A DNA stretch of 59,624 bases from Enhydrobacter aerosaccus (GTDB lineage: Bacteria; Pseudomonadota; Alphaproteobacteria; Reyranellales; Reyranellaceae): the NCBI GenBank assembly GCA_903915535.1, contig CAIWTJ010000241.1, positions 1 to 59,624 on the forward strand, written 5' to 3'. The notes under the pieces are model-generated. The model did no database searches, was not told the origin of the DNA, and saw nothing but the letters and a program-made list of their open reading frames with translations. The translations under genes and the position numbers were made by a program. Each line of letters starts with the position of its first letter. Position 1 is the first letter of the stretch. This document shows, piece by piece, positions 1 through 59,624 of this stretch.

Positions 1-22
1 CGGAGGCTCGCTGTCCGGAAGA

Positions 23-682
23 CTAAGCCCAGTTGAGGCGGCTACGCCCGATCGCCATCGAGACGGCGGCCTGGCTGGGTTCGACGACGGGCAGGCCGAC
101 GTGGCGCTGCAGGCGGTCGCGGTAGCGGGCCATGCCGGCGCAGCCCATCACGATGACATCGGCGCCATCTTCGTCGCGCAGTTCGACGGCGACCTCGGCC
201 ATGCGGATGAAGGTGCGCGCCTCGTCGCTGAGCTCGGTGACGCCGAGGCCGATCGCGCGGTCGCCGGCCATGCGGTCAGTGACGCCCATCTGGCCGACAT
301 AGCGCAAGTGGCGCGGAATCGATTTCTTCAGGATCGAGATCACGCCGAAGCGCTGGCCCATGGTCATGGCCGTCATGATCCCGCACTCGGCGATGCCCAG
401 CACCGGCTTGGTGGTCACTTCGCGTGCCGCATGCAGGCCGGGATCGGAGTAGCAGGCGATCACGAAGGCCGAGCAGTCGTTGTCGCGGTTCTTCACCATC
501 TGGCTGAGCGGCAGCACGACGCTTTCGACATGCGCCTGGTTCTCGATGCCCGGCGGGCCTTCCTTCAGGGTCACGCATTCGATGGCGGGGCCACCCGGCA
601 GGCGCAGCGGCTCCATGGCGCGGTCGATGCCGTCGGTGACGGTCTGCGACGAATTGGGATTGATGACGAGGATGCGTTCCAT
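23..682 (-). CDS. Asp/Glu/hydantoin racemase family protein
   Basis: The 219-residue product opens with ILVINPNSS, the typical first strand of the aspartate/glutamate/hydantoin racemase family. The two catalytic cysteines expected of a cofactor-independent racemase are visible: Cys77 in IACYSDPG and Cys181 in MGCAGMARY. Length fits hydantoin or allantoin racemases. The enzyme should interconvert enantiomers of an amino acid or hydantoin in the cytoplasm. It is divergent from an amino-acid ABC importer with only 82 bases between start codons, so a shared control region and a shared substrate are plausible. The exact substrate cannot be read from sequence. Confidence 0.85.
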   Translation of the reverse strand: MERILVINPNSSQTVTDGIDRAMEPLRLPGGPAIECVTLKEGPPGIENQAHVESVVLPLSQMVKNRDNDCSAFVIACYSDPGLHAAREVTTKPVLGIAECGIMTAMTMGQRFGVISILKKSIPRHLRYVGQMGVTDRMAGDRAIGLGVTELSDEARTFIRMAEVAVELRDEDGADVIVMGCAGMARYRDRLQRHVGLPVVEPSQAAVSMAIGRSRLNWA

Positions 683-764
683 CGGCGAAACATGGCCTCT
701 AAATTGCTATTGAACAACGGCTGATCTACCGTCCCGCTTTGGGGATGATGAGGGAGGAATTCAG

Positions 765-1604
765 ATGATTCAACGTTTCGCCGCGGTGGCCGCCGCCATT
801 CTGCTGTGCGCATCGCCGGTTTTCGCTCAAGAGGGCAAGCCGCTGCGCACCGGCGTCGACGGCACCTTTCCGCCGCACGCCTTTCCGAAGCCGGGCGGTG
901 GCATCCAGGGCTTCAATGTCGACGTGTTCACCGAGGTCGCCAAGCGAATGAAGCGTCCGATCACGATCGACGCGGTGAGCTTCTCGACCCTGATCCCCGG
1001 CATGTCGTCCGGGCGCTACGACTTCATTGCCGCGCCCACGACCGTCACCAAGGAGCGCGCCGAGAACATGCTCTTCACGGCCGGCTATCTCTGGACCTAC
1101 TTCCAGTTCGGCATCAAGAAGGGCAGCAAGCCGCTCACCGGCTGGGCCGATCTCAAGGGCAAGGCGGTCGCCGTGAACAAGGGCACGCCGTACGAGACGA
1201 TCAGCAAGGCCGAGGGGACCAAGAACGGCTTCGAGGTCCAGGCTTATGACAGCCAGGCCGACGCCGTGCAGGCCGTTCTTTCGGGCCGCGCCTACGCAAC
1301 GTTCGTCGGCAACACCTCGGTACAATACATCGCCAAGCAGACGCCGAATTTCGTGGCCGATCTCGCGCTCAAGGGCGAGAAGCTGCACTGGGCGGCACCC
1401 GTGCCGAAGGACAATCCCAAGCTGCGCGCCGAACTGCAGGACGCGCTGGACTGCATGAAGAAGGACGGCACGATGGTGAAGCTCTACGAGAAGTGGATCG
1501 GACCGTCCGAGCCCGATGGCCTCGAGCGCACGATCACGCCGGGTTATGGCGTCCCGGGCATGCCGGGCTACGACGCCACGCCGCATGAGTTGCACTGCGG
1601 CTGA
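765..1604 (+). CDS. amino-acid ABC transporter substrate-binding protein
   Basis: A 279-residue periplasmic binding protein. Residues 1-22 form a signal peptide ending in PVFAQ. The mature part has the family 3 solute-binding fold: [14 protein letters not shown] near the start, then [29 protein letters not shown] and the second-domain segment [18 protein letters not shown]. It is preceded by a strong ribosome site (GGGAGGAA, 6 bases before ATG). Its stop TGA overlaps the ATG of the ATPase gene by one base, so it heads the importer operon. The ligand is probably a polar amino acid or a derivative. Confidence 0.9.
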
Positions 1605-2341
1605 TGACAGCGATCGTCAAAGCGTACGGCGTTCATAAGCATTTCGGTCACCTCCACGTCCTGAAGGGCGTCGATCTGGAGGTGGCCGAACGGGAACTGG
1701 TGTTCGTGATCGGCCCGTCGGGGTCGGGCAAGTCGACCCTGCTGCGCTGCCTCAACCGGCTGGAGCAACCCAGCTCCGGCAGCATCGAGGTCGCGGGCAT
1801 CGACATGCTGAGCCCCAAGACCGACATCAACCATGCGCGCCAGCACATCGGCATGGTCTTCCAGTCGTTCAATCTCTATCCGCACATGACGGCGCTGGGC
1901 AACGTGATGCTGGCGCTGCGCAAGGTGGCCGGGAAGGGCAAGGCGGAAGCCGAGACGCTGGCGCAGGCGGCCCTCGATCGTGTGGGCCTGGCCGACCGCG
2001 CGCATCACCGTCCGGCCGAACTGTCGGGCGGCCAGCAGCAGCGCGTCGCCATCGCGCGCTCGATCGCGCTCGAGCCGCGGGTCATGCTGTTCGACGAGCC
2101 GACCAGCGCGCTCGATCCCGAACTGGTGGGCTCCGTGCTCGCCGTCATGCGCGACCTGCGCGAGAGCGGCATGACCATGATCGTGGTCAGCCACGAGATG
2201 GGCTTCGCGAAGAACGCCGCCGACCGCGTGATCTTCATGGACGACGGGCTGATCGTCGAACAGGGCCCGCCCGCCGCGATCTTCGACACCCCCGCCCACG
2301 AGCGCACGCGGGCGTTCATCGGGCAGATCCAGCAGCATTGA
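1604..2341 (+). CDS. amino-acid ABC transporter ATP-binding protein
   Basis: A 245-residue ATPase of the GlnQ/HisP class. Walker A is GPSGSGKST, the signature is [14 protein letters not shown], Walker B plus the following residues read [12 protein letters not shown], and the switch His lies in VVSHEMGFA. It should couple ATP hydrolysis to import through the two permeases encoded next. The start overlaps the binding-protein stop by one base. A repeat-filled gap of about 135 bases separates it from the first permease, which is unusual inside such an operon. Confidence 0.92.
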
Positions 2342-2364
2342 TCATGGCATCGTGCGGGCGCGCA

Positions 2365-2470
2365 CCCTTCGAGACGCTCACTGCGTTCGCTCCTCAGGGT
2401 GAGGCCTTGTTCTCGCTCGCACATCCTCATCCTGAGGAGCGGCCCGCAGGGCCGCGTCTCGAAGGATGGG
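2365..2470. repeat. paired palindromic intergenic repeat (CTCATCCTGAGGAGC family), copy 1
   Basis: Two facing units sit between the ATPase and permease genes of one operon. Unit one (2365-2404) reads CCCTTCGAGACGC to CTCCTCAGGGTGAGG. Unit two (2422-2470) reads CCTCATCCTGAGGAGC, then the hairpin GCGGCCC-GCA-GGGCCGC, then GTCTCGAAGGATGGG. They are inverted copies of each other. The same pair occurs at 33308-33412 with different inner hairpin sequences. The element ends only 7 bases before the chosen permease start and supplies the nearest Shine-Dalgarno-like AAGGA. Confidence 0.85.
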
Positions 2471-2477
2471 CCGCAAA

Positions 2478-3158
2478 ATGACCGCCTGGGACAAGTTCCT
2501 CGACGCGTTCTTCAACGCGAAAGTGATGGCCAAATACCTGCCGGACATCCTGGCGGGCACGCTGCTGACCATCGAACTGGCGATCCTGATCGTCGTGAGC
2601 GGCATCCTGGCCGGCCTGTTGCTGGCGCTGGTGCGCTCGCTGTCCTTCCGGCCGCTCAACCTGCTGATCATCTTCGTGGTCGACCTCCTGCGCTCGCTGC
2701 CGCCGCTCGTGATCATCGTGCTGCTGTACTTCGGCATGCCGTCGGCCGGCTGGTCGCCGTCGGGCTTCATGTCGACCTGGCTCTCGCTCTCGCTGGTGCT
2801 GATGGCCTTCTCCGAGGAGATTTTCTGGGCGGGTATTACTTCGGTGCACAAGGGCCAGTGGGAGGCGTCGCGCTCGACGGGCCTCGGCTTCGGGCAGACC
2901 CTGATGAACGTCGTGCTGCCCCAGGCACTGCGGCTCACCATCGCGCCGCTGACCAACCGCACCATCGCCATCACCAAAGGCACGGCACTCGGCACCGTCG
3001 TGGCGCTCCACGAGATCCTCGGCATGGCCTCGTCGGCGGTGTCGAACTCCTACAATCCCTCGCCGCTGATCCTGGGGTCGGCCGCCTATCTCATCCTCTT
3101 CATCCCGGTGGTCATCGCGGCGCGCTGGATCGAGAAGAAGTACTCATGGAAGAGATAG
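2478..3158 (+). CDS. amino-acid ABC transporter permease (first)
   Basis: A membrane permease of the HisM/GlnP family, 226 residues from this start, with the conserved EAA-loop segment QWEASRSTGLGFGQTLMNVVLPQALR that contacts the ATPase. It has about five hydrophobic segments, beginning LLTIELAILIVVSGILAG. I chose the ATG at 2478 (MTAWDKF). An in-frame ATG at 2466 lies within the repeat end (AAGGATGGG) and would add MGRK. The 3' end overlaps the second permease by 13 bases, implying translational coupling. Confidence 0.88.
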   Translation: MTAWDKFLDAFFNAKVMAKYLPDILAGTLLTIELAILIVVSGILAGLLLALVRSLSFRPLNLLIIFVVDLLRSLPPLVIIVLLYFGMPSAGWSPSGFMSTWLSLSLVLMAFSEEIFWAGITSVHKGQWEASRSTGLGFGQTLMNVVLPQALRLTIAPLTNRTIAITKGTALGTVVALHEILGMASSAVSNSYNPSPLILGSAAYLILFIPVVIAARWIEKKYSWKR

Positions 3159-3820
3159 TCGACAACTTCTTCAACGTCGACATCGCCGTGGGCGCGATGT
3201 CGATCGTGATCGACGGGCTGCTGAACACCATCCTGCTGTCGCTGATGGTCGTGCCGCTCGGCTTCCTGAGCGGGCTTGGCCTTGCCGTCATGGCACAGTC
3301 GAAGAGCCGCGCCGTGCGCTGGCCGCTGATGGCCTGGGTCGATTTCTTTCGTGCCTTCCCGCCACTGGTGCTGCTGGTGCTGCTGTTCGCCGGGCTGCCG
3401 TTCATGGGCCTCGAGCTGGGCGGCTTCGCCTGCGTGGCGGTGGCCTTCATGCTGAACAACAGCGCCTATTACGGCGAGATCCTGCGCGCCGGCATCGACT
3501 CGGTGCCGCACGGCCAGATCGAGGCCGCGCGCTCGACCGGCCTGTCGGGCGGACAGGCGATGGTCTACGTCGTGCTGCCGCAGGCGATCCGCAACGTGCT
3601 ACCCGATCTCTTGAGCAATACGCTCGAAGTGGTGAAGCTCACGTCGCTGGGCAGCGTCGTGGCCGTGCCCGAGCTCCTCTACCAAGCGCGCCAGGCCCAG
3701 AGCGCCACGTTCAATCCCACGCCGATCGTGATGGCGGCGGTGATCTATTTCCTGATCCTGTGGCCGCTGGTGCGGCTGCTGAGCCGGCTGGAGAACCGGG
3801 CGCTGGCAGGCAGGGGCTAA
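3146..3820 (+). CDS. amino-acid ABC transporter permease (second)
   Basis: A second HisM/GlnP-family permease, 224 residues, starting MEEIVDNFFNVDIAVGAMS. The EAA loop reads QIEAARSTGLSGGQAMVYVVLPQAIRNVLP. It starts inside the preceding permease gene (13-base overlap), so the two should form a heterodimeric channel. The frame is open far upstream, but those residues have no permease character and match the other permease in a shifted frame, so the ATG at 3146 is the supported start. It ends one base before the convergent MetE-like gene. Confidence 0.9.
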   Translation: MEEIVDNFFNVDIAVGAMSIVIDGLLNTILLSLMVVPLGFLSGLGLAVMAQSKSRAVRWPLMAWVDFFRAFPPLVLLVLLFAGLPFMGLELGGFACVAVAFMLNNSAYYGEILRAGIDSVPHGQIEAARSTGLSGGQAMVYVVLPQAIRNVLPDLLSNTLEVVKLTSLGSVVAVPELLYQARQAQSATFNPTPIVMAAVIYFLILWPLVRLLSRLENRALAGRG

Positions 3821-3821
3821 G

Positions 3822-5000
3822 TCAGCGCAGCAATTCCTTGCCGGCGAACCAGAGCTGGGGATCGGCCGCGCGAACGCGCGCTTCCGGCAGGCCGAGTTCG
3901 CGGCGGACGATGTTGGTGCCTTCGACCAGCGCCACGCATTTGTAGAACGCTATGCGGCGCGACAGGCCTTCGCGGCCGAAGCCGCAGTCGGTGCTGATGA
4001 CGAGCTGCTCCTTGGGTATGTATTCCAGTGCCTTGCGGATCAGCGCGGCAACATGCTCGGCCGGCTCGACCACCGTGTTGCAGTGGTTGACCACGCCGAT
4101 GCCGATCTTCTTGTCGGTCTTGATGTGCTTGAACAGCGGCAGGTCCTTGCCGTCCGAGCTGGCGCACTCGATGGTCAGCACATCGCAATTGAGCTGGAGC
4201 AGGTGCGGCAGCGCGCGTTCGTAGCTCGGCACGTTCCAGTGAACGCGCTGCTGGTTGGGGTTGCCCCAGCAGGTGTGCACCCAGATCTCGGCGTTGACGT
4301 CCTTGAGCTGGCGATTGAAGGCCATGGTCTGGAACTCGAGGTCGGCGTCGGTCGTGTTCTCCTGCAGGGCGCGGCTGTGATGCGGCGGCTCCTCGACCTG
4401 GATCAGCGGGCAGCCGGCGGCCGCCACTTCCTTCAGCTCTTCATTCATGATGTCGCAGAGGTCGAGGATCATCTCCTTGTCGTCGGCGTAGTGCTCGTTC
4501 CACAGCATCGACGCGATGGCGGGGGCGCAGATGGCGCCGAACTTCACCGGCCTGTTGCTCAGGCGCTGGGCGAGTTGCCAGAGGGCTGCGTATTCGAGGG
4601 GCCCGCGCGTGAGCTTCTCGCGTACGACACCGGGTTGATAGGCCTCCTGCACTTCCCAAAGGATCTTGCCCGGGCGAAGGCCGTGGCGGGCCATCCAGCC
4701 GCGCGAGAAATCGCGATGGCCCTCGATGCCGCCCATGCGTTCGATCGGATAGAAGAACCACGACTTGCCGCCCACGGTGAGATCGAAGCGGCTGTCGCCA
4801 TCGGTCACGATGTCGAGCCCGGCCATTTCCTGTTCGGTGATGATGCTGGCGACGGCATCCATGTACTGCTCGCGAAACAACGAATCGCCCAGCGCAGACT
4901 TGAATGGCCGGCCATCGAGGCTGCGGTCGAACCACAACGGCCGCGGATAGGAGCCGGTAATGGTCGTTGGCAGAATCATATCGCGGGTAACGGTGAGCAT
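3822..5000 (-). CDS. MetE-like cobalamin-independent methionine synthase family protein (catalytic domain only)
   Basis: A 392-residue protein equal to the C-terminal zinc domain of MetE. It lacks the N-terminal half of the usual 750-residue enzyme. Candidate zinc ligands are present: His242 and Cys244 in VHTCWGN, Glu278 in TIECASS and Cys339 in STDCGFG. IQVEEP and GSYPRP are also family motifs. A good ribosome site (GGGAG) precedes ATG 5000; codons upstream of it look non-coding. Short MetE-like proteins transfer methyl groups from various donors, often corrinoid proteins or methylated sulfur compounds. The substrate here is not known. Confidence 0.85.
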   Translation of the reverse strand: MLTVTRDMILPTTITGSYPRPLWFDRSLDGRPFKSALGDSLFREQYMDAVASIITEQEMAGLDIVTDGDSRFDLTVGGKSWFFYPIERMGGIEGHRDFSRGWMARHGLRPGKILWEVQEAYQPGVVREKLTRGPLEYAALWQLAQRLSNRPVKFGAICAPAIASMLWNEHYADDKEMILDLCDIMNEELKEVAAAGCPLIQVEEPPHHSRALQENTTDADLEFQTMAFNRQLKDVNAEIWVHTCWGNPNQQRVHWNVPSYERALPHLLQLNCDVLTIECASSDGKDLPLFKHIKTDKKIGIGVVNHCNTVVEPAEHVAALIRKALEYIPKEQLVISTDCGFGREGLSRRIAFYKCVALVEGTNIVRRELGLPEARVRAADPQLWFAGKELLR

Positions 5001-5127
5001 GGTGGTCTCCCTTGATTGTTCCGGAATGATAGGGTGGTGCTCTGCTTGGCGACCACCGGATTGATGCGGGGGACCGCACCGAGCCACCGCATCGCGATGG
5101 GACGTGCGGAGCGGAAGAATGACGTTC

Positions 5128-6159
5128 TTATTGCCGGTAGCCGTACGCCTTGTTCCAGTCGTCGGTCCACGCCTTGAAGACCTTCGCGACCTCGTCGTCG
5201 TCGGGATACCAGGCCTTGATGGCTTTCGAATCGACGCCCGGCGGCGTCGGCGCATCCTTCAGCGAAGAGAAGGAACCGAGCTCGACCATCAGCGCCTGTC
5301 CCTCTCGCGACAGGGACCAGTCGAGGAACAGCTTGGCCGCGTTGGGATGGGGCGCGGTCTTCGCCAGTCCGGCGGAGAAGACCGTGACGGGAACTCCTTC
5401 GGGCGCGAAGAACCATTTGAGCGGCGCACCCTGAACGGCGAGGGGAATGGCAAGGTTTGTGACCAGAGGTGCAACCGCGACCTCGCCTCGGATCATGGCA
5501 TCGACCATCTGCGCCTGGCTCGGAAACAGCATCGGCTTGAGGGCGGCCTGCTTCGTCCAATAGTCCTCGCCCAGCACCTTGCGTTCGAACATCGCACGGT
5601 TGAACGGCCCGCCGCCGGCTCCAATGATGGTCTGCCCGAGGCGCAGCTTCTCGTATTCGGGTTTCAGCAGGTCGGCCCACGATTTCGGCGGGTCAGTCAC
5701 CACCGCGACGTTGTAAGCGATCGTCCAGGCGTTGCCGGAGCGCGGCCACAGGCGGTCGGCGGTGCGTGACACCTCAGGATAGTCGCCGGTATTCGGCGGG
5801 GCATAGGGCGCGAACAGCCCGACCAGGGCCCGAGCTTCGCCGCGATCGGAGATATCGATGACATCGGCGATCAGTTTGTTGGCTGCCGCCTCGGTCTTGA
5901 TACGCGTTGAGAGTTGGCCGGTTGGTGCACGCACGAGCTCGAGCCTGATGTCGGGGAAGCGCGCGGAAAACCGTTTTGCGACGACCTGCTCGGTATCCAG
6001 GAAGTTGGCGGTGTAGAGCGTCACCTTGCCTTCCTTCACGGCCGCCGCCAGGAGGTCCGGCGAGGGTACGAAATCCGGCCCGTCCGCGTGGGCGGCGCCC
6101 GCGAAGAAGAGGGCAACGACCGCAGCTCCGCGGCCCACGTGCCGGAAGAATGATTTCAT
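5128..6159 (-). CDS. orphan ABC transporter substrate-binding protein (iron/thiamine/2-aminoethylphosphonate type)
   Basis: A 343-residue periplasmic binding protein with a signal peptide ending AGAAHAD. The domain is the extracellular solute-binding type 1 fold: KVTLYTANFLDTEQVVAKRFSARFP, then VIDISDRGEARALV, NAWTIAYNVAVV and a terminal region of family-typical spacing. Start ATG 6159 is followed by the basic leader MKSFFRHVGRG; a further 45 in-frame codons upstream are unlikely to be coding. No permease or ATPase gene lies beside it, so it must share a transporter encoded elsewhere or serve another role. Confidence 0.85.
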   Translation of the reverse strand: MKSFFRHVGRGAAVVALFFAGAAHADGPDFVPSPDLLAAAVKEGKVTLYTANFLDTEQVVAKRFSARFPDIRLELVRAPTGQLSTRIKTEAAANKLIADVIDISDRGEARALVGLFAPYAPPNTGDYPEVSRTADRLWPRSGNAWTIAYNVAVVTDPPKSWADLLKPEYEKLRLGQTIIGAGGGPFNRAMFERKVLGEDYWTKQAALKPMLFPSQAQMVDAMIRGEVAVAPLVTNLAIPLAVQGAPLKWFFAPEGVPVTVFSAGLAKTAPHPNAAKLFLDWSLSREGQALMVELGSFSSLKDAPTPPGVDSKAIKAWYPDDDEVAKVFKAWTDDWNKAYGYRQ

Positions 6160-6315
6160 GTGTATGGTCTCCCTGTCCGCATTGTGCCTCGCGAAAATGA
6201 ATTCGGGCAATGCCGATGGGGTTCGCTCGGCACGTGTCAGGGCCAGCGGCGCCTGCGCGGCCGTCTGGTGCGCACTCGGTGCGCTCTCGCTCAAACAACG
6301 CGAGCGAAATGGAAG

Positions 6316-6699
6316 TCAGAAGCCGCGAAAGTCCGCGCTCGTCACGCCCAGCAGTGCAAACGCCTCGTCCCGCGTTCCCACGATCTGCGGCGTGCGCCAG
6401 CCCTTGGCGGCTTGGCCGTCGGCGTAGCGCTGGATGAGGTCGCGCAATTCGGGCCGGTTCACGATGTAGACGCGCTCCCGATCCTTGAACGCCTGCGGGA
6501 TCTCGGCGCGTTCGGCCGCGAAGCTCCGGGGCAGGTCGACGCGCTGGACATGCGTCAGGTCGAAGATGCAATCGTACAGCGCGATCTCTTTGCGGCTGCG
6601 GCCGATTTCGTCGAGCATCGCAAAGTCATCGACTGTCATGTCCTCGTCGAAACGGCAGATGATGACCTTGCGCAGTTCATTGATCGACAGGTCGAACAT
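6316..6699 (-). CDS. small STAS-like protein of unknown function
   Basis: A 127-residue soluble protein, MFDLSINELRKVIICRFDEDMTVDDF and onward, with alternating strand and helix pattern and the segment YDCIFDLTHVQRVD. This resembles SpoIIAA/STAS-like small proteins, but I see no diagnostic motif. The GC and codon pattern agree with neighbours. It lies between the orphan binding protein and a composite repeat element, on the same strand as both flanking genes. Function unknown. Confidence 0.65.
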   Translation of the reverse strand: MFDLSINELRKVIICRFDEDMTVDDFAMLDEIGRSRKEIALYDCIFDLTHVQRVDLPRSFAAERAEIPQAFKDRERVYIVNRPELRDLIQRYADGQAAKGWRTPQIVGTRDEAFALLGVTSADFRGF

Positions 6700-6772
6700 T
6701 CGAAGTCTCTCTCAGCTCTTCTTCCGGAGCGGTGAGGGCAGATTAGCCTGCACGAAAAGCCAGTAAAATCGC

Positions 6773-7199
6773 GCTTCTAGCGTCAATTACGACCGTAATA
6801 GGGGATTCGCTGCGACGCGTGTAGGTACGCGGGATGATCCACGCGAAGATTTCCTCCCCGGACGCAGTCATCCCGAGCGCAGCGAGGGACCCTTCGTCTG
6901 CTGCATTACAAACATCCCTCGATGTGCTCGGAATGACATTCTTGGGAAGGCGGGTGTTGTGCGTCACGGCGCACGGCAGTTACCGACAATTGCCGTGCAT
7001 GCACCCGCTCAGGAATCCCCGGAGGCTCCGGAGGATTGGCCTCGCGTTCAAGCGGGCCGGCTTTCCAGGCGATTCCTCCGGAGGAGCAGTTTTTTGTGGC
7101 GCGGAATGCGCGAGGCTCGCGAGTCCTCGCGAGGAATCGGCTTCGATGCAGGCGGGCCGGCGATTTGTGCCAATCCTCGCGAGCCGACGGTTTTTTGGC
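6773..7199 (-). repeat. composite structured intergenic element, copy 1 (two palindromic units, REP pair, conserved distal end)
   Basis: This 427-base gene-free stretch is not random. Read on the minus strand from the stop codon of the monooxygenase gene it holds: unit 2 (7124-7183, arms TCCTCGCGAGGA and TCCTCGCGAG), unit 1 (7026-7085, arms CTCCGGAGGA and TCCTCCGGAGGA), the 17-mer at 6994-7010 containing GTGCATGCAC, a REP-like pair (6867-6938), a segment at 6818-6837 and ACGACCGTAATAGG (6789-6802). The same blocks occur in the same order at 30265-30592. The units lie exactly 100 bases apart and each is followed on the plus strand by a run of six T. Confidence 0.8.
7026..7196 (+). repeat. tandem pair of 100-base palindrome-armed units
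   Basis: Unit 1 spans 7026-7095 and unit 2 spans 7124-7196. Each has left arm, 16 bases, the core GCGGGCCGGC (7052-7061 and 7152-7161), 12 bases, right arm, then TTTTTT (7090-7095 and 7191-7196). In unit 1 the arms carry TCCGGA and in unit 2 TCGCGA. The arms therefore changed together while spacing stayed constant. Stem plus T-run resembles an intrinsic terminator read on the plus strand. Confidence 0.75.
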
Positions 7200-8198
7200 T
7201 CACTCGGCGGCGCGCGCCGGCTGGAAGGCGGGCATGACTTCGCGCGCGAAGGCGCGGAGATTGGCGACGGAGGCGTTGGGATCGACGAGCAGGATATTGG
7301 TGGCACCGCCGGCCTCGAGTTCGCGCAGGCGGGCGATCACCTCGTCGGGTGTGCCGAGGAGGGCGGCGGTGTCGTCTTCCACCCGGTCGGCGAGCTTGTC
7401 GCGCGCGAGATCGCCGATCGTGCCGATCACGCGCTTGCGGGTCTCGTAAGCCTGCGCGCGCTCGGCCTCGCTATGGATCATCTGCAAGGGGCGCGCGGTC
7501 GCCACCATGTTGGCGTCGTAGGGGCGGCCGATATTGGCGCACTCGGCCTTGAACAGCGCGATGCGCTGGATGATCTGGTCGGTCTGCGCCAGCTGGTCGA
7601 GCAGGAGGTTGTAGCCCTCGCGCGCGGCGCGCCTGATCGAGTCAGGACTGCCGGCGGCCAGCCACAGCGGCGGGTGCGGGCGCTGCAGCGGCTCGGGCTC
7701 CACCAGGATGTTGTCGTAGTGCCAGTGCTTGGAGTGATGGCTGAAGCGGCCGCCATTTACGTCATGGGGCGTCGTCCACGCCTTGCGGATGATTTCCATC
7801 GTCTCGTCGAAGCGCTCCGAGGCCTCCTCGATCGGGATGCAGAAGCCGTCGAACTCGGCCTTGCGGTAGCCCTTGCCGACGCCGAAGTCGAAGCGGCCGC
7901 CGGTCAGCAGGTCGAGCGTCGCGGCCTGCTCGGCGATCAGCACCGGATTGTGCCACGGCAGCACGACCACGGCGGTGCCGAGGCGGATGGTCTTGGTCTT
8001 GGCCGCGAGATAGGCGAGCAGGGTCATCGAGGCCGAGACCTGGCCGTGGCCGGTGAAGTGGTGCTCGACCATGAACATGTGCGCGAAGCCCAGCCGATCG
8101 GCCTCGACCACATAGTCGACGAAGGCGTCGTAGCCCTGGCTATCGTCGGGGCCGACCGAGCGCTTGGTGCGCGCGCCGCCGAAGAGGCCGAATTTCAC
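7200..8198 (-). CDS. LLM class flavin-dependent oxidoreductase (luciferase-like monooxygenase)
   Basis: A 332-residue TIM-barrel flavin enzyme. The N-terminus VKFGLFGGARTKRS begins at GTG 8198. Family motifs are FMVEHHFTGHG, GTAVVVLPWHNPVLIAEQ and LLTGGRFDFGVGKGYRKAEF. It should use reduced FMN or F420-type flavin to oxygenate or oxidise an organic substrate. The frame is open for 24 more codons to 8270, but those codons (ILRFAQDDNDAQDDK) are the translation of the palindromic repeat at 8202-8312, so an upstream start is almost certainly wrong. The TauD gene lies upstream on the same strand. Confidence 0.88.
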   Translation of the reverse strand: MKFGLFGGARTKRSVGPDDSQGYDAFVDYVVEADRLGFAHMFMVEHHFTGHGQVSASMTLLAYLAAKTKTIRLGTAVVVLPWHNPVLIAEQAATLDLLTGGRFDFGVGKGYRKAEFDGFCIPIEEASERFDETMEIIRKAWTTPHDVNGGRFSHHSKHWHYDNILVEPEPLQRPHPPLWLAAGSPDSIRRAAREGYNLLLDQLAQTDQIIQRIALFKAECANIGRPYDANMVATARPLQMIHSEAERAQAYETRKRVIGTIGDLARDKLADRVEDDTAALLGTPDEVIARLRELEAGGATNILLVDPNASVANLRAFAREVMPAFQPARAAE

Positions 8199-8201
8199 TT
8201 T

Positions 8202-8312
8202 GTCGTCCTGAGCGTCATTGTCATCCTGAGCGAAGCGAAGGATCTCGCGCTCAGTGTAGGCGAACCCCATGACACTGGCGCAAGGTCCTTCGCTTCGCTC
8301 AGGACGACAACA
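8202..8312. repeat. REP-like palindrome pair (GTCATCCTGAGCGAAGCGAAGG family)
   Basis: This stretch between the TauD and monooxygenase genes contains GTCATCCTGAGCGAAGCGAAGG (8220-8241) and its inverted mate AAGGTCCTTCGCTTCGCTCAGG (8282-8303), with an extra partial copy, GTCGTCCTGAGCGTC, at 8203-8217. The two arms can pair into one long hairpin in RNA or single-stranded DNA. A related pair with GTCATCCCGAGC arms is present at 6867-6938 and 30447-30515. Confidence 0.85.
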
Positions 8313-8330
8313 GGGTTCAAGACGGCGGAG

Positions 8331-9221
8331 CTAGGCAACCGCCGCTTCTTTCTCGTAGTTGAGCGCGATCTCGCTCCTGGGATCTCCCGCGAGGCGGGAG
8401 TGCCACATGATGCGGCGCTGGGTGTAGTCCCATGGCGTTGCGCGATGCATCAGGCGCCGGTTGTCCCACAGCACCGCGTCGCCCGGCCGCCAATCGTGGT
8501 GATAGACCCGCCGCGGATCGCCGGTCGCGAAGTCGGTGAGCTCCTGCAAGAAGCGTTCGGACTCGTCCTTGTCCAGGCCCGGGATGTTGTGGGCATGGCG
8601 GCCGATCACCAGGATCTTCTCGCCGGTCTCCGGATGGACCTTGACCAGCGGACGCAGCGGCACCGGCCCGTCGTGGAACCCGTAGCCGTTGTAGCTGCCG
8701 TCGGCCTTCTTCTTCGTGTCGTGGCCGGCCTTGGCCTGGCTGTAGTGCAGCGAGTGATAGGCCTGGAGTTTCTCGACCTTGGCCTTGGTGGCGTCGTCGA
8801 GGGCAGCGTAGGCCGCGCGCATGTCGCAGAAGCCGGTGTGGCCGCCGATCGTCGGTACTTCCTCGGCGGAGAACACCGCGCCCTTGGCCTGCACGGGCAT
8901 GTAGGTCGAGTCCATGTGCCAGCCCATGTTGCCCTTCAGCACCTTCATGCGATCGTCGTTGTCCTTCTCGAGGCGGAGCGTGCCGTCTTCCTTGACGTTG
9001 CTGAGGGCGGACATCTCGAACTCGAGCGGTCCCAGGCGCTTGGCGAAGGCAATCTGCTCGGCGTTGCTGAAGAACTGGCCGGGGAAGACGAGCAGGCCGT
9101 ACTGGAGCCAGACCTTGCGGAGTTCGGCCAGGGTGGCGTCGTCGACGGTGGCGAGCTTCACGCCGGTGATCACCGCGCCGAAGGTGGCGTCGATCGGCTG
9201 AACAGCGAAATTGGTCGGCAT
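8331..9221 (-). CDS. TauD/TfdA family Fe(II)/2-oxoglutarate dioxygenase
   Basis: A 296-residue non-heme iron dioxygenase. The facial triad is His102-x-Asp104 in GWHMDSTYMP and distal His259 in RRLMHRATP, with the 2-oxoglutarate-binding Arg270. Start ATG 9221 is preceded by GGAGGGTCC. It should hydroxylate an organic substrate such as a sulfonate, aryloxy-acid or amine with loss of CO2 from 2-oxoglutarate. A second TauD paralogue is at 23893. It sits 53 bases from a divergent TctC-type binding-protein gene, which may deliver its substrate. Confidence 0.9.
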   Translation of the reverse strand: MPTNFAVQPIDATFGAVITGVKLATVDDATLAELRKVWLQYGLLVFPGQFFSNAEQIAFAKRLGPLEFEMSALSNVKEDGTLRLEKDNDDRMKVLKGNMGWHMDSTYMPVQAKGAVFSAEEVPTIGGHTGFCDMRAAYAALDDATKAKVEKLQAYHSLHYSQAKAGHDTKKKADGSYNGYGFHDGPVPLRPLVKVHPETGEKILVIGRHAHNIPGLDKDESERFLQELTDFATGDPRRVYHHDWRPGDAVLWDNRRLMHRATPWDYTQRRIMWHSRLAGDPRSEIALNYEKEAAVA

Positions 9222-9274
9222 ATCGGACCCTCCCATTCTGGGCGTAGTATGCCCGAAAAGAACGGGAGGAATAA

Positions 9275-10231
9275 ATGCGATTGATCGCCTTTGCGCTGGC
9301 CGTCCTGCTGGCGGGGTTGCCTGCTGCAGCGCAAACCAAGTGGCCGGAGAAGCCGGTGAAACTGGTCGTGGGCTTCACGGCCGGCAGCGCCACCGATGTG
9401 ACGGCGCGCATGTTCGCGCAGAAGTTCGGCGAGGCCTGGGGCCAGCCGGTGATCGTCGACAATGTCACCGGCAACTCGGGCGCCATCGGCGTCGACAAGG
9501 TCGCGAAGGCCGCACCCGACGGCTACACGCTGATGTGGTCGGGCAATGCCGCGATCACGGTGCTGCCGGCGTTGCAGCCGGTGCCGTTCGATCCGCTGAA
9601 GGACTTCGCGCCGATCTCGATCTCGCTCTCGATGCCCAGCGTGATCGCGGTGAACAACGACCTGCCGGTAAAGACGCTCGCCGAGCTGATCGCCTATGCC
9701 AAGGCCAATCCCGGCAAGCTCTCCTACGGCACGCCCGGCGTCGGCACGCCGCAGCACGTGGCCGGCGCGCTGTTCTGCCATCTGGCGGGCATCAAGATGG
9801 AGCACATCCCGTATCGCGGCGCCAACTTCAACGACACGCTGGGCGGCCAGGTGCCGGTGGCGATCCAGAATGCGGGCGCGATCATGCCGCTGGTGCGCGA
9901 CGGGCGGCTGCGCGGTCTCGCGGTGACGGCGCTCAAGCGCTCGGAGGACACGTCGAACCTGCCGACGGTCGACGAGTCAGGGTTCAAGGGCTTCGAAGCG
10001 GGCTCGTGGTTCGCGCTGCTGGCGCCCGCGGGCACCTCACCCGCGATCGTCGAGAAAGTGCGGGCGGAGTCGCTGAAGGTGCTCGCCGATCCCGAGATGA
10101 TGAAGAAATTTGCAGCCTTGGGACTGCAGGCTGTTGGCAGTACGCCGGAGCAGACCCATGCGACCATCGCCGCGGATATTCCCAAGTGGGCTCAAGTGGT
10201 TAAGGAGGCGCATATCACACTCGGAAACTGA
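9275..10231 (+). CDS. TctC/Bug family tripartite tricarboxylate transporter substrate-binding protein
   Basis: A 318-residue periplasmic binding protein with signal peptide MRLIAFALAVLLAGLPAAAQ. Family motifs are WPEKPVKLVVGFTAGSATD, PVIVDNVTGNSGAIGVDKVAKAAPDGYTL and LSYGTPGVGTPQHVAGALF. Such proteins bind carboxylates or amides for TctAB membrane pairs. No TctA or TctB gene is nearby, which is common for this heavily expanded family. It is divergent from the TauD gene, so a joint role in scavenging an organic acid is plausible but unproven. Confidence 0.9.
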   Translation: MRLIAFALAVLLAGLPAAAQTKWPEKPVKLVVGFTAGSATDVTARMFAQKFGEAWGQPVIVDNVTGNSGAIGVDKVAKAAPDGYTLMWSGNAAITVLPALQPVPFDPLKDFAPISISLSMPSVIAVNNDLPVKTLAELIAYAKANPGKLSYGTPGVGTPQHVAGALFCHLAGIKMEHIPYRGANFNDTLGGQVPVAIQNAGAIMPLVRDGRLRGLAVTALKRSEDTSNLPTVDESGFKGFEAGSWFALLAPAGTSPAIVEKVRAESLKVLADPEMMKKFAALGLQAVGSTPEQTHATIAADIPKWAQVVKEAHITLGN

Positions 10232-10296
10232 GTTCGCAACCGAACGATGAATGTGGAGTTACGTCCTTACATCCAGTGTGTAGGGAGAAGGGCGTC

Positions 10297-10467
10297 ATGC
10301 TTCGGCTACTGACAGTTGCGTTCGTGATTTGTGTGGCTTTCGTGGCCTGCGAGTTCGCCGGTGCCGTCCTCCAGAACCGCGCGGTAGCCCTGCGCGCCGC
10401 TCAGCACACGGCCAATCCCGCCGTCGCCACGACCCCTCCGTCGCTGGTGCCGGAGACCAGGAACTAG
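10297..10467 (+). CDS. small single-pass membrane or secreted protein
   Basis: A 56-residue frame from ATG 10297, preceded by a good ribosome site (AGGGAGAAGG). The first 24 residues (MLRLLTVAFVICVAFVACEF) are hydrophobic and form a membrane anchor or signal sequence. The rest is an Ala/Pro/Thr-rich tail. Its stop overlaps the convergent glucokinase stop by four bases. I do not recognise a family. The ribosome site and hydrophobic start favour a real gene, but size limits certainty. Confidence 0.45.
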   Translation: MLRLLTVAFVICVAFVACEFAGAVLQNRAVALRAAQHTANPAVATTPPSLVPETRN

Positions 10468-11180
10468 GGACGCCCGCGCTCGCGTCCGTGCAGATCGTCC
10501 CAAAGCCGGAAGCCGCCCAGGATGCCCTCGTCGTTGGAGGCGGTCTTGACGTTGGCGGGAAGCTTGACGGTCAGGTTCGCCGAATTGCCGCCGCCCAGAT
10601 AGAGCGTGTCGAAGTTCAGCAGCGTGCGGACGATGTCGATCGTCCTCAGCACCCGGTCGGACCACTTCTTCTTGCCCAGCTTCTTGCGGGCGCGGTCGCC
10701 GATATAGTCGTCGTAGGTGGCGGACTTGTGGATCGGGTGGTGGGCCAGTTCGAGATGCGGCGTCATGCGGCCGTTGTCGAAGATGGCGCTGCCGATGCCG
10801 GTCCCCAGCGTCAGCACGACCTCGAGGCCCTGGCCCGTGATGATGCCGAGGCCCTGCACCTCGGCGTCGTTCTCGACCCGGGCGGGCTTGCCGAACTGCT
10901 TGGCGAGCGCGTCCTGCAGGTCGAAGCCCTTCCAGTCCTTGGTGCCGAGATGCGGCGCGGTCACGATCCTGCCGCCGCGGACGACGCCGGGAAAGCCCGC
11001 CGAGATGCGGTCGAAGGCGGGGAGCTGTCGAACGAGCGACCCGATCGCCGGCAGGATGTCCTTGGGGCGGCTGGGATGCGGCGTCGGCAGGCGCACGCGA
11101 TCCACGATCATGTTGCCCTGCTCGTCGAGCACGGACGACTTGAGGCCGGTGCCGCCGATGTCGATGGCGAGTGTCTTCAT
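10464..11180 (-). CDS. ROK family kinase, probable polyphosphate glucokinase
   Basis: A 238-residue kinase starting MKTLAIDIGGTGLKSSVLDE, with the ATP/polyphosphate loop DIGGTG, a second phosphate loop VLTLGTGIGSAIF and catalytic Asp in VENDAEVQG. The zinc motif CxCGxxGC of typical ROK sugar kinases is absent, as in the PpgK group. It is expected to make glucose 6-phosphate, the substrate of Zwf encoded in the same operon. Its start overlaps the rpiA stop by four bases. ATP versus polyphosphate preference cannot be told from sequence. Confidence 0.82.
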   Translation of the reverse strand: MKTLAIDIGGTGLKSSVLDEQGNMIVDRVRLPTPHPSRPKDILPAIGSLVRQLPAFDRISAGFPGVVRGGRIVTAPHLGTKDWKGFDLQDALAKQFGKPARVENDAEVQGLGIITGQGLEVVLTLGTGIGSAIFDNGRMTPHLELAHHPIHKSATYDDYIGDRARKKLGKKKWSDRVLRTIDIVRTLLNFDTLYLGGGNSANLTVKLPANVKTASNDEGILGGFRLWDDLHGRERGRP

Positions 11181-11857
11181 GAGGTGAGTTCCTCCACGCC
11201 GTTTTCTCCCGCAACGATCACGAACGAGGTCATGCCGATGAACAGCCCCGTCTCGACGACGCCCGGCAGCCCATGAAGCGCCGCGTCGAGCTTCTTCGCA
11301 TCGGCAATGGTGTCGATCGCGCAGTCGGCGATGTGGTTGCCGCCGTCGGTCGTGAAAGGGATGCCGCCTGCCATCCGCAGCACCGGCCGGTGACCGGCGG
11401 CCCGCAGCCGGTCGATCGTCGAGGGCCAGCCGAAGGCCGCGATCTCGACCGGCAGCGCGGTCTGCCCGCCGAGCTTCGCCACGAGCTTGCTGTCGTCGAC
11501 GACGATGACCAGCCGCTGCGCCGAGGCCGCGATGATCTTCTCGCGCATGAGCGCGCCGCCCAGCCCCTTGACGAGGTTGAGCGTGCCGCGCTCGACCTGG
11601 TCGGCGCCGTCGATCGCAAGATCGATCCGGGCGTGCGCCTCGAAGCCGGTGAGGGGAACGCCCAGCCGCAGCGCCAGCACGCGGGTGCGTTCGGAGGTCG
11701 GGATGCCGACGACGTCGAGACCGGCGGCGACGCGCAGGGCCAGCAGGTCGACGGCAGTCTCCGCCGTCGAGCCAGAGCCCAGGCCCAGCACCATGCCGTC
11801 CTCCACCAGGGCCACCGCGCGCTCGGCGGCGGCGCGCTTCAGGGCATCGCGGTCCAT
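11177..11857 (-). CDS. rpiA: ribose-5-phosphate isomerase A
   Basis: A 226-residue enzyme with the RpiA signatures GLGSGST (25-31), DGAD (83-86) and KGLGGALMREK (97-107). It interconverts ribulose 5-phosphate and ribose 5-phosphate in the cytoplasm. It lies three bases after pgl and overlaps the ROK kinase gene, placing it at the end of the oxidative pentose-phosphate pathway operon. Length is normal for the family. Confidence 0.95.
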   Translation of the reverse strand: MDRDALKRAAAERAVALVEDGMVLGLGSGSTAETAVDLLALRVAAGLDVVGIPTSERTRVLALRLGVPLTGFEAHARIDLAIDGADQVERGTLNLVKGLGGALMREKIIAASAQRLVIVVDDSKLVAKLGGQTALPVEIAAFGWPSTIDRLRAAGHRPVLRMAGGIPFTTDGGNHIADCAIDTIADAKKLDAALHGLPGVVETGLFIGMTSFVIVAGENGVEELTS

Positions 11858-11860
11858 GAT

Positions 11861-12586
11861 TCAGTCCGGCGCCGCGGCGCGGTCGACGAAGAAATGCAGC
11901 GCCCCCTGCGGCGCGAGGCGCGCGGCGGGAAGCGCACGGTCGCCCGCGAGCAGGCGCTTCAGCATCGGCTTCTTGTCGGCGCCCGCGATCAGGAACACCG
12001 TCTCGCGCGCGCTCTCGAGCGCGGGGTAGGTGAGGGTGATGCGCGTGCCGGCCTCGGGATCGGTCATCGTTCCGGTCCACAGCGTGCGCTCGTCGAGCAC
12101 CGGCATGCCGGGAAACAGCGAGGCGGTATGGCCGTTGGTGCCCAGCCCCAGCAGCACGACGTTGAACAGCGGGCGGGCGGGGTTGAGGATTTCCTCGCCG
12201 TGGAAAAGCTGCAGCTCGCGCTCGTAGGCCTTGGCCGCCTGTTCGGGGGTGACGCCCAGTGTCGGGATCGGATGGATGTTGGCGGCGGGCACCGGCACAT
12301 GGTCGAGCATCGCCTCGCGCACCATGCGGTAGTTGCTCTGCCTGTCGTCGGGCGGCACGAAGCGCTCGTCGCCCCAGAACCAGTGCGCGAGCGCCCACGG
12401 GAAGGCGTCGCGCCGCGGCTTGGCGGCGAGCAGTTCGTAGAGCCGCTTCGGCGTCGAGCCGCCGCTCAGGCAGACCGAGAAGCGCTCGCCTTGCTTGGCG
12501 GTGGTGGCCGACGCCCAGGCCAGCAGCCAGTCGGCGGCATGCGCCGCCAGCGCCTCGGGATCGGCATAGACCTGCGGTTCATTCAT
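11861..12586 (-). CDS. pgl: 6-phosphogluconolactonase
   Basis: A 241-residue lactonase of the NagB/Pgl fold. Motifs seen are FSVCLSGGSTPKRLYELL, HWFWGDERFVPPDDRQSN and LLGLGTNGHTASLFPG. It hydrolyses 6-phosphogluconolactone made by Zwf. ATG 12586 overlaps the stop of the HAD phosphatase gene by four bases. The frame is open well upstream, but those residues read through the HAD gene in another frame and are not coding. Confidence 0.94.
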   Translation of the reverse strand: MNEPQVYADPEALAAHAADWLLAWASATTAKQGERFSVCLSGGSTPKRLYELLAAKPRRDAFPWALAHWFWGDERFVPPDDRQSNYRMVREAMLDHVPVPAANIHPIPTLGVTPEQAAKAYERELQLFHGEEILNPARPLFNVVLLGLGTNGHTASLFPGMPVLDERTLWTGTMTDPEAGTRITLTYPALESARETVFLIAGADKKPMLKRLLAGDRALPAARLAPQGALHFFVDRAAAPD

Positions 12587-13392
12587 CGCGCCGCTCCCAG
12601 CACGTACTTCTCGACGGCGTCGGCGAAGCCGTCCTCGTCGTTGGAGCCGGTCACGAATTGCGCGTGCTTCTTCACCTCGTCGCTGGCGTTGCCCATGGCG
12701 ATGCTGAGGCCGCACTCCTGGAACATGGCCACGTCGTTGCCGCCGTCCCCGATCACGGCGATCTCGGCCATCGGCACGCCCATCAGCGCCGCCAGCCGGC
12801 GCACGCCCACACCCTTGTTGGCCAGCGGATGGGTGACGTCGAGATAGTAGGCCTGCGAACGTGCCGCGGTGGCCGCGGTGCCCAGGGCTGCCTGCATCTC
12901 GGTCTCGACGCGGGCGAGAAGGGCGTGATCGTCGCTCACGCCCACGATCTTGTGCGCGGCGAGGAGAGCATTTTCGAAGTCCTTCACGACGATCGGATCG
13001 TACTGGATCGTCTCCTTCTCGTGCGCCACGTGTGCGCCGTCGCGATCGCGTACCTTCCAGTCGGATCCGTCGAACACCCAGACATCGACGCCTTTTGCCG
13101 CGAGCAGGTCGTGGGCGCGGAGAGCGGTCTCCGGGGCGATGGCGTGATCGGCGATGGGTGTCAGGTCGGGGCTCGTGAACTGGCCGCCGTTGAATCCGGC
13201 CAGCGGATAGGTGAGACCGAGCGGCTCGACCATCATGCGCATGCCACGCGGCGGCCGCGCACTGATGACAGCGAAGGGAATGCCGCGCGCCTTGAGCCGG
13301 GCCGCGGCCTGGCACGTGCGCGGCGTAAGCTCCTTGGCGTGCGTCATCACCGTGCCGTCGACGTCGGAGATGAAGGCGGAGATGCGAGTCAT
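12583..13392 (-). CDS. HAD-IIB family (Cof-type) sugar phosphatase
   Basis: A 269-residue HAD hydrolase with nucleophile Asp10 and acid Asp12 in ISDVDGTVM and the final metal-binding motif VIGDGGNDVAMFQ. The large cap domain between them is that of class IIB phosphatases acting on sugar phosphates. It is embedded in the pentose-phosphate operon with four-base overlaps on both sides. That suggests a role in removing side products or adjusting hexose-phosphate pools, but this is inferred from position only. Confidence 0.88.
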   Translation of the reverse strand: MTRISAFISDVDGTVMTHAKELTPRTCQAAARLKARGIPFAVISARPPRGMRMMVEPLGLTYPLAGFNGGQFTSPDLTPIADHAIAPETALRAHDLLAAKGVDVWVFDGSDWKVRDRDGAHVAHEKETIQYDPIVVKDFENALLAAHKIVGVSDDHALLARVETEMQAALGTAATAARSQAYYLDVTHPLANKGVGVRRLAALMGVPMAEIAVIGDGGNDVAMFQECGLSIAMGNASDEVKKHAQFVTGSNDEDGFADAVEKYVLGAAR

Positions 13393-14870
13393 GGCTTCAC
13401 GCGCGGCACGAGCGACCGCCACGACCGGCCATCGCGCCCGAGCAGGGCGTCGGCTTCTTCCGGCCCGCTGCTGCCGGCCCGGTACGACGGCATCGGGCTG
13501 GTCTTGTCCGCAGCCCAGACATCGAGAATCGGCTGGACGATGCGCCAGCCGGCCTCGATGTTGTCGGCACGCTGGAACAGGGTCGCGTCTCCGGTCATGC
13601 AGTCGTAGATCAGCGTTTCGTATCCGGTGCTGGGTGTCACCGTGAAAGCGTCGGCGTAATTGAACTTGAGGTCGACGCCCTCGATCCGCATCTGCGGCTC
13701 CGGCACCTTGACGCCGAAGCGGAGCGTCACGCCTTCGTCGGGCTGGATGCGGATGGTGAGATCGTTGGGGGGCAGGGTGTCGACGGGCGTGTCGCGGAAC
13801 AGGGTGAGCGGCGCCTGCTTGAAGCGGATGTTGATGTCGGTCTTGCGGATGGCCAGCGACTTGCCGGTGCGCACGTAGAACGGCACGCCGGCCCAGCGCC
13901 AGTTGTCGATCATCAGCTTCATCGCCACGTAGGTCTCGGTGCGCGAGTCCTGCGGCACATCCGGCGAGTCCCTGTATGCCGCGACCTTCTTGTCGCCCAC
14001 CGTGCCCTCGGCGTACTGCGCGCGCACCACGCTGCCGCGCGCGGAATAAGGCGTGAAGCGCTGGACGGAGTCGAGCACCTTGGCTTTCTCGGAGCGCAGC
14101 GACTCGGCATCGAATCGCGCCGGAGGCTCCATGGCGATCAGCGACACGAGCTGGAAGATGTGGTTGGGCACCATGTCGCGCAGCGCGCCGGTCTTGTCGT
14201 AGAACTTGCCGCGCGCTTCGACACCCACGGTCTCGGCCACGGTGATCTGGACATGGTCGATATGATCGCGGCTCCTCAGCGGCTCCACGAAGCCGTTGGC
14301 GAAGCGGAACACCATGATGTTCTGCACCGTCTGCTTGCCGAGATAGTGATCGATGCGGAAGACTTGGCTTTCCTGGAGGACGCCCAGAATCTCCTTGTTG
14401 AGCGCGATCGCCGACTCCAGATCGTGGCCGAACGGCTTCTCGATGATGACGCGGCGCCAGGCATCGCCCGCTTCCGCGACGAGGCCGGCCTTGCCGAGTT
14501 GCTGGACGATAACGGAGAATTCGCTGGGCGGCGTCGCGAGGTAGAACAGGGCGTTGCCCTTAACCTGCTTGGCGAGCGCGGCGTAGGTCGCCGCGTCCTC
14601 GAACTTCCCGCTGAGATAGTGTGCGCGCTGCAGGAACCACTCGACGTCCCCGTCGCCGCCGCCGGCCTTGAAGTCGGCCATGGCCTGACGCAGGTGCGTA
14701 CGCAGTCCCTCGTCACCGATATCGCGAGAGGCGATGCCGACCAGCTTGAAGTCGTCGGGCAGCAGCCCGTCGCGGCGCAAGTTGCGCAGCGCGGGCAGCA
14801 GCAGCCGCTTGGTGAGGTCTCCGGTCACGCCGAAGACCACCAGCGTGCAGGGGGGCGGCTTGGCGGTCAT
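13389..14870 (-). CDS. zwf: glucose-6-phosphate 1-dehydrogenase
   Basis: A 493-residue enzyme with the dinucleotide-binding segment [11 protein letters not shown] (14-24), EKPFG (144-148) and active-site RIDHYLGKQ (172-180), where the His is the general base. It oxidises glucose 6-phosphate to the lactone with NAD(P)+. It overlaps gnd by four bases upstream and the HAD gene by four bases downstream. Length is standard. Confidence 0.96.
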
Positions 14871-15841
14871 TTCGGCTCGACATGACCTCCGAAGGCATGG
14901 CGCATGGCCGACAGGAGCTTGTTGGCCGTGCCGTCCTTGTCGCGCGAGCGGAAGCGGGCAAACAGCGCCGCCGACAGTACATCGGCGGGGACGGCTTCCT
15001 CGACGGCGGCGTTGATCGTCCAGCGGCCTTCGCCTGAGTCCTCGACGAAGCCCGAGTATTTGGAGAGGGCGGGATCTTCAGCCAGCGCCGAGGAGGTGAG
15101 ATCGAGCAGCCACGAGCTGATCACGCTGCCGCGGCGCCATACTTCGGCGACGTCGGCCAGGTCGATGTCGTAGCGCCGCTCTTCCGGGATCGCCTTGATG
15201 TTGACCTTCTGCAGGATGTCGAAGCCTTCGGCATAGGCCTGCATGATGCCGTACTCGATGCCGTTGTGGACCATCTTCACGAAGTGGCCCGAGCCAACGG
15301 GACCGCAATGGAGATATCCCTGCTCGACGCGGGGATCGCGCGTCTCGCGGCGCGGCGTCTTGGGAATGGTGCCGGCGCCCGGCGCGAGCGCGTTGAAGAT
15401 CGGATCGAGCCGGTCGACGGCTTCCTTGTCGCCACCGATCATCATGCAGTATCCGCGCTCGAGGCCCCACACGCCGCCAGAGGTGCCGCAGTCGATGTAA
15501 TGGATGCCCTTGGACTTAAGCGCCTTGGCGCGGCGCACGTCGTCCTGGAAGAAGGCGTTGCCGCCGTCGATGATCGTGTCGCCGGCTTCCATCAGGTTGC
15601 CTAGTTCGGCCACGGTCTTCTCGGTGATCTCGCCAGCCGGTAGCATCACCCAGATGGCGCGCGGCTTGGCGAGCTTCTTCACCAGGTCGGCAAGTCCGGA
15701 AGATCCACCGATCCGGTCCCCCGCCAGTGCCTTGATGGCGTCGACATTCTGGTCGAACACCACGCACTCATGGCCCTTGCTCACGAGCCGGCGGACGATG
15801 TTGCCGCCCATGCGTCCGAGACCGATCATTCCAAGCTGCAT
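14867..15841 (-). CDS. gnd: 6-phosphogluconate dehydrogenase, decarboxylating (short form)
   Basis: A 324-residue enzyme of the short Gnd/GntZ type. NAD(P)-binding GLGRMGG lies at 7-13, GGNAFFQDD at 93-101, substrate motif [10 protein letters not shown] at 121-130 and catalytic Lys189 with Asn193 in [12 protein letters not shown]. It converts 6-phosphogluconate to ribulose 5-phosphate. The short form is usually NAD+-preferring. It is the first gene of the pentose-phosphate set and lies 82 bases downstream of NnrU on the same strand. Confidence 0.95.
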
Positions 15842-15893
15842 TATTTCTTCTCCATAGAGGCGGGGCGCAGCCTATGCCGTCACAAACGAGGTG

Positions 15894-15918
15894 CCAAACG
15901 CCGGGTTCCGCCGTTTGG
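15894..15918 (-). terminator. hairpin just after the NnrU stop codon
   Basis: CCAAACG (15894-15900) and CGTTTGG (15912-15918) form a stem with GC-rich inner pairs and a short loop, starting 5 bases after the NnrU stop. No clear T-run follows on the minus strand, so it may be a weak terminator, attenuator or processing site between NnrU and gnd. Confidence 0.35.
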
Positions 15919-15923
15919 CCGGG

Positions 15924-16490
15924 TCAGATGATCGCAACCCCGATCAACAGGGGATGCAGCCAGAGCATGGCGAACCACGCCGCCGTGCCGGCCGCAATTG
16001 CAATCAGGTCACCCGAGGTGAACGAGGAGGGCGGCGCGCCCATGTCGCCGCGGCGCTTTACGGCGATGCGGTCGTACACTGCCCAGGCGAGGAAGGCGCC
16101 GAACAGCAGCAGCGCGCCGAGGTCGCCGTTGGCGAGCAGGTGCGCCAGCGCCCAGGTCTTCACCGCGACCAGCATGGGGTGGCGGAGCATTCCCTTGATC
16201 TTGCCGGGTGGGCAATAGGTCGCCGCGAGTGCGATGAAGGCGAACCACATCAGCAGCATGGCGACGTGCCGCATCCCGGCGGGCGGGTACCAGAGCTGGG
16301 TCCACCCGGTGGAGCGATACCGGGCGAAGCCCCAGACGATCAGGACCAGTCCGATGGCAGATACCAACGAGAAGAGGCCCTTGTAGGCGCCCGCGCCAAT
16401 CCGGCCGATCAGGCTCGCCCGCAGACCCCGAAGCGTGGTGAGGGTGTGGATACCCAGGAAGAGAACCAGGCCGGCGACGAGGATGAACAT
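15924..16490 (-). CDS. NnrU family membrane protein
   Basis: A 188-residue protein starting MFILVAGLVLFLGIHTL with about five or six membrane-spanning segments. The motifs GFARYRSTGWTQLWYPP, RHVAMLLMWFAFI and GMLRHPMLVAVKTWALAHLLANG are those of NnrU/isoprenylcysteine-methyltransferase-like proteins. NnrU was first linked to nitric-oxide metabolism, but the family is broad. Start ATG 16490 begins the first membrane helix; a further 25 upstream codons lack that character. Confidence 0.85.
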   Translation of the reverse strand: MFILVAGLVLFLGIHTLTTLRGLRASLIGRIGAGAYKGLFSLVSAIGLVLIVWGFARYRSTGWTQLWYPPAGMRHVAMLLMWFAFIALAATYCPPGKIKGMLRHPMLVAVKTWALAHLLANGDLGALLLFGAFLAWAVYDRIAVKRRGDMGAPPSSFTSGDLIAIAAGTAAWFAMLWLHPLLIGVAII

Positions 16491-16622
16491 TGTACGCTCC
16501 GAAAAGGGGCCAATTGACCCGCAGATTCGCATGCAAATCGCTTCGCTGCTGGGGATATCCGGCAACTAAATCGCCCGTCCGGAGTTGTTCTTTGGAGAGC
16601 TGTTGCTCGGGGCGAGGGGAAT

Positions 16623-17204
16623 ATGTCGGTTTATCGTTACATTTCAGCGCCGTTGGCGGCGATTGCGCTCCTCTGGAGCCCGCTGGCGAGCGCTCAGCAG
16701 ATCGCCTCCGCGGCCAGCGCGCCCGACTGCGCCACGGTCGAACCGGACTCCCTCCAGATCAGCTGGGTTCAGCCCTGTGAAGAAGGCGACTGGCTGCTCG
16801 ACACACAGACCGGCTGCCGGATGTGGGATTGGCACCCCGACCAGCAGGACCGCGCGGCTTGGACGGGCGGTTGCCCGCGCGGGGCCAAGGAGGGGCTGGG
16901 TGTGGTCCAGTGGTTCGAACATGGTCAGGCGATCGACCGCTTCGAGGGCACCTATCACGCAGGCAAGCGCGAGGGCTTCGGCCGTTACCAGTGGAACGCT
17001 ACCGACCGCTATGAGGGCCACTACGCCAACGACGTGCCAGACGGGTTCGGCACGGCGGTGGTACAGGGGCAGACCTTTGCCGGCACGTGGAAGAACGGTT
17101 GCTTTTCCACCGGCGATCGCACGGTGGCGATCGGCGTGCCGCGCACTACGTGCAACGGGGCAGCTACCGTTGCCTTGAACCGTCCGCAGGCGGCATCCTT
17201 CTAG
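16623..17204 (+). CDS. secreted MORN-repeat protein
   Basis: A 193-residue protein with a signal peptide ending SPLASAQQ. It then has MORN-type repeats: FEGTYHAGKREGFGRYQW, YEGHYANDVPDGFGT and FAGTWKNGCF. Several cysteines (PDCATV, QPCEEG, TGCRMW, GGCPRG, NGCFS, TTCNG) point to disulfides in the periplasm. MORN repeats bind lipids or other proteins; the partner is unknown. It is divergent from NnrU and ends three bases from a convergent lipoprotein gene. Confidence 0.75.
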   Translation: MSVYRYISAPLAAIALLWSPLASAQQIASAASAPDCATVEPDSLQISWVQPCEEGDWLLDTQTGCRMWDWHPDQQDRAAWTGGCPRGAKEGLGVVQWFEHGQAIDRFEGTYHAGKREGFGRYQWNATDRYEGHYANDVPDGFGTAVVQGQTFAGTWKNGCFSTGDRTVAIGVPRTTCNGAATVALNRPQAASF

Positions 17205-17207
17205 TCG

Positions 17208-17495
17208 TCAGCGCGCGGCGCGATCGTCGACCTTGCCGAAAGTGTCGACCTTGCCGCCAGCGTAGCAGACGTAATAGCGATCCGACATGCTCCAAGGCGT
17301 GCGGCTCATGAAGTCCTTCATGACAGTGTAGTACGAGCATTCGCGGCCCGGCTCGTTCACCGAGCCTTCGGATGGCCCCATGATGGAGGCAACTTGTTCG
17401 CGGCTCATGCCGGCCTGAACACGCTCCAAATTCTCGTTATGGACGCATCCGGCGACGACGAGGGCTCCAAGAACTCCCAGTGCGGCGCGTTTCAT
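17208..17495 (-). CDS. SmpA/OmlA (BamE-like) small lipoprotein
   Basis: A 95-residue protein with a lipoprotein signal MKRAALGVLGALVVAGC; the lipobox cysteine is residue 17. The mature part contains ERVQAGMSREQVASIMGPS, the turn-helix motif of the SmpA/OmlA fold. It is likely lipid-anchored in the outer membrane. It is too diverged to call BamE itself. ATG 17495 was chosen because the lipobox spacing fits. Confidence 0.75.
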   Translation of the reverse strand: MKRAALGVLGALVVAGCVHNENLERVQAGMSREQVASIMGPSEGSVNEPGRECSYYTVMKDFMSRTPWSMSDRYYVCYAGGKVDTFGKVDDRAAR

Positions 17496-17616
17496 CGATC
17501 TGCCTCCCATAAGAACAACCACGATAAGCCAGGCTTGGCCTGACCGACAACAATCCTCGAAGGCCTTCCGCGGCCTTGCGCTGGCGTATCTGCGGGCAAT
17601 GCGCTAGGTGCGTTGC

Positions 17617-18816
17617 ATGCAAAGCGCCAACCGTTTCCAGCCGCCGGGCCTCGCCTCCAGCCTGAGCGGCGCCATCGCCCGGGACCTCGCAGAAACCCCC
17701 ATTTCCGAAGTGGCGATGACCGTGTTCGGCGAACCCGACATCGTCCCGCTGTGGTTCGGCGAGAGCGACCTCGTCACGCCCGATTTCGTGCGCGATGCCG
17801 CGGCCGAAGGGCTGAAGGCCGGGGAGACCTTCTACACCTGGCAGCGCGGCACTCCCGAACTGCGCGCCGCGTTGAGCGCCTACACCGAGCGCCTGTACGG
17901 CATCAAGTGCGCCCCCGACCGCGTTTCGTTAACGACCGGCGGCATGCAAGCGATCCTGCTTTGCTGCCAACTTTTGCTCGACCCGGGTGACAACGTCGTG
18001 ATCGTGTCGCCGATCTGGCCGAATATCACGTCGGCGGCACGGCTCGTGCGCGCGGAACCCAAGTATGTGGCGCTCGAACGAAAGCCCGACGGCGGCTGGA
18101 AACTCGACCTTCAGAAGATCTTCGACAGCGTCGACGAGCGCACGCGCGCGATCTTCGTCAATTCGCCGGGTAACCCGACGGGCTGGACGATGACGTCCGA
18201 CGAGCAGCGCGCCTTGCTCGAATTCGCCAAGAAGCGCGGCATCTGGATCATGGCGGACGAAGTCTATGCGCGGCTGATCTATACCCGCGCCGTTGCGCCG
18301 TCGTTCCTTGAAATCGCGGGACCGGACGATCCGGTGCTGGTACTCAACAGCTTCTCCAAGCCCTGGGCCATGACGGGCTGGAGACTGGGCTGGCTCACGC
18401 ATCCCGCGTCGCTCGGCGATCAGGTCGCCAAGCTGGTGCAGATCAACACCTCGGGAGTGCCGGCGTTCCTGCAGCGCGGCGCCATCGCGGCGCTGGAGAA
18501 GGGCGACGACTTCGTGAAGCAGATGGTCGACCGCTGCCGCGCGGGAGGCGAGCTCGTGTTCCAGCGCCTGTCTGGCCTGCCACGAGTCACGATCTCGCGG
18601 CCAGAGGCGGCATTCTATTCTTTTTTCTCCGTCGACGGCGTCACCGACACGATGGCCTTCTGCAAGAAGCTGGCGAAGGAATACAAGGTCGGCACGGCGC
18701 CAGGCGAAGCCTTCGCCGCGGGTGGGCAGGGCAACATCCGGCTGTGCTTCGCGTCGAGCGCCGAGCGGCTCAGCAAGGGGCTGGATCGCATCGAGAGCGC
18801 GATCAAGGCGCTATGA
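17617..18816 (+). CDS. pyridoxal-phosphate-dependent aminotransferase (class I/II)
   Basis: A 399-residue aminotransferase of the aspartate aminotransferase fold. The PLP lysine is in SFSKPWAMTGWRLGW, with NSPGNPTGW and ADEVYARLIY also visible. It moves an amino group between an amino acid and a keto acid; the substrate is not predictable. ATG 17617 has AGGTG six bases upstream; a GTG nine bases earlier is possible. The ABC exporter genes begin seven bases after its stop. Confidence 0.9.
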   Translation: MQSANRFQPPGLASSLSGAIARDLAETPISEVAMTVFGEPDIVPLWFGESDLVTPDFVRDAAAEGLKAGETFYTWQRGTPELRAALSAYTERLYGIKCAPDRVSLTTGGMQAILLCCQLLLDPGDNVVIVSPIWPNITSAARLVRAEPKYVALERKPDGGWKLDLQKIFDSVDERTRAIFVNSPGNPTGWTMTSDEQRALLEFAKKRGIWIMADEVYARLIYTRAVAPSFLEIAGPDDPVLVLNSFSKPWAMTGWRLGWLTHPASLGDQVAKLVQINTSGVPAFLQRGAIAALEKGDDFVKQMVDRCRAGGELVFQRLSGLPRVTISRPEAAFYSFFSVDGVTDTMAFCKKLAKEYKVGTAPGEAFAAGGQGNIRLCFASSAERLSKGLDRIESAIKAL

Positions 18817-18823
18817 TGCGGCC

Positions 18824-19597
18824 ATGGCACAGGACCTTTCCATCGATGTGCAACACCTGCGCAAGGTGTACGGCACGGTCGTCGCCGTTGATGACCTGAC
18901 CTTCAGTGTCCCGCGCGGGGCGGTGCTCGGCCTGCTGGGCGGCAACGGTGCCGGCAAGACCACGACAATCGCCATGTTGCTCGGCCTGCTCGAGCCCACG
19001 GGCGGCGACATCCATGTGCTCGGCATCGACATGAGCAAGAGGCGCTACGCAGCGCTGCCGCGCATGAATTTCTCGTCGCCGTATGTCGACCTGCCGCATC
19101 GGCTGACGGTGCGGGAAAACCTGCTGTTCTACGGCCGGCTCTACGGCGTGAAGCAGCTCGCGCGCCGGATCGACGAGATCGCGACCCACATGCAGGTTGC
19201 CGAGTTCCTCGACCGACAGGCGGGCAAGCTGTCGGCGGGACAGAAGACCCGCGTGGCACTCGCCAAGGCGCTGATCAACAAGCCGGACGTGCTGTTGCTC
19301 GACGAACCCACGGCGTCGCTCGATCCCGATACCGCTGACTGGGTGCGGACCTATCTGAAGGACTATCAGCGCGAGACAGGCGCCACGATCCTGCTCGCCT
19401 CGCACAACATGAGTGAAGTCGAGCGCCTTTGCGACGACGTCATCCTGCTCCAGACCGGCCGGGTGTTCGAGCGCGGCAGTCCGCGCGAGTTGATCGAGCG
19501 GTTCGGGCGCGAGGACATGGAGGAGGTTTTCCTCGACATGGCGCGTGGCCGTGGCCGTGGGCTCGATACCCTCAAGAAGCCGGAGGCCGCGCGATGA
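18824..19597 (+). CDS. ABC-2 type exporter ATP-binding protein
   Basis: A 257-residue ATPase with Walker A GGNGAGKTT, signature LSAGQKTRVALAKAL, Walker B LLLDEPTASLDPDT and switch His in LASHNMSEVE. The C-terminal tail ERGSPRELIERFGREDMEEVFLDMARG is typical of drug or polysaccharide/lipid ABC-2 exporters. It overlaps its permease gene by four bases. The exported molecule is unknown. Confidence 0.92.
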   Translation: MAQDLSIDVQHLRKVYGTVVAVDDLTFSVPRGAVLGLLGGNGAGKTTTIAMLLGLLEPTGGDIHVLGIDMSKRRYAALPRMNFSSPYVDLPHRLTVRENLLFYGRLYGVKQLARRIDEIATHMQVAEFLDRQAGKLSAGQKTRVALAKALINKPDVLLLDEPTASLDPDTADWVRTYLKDYQRETGATILLASHNMSEVERLCDDVILLQTGRVFERGSPRELIERFGREDMEEVFLDMARGRGRGLDTLKKPEAAR

Positions 19598-20391
19598 ACG
19601 CCTCGGCCGAGCGCATCTACGCCCTGGTCCTGCGCCATATCCACATCTGGCGCAGCTCGATCATGCGCATCATCGATTCGATCTACTGGCCAGCCGTGCA
19701 GATGATCACCTGGGGGTTCTTCTCCCAGTTCCTGTCGGGTCAGACGTCCTACGTCAGCCAGGCGTTCGGCATCCTGCTCTCCGGCCTGATGCTGTGGGAG
19801 GTTGTCGTGCGCGGCAATCTCTCGCTCTCGATCGCCTTCCTCGAGGAGATGTGGTCGCGCAATCTCGGTCATCTGTTCGTGACCCCGATCCGCTCATGGG
19901 AGTTCGCGACCGCCATCATCATCGTGGCGCTGCTGCGGACGCTGCTCGGCATGGTGCCGGTGTCGCTGATGGCATGGGCGTTCTTCGGCTACAACGTCTA
20001 CACCCTCGGCCTGCCGCTTCTCGCATTTTTCCTGATCCTGCAGATGTTCTCCTGGTCGGTCGGGCTGATGATGTCCGGCCTGATCATGCGCGTGGGCCAG
20101 AGTGCGGAGACCTTCGCATGGGCCGCCGTGTTCCTGCTGATGCCGCTCAGCGGCGTCTTCTATCCGGTCACGATCCTGCCCTACTGGCTGCAGGTGCTCT
20201 CGCGCGGCATTCCGACCTCGTATGTGTTCGACGGCATGCGCGCTATCCTGCGGGACCATACGGTACAGTGGGATGGGCTCGCGATCGCGGCCGGTCTGTC
20301 CGTGCTCTACCTCGTCCTTGGCTTCCAGGTTTTCCTGGCCTTCTACCGCTCGGCGCGACGGCACGGATCGCTGCTCACCCAAGGCGAGTGA
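19594..20391 (+). CDS. ABC-2 type exporter permease
   Basis: A 265-residue integral membrane protein with about six hydrophobic segments. The C-terminal region AVFLLMPLSGVFYPVTILPYWLQVLSRGIPTSYVFDGMR is the ABC-2 signature. It starts at ATG 19594, overlapping the ATPase gene by four bases, so the two should form one exporter. It ends 18 bases from a convergent TPR gene. Confidence 0.9.
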   Translation: MNASAERIYALVLRHIHIWRSSIMRIIDSIYWPAVQMITWGFFSQFLSGQTSYVSQAFGILLSGLMLWEVVVRGNLSLSIAFLEEMWSRNLGHLFVTPIRSWEFATAIIIVALLRTLLGMVPVSLMAWAFFGYNVYTLGLPLLAFFLILQMFSWSVGLMMSGLIMRVGQSAETFAWAAVFLLMPLSGVFYPVTILPYWLQVLSRGIPTSYVFDGMRAILRDHTVQWDGLAIAAGLSVLYLVLGFQVFLAFYRSARRHGSLLTQGE

Positions 20392-20409
20392 GCGAGGCGT
20401 CGACGGCGT

Positions 20410-21003
20410 CTAGTAGCCTTGTTTCTTCAGCAGGTCCGCCTTGTCCTGATCGGCTTTCGCCTGCACGACCATTCCTTTTTTCTGGTAGGCGATGCCGCGG
20501 TTGGAATACGCGGTGCTGTAGTTCGGATTGAGCTTGATGGCTTGGGTGTAGTCCTGGATTCCGCGATCGATTTGATCGAGATGGACATAGGCGAGGCCAC
20601 GGTTGTTGTATGCCGTGGAAGAATTGGGATCGAGTTTGAGTGCCTGGTTGTAATCCTGAATCGCGCGTTCGGGCTCACCTTTTGCGTCATAGAGGCTGCC
20701 GCGGAGATTGAAATTGTTGGAGTTGGTAGGACTCAGTCGCACCGCTTCGTCGTAGTCTTCCAGGGCCCGGTCGAGCTGGCCCTTGTGCTTGTAGGCAAGG
20801 CCTCGATTGCCGATGGCGTCGCCCTTGTTCTTCTGCGGCTCCTGATTCGACAACACGACCGCGTTGCAGCCCTGGATGGTCTGGTCGTCGGTGGAATCGC
20901 CGTAGCACCACTCCCGGAGCTGCTTGTAGTCCTGAGCCGATGCGGCGCTCCCGCCTGCCGTCATCACCAGTGCGCCGGCGATACCAATCAAAGATTTACG
21001 CAT
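20410..21003 (-). CDS. secreted tetratricopeptide-repeat protein
   Basis: A 197-residue protein with a signal peptide ending SAASAQD. It then has four TPR units, for example GNRGLAYKHKGQLDRALEDYD, YNNRGLAYVHLDQIDRGIQDY and YSNRGIAYQKKGMVVQAKAD. Two cysteines (EWCYGDS, QGCNAV) may pair. TPRs mediate protein binding, so a periplasmic scaffold role is likely. No partner is evident from neighbours. Confidence 0.85.
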   Translation of the reverse strand: MRKSLIGIAGALVMTAGGSAASAQDYKQLREWCYGDSTDDQTIQGCNAVVLSNQEPQKNKGDAIGNRGLAYKHKGQLDRALEDYDEAVRLSPTNSNNFNLRGSLYDAKGEPERAIQDYNQALKLDPNSSTAYNNRGLAYVHLDQIDRGIQDYTQAIKLNPNYSTAYSNRGIAYQKKGMVVQAKADQDKADLLKKQGY

Positions 21004-21063
21004 TTTCCTCCCCCCGAAGGTTGCGAGGAGAGCATCCTTTCAGATCACAAATCCAACCGCAAA

Positions 21064-22233
21064 CTAAGACCTGCGCTTGAGCGACGCCCATTCCCAGACG
21101 GCGACCGCGACGAGACTGGCCGAGGTGCCCGCAGACAGCACAAGCGGTGAAGCGACCGTTCCAGCGGACGCCACCAGGGCCAGCAGGCCGAGACCGATCA
21201 GATGCGAGAGCGGCAGGGTGGGGGCTGTCAGGCTCTTGAATAGCGCGGTGCCCAGCAGATAGAGCGCCGGTGCGCCCACGGTGACGAGCAATGTCTTGAG
21301 GTCCGTGTGGCCCAGCGGATGCGACAGCACCAGCTCATCCGCCACGGCCGAGACGATGATGCCGGCCACGATCAGTATGTGAAGGTAGGTGTAGCCGCTG
21401 CGCCCGAGTCGGCCAGGATCGTCGGAGCGTACGATCTGCCTGCTGGCGCGCTCGGCGCCGATGTTGAAATACACGGCCCACATGGCAACGGAACCGACGA
21501 AGGTCACGGTGAAGGCCGCAATCGTTGGCACGCTCCAGGGCAGCTCCGCGAAGGTGGCACCGGTCACCAGTACGGACTCCCCCAACGCAATTATGATGAA
21601 GAGCGCGCAGCGCTCGGCCAGATGACCGCCATCGATGTTCCAGTCGGCCGTGGTCGAGCGACCGAGGCCCGGCACCCACATGCCCGCAGCCGGCATCACA
21701 TATTCGATGACGATGGCTGTGGCCCACAGGCCGAGGCGCGCATGGCTGCCGGCGAATCCGCCGGCGATCCAGAAGATGCCCGACAACGCCAGCCACAAGG
21801 TGATGCGTAGGAAGTTGCGATAGTTCCGCTCGTCGTGCAGCTTCAGCGCCCACAGCATGAAGAGGCTGCGTCCGACCTGCATGAAGACGAAGGCGCCGGC
21901 GAAGGCGAGGCCTCGTTCGGCAAAGGCGGTAGGAATCGAGGCGGAAAGAACGAGACCCGCGGCCATCAGCACGAACAGCAGCAGGCGCACCGGCGCACGC
22001 TCGGGATCCAGCCAGTTGGTGATCCACGAGGTGTAGATCCACACCCACCACACGGCCATCATCAGCAGTCCGGTTTCGACGGCGCCGGCGAGCGACAGAT
22101 GATGCAGCAGGCCATGGGAAAGCTGGGTGACGGCAAAGACGAACACCAGGTCGAAGAAAAGCTCGACGTAGGTGACGCGGCCGCTGTCGTGGCCGCCGCG
22201 CCGGCGCAGATGACTGGTGCGGGCCGCGATCAT
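21064..22233 (-). CDS. low-temperature-requirement protein A (LtrA) family membrane protein
   Basis: A 389-residue protein with about ten to twelve membrane helices. The N-terminal motif VTYVELFFDLVFVFAVTQLSH is diagnostic for LtrA, as are WWVWIYTSWITNWLDPE and LAERCALFIIIALGESVLVTGATFA. The biochemical role of the family is not established. Its start overlaps the mepA stop by four bases, so it is co-transcribed with a cell-wall enzyme. Confidence 0.9.
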   Translation of the reverse strand: MIAARTSHLRRRGGHDSGRVTYVELFFDLVFVFAVTQLSHGLLHHLSLAGAVETGLLMMAVWWVWIYTSWITNWLDPERAPVRLLLFVLMAAGLVLSASIPTAFAERGLAFAGAFVFMQVGRSLFMLWALKLHDERNYRNFLRITLWLALSGIFWIAGGFAGSHARLGLWATAIVIEYVMPAAGMWVPGLGRSTTADWNIDGGHLAERCALFIIIALGESVLVTGATFAELPWSVPTIAAFTVTFVGSVAMWAVYFNIGAERASRQIVRSDDPGRLGRSGYTYLHILIVAGIIVSAVADELVLSHPLGHTDLKTLLVTVGAPALYLLGTALFKSLTAPTLPLSHLIGLGLLALVASAGTVASPLVLSAGTSASLVAVAVWEWASLKRRS

Positions 22234-23048
22234 GGCGCGTTCAACACCGCCTGGCAGGCCGCCGGCAGCTTGGGCGGCTTGTAGCGTTTGGCCATTTCCT
22301 CATCGGACGGAAAGACGGTCGGCGGCTGCTTCAGCCACCAGTCGAGCGCCGCGCCGCAGCCGTCGTCTTGCGGATAATCGGCCTGAGGCTGGCACTGCGG
22401 GCTGCCGGGCGGGCAATAGAGTCGGACGTGGAAATGATCGTCGTGGCCGTACCAGGGGACGACCTTGCGCAACCACGCGCGATCGCCGGTGACGGTCTGG
22501 CAGAGCCGGGCCTTGATCCAGCGATTGACGAACATGCGGTCGAGGTTCGGCATTTCGGCCGCGGTCTTGATAAGCGCGACGTGCAGCGGGCTGAAGATCT
22601 TGTCGTCGATCGTCTGGTCGTCGGCCACAACCGGACGCAGGCGCGGGTTCTCGCGATCGGCGGGCTTGCGCGGCGATCCGGGCTGGCGCTCGTACCAGAT
22701 GTCGGCGTCGAGGCCGTTCTGGTGGCTGGCGTGGCCGACCGGCGAGGGGCCCCCGCGGGGCTGGCCGATATCGCCGATATAGAGGGGCGCCTGGCCCAGC
22801 GCGCGGACCTTCTGGGACAGCGTCTCGATGAAGTGCAGGGTGACGGGCTGGCCCCAGTAGCGGTTGCGGCTGATGCGGATCGCCTCGTAGCCGGGCCCGT
22901 CGAGCGGCAGGGCCTGGGCGCCCTGCAGGCAGCCGGCGGAATAGAAGCCGATCGACTGGGTCGGGCCGGGCGAGGGGGTGCTTACCTTCGTCCAGTCTGC
23001 GCCGCCGCAGAGGAAGGCCGCGATCAGCGAAACAACGACACGCTTCAT
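22230..23048 (-). CDS. mepA: penicillin-insensitive murein endopeptidase
   Basis: A 272-residue secreted zinc peptidase. A signal peptide (MKRVVVSLIAAFLCGGA) is followed by GHASHQNGLDADIWY and GHDDHFHVRLYCP, which hold the zinc-binding His and Asp residues of the LAS family. It cleaves D-Ala-mDAP cross-links in peptidoglycan. ATG 23048 places the signal peptide at the N-terminus; a longer frame exists but would bury it. It is divergent from the enoyl-CoA hydratase gene. Confidence 0.92.
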   Translation of the reverse strand: MKRVVVSLIAAFLCGGADWTKVSTPSPGPTQSIGFYSAGCLQGAQALPLDGPGYEAIRISRNRYWGQPVTLHFIETLSQKVRALGQAPLYIGDIGQPRGGPSPVGHASHQNGLDADIWYERQPGSPRKPADRENPRLRPVVADDQTIDDKIFSPLHVALIKTAAEMPNLDRMFVNRWIKARLCQTVTGDRAWLRKVVPWYGHDDHFHVRLYCPPGSPQCQPQADYPQDDGCGAALDWWLKQPPTVFPSDEEMAKRYKPPKLPAACQAVLNAP

Positions 23049-23085
23049 CTTGTTGCGAGGATATCCGCTCGCTAAGACTTTGCCC

Positions 23086-23889
23086 ATGGCCGACTACGCC
23101 AACATTCTCCTGGCGCGCGAAGGCGCCGTCGCGCGGGTGACGCTCAACCGCCCCGACCGCCGCAATGCGTTGACGCACGCAATGATGCTGGAGCTCGAGG
23201 ATGCCTTCGGCCGCATCCGCGACGACAGGAGTTGCCGCGTTCTGGTGCTGCGCGGCGCCGGCGGCAACTTTTGCGCCGGGGGCGATCTCGATGCCATGGC
23301 CGACATGCCGCCCCCGCCCGCGAACGGGGGCGCCGATCCGCTGGTTCCGGCCTATCGTCAGTTCGGCGACGCCCTGCTGGTGCTGAACACCTTGCCGCAG
23401 GCGACGATTGCCGTAGTCGAGGGGGCCGCGGTCGGCGGCGGTTTCGGGATGGCCTGCTGCTCCGACGTGGTGGTCCTGCACGACAGCGCGAAGTTCGGCA
23501 TGCCGGAGCCCAAGGTCGGCTTTATTCCCTCGCAGATCCTGCCATTCGTGGCGCGCCGCATCGGCCAGGGACCATTGCGTGACATCGCCGTCACCAGCCG
23601 GCTGATCGATGCCGACGAGGCCGTTCGCCTCGGCATCGGGCGGCACCGCTGCAGCACGATCGCGGACATGGCCAAGACGCTGCGCGGGCTGATCGAGGAC
23701 ATATTGAAGGGCGAGCCGCAGGCCATCGCCACCGCCAAGCGGCTGGTATTGTCCGCGCCGACAACCGATGATCGGGCGGTGCTCGACGATGCTGCCGAGA
23801 GCCTGGTCGGCTTGTTGCGTCAGCCGCAGGCGGCCGAGGGCATCAAGGCGTTCAAGGCGAAGACAAGCCCACCCTGGGCAAAGGGTTAG
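23086..23889 (+). CDS. enoyl-CoA hydratase/isomerase family protein
   Basis: A 267-residue crotonase-fold enzyme. The oxyanion-hole motifs are NFCAGGDLDAMAD and AVVEGAAVGGGFGMACCSDVV, and PEPKVGFIPSQI is the next conserved turn. It acts on an acyl-CoA thioester. The neighbour three bases downstream is a TauD dioxygenase, so the two may belong to a small catabolic unit. The specific reaction is not determined. Confidence 0.88.
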   Translation: MADYANILLAREGAVARVTLNRPDRRNALTHAMMLELEDAFGRIRDDRSCRVLVLRGAGGNFCAGGDLDAMADMPPPPANGGADPLVPAYRQFGDALLVLNTLPQATIAVVEGAAVGGGFGMACCSDVVVLHDSAKFGMPEPKVGFIPSQILPFVARRIGQGPLRDIAVTSRLIDADEAVRLGIGRHRCSTIADMAKTLRGLIEDILKGEPQAIATAKRLVLSAPTTDDRAVLDDAAESLVGLLRQPQAAEGIKAFKAKTSPPWAKG

Positions 23890-23892
23890 GAA

Positions 23893-24738
23893 ATGCGCAA
23901 TTACCGTCACATCGAAGTAAGGCCGATCGCCGGTGCATTGGGCGCGGAGATCCACGGCGTCGACATGTCCCGCGAACTCGACGCCGAGGTCGTGGACGAG
24001 GTGCGGCACGCCTTCCTCGAACATCTGGTGATCTTCCTGCGCGACCAGAAGGTGACGCCGCAGCAGCAGGTCGCCTTCGCCAAGCGCTTCGGCCAGCCGG
24101 TCGAGTATCCGCAGCTCAAGGGCCTGCCCGAGGCGCCGATGATCACGCCGGTGGTGAAGCTGGAGCATGAGCGCAACAACTTCGGCGGCATCTGGCACTC
24201 CGACACGACCTACCTTCAGAGTCCGCCCATGGGCAGCATGCTGCTGGCGCTGGAGATACCGCCCTATGGCGGCGACACGATGTTCGCCAACCAGTATCTC
24301 GCCTACGAGTCGCTGTCGGACGGTTTGAAGAAGACCCTCGACGGTCTGACGGGCGTCAGCTCGTCGGCCAAGGCCGACGTGAGTAAGACGCGCGAGGATG
24401 CGTTGAAGCGGGCAGGGGGATCGGGGGCGACGCCCAATCACATCGAGGCCGAGCACCCGCTGGTGCGAACGCATCCCGAGACCGGGCGCAAGGCGCTGTA
24501 CACGTCGGTCGCGCACACCTCGCACATCAAGGGCTGGACCGAGAAGGAGAGCCTGCCTCTGTTGCAGTTCCTGTGGGACCACCAGGTCAAGCCGGAGTTC
24601 ACCTGCCGCTTCCGCTGGCAGGTGGGATCGCTCGCCTTCTGGGACAATCGTTGCGCCATGCACAATCCAATCAACGACTATCACGGCTTCCGCAGGATCA
24701 TGCATCGCGTCACCCTGGAAGGCGACAAGCCGAAGTAG
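23893..24738 (+). CDS. TauD/TfdA family Fe(II)/2-oxoglutarate dioxygenase (second)
   Basis: A 281-residue dioxygenase. Iron ligands His102 and Asp104 are in GIWHSDTTYL, the third ligand His257 in CAMHNPINDYHGF, and Arg268 should bind 2-oxoglutarate. The N-terminal pattern IEVRPIAGALGAEIHGVDMS is characteristic of TauD. It follows the hydratase gene by three bases and is convergent with the penicillin acylase gene (three-base gap). Substrate unknown. Confidence 0.92.
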   Translation: MRNYRHIEVRPIAGALGAEIHGVDMSRELDAEVVDEVRHAFLEHLVIFLRDQKVTPQQQVAFAKRFGQPVEYPQLKGLPEAPMITPVVKLEHERNNFGGIWHSDTTYLQSPPMGSMLLALEIPPYGGDTMFANQYLAYESLSDGLKKTLDGLTGVSSSAKADVSKTREDALKRAGGSGATPNHIEAEHPLVRTHPETGRKALYTSVAHTSHIKGWTEKESLPLLQFLWDHQVKPEFTCRFRWQVGSLAFWDNRCAMHNPINDYHGFRRIMHRVTLEGDKPK

Positions 24739-24741
24739 CGA

Positions 24742-27177
24742 TCAGCGCGCCGGCGGCGCGAGCGTGATCGTTCCCACCCCGCTCCGCGCGGCCTCCGCGC
24801 GCGTGCCGGGGATTTCGAGATAGGTGAGACGCTGCCAGCGATCGACGTAGCTGCGCGCATAGGGCGACAGCATGTTGCCCGACTGGCCGAGGGGAATGGC
24901 GAAGCGGCTGTTGTCGAGATCGCTGAAATCGTAGACGCCGCGATAGGTCGCGCCATGCACGGCTTCGAAGGGCCGTGTCCCGTAGTACGCGGGCTCGGCA
25001 CGGTTGAGCGTGTTGGCGCCGCCGTCGGACGGGAACCGCACCGACGCAAGGTCGCGCAACACGGGGATGGTGTCGAACAGAGGATGGCTGTGGGCGGCGA
25101 GATGCTCGCGGCCCCATTGCCAGCTCTCGACCTGCGGTCCCTGCCGGCGCGCGATGCCGTCGAGCGCGCGCTCGAGCGCAGCGGCGATGACATCGTCGCA
25201 GGTCTCGGTCGGCTTGGTACCGAGGTCGTCGCACCACTTGGGACGATCGCGCAGCACGCGCAGGATGAACGGAACATCCGGGCGCTCGACGTCGCGGAAG
25301 AGATCGGGACCCAGTTCGTCGGCCAGCAGGCCGCGCTGCAGTTCCACGAGCCAGGCGTTGTAGATCAGCGGTTCCGGCCGGCCCGCCAGCATGAAGCGGT
25401 TCCAACGGCCCATCAACTCGTAGACCCGCGCGGCGCGTGCGTTGCGCGGCTTGGCGTTGAGCAGGACCGGCAGCATCTCGGCGGCGTCGGGCGAGAGATT
25501 GTCGGCCTGGATCTGGATCATGCCGTAGACGGGATGACGTTCGACCTCGCGCAGCATCGCGTTGGCGCGGCGCTGGCGATAGGGCGCGGCCCAGTCGCGG
25601 CTGATGAAATAGCGGTAGTCGTCCGGCACCAGCCGCCCGTTGGCGTTGACGATGATGCCGCCCGCGGGATTGTAGAGCCGCGGGAGCTCGTCGAACGGCA
25701 CGGAGCCCGCCCAGTCGTATTCGCCGGTCCAGCCGGGCTGCGGCATCGAGCCGTCGCCCTTGCGCCGGATCGGCACGCGAGCCGGCGCCATCAGGCCGAT
25801 GTTCCCGGCTGTGTCGCCATAGACGAGGTTCTGCATCGGCGAAACGACCTTGCGGCCGACGGCCAGGAACTCGTCCCAGTTCTGTGCGAGGCCGAGCCGG
25901 ATCAGCGCCTCGATCGTCGTGTCGGCACTGTCGAGCGCAGTCGCCTGCAAGGCGAGTACATGACCGGCGGGCACGCGCGGTTCCTTGCGTGTCGCGAAGT
26001 CGTCGATCACCGCGCCGTGCCGCGTCTCGCGCAGGTGAAGCTTCACCGGGTCGCCCCATAGCACGTTGATCGTCTCGTCGTAGGTATTGAACGGCCGAGC
26101 ACCGTCGGGCGTCAGGTAGCGATTGGGATCGGTCGGATCGACGCGTTCGAGAAACAGATCCTGGCTGTCGAGGTTGGTGGTCGTGGCGCCCCAGCCGATG
26201 GAGGCGTTGTGGCCCAGCACGATCGCCGGCACGCCGGGCGTGGACGCGCCCGTGATGTCGAAGCCCGGGCCGACGAGATGGGCGAGGTACCAGATACCGG
26301 GGAAGGTCAGGCCCAGATGCGGATCGTTGGCGAGGAGGGGCTTGCCCGACACGGTGTGCGCGCCCGAGAGAACCCATTCGTTGGAGGCCTCGCGCTTGCG
26401 CGTGTAGTCGTTGTCCGTGTCGCGGTAGAGCTTCTGCAGGTCGAGGCCGTTCAGGGCCTCGTTGACCAGGGTCATCGTCGAGTCGCGGCTCTCGCCCGGC
26501 GCCTCGATGAAGAACTTGAGCCCGTCCTCACCCAGCTTGCGCAACAGATCGAGCCGCAGCAGCTCGGCGCGCCAGTTTCCATCGAGCGTCAGCGCCATCA
26601 GCTTGGTCCAGACGATCGAGTCGGCGGGCCGCCACGGCTCGGGGCGATAGCTTCCACCTGACAACAGCTTCACCAGCGTGAGCTCGAGGCCGAACTGCTG
26701 ACCGTGATCGCCCAGCCATGCGTTCACGCCGGCGGCATAGGCTTCCAGGATGCCGCGGGTGGCCGGAGACAGCGCGCCAAAGCTGTCGGACGCGTGACGG
26801 TAGACGCCGAGACCGCGCAGGGTTCGGTCGGTTGAGAGCACGCCGTCGCCGACGATCGTCGGCGGCAGGATCTCCGACAACCGGCCCTGGCCCGCGCGGC
26901 GCATCAGCTCCATCTGCCAGAAGCGGTCCTGGGCGTGCACGAAGCCCAGGCCGAAGGCCGCATCCTCTATCGAGCCCGCGATGATGTGCGGGATCGCGTT
27001 CTTGTCGCGCACGATCTCGACCGGCGCCTTCAGGCCCTTGGCCTCGAAATGTCCCGCATAGGGCGGCAGCGCCCCGCGCACCTGGAAGTAGGTGCCGACG
27101 AGAAAGATCGCGAGCCCCAGCGCCACGCCGGCGCACAGCTTCGCCAGCGCTATCCCAAGGCGGCCGAGCGCCTTCAC
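24742..27177 (-). CDS. penicillin acylase family protein (Ntn hydrolase, membrane-anchored)
   Basis: An 811-residue acylase. An N-terminal membrane anchor (KLCAGVALGLAIFLVGTYF) is followed by the alpha-chain motif PVEIVRDKNAIPHIIAGS and the autocleavage site REASNEWVLSG. Ser265 would become the N-terminal nucleophile of the beta chain. It should hydrolyse amides such as acyl-homoserine lactones or beta-lactam side chains in the periplasm. I chose GTG 27177, just after the CoA-transferase stop; a start up to 22 codons earlier would overlap that gene. Confidence 0.9.
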   Translation of the reverse strand: MKALGRLGIALAKLCAGVALGLAIFLVGTYFQVRGALPPYAGHFEAKGLKAPVEIVRDKNAIPHIIAGSIEDAAFGLGFVHAQDRFWQMELMRRAGQGRLSEILPPTIVGDGVLSTDRTLRGLGVYRHASDSFGALSPATRGILEAYAAGVNAWLGDHGQQFGLELTLVKLLSGGSYRPEPWRPADSIVWTKLMALTLDGNWRAELLRLDLLRKLGEDGLKFFIEAPGESRDSTMTLVNEALNGLDLQKLYRDTDNDYTRKREASNEWVLSGAHTVSGKPLLANDPHLGLTFPGIWYLAHLVGPGFDITGASTPGVPAIVLGHNASIGWGATTTNLDSQDLFLERVDPTDPNRYLTPDGARPFNTYDETINVLWGDPVKLHLRETRHGAVIDDFATRKEPRVPAGHVLALQATALDSADTTIEALIRLGLAQNWDEFLAVGRKVVSPMQNLVYGDTAGNIGLMAPARVPIRRKGDGSMPQPGWTGEYDWAGSVPFDELPRLYNPAGGIIVNANGRLVPDDYRYFISRDWAAPYRQRRANAMLREVERHPVYGMIQIQADNLSPDAAEMLPVLLNAKPRNARAARVYELMGRWNRFMLAGRPEPLIYNAWLVELQRGLLADELGPDLFRDVERPDVPFILRVLRDRPKWCDDLGTKPTETCDDVIAAALERALDGIARRQGPQVESWQWGREHLAAHSHPLFDTIPVLRDLASVRFPSDGGANTLNRAEPAYYGTRPFEAVHGATYRGVYDFSDLDNSRFAIPLGQSGNMLSPYARSYVDRWQRLTYLEIPGTRAEAARSGVGTITLAPPAR

Positions 27178-27181
27178 GCTT

Positions 27182-28342
27182 TTAGCCGCCGATGTACGAG
27201 AGGATCGCCGCGCGGTCGGCGTCGAGATCGGGCGCCGGCGCACGCGTCTTGGGGTCGTCGAAGGCCGACATCTTGATCGGGTTGCCGGCGAGCGTCAGCG
27301 TGCCGCCGCTGCCGTCGGGCACGGAGACCAGCATGTTGCGGGCGGCGACCTGGGGATGGGCGAGCGCCTGCTCGATGTTGTTGATCGGGCCCGCCGGAAT
27401 GTCGGCCTTGGCCATGATCGCGAGCCAGTGCGCGGTCGGCTGGGTCTTGAGCAGCGTCTCGAGCGTGTGTTCGAGCTTGCCGTGATGCTTCTGGCGCAGC
27501 GCGTTGGTCTTGTAGTCCGGATCGGTGGCGAGAGCGGAGAGGCCGAGCGCGTTGCACATCTTCACGAACAGGCTGTCGTTGCCGGCCGAGATGATGATGG
27601 CGCCGTCCTGAGTCTTGAACGCCTGGAAGGGCACGATCGTCGGATGACGTGCACCAAGCGGGCCCGGAATTTCCTTTTCGACCGTGTAGCGCATGACCGC
27701 GTTCTCGAGCAGCGCGATCTGGCAGTCGAACATGCCGATGTCGACCTTGGTCGCCTCGCCGGTCTTGAGGCGATGGACCAACGCCGCATTCACCGCGACG
27801 GCGGTGTAGAGGCCGGCGCCGATGTCGCCGATCGACATGCCGACGCGGACCGGTTCGCCGCCGATCGGGCCGGTGATGCTCATGACACCGCCCATGCCCT
27901 GGACGACCATGTCGTAGGCGGGATCCTTCGAGTTGGGACCGGTGTGGCCGAAGCCCGAGGCCGAGGCGTAGATCAGCTGGGGATATTTGGGGTGCAACTG
28001 CTCCCAGCCGTAGCCCAGCTTCTCCATCGTGCCGGGGCGGAAGTTCTCGACGACGACGTCGGCCTTGGCGAGCAGCTTCTCGAAGATCGCGCGGTCGCCG
28101 TCGGCCTTCAGGTCGAGCGCGATGCTCTGCTTGCCGCGATTGACGGAAGCGAAATAGGTCGACTTGCCTTTGACGTAGGGCCCATAGGCACGCGCGTCGT
28201 CGCCGCCCTTGGGCGACTCGACCTTGATCACCCGGGCGCCCATTTCGGCCATCAGGAGGGTGCAGTAGGGACCGGCGAGGATGCGGGAGAGGTCGACGAC
28301 GAGGATGCCGGACAGGGGGCCGGCCGCTTTGGTCTGGGTCAT
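27182..28342 (-). CDS. CaiB/BaiF family (family III) CoA-transferase
   Basis: A 386-residue enzyme with the family motif GILVVDLSRILAGPYCTLLMAEMGARVIKVE. The catalytic Asp is in DPAYDMVVQGMGG, and ENFRPGTMEKLG and ASGFGHTGP are also conserved. It transfers CoA between organic acids. It lies four bases upstream of the penicillin acylase gene on the same strand and follows EamA, so the three may be co-transcribed. Substrate not predictable. Confidence 0.92.
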   Translation of the reverse strand: MTQTKAAGPLSGILVVDLSRILAGPYCTLLMAEMGARVIKVESPKGGDDARAYGPYVKGKSTYFASVNRGKQSIALDLKADGDRAIFEKLLAKADVVVENFRPGTMEKLGYGWEQLHPKYPQLIYASASGFGHTGPNSKDPAYDMVVQGMGGVMSITGPIGGEPVRVGMSIGDIGAGLYTAVAVNAALVHRLKTGEATKVDIGMFDCQIALLENAVMRYTVEKEIPGPLGARHPTIVPFQAFKTQDGAIIISAGNDSLFVKMCNALGLSALATDPDYKTNALRQKHHGKLEHTLETLLKTQPTAHWLAIMAKADIPAGPINNIEQALAHPQVAARNMLVSVPDGSGGTLTLAGNPIKMSAFDDPKTRAPAPDLDADRAAILSYIGG

Positions 28343-28351
28343 GTTCGGTTC

Positions 28352-29227
28352 TTAAACAGAGGTACGGCGTGAATCCAGCCAGACGTTGGCTGCGGCCGCC
28401 CCGATGACGACGATGCCGCCCAGCAATGTGAGGTCGCCGGGCCGCTCGCCGTCGAAAATCCAGACCCAGATCGGGCCCGCCACGAGTTCCAGGAGACCCA
28501 AAAGGGCTGCGCGCCCGGCCGGAATGCGCTTCAGGGCGGAGATATAGAGAAGCAGGCCTATGGCCATCTGGCCCGGTCCGAGCGCCAGCAGCCAGGGCAG
28601 ATGCGCCCAGGATACATTGCCGGGATGCGCGAACGGCAGTGCGATCAGGGCCGAGATCACACCCGCGAGAGCGAGCGCGGGCTCCATGCCGACGTCCCGC
28701 CGGTGGCGCACGATCACGTAATTGGCGCTCATGCAGAGCATGACAATGGCCGCCACCGCCATGCCGAGCGCGGCGCCCGCGCGCAGCGAGCTTGCGACGC
28801 TCAGCGCCAGCCCGATCAGGGCGGCGATCATGGCGATGATCGTGTGACGGCTTACCGGTTCGTGCAGGAACAGGCGCGCGAGGAGGGCGGTGGCGAAGGG
28901 TGTTGCGCCGCAGACGATGAGGACGTTGGCGACCGGCGCCAGTCGGAGCGCGATGATGAAGGCGACGGCACTGCCGGCGAGGACCAGCGCACTCAGGAAA
29001 AGCCACAAGCCCGCGCGGCGGACATCGTCGACGACGCGGCGATAGCGAAAGGCGAGAAGCGGCAAGATTGCGGCAACGAGCAGGAGGGACCGCACGAACG
29101 TCACGTCCCATGCAGGAAGATCGATGCGGCGGACGATCGCGCCCGCCGTGCTGAAGACCACCGCGGCGCTGACGGCGTATAGCACTCCCAGGGCAGCGGA
29201 ACTCCCGGCGCGAGTCGGCGTTTTCAT
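28352..29227 (-). CDS. EamA/DMT family transporter
   Basis: A 291-residue protein with ten predicted membrane helices arranged as two EamA halves, starting after MKTPTRAGSSAALGVLYAVSAAV. ALRLAPVANVLIVCGATPF and ALKRIPAGRAALLGLLELV are the conserved loop motifs of the two halves. It probably exports or imports a small metabolite. It is divergent from the YheT-like hydrolase gene, 29 bases apart. Confidence 0.9.
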   Translation of the reverse strand: MKTPTRAGSSAALGVLYAVSAAVVFSTAGAIVRRIDLPAWDVTFVRSLLLVAAILPLLAFRYRRVVDDVRRAGLWLFLSALVLAGSAVAFIIALRLAPVANVLIVCGATPFATALLARLFLHEPVSRHTIIAMIAALIGLALSVASSLRAGAALGMAVAAIVMLCMSANYVIVRHRRDVGMEPALALAGVISALIALPFAHPGNVSWAHLPWLLALGPGQMAIGLLLYISALKRIPAGRAALLGLLELVAGPIWVWIFDGERPGDLTLLGGIVVIGAAAANVWLDSRRTSV

Positions 29228-29256
29228 GACGTTCCTTGCGTGATTAAGGATCCGTC

Positions 29257-30264
29257 GTGCCGCCGTCCATCGATTCCCTCGAGTTGCCGCCGTTTCGCCC
29301 CCGCTTCCCGTGGTGGGGGGCCGACCTGCAGACCATCGCCGTCCTTCTTGGTGCGAAGGCGGTCGATCTTGCCCCGCACACCAGCGAGCGCCTGTGCTTT
29401 CCCATGGCTGATCGCACCGGCGATATCCTGCTCGGTATGCTCGACCAGCCCGCCGAGCCCGTTGCCGGCAGGCCGCTGGTGATTCTTCTTCATGGGCTGA
29501 CCGGCGATGAAACCAGCCCTTATGTGGTGAAGGCAGCCCGTCATCTGCTCGATCGCGGCTACGCCGTCCTCCGCTTGAACGTGCGGGGCGCCGGTCCTTC
29601 GCGTCCGTATTGCAGGGAGCACTACCATGTCGGCCGCACCGCCGATTTCCGGCGTGTGCTCGCTCAGATCCCGGACGACCTGACGCAGAACGGAATGGTG
29701 GCGGTCGGCTATTCGCTGGGCGGCGCGGTGCTGCTGAAATATCTGGGCGAGGAAGGATCGTTCTCCTCGCTGCGCGCGGCGGCCACGATCTGTGCGCCAA
29801 TCGACCTGCTCGGGACCTGCCAGCACATGATGAAGCCGCGCAACTGGCTCTATCACCGCTACATGCTGCGCGCGATCAAGGCGGAGGCGATGGGCGAGGG
29901 CGTGCGAATGACCGACGAGGAGCGCGCGATCCTGCGGGCCGCGCGCAGCGTCTGGGAATACGACGACCGCTTCATTGCGCCGCGTTACGGCTTCAACGGA
30001 GCGAAGGACTACTACCAGCTCTGCGCGCCCATCGAGTTCATGCCGGAAGTGCGCGTGCCGACAATGGTGCTGGCGGCGGGCGACGACCCGTGGATTCCGG
30101 TCGAGCACTATCGCGCTTTCAGCTGGCCGGACAATCCCTGGCTGCTGCCGGTCATTCCGCCGACGGGCGGTCATGTCGGCTTCCACGGCGACGGCAGTGG
30201 CCAGGCCTGGTGCGACCTCGCGCTGGAGAAGTTCCTCGACCGCATCGAGCGCCACGGCAAGTAG
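29257..30264 (+). CDS. YheT-like alpha/beta hydrolase
   Basis: A 335-residue hydrolase of the YheT/ABHD1-3 group. The nucleophile Ser153 is in AVGYSLGGAV, the oxyanion region is LVILLHGLTGDETSPYV, the acid is likely in LAAGDDPWIP and the His in PTGGHVGFHGDG. The GTG start has AAGGA seven bases upstream. It is a cytoplasmic esterase or lipase of unknown substrate. A composite repeat element begins at the base after its stop codon. Confidence 0.88.
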   Translation: MPPSIDSLELPPFRPRFPWWGADLQTIAVLLGAKAVDLAPHTSERLCFPMADRTGDILLGMLDQPAEPVAGRPLVILLHGLTGDETSPYVVKAARHLLDRGYAVLRLNVRGAGPSRPYCREHYHVGRTADFRRVLAQIPDDLTQNGMVAVGYSLGGAVLLKYLGEEGSFSSLRAAATICAPIDLLGTCQHMMKPRNWLYHRYMLRAIKAEAMGEGVRMTDEERAILRAARSVWEYDDRFIAPRYGFNGAKDYYQLCAPIEFMPEVRVPTMVLAAGDDPWIPVEHYRAFSWPDNPWLLPVIPPTGGHVGFHGDGSGQAWCDLALEKFLDRIERHGK

Positions 30265-30592
30265 GCGAAAGTTTTGTTTCCTCGCGAGAAATGGGCTGAA
30301 CTGCCGGCCACGCTGACTCAAACCCGATTCCTCGCGAGGAGCTCGCGAGCGGGTGCATGCACGTGAATGCACGTGCGTTGCGTGTCCCGTATGTTTAATA
30401 AATACCCGGAAAACATAGCGGCACGCGATCTCGCCACGCCAAGGGTGTCATCCCGAGCGTAGCGAGGGACCCCTGGGTTGCGATGGAAAGGTCCCTCGCT
30501 ACGCTCGGGATGACAGTATGCGTTCATCCCGCACACCTACACGTGACACGGCGAATCGCCTATTACGGTCGTTACTGGCGATTTAAGGCCGG
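30265..30592 (+). repeat. composite structured intergenic element, copy 2
   Basis: This 328-base gene-free stretch repeats the order seen at 6773-7199. From the stop codon of the hydrolase gene it has: one palindromic unit (arm CTCGCGAGAA at 30281-30290, core GCCGGCCACG at 30303-30312, arm TCCTCGCGAGGA at 30329-30340), a 17-base block containing GGGTGCATGCACG (30347-30363), a REP-like pair (30447-30515), TCATCCCGCACACCTACACG (30524-30543) and CCTATTACGGTCGT (30559-30572). Spacing inside the unit (16 and 12 bases) equals that of copy 1. The 70 bases between the 17-mer and the REP pair are AT-richer. Confidence 0.8.
30447..30515. repeat. REP-like palindrome pair within composite element copy 2
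   Basis: GTCATCCCGAGCGTAGCGAG (from 30447) and its near-perfect inverse GCTACGCTCGGGATGACA (to 30515) form a long hairpin. The related pair at 6867-6938 in copy 1 has a diverged second arm, so this copy is better preserved. Confidence 0.8.
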
Positions 30593-30596
30593 AAAA

Positions 30597-33412
<2,816 letters not shown>

Positions 33413-33429
33413 TTTTCTTTGGAGTAGTG

Positions 33430-34497
33430 ATGTCTGAAGCGGAAATTCTGTTCGAAGTGAAAGACGGCCTGGGCATCATGACGCTCAACCGGCCGAAGGT
33501 GTTGAACTCGCTGTCCTACAACATCATCCTCGAGATGGAACGGATGATGCCGCAGTGGGAGAAGGATCCCGCGGTCAAGGCGGTAGTGCTGCGCGGCGCG
33601 GGCGAGAAGGCGTTTTGCGCCGGCGGGGACGTCGCCGGCCTCTATCGCGAGATGCGCGACGATCCCAACGGCACCCTGCGGCGCGACTTCTTTCGCGACG
33701 AGTACATCGTCAACCGGCGCATCTATCGCTACGCCAAGCCGTGGATCTCGCTGATCGACGGCATCGACATGGGCGGCGGTGTCGGCATGTCGGTCCATGG
33801 CTCGCATTCGGTGGCGAGCGAGAAGTTCCTCTTCGCGATGCCGGAGACCACGATCGGGCTCTTCCCCGATGTCGGCGGCGGCTACTTCCTGACGCGCCTG
33901 CCGGGGGCACTGGGCACCTTCCTGGCGCTGACCAGCCATCGCCTGAGGGCGGCGGACGCGCTCTGGGCCGGAATCGTCGATGCCTACGTGCCGAGCGCTA
34001 AGATCAACGACCTGCAGGCGGCGCTGGGCGCGGCCGATCTTTCCGGGCCCAATGCCAACGGCAAGGTTGACGCTGTCATCGCCAAGTTTGCCGAAGATCC
34101 GGGAGCGCCGGCCTTGCCGGGGATGATGCATGACATCGATCGCTGCTTCTCGGCGGAGTCGGTGCCCGAGATCGTGGCCAAGCTGAAGAAGCTCGGCGGC
34201 GAATGGGCCGACAAGCAGCTCGCATCGCTGATGAAGCTGTCGCCGATCTCGATGGCGATCACGCTTGAGCAGATGAAGCGCTGCGCCAACCGCTCGTTCG
34301 AGGACGCGATGACCATCGAATATCGCATGTCGCAGCGCTGCATGCAGAAGGGCCATGACTTCTTCGAGGGCGTGCGCGCGCTGCTGATCGACAAGGACCA
34401 GAAACCCAAGTTCAATCCACCGACCATCGAGGGCGTCACGCAGGCGATGGTCGAGGAACATTTCAAGCCGGTGTCGAACGACCTGTTCTTCGACTGA
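33430..34497 (+). CDS. 3-hydroxyisobutyryl-CoA hydrolase (crotonase family)
   Basis: A 355-residue crotonase-fold protein, longer than usual hydratases and of the length of 3-hydroxyisobutyryl-CoA hydrolases. Motifs are KAFCAGGDVAGLYREM, ISLIDGIDMGGGVGMSVHGSHSVASE and PETTIGLFPDVGGGYFLTRLPG. It releases 3-hydroxyisobutyrate, the substrate of the next gene product. GGAG lies six bases before ATG 33430. Confidence 0.92.
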   Translation: MSEAEILFEVKDGLGIMTLNRPKVLNSLSYNIILEMERMMPQWEKDPAVKAVVLRGAGEKAFCAGGDVAGLYREMRDDPNGTLRRDFFRDEYIVNRRIYRYAKPWISLIDGIDMGGGVGMSVHGSHSVASEKFLFAMPETTIGLFPDVGGGYFLTRLPGALGTFLALTSHRLRAADALWAGIVDAYVPSAKINDLQAALGAADLSGPNANGKVDAVIAKFAEDPGAPALPGMMHDIDRCFSAESVPEIVAKLKKLGGEWADKQLASLMKLSPISMAITLEQMKRCANRSFEDAMTIEYRMSQRCMQKGHDFFEGVRALLIDKDQKPKFNPPTIEGVTQAMVEEHFKPVSNDLFFD

Positions 34498-34519
34498 GCG
34501 TCATTCAACGGAGGAAACC

Positions 34520-35401
34520 ATGGCGAAAATCGCCTTCATCGGTCTCGGCAACATGGGCGGCCCGATGGCTGCCAATCTCTGCAAGTCCCAGCATCACGTC
34601 TCGGCCTTCGATCTCTCCGAAGCGGCCGTCGCCCAGGCGGTCGACAAGGGAGCACACAAGGCCAAGAGCGCAGCCGAGGCCGTCAAGGATGCCGAGATCG
34701 TCGTCACCATGCTGCCGGCCGGCAAGCATGTGCGCGAAGTCTACGAGAAGGACGTCCTTCCGAACCTCGCGAAAGGCGCGCTGCTGATCGACTGCTCGAC
34801 GATCGACGTGGAGAGCGCACGGCATGTCGCGGAGCTGGCCAGCAAGAAGGGCTTCGAGATGATCGACGCGCCCGTGTCGGGCGGCGTCGGCGGCGCCACG
34901 GCCGGGACGCTCACCTTCATGGTCGGCGGCCCCGAGGCCTCCTTCGGCAAGGCCCGGCCGATCCTCGAGAAGATGGGCAAGAACATCGTCCATGCCGGCG
35001 GCAGCGGCGCGGGGCAGGCGGCCAAGATCTGCAACAACATGATCCTCGGCATCTCGATGATCGCGGTCAGCGAAGGCTTCATGCTGGGCAAGAAGCTGGG
35101 TCTCGACGCGCAGAAGCTGTTCAACGTCGTCTCGACGGCGTCGGGCTCGTGCTGGTCGCTGGTGAACTATTGCCCGGTGCCTGGCCCCGTGCCCGCGTCG
35201 CCGGCCAATCGCGACTATCAGGCGGGATTCACGGCGGCGATGATGTTGAAGGACCTCTTGCTGGCGCAGCAGGCGGCCTCGGCCGCGGGCGCCTCGACGC
35301 CGCTCGGCGCGGAAGCGGCGCAACTCTTCAGCCTGTTCGCCAACAGCGGCAATGCGGGCAAGGACTTCTCGGGCATCGTCAAGATGATCGAGGGAAAGTA
35401 G
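34520..35401 (+). CDS. mmsB: 3-hydroxyisobutyrate dehydrogenase
   Basis: A 293-residue beta-hydroxyacid dehydrogenase. NAD-binding GLGNMGGP is at 8-15, substrate motif APVSGGVGGA at 117-126, and catalytic Lys169 with Asn173 in AAKICNNM. It oxidises 3-hydroxyisobutyrate to methylmalonate semialdehyde. GGAGG precedes the start. The next enzyme, MmsA, is not in the window. Confidence 0.94.
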   Translation: MAKIAFIGLGNMGGPMAANLCKSQHHVSAFDLSEAAVAQAVDKGAHKAKSAAEAVKDAEIVVTMLPAGKHVREVYEKDVLPNLAKGALLIDCSTIDVESARHVAELASKKGFEMIDAPVSGGVGGATAGTLTFMVGGPEASFGKARPILEKMGKNIVHAGGSGAGQAAKICNNMILGISMIAVSEGFMLGKKLGLDAQKLFNVVSTASGSCWSLVNYCPVPGPVPASPANRDYQAGFTAAMMLKDLLLAQQAASAAGASTPLGAEAAQLFSLFANSGNAGKDFSGIVKMIEGK

Positions 35402-35405
35402 TGCG

Positions 35406-36092
35406 ATGATCACCCTCTACGATCTCGTCTTCTCCGGAGACCGGCGGCCCAGTCCTCCGTGCTGGCGCACCAAGCTGGCGCTGAAGCACAAGGGCCTGGA
35501 GTGGCGCGACGAGCCGACCGGCTTCATCGAGAAGGAGAAGATCGCCTTCGCCAAGTCGACGACGGTGCCTGTGATTCATGACGGCACGAAAGTAATCAAG
35601 GACAGCTGGGCGATCGCCGAGCATCTCGAGGCGAACTACGCGGGCCGGCCGCTGTTCCCCAACGATCCCGCACATTCCTACGCCCGCTTCGTGAACGGCT
35701 GGACGGATCTGTCGATCAACGCCGCGCTCTTTCCGTTGATCTGCGCCGATCTCGTCGAGCGTGTGCGTCCGGAGGACAAGGCGTACATCGTCGAGACGCG
35801 CGGCAAGAGGATCGGCACGACGGACTTCGCGGGCTTCCAGGCGAAGGCGCGTGAGAAGGGTGTACCGGCGTTGCGCGCGGCGCTCGAACCGGCTCGCCGT
35901 GTGCTGACGGCCCAGAAATTCCTCTCCGGAGAGGCGCCGGCCTATCCCGACTACATCCTGTTCGGCACCTTCATGTGGGCGAGGATCGTCAGCCCGCTCG
36001 AACCGCTTGAAAAAGACGATGCCGTATACGCATGGCGCGAACGCATGCTCGACCTGTTCGACGGCATGGGACGCAAGGCAAAGGGGCCGTGA
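35406..36092 (+). CDS. glutathione S-transferase family protein
   Basis: A 228-residue protein with an N-terminal thioredoxin-like domain (MITLYDLVFSGDRRPSPPCWRTKLALKHKGLEW) and TTVPVIHDGTKVIKDSWAIAEHLEANY, which matches the glutathione-binding VP-x and DS pair of GSTs. A helical C-terminal domain follows. The catalytic Ser or Cys is probably in SPPCWR. It begins four bases after mmsB and overlaps the HAD gene by four bases. Confidence 0.88.
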   Translation: MITLYDLVFSGDRRPSPPCWRTKLALKHKGLEWRDEPTGFIEKEKIAFAKSTTVPVIHDGTKVIKDSWAIAEHLEANYAGRPLFPNDPAHSYARFVNGWTDLSINAALFPLICADLVERVRPEDKAYIVETRGKRIGTTDFAGFQAKAREKGVPALRAALEPARRVLTAQKFLSGEAPAYPDYILFGTFMWARIVSPLEPLEKDDAVYAWRERMLDLFDGMGRKAKGP

Positions 36093-36694
36093 GGTACGAC
36101 GCCGTCGTCTTCGATTTGCTGACGGCATTGCTCGATTCCTGGACTTTGTGGAACGACGTCGCGGGCTCGGCCGACAAAGGAATGACGTGGCGTAAGCGAT
36201 ATCTCGAGATCACCTACGGCTGCGGCGCCTACCGCCCCTACGAAACGCTGGTGCGCGAAGCCGCCCGCGACACAGGGTTTCCTGAAAGCTTTGGCGCGGA
36301 GTTGGAGCGTCGCTGGGTTGAATTGACGCCGTGGCCCGAGGCGCCGGATGTGCTGCGCCGGATTTCGGTGCCGCTCGCGGTTGCCACCAATTGCTCGGTG
36401 CAGAAGGGCGAGCAGGCGGCGGCACTTGTCGGCGTGGCGTTCAAGCTCGTCGAGACGGCGGAAAGTGTCGGCTTCTACAAGCCGCGGCCCGAGGTTTATC
36501 GCGCCGTTCTCCAGAAGCTCGGCACGCGGCCGGAGCGGACGCTGTTCGTGGCCGGCTCGGCGTCCGACGTGCCGGGCGCCAAGGCGGTCGGCATGCCGGT
36601 GTACTGGCACAATCGCGTCGGCCTGCCGCCGCGCGATGACGCCCGGCCGGATTTCCTGGAGAAGAGCCTCGAACCGCTGGCCGGCCTGTTTTAA
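36089..36694 (+). CDS. HAD superfamily hydrolase (haloacid dehalogenase-like)
   Basis: A 201-residue protein starting at GTG 36089 (VRYDAVVFDLLTALLDSW). The nucleophile Asp is in VVFDLLTALLDS. Motif II is AVATNCSVQ and motif III Lys in FYKPRPEVYRAVL, with VAGSASDVPGAKAVGMPVYWHNR for motif IV, where the usual acidic pair is reduced to a single Asp. It may be a phosphatase or dehalogenase. The start overlaps the GST stop by four bases. Confidence 0.82.
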   Translation: MRYDAVVFDLLTALLDSWTLWNDVAGSADKGMTWRKRYLEITYGCGAYRPYETLVREAARDTGFPESFGAELERRWVELTPWPEAPDVLRRISVPLAVATNCSVQKGEQAAALVGVAFKLVETAESVGFYKPRPEVYRAVLQKLGTRPERTLFVAGSASDVPGAKAVGMPVYWHNRVGLPPRDDARPDFLEKSLEPLAGLF

Positions 36695-36703
36695 GGTCCG
36701 TTC

Positions 36704-37177
36704 ATGACCTTCAATCCCGCAGAACACCGCTTCGGCCCGACGCACTGGTTCGAGGACCTGACGGTGGGGCAAAAATTCTACATCAACTCCCGGACCCAGA
36801 CCGAGGCCATGTTCGCGGCGTTCCAGTCGGCCAGCGGCGACAACCATCCGATCCATTACGATCGCGAATATTGCAAGGCACGTGGCCATCGCGATCTGCT
36901 GGCACACGGACTGCAAGTCGCGGTCCAGGGGGCGGCGGGCGGCGGGATCTTCCCGCACTACATCGGCGACTCACTGATCGGCTTCCTCGAGCAATCGTCG
37001 CGTTTCCTGAAGCCGGTCTACTGCGGCGACACGCTCTATCCGATGCTGGAGATCAGCGACCTGAAGCCCGGCCGCACAACCGGCGTTGTCACCATGAAGC
37101 TCACCATCCATAACCAGGCGCGCGAACTGGTATGCGACGGCGAGCACAAGTATCTTGTGAAGAAGCGCCCCCAATAG
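36704..37177 (+). CDS. MaoC family dehydratase
   Basis: A 157-residue hot-dog-fold hydratase with the catalytic Asp-His pair in SASGDNHPIHYDREY and LLAHGLQVAVQGAAGG after it. It likely hydrates an enoyl-CoA or acts on a related acyl thioester. It follows the HAD gene by nine bases and precedes a YgiN-like gene by 18 bases, so it belongs to the same transcription unit. Confidence 0.9.
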   Translation: MTFNPAEHRFGPTHWFEDLTVGQKFYINSRTQTEAMFAAFQSASGDNHPIHYDREYCKARGHRDLLAHGLQVAVQGAAGGGIFPHYIGDSLIGFLEQSSRFLKPVYCGDTLYPMLEISDLKPGRTTGVVTMKLTIHNQARELVCDGEHKYLVKKRPQ

Positions 37178-37195
37178 GGGCCGGAGGAGACGTTC

Positions 37196-37480
37196 ATGCT
37201 CGGTGTCATCGCCAAACTCACGATCAAGCCCGGCAGCAATGCCGATTTCGAGGCGACCATGAAGGCGCTTCAGGCCAAGGTGCAGGCCGACGAGCCGGGC
37301 AACAAGCTCTATGCATTGCACAAGACGGACGACGTTAACGTGTATGTCATGTTGGAGCGCTACGCCGATCAGGCGGCGCTCGATGCCCATCGTGCTGCGC
37401 CGCATTTCAAGGAATTGGGCCGCAAGCTCGGTGACTATCTGGCAGGGCGGCCTGACGTTCAGGTCATGCAGGAAGTCTGA
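37196..37480 (+). CDS. YgiN/ABM-type putative quinol monooxygenase
   Basis: A 94-residue ferredoxin-like ABM-domain protein: MLGVIAKLTIKPGSNADFEATMKALQ, then LYALHKTDDVNVYVMLERYADQAALDAH and a terminal AAPHFKELGRKL. Members form dimers and oxidise quinols or related compounds without a cofactor. GGAGG is eight bases upstream of ATG. The partner pathway is unclear. Confidence 0.88.
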   Translation: MLGVIAKLTIKPGSNADFEATMKALQAKVQADEPGNKLYALHKTDDVNVYVMLERYADQAALDAHRAAPHFKELGRKLGDYLAGRPDVQVMQEV

Positions 37481-37497
37481 AACACAGGCAGGTCGTC

Positions 37498-38565
37498 ATG
37501 GATGGAATTCTCCCTCGTCACACCAAGCCGGGAACGGCGCCGGGCACCCTGGCCGGCCGTGCGCCCGTGGCCGACGAGGCGCTGGACTTCACCTTGGTCG
37601 AATACACGCCCGAGAAATGCGTCGTGCTGCACGGCGTCGAGGTCGACGAGTGCCGTTTTCATCTCGATTCGCCGGACCGCACCTGGATCGACGTCGGCGG
37701 CCGGGCGAGTTCGGAGATGCTTCGCGATCTCGGGACGGCGTTCAATCTTCACCCCCTTGCACTCGAGGACGTGTTCCACGGCAACCAGCGCAGCAAGCTC
37801 GATCTCTACGGCAAGCAGGGCTTCGTCGTCCTGAACGACCCCGCCTACGAGGACGGCGAGATCAAGCTGCGGCAGGTCAGCATCTTCTTCGGCGAGAACT
37901 ATGTGATCTCGTTCCACGACCACAAGCTCGACGTATTCAAGCCGGTGCGCGACCGCCTCGAGATGTCGGGCTCGCGGCTGCGCACCTTCGGCATCGACTA
38001 TCTCGTCTATGCGCTGATCGACTTGGTCGTCGACCGCAAGTTTCCGTTGATCGAGGCGCTCGCCAACCAGCTCGAGATCCTGGAGGACGAGGCGCTCGGC
38101 CATCCCGAGGACAACACGCTCGGCAGCATCCATCAGGCCCGGCGTGCGCTGGTGACCTTCCACCGCATCGAATGGGCCGAGCGCGAAACGATCCTGGCGG
38201 TGATGCGGCCGGAAACGCCGTTCATCATGCCCGAGACGAGAACCTACCTGCGCGACTGCTTCGATCATTCGATCTCGGTTCTCGAACTGCTCGAGAGCTA
38301 TCGCGAAATGTGCAACGGCCTGATGGAAGTCTACCTGATGCAGGCGTCCAACCGGATGTCCGAGGTCATGAAGACCATGGCGGTGATCACCGTCTTCTTC
38401 ATGCCGCTCAGCTTCCTCGCCGGCATCTACGGCATGAATTTCGAGCGCGAGGTCGGCAACATGCCGGAACTCGGCTGGAAGTACGGCTATATGTTCTTCT
38501 GGGTCCTGGTCGTCGTCATTGTCGGCGGCCTGTTCTGGTGGCTGCGCCGCAAGCGCTGGCTATAG
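37498..38565 (+). CDS. corA: CorA family magnesium/cobalt transporter
   Basis: A 355-residue protein with a long cytoplasmic helical domain and two C-terminal membrane helices. The selectivity signature YGMN is at 311-314, followed by the second helix YMFFWVLVVVIVGGLFWWL. It forms pentameric Mg2+ or Co2+/Ni2+ channels. Its stop overlaps the 3' end of the convergent, broken TauE gene by six bases. Confidence 0.93.
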   Translation: MDGILPRHTKPGTAPGTLAGRAPVADEALDFTLVEYTPEKCVVLHGVEVDECRFHLDSPDRTWIDVGGRASSEMLRDLGTAFNLHPLALEDVFHGNQRSKLDLYGKQGFVVLNDPAYEDGEIKLRQVSIFFGENYVISFHDHKLDVFKPVRDRLEMSGSRLRTFGIDYLVYALIDLVVDRKFPLIEALANQLEILEDEALGHPEDNTLGSIHQARRALVTFHRIEWAERETILAVMRPETPFIMPETRTYLRDCFDHSISVLELLESYREMCNGLMEVYLMQASNRMSEVMKTMAVITVFFMPLSFLAGIYGMNFEREVGNMPELGWKYGYMFFWVLVVVIVGGLFWWLRRKRWL

Positions 38566-39194
38566 CGCCGACAGGATCAGCGTCGCGCCCGAGAGACCCA
38601 GCAGCACCAGCACGATCCGGCGAAACTGCACATCGTTGATCCGGCCATAGAGCGCGAGCCCGACATACGCGCCGATCAGGGTGCAGGGCACGGCAATCGC
38701 GGCCCAGATGAAGAAGGTCCTGTCGAGGAAACCCGCCACGGCCGATGACACCAGGGCAAACGCCAGCACCGACATGTTGTACGGCTGATTGGTGGCCCGT
38801 TGCTGATGCTTGCGCCACGGATGACGGGCGGGTGGCGCATGAAAGCCATCCAGGAGACGTACACGATCAGCAGCAGCCCGACACCGAGCTTCAGCGGCTG
38901 GACCTGGACGCGGTCGAGGAGGGCCGTGCCGATCGGCACGCCGATCAAGCCGGCGGTCAGATAGGGCCAGAGCCGGGGCCAGCTCACGCCGGACCAGATC
39001 CGCGGCAGCGATTGCAGGTGGCCCGAGACGCCGCACAGGGCCGTGAGCGGCGCCGCCGTGATCGGCGACATCGCGTGTAGCCAGAAGCCCAGCGACGCCA
39101 GCGCATAGCCGGTGCCGCTCAGGCCGTTGACGAAGCCTGCCACCAGCGCGCCCACGACGACGATGACGATGTCGCCGGTGGGCGGGAGCGTCAT
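38560..39194 (-). pseudogene. TauE/SafE family sulfite exporter-like gene broken by an internal deletion and frameshift
   Basis: The 5' part (39194 to about 38817) encodes 127 good TauE residues from MTLPPTGDIVIVVVGALVAG to AFMRHPPVIRG. The frame then derails. The other frame resumes at once with WRKHQQRATNQPYNM and continues as TauE to LILSAL at 38560 (85 residues). The sum, about 212, is some 30 residues short of typical members. The missing piece is the conserved loop before the second half, around AGLSGPLPTLW in relatives. A deletion whose length is not a multiple of three explains both facts. It follows the glutaryl-CoA dehydrogenase gene by four bases. Confidence 0.8.
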
Positions 39195-39198
39195 GGGT

Positions 39199-40434
39199 TC
39201 AGCCGCCGGACGAGAAGGCCTGCAGGCCGGTCATGGCGCGGCCGAGGATCAACGCATGCACGTCGTGGGTGCCCTCGTAAGTGTTCACGGCCTCGAGGTT
39301 CATGACGTGGCGGATCACGTGATATTCGTCCGACACGCCGTTGCCGCCGTGCATGTCGCGGGCGACGCGGGCGATGTCGAGCGCCTTGCCGCAGTTGTTG
39401 CGCTTGATCAGCGAGATCATCTCGGGCTGCGCCTTGCCCTCGTCCTTGAGACGGCCGACGCGCAGGCAGGCCTGGAGTCCGAGCGCGATCTCGGTCTGCA
39501 TGTCGGCGAGCTTCTTCTGGATCAGCTGGTTGGCGGCCAGCGGCCGGCCGAACTGCTTGCGGTCCATCGTGTAGTTGCGCGCCTGCTTCCAGCAGAATTC
39601 CGCGGCCCCCATGGCGCCCCAGGCGATGCCGTAGCGCGCATTGTTGAGGCAGCCGAACGGGCCGCCCAGGCCCGCGACGTTGGGCAGCATGTTTTCGACC
39701 GGCACCATGACGTCGTCCATCATGATCGCGCCGGTGACCGACGCGCGCAGGCTGAACTTGCCTTCGATCTTCGGCGTATCGAGGCCCTTCATGCCGCGCT
39801 CCAGGATAAAGCCGCGGATCGCGCCGCCGTCGAGCTTGGCCCAGATCACCAGCACGTCGGCGATCGGCGCGTTGGTGATCCACATCTTGGAGCCCGAAAC
39901 CTTGAAGCCGCCCGGCACCGTGACCGCCCGGGTCAGCATGCCGCCCGGATCGGAGCCGTGGTCGGGCTCGGTGAGGCCGAAGCAGCCGACCCATTCGCCG
40001 GTCGCGAGCTTGGGCAGGTACTTCATGCGCTGCTCTTCGCTGCCGTAGGCGTAGATCGGGTGCATGACGAGCGAGGACTGCACGCTCATGGCCGAGCGGT
40101 AGCCCGAGTCGACGCGCTCGACTTCACGCGCCACCAGCCCATAGACCGTGTAGCTCGAGCCGGCGCAGCCGTACTTCTCGGGCAGGGTGGAACCCAGGAG
40201 GCCGAGCGCGCCCATCTCGTTCATGATCTCACGATGGAACTTCTCGTGCCGGTTGGCTTCCAGCACGCGGGTCATCAGCTTTTCCTGGCAGTAGTCGCGG
40301 GCCGCATCGCGGATCGCGCTTTCCTCCTCGGTGAGCTGATCGTCGAGGAAGAAGGGGTCTTCCCAGTCGAAAGCCTTGGCGTCGGCGCGCGTGCCCTTGG
40401 CGGCGCTCTTGATCGGGGTGGCTGCAACAGACAT
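39199..40434 (-). CDS. gcdH: glutaryl-CoA dehydrogenase
   Basis: A 411-residue acyl-CoA dehydrogenase of the glutaryl group. [16 protein letters not shown] is the substrate motif, and [20 protein letters not shown] holds catalytic Glu387, with the Thr-Tyr-Glu pattern of GCDH. It converts glutaryl-CoA to crotonyl-CoA with loss of CO2 in lysine and tryptophan breakdown. GGAGG lies before ATG 40434 (MSVAATPIK); an upstream ATG would add 11 residues. Confidence 0.93.
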
Positions 40435-40506
40435 GGGATCCTCCGGATTTCTCCGAGGTCTTATCAAGAAGCGCGCACTGCGCCAACAGGGCTCGGTGGC
40501 GGCAAA

Positions 40507-41301
40507 TCAGGCCGCGACGGTGGTGGCTTCGGTCCGGTTGCTGAGGAGCTTGAAGATATCGAGGCTGATGCGGCCGAACTTTTCCGAAGCGCGGGATTCG
40601 ATCGTCCTGGGCCGCGGCACGTCGATCCGGATATCGGCGGCGATGCGGCCCGGGCGGGCGGACATCACGACGACCCGATCCGACAGGAAGACCGCCTCGG
40701 GGATCGAGTGGGTGACGAACAGGATCGTCTTGCGCGACGCGCTGGTCTCGCCCCAGATGCGCAGCAGCTCGAGGGCCATGTCGTCGCGGGTCATCGCATC
40801 GAGCGCGCCGAAAGGCTCGTCCATCAGCAGGAGCGGCGGATCGAGGAGGAGGGCGCGGCAGAGGGCGGCACGCTGCTGCATGCCGCCCGAGAGCTCGCGC
40901 GGCAGCTTCTCGGCGAAGCCGTTGAGCCCGGCCATCTCGAGCAGTTCATGCGCGCGCTTCTTCAGTCCCGAGGCGTCCTTGCCCGCAAGCTCGGCGGGCA
41001 GCAGTACGTTCTGCAGAATCGAGCGCCACTTCAGCAGAACGGGCTGCTGGAAGACCATGCCGATGTCGGCGATCGGCCGGGTGACCTGGCGGCCCGCCAC
41101 CTTCACGGTGCCCGCAGTCGCCGGGCGTAGACCCGCGACGATCCGGAGCAAAGTGGACTTGCCGCAGCCGCTCGGCCCCACGAGCGAGACGAACTCGCCC
41201 ATGCCGACGGTCAGCGAGATGCCGGCGAGGGCCTCGACCGGGCCGCTCGCCGCCTCGTAGATCATGCCGACCTTGTCGAGGTCGATCAGCCTGTCGTTCA
41301 C
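40507..41301 (-). CDS. ABC transporter ATP-binding protein (nitrate/taurine/NMT1 type)
   Basis: A 264-residue ATPase with Walker A GPSGCGKST, signature LSGGMQQRAALCRAL, and LLMDEPFGALDAMTRDDMALEL typical of the SsuB/TauB/ThiZ group. GTG 41301 (VNDRLIDLDKVG) is the chosen start; codons upstream overlap the binding-protein gene in another frame. It serves the binding protein and permease encoded upstream on the same strand. Confidence 0.9.
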   Translation of the reverse strand: MNDRLIDLDKVGMIYEAASGPVEALAGISLTVGMGEFVSLVGPSGCGKSTLLRIVAGLRPATAGTVKVAGRQVTRPIADIGMVFQQPVLLKWRSILQNVLLPAELAGKDASGLKKRAHELLEMAGLNGFAEKLPRELSGGMQQRAALCRALLLDPPLLLMDEPFGALDAMTRDDMALELLRIWGETSASRKTILFVTHSIPEAVFLSDRVVVMSARPGRIAADIRIDVPRPRTIESRASEKFGRISLDIFKLLSNRTEATTVAA

Positions 41302-41324
41302 GCCGGTTACAACGCGATCGGGTG

Positions 41325-42326
41325 TCAGTTCGTCTTCTTCGGCATTTCTACCTTGGTGTAGAAATCCATCGAATAGACGTCCTTGCACTCGGCTTTCTTG
41401 GAGAGACCCATGTAGGTGTTCACCAGATCGACCGAGTTGCACATCTTCTTTTCCTCGATCCAGCCGATGCCGTTCTTGGCATAACGCTCGGTGTTCATGA
41501 GGGCGAGGCCCATCGCCATGTTCTCGGTCAGCGCCTCGACGTCGATCTCGGGGACGCGCTTCTTGAAGATGACCATGGCGGCCTTCGGATCGGCCATGAC
41601 GTCGCGCCAGCCCATGTAGGAGGCTTCGAGGAAGTCCTTCAGGGCCTTGGGGCGCTCCTTCATCGTCTTGGCGCTGGCGGCGATCGACAGCGAGTAGAGG
41701 TCGAAGCCGTAGTCGGCCCATTGCATCATCACGACATTGCCCTTGCCCGAGGCCTTCTCGTAGAGCGGCAGGCCGGTGGTGGCGTCGCCGACACCGTCGA
41801 GGCGCTTCTCGGCGAGCGCCGCGATCTTGGCGGCCGGCTCGATGTTCACCCAGCTGACTTTGCTCGCATCGATGCCGGTGATCTTGGCGAAGCCCGGGAA
41901 CATCTGGCGCTGGCTGTCGCCCGGAGGGGCGCCCAGGGTCTTGCCTTCGAGATCCTTGGGCTTGGAGATCGGCGCGCTCTTGAGGCTGAAGAAGTTGAGC
42001 GCGGTATTGTCCCAGATCATGCCGACCGACTTCACGGTCGAGCCGCGCGTGGAGGCGGCGATGACGACGGCCGAGTCGGCGACGCCGGCATCGGCACGGC
42101 CGGTGTCGAGCTTGGCGATGACGTCGCCCGAACCCTTGGAATTCTCCAACGTCACGTCGAGGCCCTTGGCCTTGTAGTAACCCTTCTCGAGGGCGACCCA
42201 GTAGGCGGCATGGTCGCCGACCGGGAACCAGTTGAGGGCGAAGGTGAATTTCTCGAGCGTCTGAGCCGAGGCCGTGCCGGCGAGTGCGAGGAGCGCCGCG
42301 AGAGCGAGTGACGTGATGCGAAGCAT
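41325..42326 (-). CDS. NMT1/THI5-type ABC transporter substrate-binding protein
   Basis: A 333-residue periplasmic protein with signal peptide ending AGTASAQ. It has FALNWFPVGDHAAYWVALEKGYYKAKGLDVTLE, KGSGDVIAKLDTGRADAGVADSAVV and KTLGAPPGDSQRQMFPGFAK, the NMT1 pattern seen in pyrimidine, riboflavin and sulfonate transporters. A role in thiamine-precursor or flavin uptake is possible but not fixed. It lies between permease and ATPase genes of one operon. Confidence 0.88.
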   Translation of the reverse strand: MLRITSLALAALLALAGTASAQTLEKFTFALNWFPVGDHAAYWVALEKGYYKAKGLDVTLENSKGSGDVIAKLDTGRADAGVADSAVVIAASTRGSTVKSVGMIWDNTALNFFSLKSAPISKPKDLEGKTLGAPPGDSQRQMFPGFAKITGIDASKVSWVNIEPAAKIAALAEKRLDGVGDATTGLPLYEKASGKGNVVMMQWADYGFDLYSLSIAASAKTMKERPKALKDFLEASYMGWRDVMADPKAAMVIFKKRVPEIDVEALTENMAMGLALMNTERYAKNGIGWIEEKKMCNSVDLVNTYMGLSKKAECKDVYSMDFYTKVEMPKKTN

Positions 42327-42349
42327 GAAAAGTCCCCCTAATCGTTCGA

Positions 42350-43114
42350 TCAATCGATCCCTTCGGCCCATGGCGCCCACAGATGCGCCACGAGAACGAC
42401 CAGACCGTACAATGCCAGTCCCACTGCGGAAATCCAGATCAGGGCCGCGAAGGCCACCGACGTATTCATGCTGCTCTGGGTGGTGACGATGACGTAGCCC
42501 AGCCCGCGCTGCGACGCCACGAACTCGCCCACGATCGCGCCGACGACGGCGGCGGTCGCCGTGATCTTGAGCGAGCTCAGGATGTAGGGCAGCGCGTTGG
42601 GGATGCGGATCTTGGCGAAGATCAGCCATTTAGGCGCGTTGAAGACGCGGCCGAGATCCAGCATGTCGGCCTCGACCTGGCTCAATCCGACGGCTGTGTT
42701 GATCACGACCGGGAAGAAGCCGATGAGCGCCCCCATCAGCATGTTGGGGAAGATGCCGTAGCCCATCCACACCAGGAACAATGGCGCGATCGCGACCTTG
42801 GGCAGGGTGTTCAGGAAGACGAGGAAGGGTACCAGCGCATTGGCGATCAACGGCGACCAGGCGATGGCAACGCCCAGCATCACGCCGACGGCGGCCGCCA
42901 TGAAGAACGCGCCGATGATTTCCCACGTCGTGGTCCACACATGCTGGGCCCAGGGAACCTCGGGGGCCCAGAGAGACTCGAGGACGGACATCGGCGCGGG
43001 CAGCAGATAGGCGCGTATACCGGAATAGCTGACGGCAAGCTGCCAGATCGCGAGCAGCGAAACGAACAGCACGATTGTCGGCCAGTACTGCCGGGCCAAG
43101 GCTTTCATTTTCAT
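42350..43114 (-). CDS. ABC transporter permease (SsuC/ThiX type)
   Basis: A 254-residue permease with six membrane helices and the EAA loop DMLDLGRVFNAPKWLIFAKIRIPNALPYILSSLKIT. VGEFVASQRGLGYVIV is the conserved region after the loop. It is the first gene of a three-gene importer operon (permease, binding protein, ATPase) and is divergent from the seven-gene catabolic operon. No thiamine riboswitch is visible in the short leader. Confidence 0.9.
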   Translation of the reverse strand: MKMKALARQYWPTIVLFVSLLAIWQLAVSYSGIRAYLLPAPMSVLESLWAPEVPWAQHVWTTTWEIIGAFFMAAAVGVMLGVAIAWSPLIANALVPFLVFLNTLPKVAIAPLFLVWMGYGIFPNMLMGALIGFFPVVINTAVGLSQVEADMLDLGRVFNAPKWLIFAKIRIPNALPYILSSLKITATAAVVGAIVGEFVASQRGLGYVIVTTQSSMNTSVAFAALIWISAVGLALYGLVVLVAHLWAPWAEGID

Positions 43115-43133
43115 GTTGTCGCGCAGCGCATTA

Positions 43134-43144
43134 CAGTGACACTG
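43134..43144. promoter_or_regulatory. short perfect palindrome in divergent control region
   Basis: CAGTG-A-CACTG is a perfect palindrome centred on 43139, within the 67-base gap between the divergent importer and catabolic operons. It could be an operator that controls both. An 11-base palindrome can occur by chance, so this is only a candidate. Confidence 0.3.
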
Positions 43145-43181
43145 ACGAAGGCAGAATTGGCCGTCAAGGCGAGGATCATCG

Positions 43182-44000
43182 GTGAAGCTGTCTCTGTGTA
43201 ACGAGGTGATCCGCGAGCTTCCGTTCGACCGCCAGTGCGCTCTTGCGGCGGGCCTTGGCTATCGGGGGCTCGAGGTCGCGCCATTCACGTTCGGCGACGA
43301 TGCATGGCGCATGCCAGCGTCGAAGCGTGGCGATATTCGGAACGCCTGCAAGGCCGCCGGCATCGAGGTGAGCGGCCTGCATTGGCTTCTCGCCGCGCCC
43401 GCGGGCCTCTCGATCACGACATCGGACCGCACGGTCTGGCAGAAGAGCGTCGATGTTCTGCGCGCCTCGGTCGAACTCTGCGCCGAACTGGGTGGTGCTT
43501 ATCTGGTGCATGGTTCGCCGGCGCAGCGTCGCGTGGCGGAAGCCTCCGACGCCAGGCGCGCGGAGGAAGCGTGGGCTGTCGCCGCCGACGCCGCACAGAA
43601 AGCGGGCGTCGTCTATTGCCTGGAACCGCTTGCCCAACCCGACTGCAACTTCATCAACACGCTGGCCGAGGCTTCGGCGGTCGTCCAGCGCATCTGCAAC
43701 CCCGCCTTCAGGTCGATGATCGACACGCTTGCGTCGTCTTTGATGGAAGAGGAACCGGTGGCCGGCGTCATCCGTAAGTGGATGCCGACCGGGCTTGTGC
43801 AGCACATCCAGTTCAACGATCGCAACAAGCGCGGACCGGGCGAGGGCAACGACAAGTTCGCGCCTGTTCTCGCGGCGCTCAAAGAGACCGGCTATGACGG
43901 CTGGGTCGCCATGGAACCCTTCATCTACGAACCCGACGGGCCGACCTGCGCCGCGCGCATGATCGGCTACGTCTCGGGCCTTCTGGAGCAATCGACATGA
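43182..44000 (+). CDS. sugar phosphate isomerase/epimerase (IolE-like TIM barrel)
   Basis: A 272-residue AP-endonuclease-2-type TIM barrel starting VKLSLCNEVIRELPF at GTG 43182. Metal-binding positions are suggested by EVSGLHWLL, GAYLVHGSPAQR, VVYCLEPLAQPDCNFINT, VQHIQFNDRN and DGWVAMEPFIYEPDG. It isomerises or epimerises a sugar or sugar acid. It is first in a seven-gene operon and overlaps the next gene by four bases. Confidence 0.88.
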   Translation: MKLSLCNEVIRELPFDRQCALAAGLGYRGLEVAPFTFGDDAWRMPASKRGDIRNACKAAGIEVSGLHWLLAAPAGLSITTSDRTVWQKSVDVLRASVELCAELGGAYLVHGSPAQRRVAEASDARRAEEAWAVAADAAQKAGVVYCLEPLAQPDCNFINTLAEASAVVQRICNPAFRSMIDTLASSLMEEEPVAGVIRKWMPTGLVQHIQFNDRNKRGPGEGNDKFAPVLAALKETGYDGWVAMEPFIYEPDGPTCAARMIGYVSGLLEQST

Positions 44001-45418
44001 AAGTGAAGCTGGAGGCAGCGGATCGCTTCGAGCGCGACTTCGTGTTGCGCCTGCCGTTCCGCTTCGGCGTGATCACCGTGACGCACGGCACGCAGGCCGT
44101 TCTGCGCGTGCGCATCAAGCTGGAGGACGGCCGCACCAGCGAAGGCGTCGCCGCCGAGGCGCTGGCCGCCAAATGGTTCGAAAAGAGCCCGCAGTTCACC
44201 GACGCGCAGAACCACGACCAGCTGCGCCAGGCACTGCAGCTCGCGATCGATAACTACATGGCGCAGGGGTTTGCGACGCCGTTCGGGCTTTATGCCGGCG
44301 CCTACCGACAGCAGATCGCCAAAGGCGGCGACCTCGGGCTCAATCCCCTGGTGGCGGCCTATGGTCCGGCGCTCCTGGACCGGGCCATCCTCGATGCGGT
44401 CGGCAAGGCAACGGGGCAGTCGTTCGCGGAGATGATCACTTTGAACGTGACGGGCATCGCTGCGACCGATCTGACGCCTGACATCGAGGACGCCGCGCTC
44501 CAGCCTTTCCTGCAAGCTCTGAAGCCCGGAGCGAGCATCGATATGCGCCACACAGTGGGACTCGTCGACCCGCTGACGGCGGCGGATCGCCCGGCGGCCG
44601 AGCGGGTGAACGACGGGCTGCCGGAGACGCTCGAAGAGGTCGTGTCCTATTACAAGGGCCGCTACTACAAGCTGAAGGTCGGCGGCAACGTGACGGCCGA
44701 TCTCGAACGGCTGACGAAGATTGCGTCCGTTCTCGACAAGGGCGCGGGCGACTATCGCTGCACCTTCGACGGCAACGAGCAGTACGACGATGTCGACGGC
44801 ATCGTCGAGTTGTGGCGCAAGGTGGAGGAAACGCCGGCGCTCGCGCGCATGGTCAAATCGACGCTGTTCATCGAGCAGCCCATCAAGCGCACGTCGGCGC
44901 TCAGCCGTTCGGTGAGCGCCCTGGCCAAGTACCGCCCTGTCATCATCGACGAGTCTGACGGCGAGCTCTCGACTTTCCCTGAAGCGCTGAAGCTTGGCTA
45001 TGCCGGCGTCTCTACCAAGAACTGCAAGGGGTTCTACAAATCGATCCTGAACGCTTCGCGCGTGGCCAGGCTCGGCGCGGGCCACTTCATGTCGGCGGAG
45101 GACCTCACCACGCAGCCCGGCGTCAGCGTCCAGCAGGATTTGGCCCTGGTATCGTTGCTCGGGCTCACACATGTCGAGCGCAATGCGCATCACTTCATCG
45201 ACGGCATGTCGGGCGTCTCGGAGGCCGAGCAGGCATCGTTCCTCGCCGCCCATCCGACGCTCTACGACCGGCAGCCCGGCAAGCCGGTGCGCCTCAAGGT
45301 GAGCGGCGGAAAGATCAACCTCACGTCGCTCGGCTGCGCGGGATTCGCCGTAGGCGCCGACGTCGACTTCAGGGCGCTGCGTGCCATGCCGGCCGCACCC
45401 AAGGAGCGCATCCAATGA
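43997..45418 (+). CDS. mandelate racemase/enolase superfamily protein
   Basis: A 473-residue enolase-superfamily enzyme, longer than the common 370-400. The metal ligands appear as Asp258 (FDGNEQY), Glu293 (FIEQP) and the DESDG loop at 318-322. Lys225-x-Lys227 in YYKLKVGG is a catalytic base candidate, with Lys341 and Lys344 in [11 protein letters not shown]. It abstracts a proton next to a carboxylate, as in acid-sugar dehydratases or racemases. Overlaps of four bases occur on both sides. Confidence 0.85.
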
Positions 45419-46446
45419 CGACTCAACTCCCCGCGCGCTTCGAATCGATCGAAGCGCTCGAAGAATTCATGACCCGGCCGTCGGACGCGCTGCTCGCCGA
45501 TCTCGCGAGGACACCGGGCGACATCATGGTGCTGGGTGTCGGCGGCAAGATGGGCCCGACGCTCGCCCGCATGGCCAAACGCGCGGCGCCGAACAAGCGG
45601 GTGATCGGCGTGGCGCGCTTTAGCGAGAAGGGCGTGCGCGAGGAATTGGAGACGGCGGGCGTCGAGCCGATGCCGGCGGATCTTCTCGATCGTGCAGCGC
45701 TCGAGAAACTGCCGAAGGCCGCCAACATCGTGTTCATGGCCGGCCGCAAGTTCGGCGCCGCGGGCAACGTGCCGCTTACCTGGGCGATGAACGTGCATGT
45801 GCCTGCGATGGTCGCCGAGGTGTTTAAGGCCTCGCGTATTGTCGCATTCTCCACGGGCTGCGTTTATCCGTTCGTTCCGGTCGAAAGCGGCGGTGCCACG
45901 GAAGAAACGCCCGCGATTCCGCCGCCCGGCGACTATGCCAGTTCCTGCGCCGGCCGCGAGCACATGTTCTCCTACTTCTCCGCCCAGCACGGCACGCCGG
46001 GCCGGCTGTTCCGCCTCAACTATGCGATCGACATGCGTTACGGCGTCTTGCACGACGTCGGCCGCAAGGTCCGCGACGGTGAGACGATCGATCTCTCGAT
46101 GGGCCATGTGAACGTGATCTGGCAAGGCGACGCGAACAGCGTGGCGCTACGCTGCCTCGCACATGCGACCACACCGACATCGCCGATCAACGTAACCGGA
46201 CCTGAGACGATCGAGGTGCGCGCGCTCGCCCTCGAGTTCGGCAAGCTCCTGGGCAAGACGCCGACGTTCTCCGGTATGCCGGCACCGACCGGCTGGCTGA
46301 ACAACGCAGCCCGTATGGTGAAGGAGTTCGGGCCGCCCAGCGTGCCGCTGCAGAAGATGGTCGAGTGGACGGCGGACTGGCTCGGCCGCGACATGGCCAC
46401 GCTGAACAAGCCGACGCATTACGAAGTGCGCGATGGTCAATATTGA
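45415..46446 (+). CDS. NAD-dependent epimerase/dehydratase family protein with altered YxxxK
   Basis: A 343-residue Rossmann-fold protein. The dinucleotide site is GVGGKMG (41-47), and [11 protein letters not shown] precedes the active-site stretch. At the expected YxxSK position the sequence is Tyr174-Ala-Ser-Ser-Cys178, so the usual Lys is Cys, followed by AGREHM. NMNVHVP-like and [11 protein letters not shown] motifs match epimerases. It probably oxidises or epimerises the operon substrate, but the Lys loss raises doubt about standard chemistry. Confidence 0.82.
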
Positions 46447-47284
46447 GCCGATCGATCCGGGACAGGCAGACGCCGTCTGGCCGCTGTCGATCGAAGCCGG
46501 ATGGAATCAAAACGTGGCCGACTGGCGCTTCATGCTGGGAGCGGGGCAGGGCTTCGGCGTGAAGAATGCGGGCGGTGTGTGGGAGGCAAGCTCGCTCGTC
46601 CTTCCACTCGGCCAGCATCTCGCCTGGATCAGCATGGTGCTGGTGACGAAGAGCCGCCGGGGCGGCGGGGTGGGAACCGGCCTGCTGAAGCGATGCCTCG
46701 ACGAGGTAAAAGCGAACGACGCGGTCGCGGGCCTCGATGCGACGGAGCAGGGACGGCCAATCTACCTGAAGCTGGGCTTCCACGATCTTTACAAGATTGC
46801 GCGCTGGCATCTCGATGCCGCGACGAACGTCGTGGCGCCGCCGCCCGGCGTGACCGTACGGCCGTTCCTCATCGCTGACTTGCCCAAGCTGCCGACTTAC
46901 GATCGTCCGCTGTCCGGCATGGAACGGCCGACCCTGCTGGCACATCTGGCCACGCGACAGCCGGGACTGGCGTGGGTGGCAGAAACGCCATCGGGCAAGC
47001 TCGCGGGCTTCGCCCTCGGCCGCGAAGGCCGGAAGGCCAACTCAGTTGGTCCAGTGATTGCCGACAACGAGGCGGTGGCGCTGGCATTGATTTCGGAGGC
47101 AACGACGGCGGCCAAAGGACCGTTCATCATGGATGTGCCCGAGGCTCACAACGCCCTCCGGCTCTGGCTGGAGACGCAGGGTGCCGTATCGCCTCGCGGA
47201 TACATGCGGATGACCCTCGGCACGGCAAAGAAGCTCGACGATCCGGCCCACGTCTTTGCTCTCGCCGGGCCCGAACTGGGATAG
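46433..47284 (+). CDS. GNAT family N-acetyltransferase (two-domain)
   Basis: A 283-residue protein. The first half has the acetyl-CoA loop in [21 protein letters not shown] and [15 protein letters not shown]. The second half (from about residue 135) is a further GNAT-like domain ending [11 protein letters not shown]. It overlaps the epimerase gene by 14 bases. The acceptor is unknown; in this operon it might act on an amino intermediate. Confidence 0.85.
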
Positions 47285-47293
47285 AATACGACC

Positions 47294-48349
47294 ATGCATT
47301 GGAAAGAACTCCCGCAACCGGTCCTGTCCCTCCTGCGCCACGGCACGGTGATCCCCGCGCACCCGCTGGCACTCGATGCCGAGCGCAAGTTCGACAGGGA
47401 ATCCCAGCGCGCCATCGCACGCTACTATGTCGATGCGGGCTCGGGCGGCCTCGCCGTCGGCGTGCACTCGACGCAGTTCGCGATCCGCGAGGTCGGGCTC
47501 TACACGCCCGTGCTGGAACTGGCGATCCAGACGGCCAAGGAATGGACCGATCGGCCACTGGTCATGATCGCCGGCGCAGTCGGCAAGACCGCGCAAGCAG
47601 TCGAGGAAGCGAAAACCGCGCGCTCGCTCGGCTATCACGCCGTGCTGCTGTCACTCGCGGCGCTGAAGGGTGCGAGCGAGGACGAGCTGATCGAGCACTG
47701 CACGGCCGTCGCGAAAGAAATGCCGTTGATCGGCTTTTACCTCCAGACCGCGGTGGGCGGCATCCCGCTGTCGCGCGGCTTCTGGAGCCGCTTTGCCGCG
47801 ATCGACAATGTCGTGGCGATCAAGGTGGCGCCATTCAACCGCTATCGCACGCTCGACGTCGCCTTCGGCATCGCCAACGCGCATGCCGAGGAGCGAATCA
47901 CCCTCTACACCGGCAACGACGATCACATCGTGGCCGATCTCCTGACGCCGATGGTCGTCCGTACGGGCAATCGCGAAGTGACTCTGCGCTTCCACGGCGG
48001 CCTCCTCGGTCACTGGAGCGTATGGACCCGCGGCGCGGTGAAGCTGCTGGAGAAGATCAAGCTCTCGGTGTCGGCGGGCGCCATTCCGCCAGAAACGCTG
48101 GCGCTGGACTCCTTCGTGACCGACTGCAATTCGGTGGTGTTCGACGTCGAGCACGATTTTGCCGGCTGCATCCCCGGCTGCCACGAGATCCTGCGGCGGC
48201 AGGGATTGCTGAAATCGATCGAATGTCTCGATCCGCACGAGAAGCTCAGCCCCGGACAAAGCGAGGGGATCGACCGCCTGTACGCGACCTATCCCGAGCT
48301 GCATGACGACGCCTTCGTGGCCGCGAACCTCGCGCGCTGGCGGAGCTGA
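47294..48349 (+). CDS. dihydrodipicolinate synthase (DapA) family lyase
   Basis: A 351-residue TIM-barrel aldolase-like enzyme. The Schiff-base Lys177 is in NVVAIKVAPFNRYRT and the Tyr equivalent is Tyr149 in IGFYLQTAVGG. It is about 50 residues longer than DapA. In operons with enolase-superfamily enzymes such proteins are often keto-acid aldolases or dehydratases. It begins nine bases after the GNAT stop and ends one base before the amidase start. Confidence 0.87.
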   Translation: MHWKELPQPVLSLLRHGTVIPAHPLALDAERKFDRESQRAIARYYVDAGSGGLAVGVHSTQFAIREVGLYTPVLELAIQTAKEWTDRPLVMIAGAVGKTAQAVEEAKTARSLGYHAVLLSLAALKGASEDELIEHCTAVAKEMPLIGFYLQTAVGGIPLSRGFWSRFAAIDNVVAIKVAPFNRYRTLDVAFGIANAHAEERITLYTGNDDHIVADLLTPMVVRTGNREVTLRFHGGLLGHWSVWTRGAVKLLEKIKLSVSAGAIPPETLALDSFVTDCNSVVFDVEHDFAGCIPGCHEILRRQGLLKSIECLDPHEKLSPGQSEGIDRLYATYPELHDDAFVAANLARWRS

Positions 48350-48350
48350 C

Positions 48351-49754
48351 GTGGACGATCTGTTCGCGACTCATGACGCCCTGGGCGTCGCCGAACTCGT
48401 GCGCACGCGCAAGCTCGGCGCCAAGGAACTGCTCGATGGAACGCTCTCCAACCTGCGCAAGCTCAATGGCACGCTGAACGCGATTACGGATTTCTACGAC
48501 GACGCGCCTCCGGCCGCAGTGGGGCCGTTCCAAGGCGTGCCGTATGTCATCAAGCAACTGATGGCCGATTGTGCCGGGCATCCGACCACTCTCGGCTCGA
48601 AGTTCTTTGCCAAGCAGCCCGTGGCTGCTGCCGACAGCGCCGCCGTCGCGCGCATGCGGAAGGCCGGTCTCGTGATCGTGGGCCGCACAAACACCAGCGA
48701 ATTTGGCCTCGCGCCCACGACGGAGCCGGCGTTCGTTGGCGCAACAGTCAATCCGTGGCGCAAGGATCTCTCGCCGGGCGGCTCCTCTGGCGGTTCGGCG
48801 GCGATCGTGGCTGCGCGCGGTCTGCCGATGGGCCACGCGACCGACGGGGGCGGGTCGATCCGCATCCCGGCCAGCTTGTGCGGCCTGTTCGGGCTCAAGC
48901 CGTCGCGCGGGCGGATCAGCCTTGCGCCGATCGGCGAGACGCTGGCGGGGGCGGGCGCCCAGCACTGCGTATCGATCTCGGTACGCGACTCGGCGGCGCT
49001 GCTCGACGCGACAGCCGGAGCTGAACCGGGCGATCCGTATGGCATTGCCTTACCGTCCGGCTCGTTTCTCGACGCCACGAAGCGCGCGCCGGGCAGGCTG
49101 CGCGTGGCCTTCATGCGCAAGCCGGTCGGCGGAGGAGCGCTCGATCCGGCGCTGGTGAAGGCGATCGAACGCACGGCGAAGCTGCTCGAAGAACTCGGTC
49201 ATCACGTCGAGGAGGCGGCGCCCGATTACGACGCGGCGGCGCTCAATGCCGCGTTCTGGATGGGGATGAGCGCCAATACCTACACGAACATCCAGCTGCG
49301 CTCGGCGGGCCGCACGCCGGGGCCAGGCGATCTCGAGCCGGTGACGGTCGAGACGGCGCGCCGCGGGGGACTGGTGAGCGCCAACGACTATATTCGCTGC
49401 GTGCAGACCTTCCATCGCACCGGCCGTGCTCTCGGCGCTTTCTTCGAGAAATACGACGTGCTGCTGTCGACCACCCACGCGCGGACCAGCCTGCCGCTCG
49501 GCACGGTCCGCATGGATGGCACGCTCGAACAGTTCGACGAGCAGGTCGCACCGATGACCGCGTTCACGGCGGTGTGCAACGCGACAGGCGTGCCCGCGAT
49601 GTCCGTCCCGCTGGAATGGACCGACGATGGTACGTCCAATGGGGGCCTGCCGATCGGCATGCACTTCGCGGCGAAATTGGGCGCGGAAGAAACCCTCTAC
49701 TCCCTTGCAGCTCAACTCGAGAAGGCGCGCCCCTGGCGCGATCGCCGGCCATGA
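48351..49754 (+). CDS. amidase (amidase signature family)
   Basis: A 467-residue amidase with the Ser-cisSer-Lys triad: Lys68 (YVIKQL), Ser145 (SPGGSSGGSAA) and nucleophile Ser169 (TDGGGSIRIPAS). GTG 48351 has GGAG five bases upstream and lies two bases after the previous stop. It hydrolyses an amide to acid and ammonia. It overlaps the amidohydrolase gene by four bases. Confidence 0.92.
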   Translation: MDDLFATHDALGVAELVRTRKLGAKELLDGTLSNLRKLNGTLNAITDFYDDAPPAAVGPFQGVPYVIKQLMADCAGHPTTLGSKFFAKQPVAAADSAAVARMRKAGLVIVGRTNTSEFGLAPTTEPAFVGATVNPWRKDLSPGGSSGGSAAIVAARGLPMGHATDGGGSIRIPASLCGLFGLKPSRGRISLAPIGETLAGAGAQHCVSISVRDSAALLDATAGAEPGDPYGIALPSGSFLDATKRAPGRLRVAFMRKPVGGGALDPALVKAIERTAKLLEELGHHVEEAAPDYDAAALNAAFWMGMSANTYTNIQLRSAGRTPGPGDLEPVTVETARRGGLVSANDYIRCVQTFHRTGRALGAFFEKYDVLLSTTHARTSLPLGTVRMDGTLEQFDEQVAPMTAFTAVCNATGVPAMSVPLEWTDDGTSNGGLPIGMHFAAKLGAEETLYSLAAQLEKARPWRDRRP

Positions 49755-50590
49755 TGATTTGCGACGCACAGGTTCACGTCTGGGGCGCCAACACGCCCGA
49801 ACGTCCGTGGCCCGCCGGCCGCGCCGAACCGCACCGCGAGCCGCTCGGCAAGGACGAGCTCCTTGCCGAGATGAAGAAGGCCGGCGTCGACCGGGCCATA
49901 CTCGTGCCGCCGTCGTGGGAAGGCGACCGCAACGATCTCGCCAACGACGCGGCGTCGAGCCATCCGCAGCACTTCGCCACCATGGGCCGCTTCGATCCCG
50001 ACGCGCCCAACGCCCGCGAGGTCATCAAGGACTGGAAGAAGCAGCCCGGCATGCTGGGCGTGCGCTTCACCTTCCATACGCCGTTGCTGCGCCAACCGCT
50101 GCTCGACGGGAAGTTCGACTGGGTGTGGGGCGAGATGGAGAAGGGCGGCATCCCGGCGATGGTGCTGTTCCATCACGAGTACATGCACCTCGCCGACAAG
50201 GTGGCGGAGCGCTACCCCGGCCTGAAGCTGGTGCTCGATCATCTCGGGCTGAAGAGCGGCAAGGACGTCACCGAGGCCACGAACTTCGCGACGCTCGACA
50301 ACGTGCTGGCGCTGGCCAAGCGTCCGAACGTGGCCGCCAAGGTCACGGCGATGCCGTGCTACGCCGCCGACAGGATCTATCCGTTCAAGTCCGTGCATCC
50401 GCACATCAAGCGCGTGTTCGATTCGTTCGGGCCGAAGCGGACTTTCTGGGGCACCGACTGGTCACGCCTTCCGTGCAGCTACCGCCAGGGTGTCACGATG
50501 TTCACCGAGGAAATGCCGTGGCTAAAGGGCCAGGACCTCGAATGGGTGATGGGCCGGGGCGTCTGCGAGTGGCTGGACTGGAAAGTCTGA
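49751..50590 (+). CDS. amidohydrolase family protein (ACMSD/2-pyrone-dicarboxylate lactonase type)
   Basis: A 279-residue TIM-barrel hydrolase. MICDAQVHVWG gives the first metal motif, LVLDHLGLKSG a central His/Asp, and FWGTDWSRLPCSY the last Asp, as in amidohydrolase-2 lactonases and decarboxylases. ATG 49751 overlaps the amidase stop. It is the last gene of the seven-gene operon and is convergent with the selenoprotein operon. Confidence 0.9.
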   Translation: MMICDAQVHVWGANTPERPWPAGRAEPHREPLGKDELLAEMKKAGVDRAILVPPSWEGDRNDLANDAASSHPQHFATMGRFDPDAPNAREVIKDWKKQPGMLGVRFTFHTPLLRQPLLDGKFDWVWGEMEKGGIPAMVLFHHEYMHLADKVAERYPGLKLVLDHLGLKSGKDVTEATNFATLDNVLALAKRPNVAAKVTAMPCYAADRIYPFKSVHPHIKRVFDSFGPKRTFWGTDWSRLPCSYRQGVTMFTEEMPWLKGQDLEWVMGRGVCEWLDWKV

Positions 50591-50594
50591 CGCG

Positions 50595-51566
50595 CTAGAG
50601 CTTGCGCATCACAGTCTGCGAGCCGCCGCCCCAGATCGGCAGATAAGCCATCTTGTAGCCGGCGCCGCCGGTCACGATCGGATGGATGGCGAGCGGCGAG
50701 CTGGCGATGTCCTCGCCTTTGTCGAACATATATTGTTGGACCCGCTTGAGGTCCCAAGCGTCATGCTTGGCGATTTTCTCCGCCAGCTCGAGCGGCAGCA
50801 GCAGGACCTGTTCGCCGCGCTGATTCTTGCGGCTCTGGCCGGACATGACGATCTCGGCGCGCATGGCGGCGATGACCGGATCGAGGATTGCCTCGGGCGT
50901 AGCGCCTTCACCGTCGCCGGGAAGCACTTCGGCCGTTCCCGAGATTCCCATCACCGTGATGGCGCTTGCATCCTTGCCGAGACCGAGGCGCTCGGTCAGG
51001 CCGGGGAAGGGGCCTTCATTACGCTCGGTGAAGCAGAACGTGTACTTGGCCGGCTGGCCCATGGTCGCCATGTCGCCGGTCTCCGACCGCGCGCCGCCGA
51101 TATTGCGCAGGCAAAGCTGCAGGGCGCGGCCGATGCAGGCGTTGGCGCGCGTGCCGGGCCCGATGGCATTGGTCAGCGCATTGATGCCCAGCTTGCGAGC
51201 GACCGGCCCATGGACGCAGAGCGCCACGGCGGCGCTGCCTGTTGTCGTGGCGATGCCGAGAAGATTGAAGTCGGGCTCGAGGACCGCCTGCGCGGCGGCG
51301 AGCACGACGGGCAATTCGGCGGGCACGCAGCCCGCGATCACGCATTGATAGGCGACGGCGTCCGGCGTGATCTCGCCGAACATCGGCGGCATCATGCCGA
51401 GTGAATCGGTGCAATTGGCAATGCCTGCGACCATCGCCTCGAGCCGCTTCTGCGTCGGAGGCACGAGAGGGAGGCCATCCGAGAGCTCTGCCTCCGTCAG
51501 GATCTTCTGGGCGGTCTCCCAGTCCGTCGACGGATCGACGACGGGCCAGCCGCTCCACTCGCTCAC
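50595..51566 (-). CDS. conserved protein of unknown function, paralogue B of the UGSC operon
   Basis: A 323-residue protein starting at GTG 51566 (VSEWSGWPVVDPS), with AGG eight bases upstream. It is a paralogue of the next gene: both share DGLPL/DGMPL, AGCxP, VLEPDFNL (95-102 here), a GRAxxL-like GRAL, and PAKYTFCF. Cysteines at 75, 80 and 178 are present. I do not recognise a characterised family. It ends the operon that begins with the thioredoxin-reductase-like gene, five bases from the convergent amidohydrolase stop. It lies 10 bases downstream of its paralogue. Confidence 0.8.
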   Translation of the reverse strand: MSEWSGWPVVDPSTDWETAQKILTEAELSDGLPLVPPTQKRLEAMVAGIANCTDSLGMMPPMFGEITPDAVAYQCVIAGCVPAELPVVLAAAQAVLEPDFNLLGIATTTGSAAVALCVHGPVARKLGINALTNAIGPGTRANACIGRALQLCLRNIGGARSETGDMATMGQPAKYTFCFTERNEGPFPGLTERLGLGKDASAITVMGISGTAEVLPGDGEGATPEAILDPVIAAMRAEIVMSGQSRKNQRGEQVLLLPLELAEKIAKHDAWDLKRVQQYMFDKGEDIASSPLAIHPIVTGGAGYKMAYLPIWGGGSQTVMRKL

Positions 51567-51576
51567 AATCTCGACC

Positions 51577-52614
51577 TCAGCGGGCGACGCGCGTGCAGGC
51601 GACCATGGTGCCGCCGAAGGACGGGATGAACGCCGAGTGCTTGCCCGGGCCGCCTGCCACCGTGATGTGAATGTCGTCCGGGCTGCGGCCGATGGACAGC
51701 CAGTCGCCGTCCGGCTTGTGGCCCGTGCTCTCGTAGGTCGCGAGGTTTTCCTTGGAAACGCGCGAGAGATGGATGCGCGAACGCTTCCACAGCTCCTGGC
51801 GGATGCTCTCGATGGTGAAGCCGTCGCGCTTGAGCGTCGCGGCATGCTCGGGTCCGATGATGACGAACATCGGGCCTTTGCCGTAGACCGTGTTGGCACC
51901 GGGATTGGCCATGCCGCCCGCGAACGTGGTCAGCAGGCCGTCGCCCGTGGTCGAGCCGTGGTCGTTCAGGTTATGTGGACCTTCGCCCGACATCACCGTG
52001 ACCACGCTGTCGGTCGGCGCGAAGCCGCGCTGCACGTGATAGGGCGCCCAGGGATTCTCTTCCTCGTTCTCGCCGAAGCAGAAGGTGAACTTGGCGGGGT
52101 TGCCCTGGGTCGAGCGGTCCATTTCGCCTGGCTTGGCGCCGGCCACGTTCAGCAGCATCAGGCCGAGCGCCCGGCCGATCGTGGCGTTGGCCTGGCGGCC
52201 CTGGCCGAAGCAATTGGTGCCGCAGTTGATGTTGAGCTCGTGCCGGATCGGGCCGCTCACCATCACCATCGGCGCGCAGGAATGCGTGGTGGCGAGCGTG
52301 CCGTGCAGGTTGAAGTCTGGCTCGAGAACGCTGCGCAGGGCGGCGGTCACGACCGGAAAATACTCGGGCTTGCAGCCCGCCATCACCGCGTTGGCAGCCA
52401 GCGCTTGCACGGTCGGAATGACCTGGCGCGGCGGCACGGGTGCGAAGGGGCGATTGTCGCCGCGCACCGTCTCGACGAACTTCGCCACCTTGGTTTCCGT
52501 CGGCACGAACAGCGGCATGCCGTCGCTCCAGCCTTGTTCGGTGGCGAACTCGTTGAAGGCCTCGACATCCATATCGCCGATGTCGATCACTTCCTGCTCG
52601 GCGATGTCCTTCAT
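51577..52614 (-). CDS. conserved protein of unknown function, paralogue A of the UGSC operon
   Basis: A 345-residue soluble protein, starting MKDIAEQEVIDIGDMDVEAF. ATG 52614 overlaps by four bases the TGA that ends the selenoprotein once its internal TGA is read through, which supports both calls. Shared with paralogue B are AGCKP (Cys81), VLEPDFNL (96-103), IGRALGL and GNPAKFTFCF. It has extra cysteines 113, 131 and 135 in HSCAP and NINCGTNCFG that B lacks. Cysteine-rich pattern and context suggest redox or thioester chemistry, but the family is unknown to me. Confidence 0.85.
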   Translation of the reverse strand: MKDIAEQEVIDIGDMDVEAFNEFATEQGWSDGMPLFVPTETKVAKFVETVRGDNRPFAPVPPRQVIPTVQALAANAVMAGCKPEYFPVVTAALRSVLEPDFNLHGTLATTHSCAPMVMVSGPIRHELNINCGTNCFGQGRQANATIGRALGLMLLNVAGAKPGEMDRSTQGNPAKFTFCFGENEEENPWAPYHVQRGFAPTDSVVTVMSGEGPHNLNDHGSTTGDGLLTTFAGGMANPGANTVYGKGPMFVIIGPEHAATLKRDGFTIESIRQELWKRSRIHLSRVSKENLATYESTGHKPDGDWLSIGRSPDDIHITVAGGPGKHSAFIPSFGGTMVACTRVAR

Positions 52615-53129
52615 TTGCTCGTCGCCTCGGTCAGTCCCTTTGTCGCTGCTTCGATGCGCTCCCGCAGTTCCTCGGCATTGAGGCCGCCGACGGGATGCTT
52701 AACCACGATCAACCGGGCCTCGACCTTGCGGGCTTTCGCCTGGGCCAGGACCAGCGGCTTGAATGTCTCGGTGGCGACCACGAAAGCGGTGATGCCAAGC
52801 TTTTCTAGTTCGAGGCTGTCGTGGAAACTCCACGATGAACAGCTTCCTCAATCCCCTAAGGCTAGGATGGCCGCCCTGTAGTTCTTGGCGACGTCCTGGA
52901 TAAGTTCCTTCGGTGCGGGCTGACTGGCGCTGTTCTTGGCCATGAACTTGATGTTCTCGACCTGGCGGTGCGCGCCGAGCTTCGAGCGAATGCCTTCGAG
53001 CAGCTCGCGGGCGTTCGGCTTGGAGTTCGAGATCAGGGCGATGGGGTCAGTCGCCCAGTTGACGGGCTTCAGCGTGACCTTCTCGGCCGAAGTGGCTGAA
53101 AGGCCGAAGGACGGATTGTAGATGCGCAT
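52611..53129 (-). CDS. UGSC family selenoprotein (internal TGA read as selenocysteine)
   Basis: A 172-residue protein when the TGA at 52850-52848 is decoded as selenocysteine (residue 94). Before it: MRIYNPSFGLSATSAEKVTL and NSKPNARELLEGI, ending ILALGD. After it: U-G-S-C-S-S-W-S-F-H-D-S-L-E-L-E-K, then FVVATETFKPLVLAQAKA and a stop that overlaps the next ATG by four bases. All 78 codons after the TGA are open and protein-like. TAAGGAG lies nine bases before ATG 53129. Sec94 and Cys97 form a U-x-x-C redox pair. A UGSC-containing (seleno)protein family is known from metagenomic selenoproteome work. It lies 12 bases after the flavoprotein stop. The reaction is unknown; a link to glycine-reductase-like selenoenzymes is only speculative. 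Confidence 0.88.
52812..52850 (-). promoter_or_regulatory. bacterial SECIS element (selenocysteine insertion hairpin)
   Basis: Starting at the TGA (52850-52848), the minus strand forms an upper stem TCGTGGA (52835-52829) with TCCACGA (52825-52819), perfect over 7 pairs, with loop GTT (52828-52826). Below it GCTG (52843-52840) pairs with CAGC (52818-52815) and GAG (52849-52847) with CTC (52814-52812). The apical loop starts with G, 19 bases after the UGA, as in E. coli fdhF-type elements bound by SelB. Rare codons TTA and CTA nearby fit constraint by structure. Confidence 0.85.
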
Positions 53130-53141
53130 GGAGGTTTCTCC

Positions 53142-54017
53142 TTAGTTCTTATTGAGAGCCGCGACGATGGCTTTCGCCGCCCGCTCGCCGTCGGCGACCG
53201 CCTCGTTGAGATAGGGGCGGGTTCCGGCGCGGACGTCGCCGACGGCATAGATCGTCGGCACCGAAGTGCGGCCCTCGGCATCGACAACGATATGCCCCAT
53301 AGCGTCGCGTGCAAGCGAATCCGGCAGGAATTCCGCAGCGGGAGACTGGTTGACGTAGACGAACACCGCGCTGGCCGGAATGGATTTTCGCTGGCCCCCG
53401 GCCTCGACCACGACGCTCTCGAGCCCCGCCGCTCCGCCTTCCAGTCCGACTATGCGACCGGCGATGCGGTCCACGCCTTCGGGCGTCGCGGCATTGGAAG
53501 CATCGACGACGGTGACGCCGCCCGCCACGCCTGCAAGCTCGCGCGCTTCCATGCCGGCCCAGCCGTCGGCGCCGGCCACGACGACCGGAAGGCCCGCGAA
53601 GAGGGGCCCGTCGCAGGAAGCGCAATGGGAAACGCCGCGGCCTTCGAATTCGGCTTCGTTCGGCAGGCCGAGTTTTCCCTTGTTGAGTCCGGTGGCGACG
53701 ACGAGGAGACGCGCGGTGTGGCGTTCGCCGTCCTCCGTTTCGACTGTCCACGGATCGCCGCCCGAGATTTTCTTGACGTCGCCGAAGCCCATCTCGACTC
53801 CCGCGACCGCCGCCTCGTCGGTCAGGCGCGAGGCCATGTCCGGGCCGCCCCAGGGTTCTTCGAATTCGTGCAACTCGGTAAGATTGATGAGTTGCCCGCC
53901 GGGAGCGAGCTTGTCGATGCACAGGGTCTTCAGTCCCGTGCGCGCGACTTCGGTGGCGGTGACGAGGCCTGCGGGGCCGGCGCCGATGACGATAACGTCG
54001 TAGGATGGGGTACTCAT
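53142..54017 (-). CDS. thioredoxin-reductase-like FAD-dependent oxidoreductase
   Basis: A 291-residue flavoprotein, slightly shorter than TrxR (about 315). FAD site VIGAGPAGL is at 10-18, active-site CASC at 132-135 (SHCASCDGP; usual TrxR has CATC), and IYAVGDVRAG near the end. The NADPH-binding loop is unusual: GADGWAGMEA replaces the GGGxSA pattern, and the HRRxxxR that binds NADPH phosphate is missing (VTVVDASNAATPEGV instead). It is the first gene of the selenoprotein operon and probably its electron donor. It is divergent from the PadR gene. Confidence 0.9.
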   Translation of the reverse strand: MSTPSYDVIVIGAGPAGLVTATEVARTGLKTLCIDKLAPGGQLINLTELHEFEEPWGGPDMASRLTDEAAVAGVEMGFGDVKKISGGDPWTVETEDGERHTARLLVVATGLNKGKLGLPNEAEFEGRGVSHCASCDGPLFAGLPVVVAGADGWAGMEARELAGVAGGVTVVDASNAATPEGVDRIAGRIVGLEGGAAGLESVVVEAGGQRKSIPASAVFVYVNQSPAAEFLPDSLARDAMGHIVVDAEGRTSVPTIYAVGDVRAGTRPYLNEAVADGERAAKAIVAALNKN

Positions 54018-54056
54018 GACGCAGCCTTAATAGGCGCTTGACGCAGCGGTGACTAA

Positions 54057-54075
54057 TACCTAGTTATGCTAGGTA
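54057..54075. promoter_or_regulatory. PadR-type operator: TACCTAG-N5-CTAGGTA
   Basis: A perfect 7-bp inverted repeat, TACCTAG (54057-54063) and CTAGGTA (54069-54075), sits in the short gap between the divergent flavoprotein and padR genes and touches the padR start. A TTGACG box at 54038-54043 could be a -35 site. PadR proteins usually repress their own operon through such sites, so both the selenoprotein operon and the padR operon may be controlled here. Confidence 0.6.
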
Positions 54076-54413
54076 TGGAAGCTGAAATGCTGAAGGGGCA
54101 CCTCGATGCCATCGTTCTGGCCGCGCTCGAAGCGGGCCCGGCGCACGGCTATGCCGTCATCGAGACGATCAAGCGCGCCAGCGCCGGCACCTTCAACCTG
54201 CCAGAGGGCACGGTCTATCCGGCGCTGCATCGCCTCGAGGAGGCGGGCCTCCTGGCCAGTGCCTGGAGCACGCCACCGGGCGGCCGCAAGCGCCGGGTCT
54301 ATTCCCTTACCAAGAGCGGAACGGCGGCGCTGGCCGGGCGGCGCAAGACCTGGGATCGCTTTTCACAGGCTGTCGACACGATGCTGGGCGGAGACAAGAC
54401 TTGGCCGGCGTGA
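54075..54413 (+). CDS. PadR family transcriptional regulator
   Basis: A 112-residue winged-helix regulator: MLKGHLDAIVLAALEAGPAHGYAVIETIKRAS, then LPEGTVYPALHRLEEAGLLAS with the recognition helix and the wing RKRRVYSLTKSG. I chose ATG 54075 (MEAEMLKG). ATG 54066 would lie in the operator, and ATG 54087 (MLKG) has GGAA upstream and is also possible. It overlaps the next gene by four bases (GTGA). Confidence 0.9.
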   Translation: MEAEMLKGHLDAIVLAALEAGPAHGYAVIETIKRASAGTFNLPEGTVYPALHRLEEAGLLASAWSTPPGGRKRRVYSLTKSGTAALAGRRKTWDRFSQAVDTMLGGDKTWPA

Positions 54414-55018
54414 TCGACACCTATCTGGCGGGCCTGCGCCGCGAATTCGATTTCGACCCGGCACTGGGGCGGCGCATGGCCGAGGAGATCGAGGCGCATC
54501 TGTGGGATGCGGCTGAAGCCGATCCGGCCTGGCCATCGGCCGACGCGGAGCGGCGCGCCGTCGAGCGCTTCGGCCTCGCGCGCGCGATCGCCGCTGAATT
54601 CGCAGCGGATGCCGTCGCACGTCAGAGCAAGCGGACTTGGATCGCATTGGTGGCGACCTTGGCCGTGACCTTCGTTGCCATGCGCCTGCGGCAGATGTGG
54701 CTCGGCGATGTGGGCGACCTGTTTCCGACATTGGCGCCGGTCGTGGATCGCTACGCCTTCATCGCAGCCCTCGCCGTGGGCACGGTTGCGTGGTTCGCGT
54801 GGCGCCGGTCGTGGCTGCCGCTTGCGGTATGCCTCGTGGCAATCATTGCTTCGGTGGGAGCCGGCATCCTGCGCGCCGGGCTCTTCGTCGACGGAGCGCC
54901 GCTCTCCGTGCTGATTGCGGCGGCCGGCGAGATCGCGCTGATCGGCTTGCTGGCATTCCATGTCATCGGGTTGGGGCGCCGGTTGCGCCGCACGGCCCTG
55001 CTGCGGAGGGTGCGATGA
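54410..55018 (+). CDS. HAAS/DUF1700-like membrane protein
   Basis: A 202-residue protein starting at GTG 54410 (VIDTYLAGLRREFDFD). The N-terminal 70 residues (RRMAEEIEAHLWDAAEADPAW, AVERFGLARAIAAEFA) form the helical HAAS signalling domain often paired with PadR. Four membrane helices follow. It is likely the target or partner of the PadR regulator. Overlaps of four bases with both neighbours. Confidence 0.82.
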   Translation: MIDTYLAGLRREFDFDPALGRRMAEEIEAHLWDAAEADPAWPSADAERRAVERFGLARAIAAEFAADAVARQSKRTWIALVATLAVTFVAMRLRQMWLGDVGDLFPTLAPVVDRYAFIAALAVGTVAWFAWRRSWLPLAVCLVAIIASVGAGILRAGLFVDGAPLSVLIAAAGEIALIGLLAFHVIGLGRRLRRTALLRRVR

Positions 55019-55608
55019 ACGGATGGCGGTTGACCGGTCTGCTGTCGATGGCCTTGGTCGCCATGTCCGGGGCGTTGCTCGCCGGACATATGGGTGATGT
55101 CGAGGGACTGCGGCTGGTCATCCGGGCGACGGCGCGCACGTCGTTGGTGCTGTTCGTGATGGCCTTCGCCGCGGCCGCGACGGTCGAGCTGGCCGTCAAC
55201 GATTGGACGCGTTGGCAGCGCCGCAACCGACGCTATCTCGGAGTCTCCTTCGCGGTGTCGCATTTCATCCATCTCGCCGCGCTCTTGGCGTTGGCCAGGA
55301 TCGATCACGACCTGTTCTGGAAACTCACCAATGTGGCCAACATCTTCCTCGCCGGAGCGGCGTATGTGTTCCTGGCGGCGATGACGGCGACCTCGTTCGA
55401 CGGCGCGGCAACGTGGATCGGGGCGCGCAATTGGCGCCTGCTGCATCTGCTGGGAGGCTGGTACATCTGGATCAGCTTTGCCGTCGCCATCGGAAAGCGA
55501 CTGCCGCAGGGGCCGATCTACTGGGCGATGATGGCGCTCCTGCTGGCGGCGGGCGTCATCCGGCTGATAGCGATGGCTCGTCGCAGTCGCAAGGCAGCAA
55601 TGGCCTAA
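55015..55608 (+). CDS. membrane protein, possibly ferric-reductase-like (heme-binding)
   Basis: A 197-residue protein with about six membrane helices. HFIHLAALLALARIDHD and LRLLHLLGGWYIWISF-like segments (here RLLHLLGGWYIWISFA) carry histidines in the spacing seen in ferric-reductase/MsrQ-type domains. ATG 55015 overlaps the HAAS gene. The heme assignment is tentative. A redox link to the divergent selenoprotein operon is possible but only by position. Confidence 0.7.
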   Translation: MNGWRLTGLLSMALVAMSGALLAGHMGDVEGLRLVIRATARTSLVLFVMAFAAAATVELAVNDWTRWQRRNRRYLGVSFAVSHFIHLAALLALARIDHDLFWKLTNVANIFLAGAAYVFLAAMTATSFDGAATWIGARNWRLLHLLGGWYIWISFAVAIGKRLPQGPIYWAMMALLLAAGVIRLIAMARRSRKAAMA

Positions 55609-55656
55609 GAATTTTTCGCCGCACGCGATGTCTGGCGCATGAATTGCTCACAGGCA

Positions 55657-55689
55657 CTTGGTCCAAACTGAGCTAAGGTCGGGACCAAG
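55657..55689. promoter_or_regulatory. inverted repeat upstream of livH
   Basis: CTTGGTCC (55657-55664) and GGACCAAG (55682-55689) are perfect inverted copies with a 17-base spacer, ending 12 bases before the livH start. It may be an operator for a nutrient regulator or a leader hairpin covering the ribosome site. Confidence 0.4.
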
Positions 55690-55701
55690 GAAAAGCGGGG
55701 C

Positions 55702-56616
55702 ATGGCGTATTTCTCTCAGCAGCTGATCAATGCCGTCACCTTGGGCGCCATCTACGGGCTCATCGCCATCGGATACACGATGGTTTACGGCATCATCGGC
55801 ATGATCAATTTCGCCCACGGCGAAATCTTCATGATCGGTTCCTTCATCTCGCTGATCGGCTTCCTGATCTGCGCGGCATTGGGCATTTCGTCGGCGCCCG
55901 TGGCGATCGTGCTGGTGCTGCTTCTGGCGATGGCCTTCACCGCGATCTACGGCTGGACCATCGAGCGGGTCGCCTACCGGCCGTTGCGCGGCTCGTTCAA
56001 GCTCGCGCCGCTGATCTCGGCGATCGGCGTGTCGATCCTGCTGCAGAACTACGTGCAGCTCGCGCAGGGCGCGCGTCCCAAGCCGGGCGGCGAAATCGTC
56101 GTGGGCGGCTTCAATCTCTTCAGCGCGGACGGCTTCGACGTCCGCATCACGTGGCTGCAGATCATAATCGTGGTGGTGACGGTCGTGCTGATGGCGGGCT
56201 TCAGCTGGCTGATCTCCTCGACATCGCTCGGCCGCCAGCAGCGCGCCTGCGAGCAGGACATGAAGATGGCGGCTCTCCTGGGCGTCAACGTCGACCGCAC
56301 CATCTCGCTTACCTTCGTGATGGGCGCGGCGCTGGCTGCCGTCGCGGGCATGTTGTTCCTGATGTACTACGGCATCATCGACTTCTACATCGGCTTCCTG
56401 GCCGGCATCAAAGCCTTCACGGCAGCGGTCCTGGGCGGCATCGGCTCGTTGCCGGGCGCGATGCTGGGCGGACTGCTGATCGGCATGATCGAGGTCTTCT
56501 GGGCCGGCTATTTCTCCAGCGAGTACAAGGACGTCGCGGTGTTCGCAATCCTGGTGCTCGTACTGATCTTCCGTCCGTCCGGTCTGCTCGGCCGGCCGGA
56601 GATCGAGAAGGTCTGA
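55702..56616 (+). CDS. livH: branched-chain amino-acid type ABC transporter permease LivH
   Basis: A 304-residue permease with about eight membrane helices. Family motifs are [43 protein letters not shown] and [25 protein letters not shown]. With LivM it makes the channel of a HAAT-type importer. No binding-protein gene precedes it; the binding protein may lie beyond the window end. LivM begins four bases after its stop. Confidence 0.93.
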
Positions 56617-56620
56617 GCCG

Positions 56621-58030
56621 ATGGCGCGCGATCTGCCCTCGATGCTGAAGGATGCGGCGCTTACGGCCATCGTGTCCGCGGCGCTCGGCATCTTTATCGT
56701 GGGCTTCCGCACCAACAGCCTGGCCGCGCAGGGACTGCAGTTCGATTTCCAACTCGTCGACCTTGCGATCGCGGTGGCCACGATTTTCGTCGGCCGCATC
56801 GGTCTGCTGCTGGCCGCGGACGGGCAACGCTGGCCGGCGTTGGGGCTGGGCGCGATCCTGGGAGTTGTCGGCGCGGCGCCGCTCGAACTGCCGTCGACCT
56901 TCCTGCACTGGTTCATTGTGCTCGCGGGCGCCGTCATCATCCTGCGCGGCCTGTGGCCCTGGGCAAGCGCCACGATGGGCAAGGCGGAGCGTTCCAAACG
57001 CGGCATCCACATGCGTGGCGTCGCGGTCAAGTGGTTCGGCGTGGCACTGCTTGTCGTGGCGTTCATGATGCCGTTCACGCCCTTCGCCGATCAGAAGACG
57101 ATGGATCTCGCGGTGCTGATCCTGACCTACATCATGCTGGGATGGGGATTGAACATCGTGGTCGGCCTCGCGGGGTTGCTCGACCTGGGCTACGTCGCCT
57201 TCTACGCGGTCGGCGCATATTCCTATGCGCTGCTTGCCACGCAATACGGCCTCAGCTTCTGGGCGGTGCTGCCGCTCGCCGGCATGATGGCGGCGACCTT
57301 CGGACTGTTGCTGGGCTTTCCCGTGCTGCGTCTGCGGGGCGACTATCTCGCCATCGTCACCATGGGCTTCGGCGAGATCATCCGGCTTGTGCTGCTGAAC
57401 TGGGTGGATCTCAGTAACGGACCGGCAGGCATCGGCGGTATTCCGGGGCCGACGTTCTTCGGCGCGGTGTTCGCGGAGACGGCGCCGGCGGGGAAACAGA
57501 CTTTTTCCGAGATGACGGGCATACCCTTCACCGGCAATCAGCGGCTGATCTTTCTCTATTACATTATCCTGGCGCTGGCGCTGATCACCAACCTGTTCAC
57601 GCAACGCATCCGCAGGCTCCCGGTGGGACGGGCATGGGAAGCGCTGCGCGAGGACGAGACGGCGTGCAAGGCGCTGGGCATCAACCCGACGAACACCAAG
57701 CTCACGGCCTTTGCGGTGGGCGCGATGTTCGCGGGCTTCGCGGGCTCGTTCTTCGCCGCCAAGCAGCGCTTCATCAGTCCGGAGAGCTTCACCTTCATCG
57801 AATCGGCGATCATCCTCGCCATCGTGGTTCTGGGAGGGCTCGGCAGCCAGATCGGCGTCGTACTGGCTGCCGTGCTGCTGATCGGCCTGCCGGAATGGTT
57901 CCGCGATCTCGGCACCTATCGCATGGTGGCCTTCGGCGGCGCGATGGTGCTGATCATGGCGTTCCGGCCGCGTGGGCTGATTTCCCATCGCGAGCCTTCA
58001 ATACGCCTTCATCCGAAAGGCGGCACGTGA
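56621..58030 (+). CDS. livM: branched-chain amino-acid type ABC transporter permease LivM
   Basis: A 469-residue permease, longer than minimal LivM because of an N-terminal region with three extra helices (residues 1-140). The core shows [49 protein letters not shown] and [30 protein letters not shown]. It overlaps livG by four bases. The extended N-terminus is common in alphaproteobacteria. Confidence 0.93.
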
Positions 58031-58830
58031 GCGCGCCGCTGATCGAGGTCGAGCACCTCACCATGCGCTTCGGCGGCCTGGTGGCAGTCGACGACGTCTC
58101 CTTCACTGCCCGGCCGCGCGAGATCACCGCGATCATCGGCCCCAACGGCGCGGGCAAGACCACGGTCTTCAATTGCATCACCGGTTTCTACAAACCGACG
58201 GTGGGACGGCTCGCGCTGCATGGCGATCGCGAGTATCTGCTCGAGCGCATGCTCGGCCACGAGATCGGCCAGAAGGCCAGGGTCGCGCGGACTTTCCAGA
58301 ACATCCGGCTGTTTCCCGGCATGACGGTGCTCGAGAACCTGATGGTGGCGCAGCACAACAAGCTGATGCACGCCTCGGGCATGACGGTGTTCGGGCTGCT
58401 CGGTCTCAAGAGCTTCCACACCGCCGAAGCCGCGGCCGTCGACCTGGCGCGCAGTTGGCTCGAGCGCATCGACCTGTTGGTGGATGCCGACCGGCCGGCG
58501 GGCGAATTGCCGTACGGCGCGCAGCGGCGCCTCGAGATCGCACGTGCCATGTGCACTGGCCCGCGGCTGCTCTGCCTCGATGAGCCGGCGGCCGGCCTCA
58601 ATCCGCGCGAGTCGGCGGCGCTCAACGACCTGCTCGTATCGATCCGCGACAAGGATGGCATCGGTGTGCTGCTGATCGAGCACGACATGAGCGTGGTCAT
58701 GAAGATCTCCGACCACGTCGTCGTGCTCGACTATGGCCGCAAGATCGCCGAGGGCGCGCCGGCGGCCGTGCAGAAGGACCCAGCGGTGATCCGCGCCTAC
58801 CTCGGCACCGAGGACGACGCGCATGCTTGA
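58027..58830 (+). CDS. livG: branched-chain amino-acid type ABC transporter ATPase LivG
   Basis: A 267-residue ATPase. Walker A is GPNGAGKTT, LivG-type signature [14 protein letters not shown] (LSYGQQ in most), Walker [14 protein letters not shown] and switch His [14 protein letters not shown] 58027 overlaps the livM stop. The 3' end overlaps livF by eight bases. Confidence 0.93.
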
Positions 58831-59536
58831 GGTGCGGGGAGTGGCGACCTTCTACGGCGCGATCCAGGCACTGCACGGCGTCGACCTCGACGTCGGGAAG
58901 GGCGAGGTCGTGACGCTGATCGGCGCCAATGGCGCGGGCAAGTCGACGTTGCTCATGACCATCTGCGGCAGCCCGAAAGCGCGGAGCGGATCGATCAGGC
59001 TCGAAGGCGAGGAGATTTCCGGCCTGCCGACGCACGAGATCGTGCGGCGCGGCGTGGCGCAGGTGCCCGAGGGCCGGCGCATCTTTCCGCGCATGACGGT
59101 GTATGAGAACCTGCAGATGGGCGCGATTATTGCCGATCCAGCGCATTTCCAGAAAGACCTCGACCGTGTCTTCGCGATGTTCCCGCGTCTCGCCGAACGG
59201 CGCGAGCAGCGCGGTGGCACGCTTTCGGGCGGGGAGCAGCAGATGCTGGCGATCGGCCGCGCGCTGATGAGCCGGCCGCGCCTGTTGCTGCTCGACGAGC
59301 CCTCGCTGGGTTTGGCACCTCTGATCGTGCGCCAGATCTTCGACGCCATTGCGCGGATCGCCCGCGAGGAAGGCGTGACGATCTTCCTGGTCGAGCAGAA
59401 CGCCTTCCACGCGCTGAGACTCGCCGATCGCGGTTACGTGCTGGTCAACGGCAGGGTCAGGCTGAGCGGCACGGGCAAGGAACTGCTGGCCAACCACGAA
59501 GTGCGGGCGGCGTATCTCGAGGGCGGTCACGCATGA
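58823..59536 (+). CDS. livF: branched-chain amino-acid type ABC transporter ATPase LivF
   Basis: A 237-residue ATPase with Walker A GANGAGKST, signature LSGGEQQMLAIGRAL and Walker B LLLDEPSLGLAPL, plus VPEGRRIFPRMTVYENL, which is diagnostic for LivF. It pairs with LivG. Overlaps livG by eight bases and the following gene by four. Confidence 0.94.
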   Translation: MLEVRGVATFYGAIQALHGVDLDVGKGEVVTLIGANGAGKSTLLMTICGSPKARSGSIRLEGEEISGLPTHEIVRRGVAQVPEGRRIFPRMTVYENLQMGAIIADPAHFQKDLDRVFAMFPRLAERREQRGGTLSGGEQQMLAIGRALMSRPRLLLLDEPSLGLAPLIVRQIFDAIARIAREEGVTIFLVEQNAFHALRLADRGYVLVNGRVRLSGTGKELLANHEVRAAYLEGGHA

Positions 59537-59624
59537 GCGACTTCGACATGCTCATGTTCGACTGGCTGGGCGACACGCTCGGCATGGTCTTGGTGTTCAA
59601 CTTCATCCTCGTTGGCCCGGCATC
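59533..59624 (+). CDS. start of a small membrane protein gene, cut by the window end (possibly DUF6867-like)
   Basis: ATG 59533 overlaps the livF stop (ATGA). The 30 visible codons, starting MSDFDMLMFDWLGDTLGMV, run into a hydrophobic helix. In Hyphomicrobiales-type liv operons a small DUF6867 membrane protein often follows livF, and this may be it. The rest lies outside the window. Confidence 0.55.
   Translation, partial: MSDFDMLMFDWLGDTLGMVLVFNFILVGPA

Follow-up and report, generated by a model that had tools for sequence, protein, structure and literature searches.

The minus strand of the window (the whole stretch of 59,624 nucleotides that was analysed) contains a reading frame that is interrupted by a TGA codon. 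Does this TGA terminate a short gene or is it read as selenocysteine within a longer one, and what could the encoded protein do? The frame begins with an ATG at 53129, runs for 93 codons up to the TGA at 52850-52848 and then continues for 78 further codons to a stop TGA, which shares four nucleotides with the next ATG (as ATGA, 52614-52611). The first-pass annotation had described the same frame and our re-reading returned it unchanged; the strand, not given there, is minus. With the TGA translated as U the product reads ...LALGD-U-GSC... and has 172 residues, in agreement with the motif and the length proposed earlier.

The complete gene (52611-53129, minus strand; supported by the frame, database matches, homologous sites and dN/dS) had been assigned to the UGSC family, and this assignment holds. 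The Pfam model PF24696 (UGSC) matches residues 5-167, that is, across the TGA, with 128.9 bits against a gathering score of 25. The NCBIfam model NF041046 scores 121.1 bits (E = 3.6e-35) and stays below its cut-off of 125, a limit that NCBI sets for automatic naming and not a biological property of the members. The window copy could therefore escape automatic naming. Judged by the Pfam match, the motif and the tree, the protein is a further member of a known, functionally uncharacterised selenoprotein family. The available part of a 2026 review (PMC13188914) describes no function for UGSC proteins, as had also been stated in the first-pass annotation. For the Geodermatophilaceae, PMC5330540 reports selenoproteins with the UGSC motif in which UAG encodes the Sec.

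A truncated product followed by an empty gap had been foreseen under standard annotation. Indeed, the list of open reading frames holds a protein of 93 amino acids (52848-53129) and the gap reaches to 52615. A simple gene caller also terminates the gene at the TGA (codon 94); it returns pieces of about 64-112 amino acids for TGA-containing UGSC genes versus 175-219 amino acids for six Cys genes. Over the window, Rfam at gathering thresholds gave 0 matches and a tRNA search found none, and of two further window proteins compared with NCBIfam one had matches, all of the LivH type.

Selenocysteine at codon 94

By chance, 78 open codons are expected with a probability of about 0.14 at 65.4% G+C. 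The open frame by itself is thus weak evidence and comparison is needed, for at this G+C content the TGA might be a true stop and the gene a 93-residue truncated protein or a pseudogene. For support the first-pass annotation had pointed to homologues with Sec or Cys over both halves, to conservation of the frame after the TGA and to sel genes in the genome; all of these were found. Among 118 distinct sites the codon in the homologous column is TGA in 108, TGC in nine and GGC in one. The motif reads UGSC at 97 of them, CGSC at eight, UGGC, UGAC or UGSS at 11, and CSTC and GGNP at one each. Against four orthologues of the genus, dN/dS after the TGA is about 0.03, 0.14, 0.08 and 0.08, compared with about 0.03, 0.22, 0.36 and 0.28 before it, hence lower than in the first half for three orthologues and equal for the fourth. 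By these estimates the half after the TGA is under purifying selection. On a quick tree built from few columns, the Sec/Cys label changes five times, at least three of the changes being forced by starred branches. The genome carries four UGSC genes (three besides this one), each with a single TGA, and the family is present in all 37 genomes of the genus and in 38 of the 61 genomes searched.

The machinery for selenocysteine insertion is complete. Genes for selA (557.9 bits) and selB (469.1 bits) lie on one contig (G000:C72) beside a tRNA-Sec (71.2 bits), and selD (434.3 bits) lies on contig C199. The tRNA-Sec model also matches in 14 of 14 control genomes, in five of them above its cut-off, so the evidence is its score together with its place beside selB. 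A Sec-like TGA in a genome without the machinery was considered as well and is rejected by the presence of selA, selB, selD and tRNA-Sec.

Downstream of the TGA we find a bSECIS-like hairpin (52819-52835, minus strand) with a 7-bp stem and the loop GUU, which begins 15 nt past the U of the UGA. Pairing was counted for one fixed stem, picked by eye from folds, in 99 distinct TGA and nine Cys stretches of 51 nt taken from the 118 sites. Over the TGA sequences 92.8% of the stem cells are paired and 68 sequences form all seven pairs; at offsets 20 and 26, 51 sequences have a C-G pair and 44 a G-C pair. Controls reach at most 84.8% when the 3′ letters are re-dealt and at most 52.4% on sliding, and the nine Cys genes have 60.3% of the same cells paired. 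The first loop base is G in 92 of the 99 TGA sequences. Shuffling of synonymous codons gave an RNA energy of Z < -2 after the TGA in 31 of 107 cases, versus six of 107 in the upstream and five of 107 in the downstream flanks. Two of nine Cys genes also fall below this value, and the mean Z is -1.15 for Sec and -0.88 for Cys genes. As the energy test fails to separate the two groups, we rely on the pairing counts.

A pseudogene or true stop was rejected on the TGA/TGC column counts and the dN/dS after the TGA; the hairpin, the full Sec machinery and the three further copies argue in the same direction, and we see virtually no chance for this reading. On this comparative sequence evidence, codon 94 (52848-52850, minus strand) is a selenocysteine codon, namely U94 of the U-G-S-C motif.

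P345, a partner of UGSC

The ATG that overlaps the UGSC stop by four nucleotides opens a gene for a 345-residue protein of an uncharacterised family, here called P345 (51577-52614, minus strand). A second P345 paralogue follows on the same strand (50595-51566; its start codon is uncertain and could lie as far as 51575), with about 32% identity over 327 residues. Neither protein matches Pfam at E = 10 or NCBIfam at E = 0.001, and the 345-residue protein has no match among PDB sequences, either by sequence or by profile. Profile searches of the PDB sequences with the UGSC (A3) and P345 (A4) alignments gave nothing below E = 0.19.

UGSC and P345 are a conserved pair. Of 140 UGSC matches the best 30 were taken as anchors (29 from the genus of the window and one from another genus), and at all 30 loci P345 is encoded on the same strand no more than 500 bp away. 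Conversely, a scan of named genomes with the P345 alignment gave at least 578 confirmed stretches, and of the best 80 loci 61 have UGSC within 500 bp and 67 anywhere in the locus. By their record titles these 80 loci belong to Pseudomonadota, Acidobacteria, Mycobacterium, Chloroflexota, Methylomirabilota, Rokubacteria, Binatia, Nitrospinota, Poribacteria and others. Out of 398 genomes drawn from the phylum, five carry UGSC, that of the window being one of them, and P345 occurs in the same five, with at most five P345 candidates scored per genome. Within the genome of the window, the P345 matches listed sit at the same four UGSC loci. No UGSC was found in the locus sequence of 13 of the 80 P345 loci; six of these are from Poribacteria, two are at contig ends and five are unexplained. 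The Poribacteria proteins (L106, L121, L123, L130, L144 and L147) have 314-317 residues, and several of their genes adjoin genes read as CBS-domain and dehydratase-like.

The alignments derive from 167 UGSC and P345 domain matches in the 80 loci, which gave 160 rows after removal of low scores, N and more than one TGA. The UGSC alignment A3 holds the window protein and 66 of 67 locus rows (L153:11333-11746 was left out), the P345 alignment A4 the two window proteins and 91 of 93 rows (L082 and L090:379-1605 were left out). L043 and L149 are one contig.

In several loci the two proteins are fused. Single UGSC-P345 proteins are encoded in L053 (with Cys), L090, L091, L101 and L108; L054 and L057 have apparent fusions across the TGA, and Vibrio europaeus (L182) has a fusion whose UGSC part scores weakly (14 bits) and has Met in place of Sec. 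Loss of the Sec/Cys residue is thus seen with Gly in L101:3987-5726 and with Met in L182:6374-8059, and a non-redox role is therefore possible in some proteins. Another seven P345 proteins (L045, L046, L051, L055, L128, L138 and L148) carry an N-terminal thioredoxin-like domain with a C-x-T-C motif. Pfam assigns it to AhpC-TSA with 53.8 bits in L138 and 31.8 bits in L128; the other five are below the cut-off or unmatched. A fold for the fused UGSC-P345 protein from a mixed alignment (A2) was dropped, as MAFFT had aligned the unfused UGSC proteins with the P345 portion.

What is new here is the partner P345 and not the UGSC family itself. A fusion of UGSC with 'Unknown_1' is mentioned in the accessible part of PMC2398784, and this domain may be P345. 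The portions available of PMC2398784, PMC13188914, PMC9312934, PMC7539508, PMC5330540 and PMC5029168 do not name a conserved UGSC partner gene, subscription literature being mostly outside the search. The most informative parts of the locus, that is, P345, the link to thioredoxin and the three further UGSC genes of the genome, were absent from the first-pass annotation. With a partner gene, thioredoxin genes, natural fusions and Cys forms in cultured hosts, the function of UGSC is open to ordinary biochemical test. Cultured carriers of the Sec type include Paracoccus versutus (plasmid pBEN, L179) and Vineibacter terrae (L135), and Cys-type pairs are found in Roseovarius sp. THAF8 and Arthrobacter sp. 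ERGS1:01.

Gene neighbourhood, predicted folds and proposed mechanism

Convergent to the UGSC and P345 genes, DHDPS-family, amidase and amidohydrolase-2 genes (47294-50590, plus strand) are found in the window. The same kinds of genes adjoin UGSC of the window type in five other loci (L042, L048, L052, L058 and L140), and they are not beside UGSC in L043/L149, L142, L135 and L124, which have related operons. Over 101 loci, the neighbour clusters, named from reading of the sequences and not from a family search, comprise ABC ATP-binding proteins (21), tripartite tricarboxylate transporter binding proteins (20), crotonases (17), thioredoxin-reductase-like (TrxR-like) proteins (13), short-chain dehydrogenases (11), CaiB-type CoA transferases, LivH-type permeases, AMP ligases and luciferase-like monooxygenases (10 each) and acyl-CoA dehydrogenases (9). 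As read from gene content, the setting of the UGSC-P345 pair appears to be mostly organic-acid and amide catabolism, with companions that differ between copies.

On the other side of the UGSC gene lies a gene for a TrxR-like flavoprotein of 291 residues (53142-54017, minus strand), which ends 12 nt before the UGSC ATG. It precedes UGSC in the window and in the orthologues. Among the best 80 named P345 loci, TrxR-like genes occur in only four, and in L095 the gene is some 5 kb distant. The window protein has kept the motif CASCD; GGGxxA and HRR, the NADPH motifs of thioredoxin reductases, are absent. GGGxxA is also absent in nine of the 13 TrxR-like cluster proteins (two of the nine are from one contig), and it is kept in the other four and in three plasmid trxB.

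P345 is present in 24 plasmid records, and ten of these regions were opened. Three have trx genes; the gene tables of the other seven list none. An Arthrobacter plasmid has trxB-trxA-P345-UGSC in one run, a Roseovarius plasmid has P345-UGSC-trxB, and on a Variovorax plasmid two genes separate trxB from P345. UGSC is found in eight of the ten regions, twice with TGA (Paracoccus and Acidovorax) and six times with Cys, three of the latter in haloarchaea; the remaining two are the Met-type fusion of Vibrio europaeus and a Haladaptatus region in which no UGSC was found. Two haloarchaeal plasmids (L184 and L185) show the order P345-UGSC-P345 with a Cys-type UGSC, beside genes for a CoA transferase and a TAXI-TRAP transporter. 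The plasmid of Arthrobacter sp. ERGS1:01 (L178) carries on one strand genes for an ABC transporter, a CocE hydrolase, a phosphosulfolactate synthase, trxB, trxA, P345 and UGSC. This run is a promising candidate operon in which to look for the substrate.

The AlphaFold2 model of the window UGSC protein, made from 67 sequences, has a mean pLDDT of 93.6 (its residue 173 is an artefact of the final stop TGA having been included as a residue). The predicted order is E-H-E-H-E-H-E-H-E-H with Sec94 after strand 3, so that UGSC is predicted to be a Rossmann/flavodoxin-like alpha/beta domain. The conserved residues N35/K37, K65, U94/C97, F123 and H145 each lie just past the end of a predicted strand. 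In a fold search 883 of 1000 chains reached Z >= 5, the best being a designed protein (Z = 11.1) and 8s7v_H (10.9); a likeness to so many alpha/beta folds points to a common arrangement and not to a function. For P345 the model (93 sequences) has a mean pLDDT of 93.3 and a near-invariant Cys (C81, in 92 of 93 sequences). Its best Foldseek matches are class I fumarases (E = 2e-3, TM <= 0.27), and VIA gives at best Z = 5.0; these likenesses are weak and were not used. The searches made gave no convincing match of the P345 model to a solved structure, which does not by itself make P345 a new fold.

In the thioredoxin fold the core has the order beta-alpha-beta-alpha-beta-beta-alpha and UxxC follows its first strand; the predicted UGSC model does not show this order. 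A thioredoxin-like fold had been suggested for UGSC in the 2008 survey (PMC2398784). With such a fold, UGSC might serve in antioxidant defence or repair, as a peroxidase or disulfide reductase, with P345 as its client. The trx genes nearby would fit. The predicted fold, with Sec after the third strand, is unlike thioredoxin, however, and the genes around it are catabolic and transport genes of various sorts; a genome can hold several UGSC-P345 copies whose settings differ. We consider such a role distinctly improbable.

We suggest instead a catabolic enzyme of two components that is fed by thioredoxin: UGSC would probably be its Sec-containing redox subunit, and P345 would be the second component and form a complex with UGSC. 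Sec94 and Cys97 could form a selenenylsulfide redox pair. Electrons would come from the thioredoxin system, here by way of the adjacent TrxR-like flavoprotein and elsewhere from trxB-trxA or from the thioredoxin-like domain fused to P345. P345 might bind the substrate, and the reduced selenol could act reductively on this substrate at the subunit interface; an organic acid, or a derivative of one, that is handled by the surrounding catabolic genes would be the probable substrate. Finally, the thioredoxin system would reset the selenol of UGSC.

Against a purely redox role speak the fusions without Sec or Cys and the P345 proteins of Poribacteria without UGSC. It could also be that the Sec serves as nucleophile in a non-reductive reaction of the pair, as in a lyase, isomerase or hydrolase, and that thioredoxin only keeps the selenol reduced. 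Genes for CoA transferases, crotonases, CoA-ester lyases, amidases and hydrolases nearby, the redox-dead UGSC domains and the weak likeness of P345 to class I fumarases would be in line with this. It is nevertheless unlikely in our view, since 64 of 67 sequences retain C97, in the manner of a redox UxxC pair, and since thioredoxin-like domains are fused to P345.

UGSC and P345 are carried by proteobacteria, Chloroflexota, Rokubacteria, Actinomycetes, haloarchaea and others. The chances seem evenly balanced that the pair forms a class of thioredoxin-fed two-component (seleno)enzymes not described in the literature searched, which would catalyse a reductive step when varied organic acids are broken down, with P345 as a new enzyme family.

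Comparison with known systems

Compared with the UGSC family (PF24696/NF041046), the window protein shares the match over residues 5-167, the U-G-S-C motif and the exchange of Sec and Cys, and nothing essential sets it apart. With the thioredoxin-like selenoproteins UGSC has the UxxC redox motif in common; these have the thioredoxin fold, whereas UGSC is predicted to be Rossmann/flavodoxin-like. In Rossmann-like enzymes the active sites lie past the strand ends, and the conserved residues of the UGSC model are placed alike.

The flavoprotein of the window has the FAD-dependent family and the CxxC in common with thioredoxin reductases, and its PDB relatives include 5mh4 and 6gna, the latter being presumably of the ferredoxin-dependent type. 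The usual NADPH motifs GGGxxA and HRR, however, are missing from the window type, and it may therefore take its electrons from a donor other than NADPH.

The same genome also holds, outside the window (G000:C64, L174:784-1962, minus strand), a second hidden selenoprotein of about 393 residues, which is GRDB/PrdB-like. Its open reading frame stops at a TGA exactly in LLVPV-U-PAC, and TGA is found there in 12 of 12 loci (L164-L175). Matches to the PF07355 (GRDB) model finish at the Sec residue (position 345-346 of 347); this model may therefore be built from proteins truncated at the TGA. The UGSC genes show how TGA-containing genes get lost in annotation, and so does this second family.

UGSC itself might be distantly homologous to the Sec domain of GrdB/PrdB and the pair a reductase that cleaves a C-N or similar bond, a possible though not a likely reading, which overlaps with the thioredoxin-fed two-component enzyme that we prefer. 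An hhalign comparison with GRDB-like proteins of the same genus gave E = 9.4e-5 and a probability of 59% with the Sec columns aligned, and this profile was the best of 53 tried. In the same control, however, an unrelated amidohydrolase-2 cluster profile reached E = 2.4e-4, and the PDB holds no GRDB relative by sequence that could serve for a comparison of folds. The homology of UGSC and GRDB is thus suggestive only.

Known systems for comparison are also the selenoproteins of the glycine/sarcosine/betaine reductases (GRDB, PF07355) and of the D-proline reductase (PrdB). They have a UxxC Sec motif at a strand end, as predicted for UGSC, and a weak profile similarity to it that is in register at the Sec. 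They differ in that PF07355 does not match the window UGSC protein, for which PF24696 is the sole Pfam match at E <= 0.001, and in that the partner P345 is unrelated to GRDB by profile (E = 0.33). Glycine and proline reductases consist of several components and use thioredoxin as electron donor, and by analogy UGSC and P345 might work in a similar mode.
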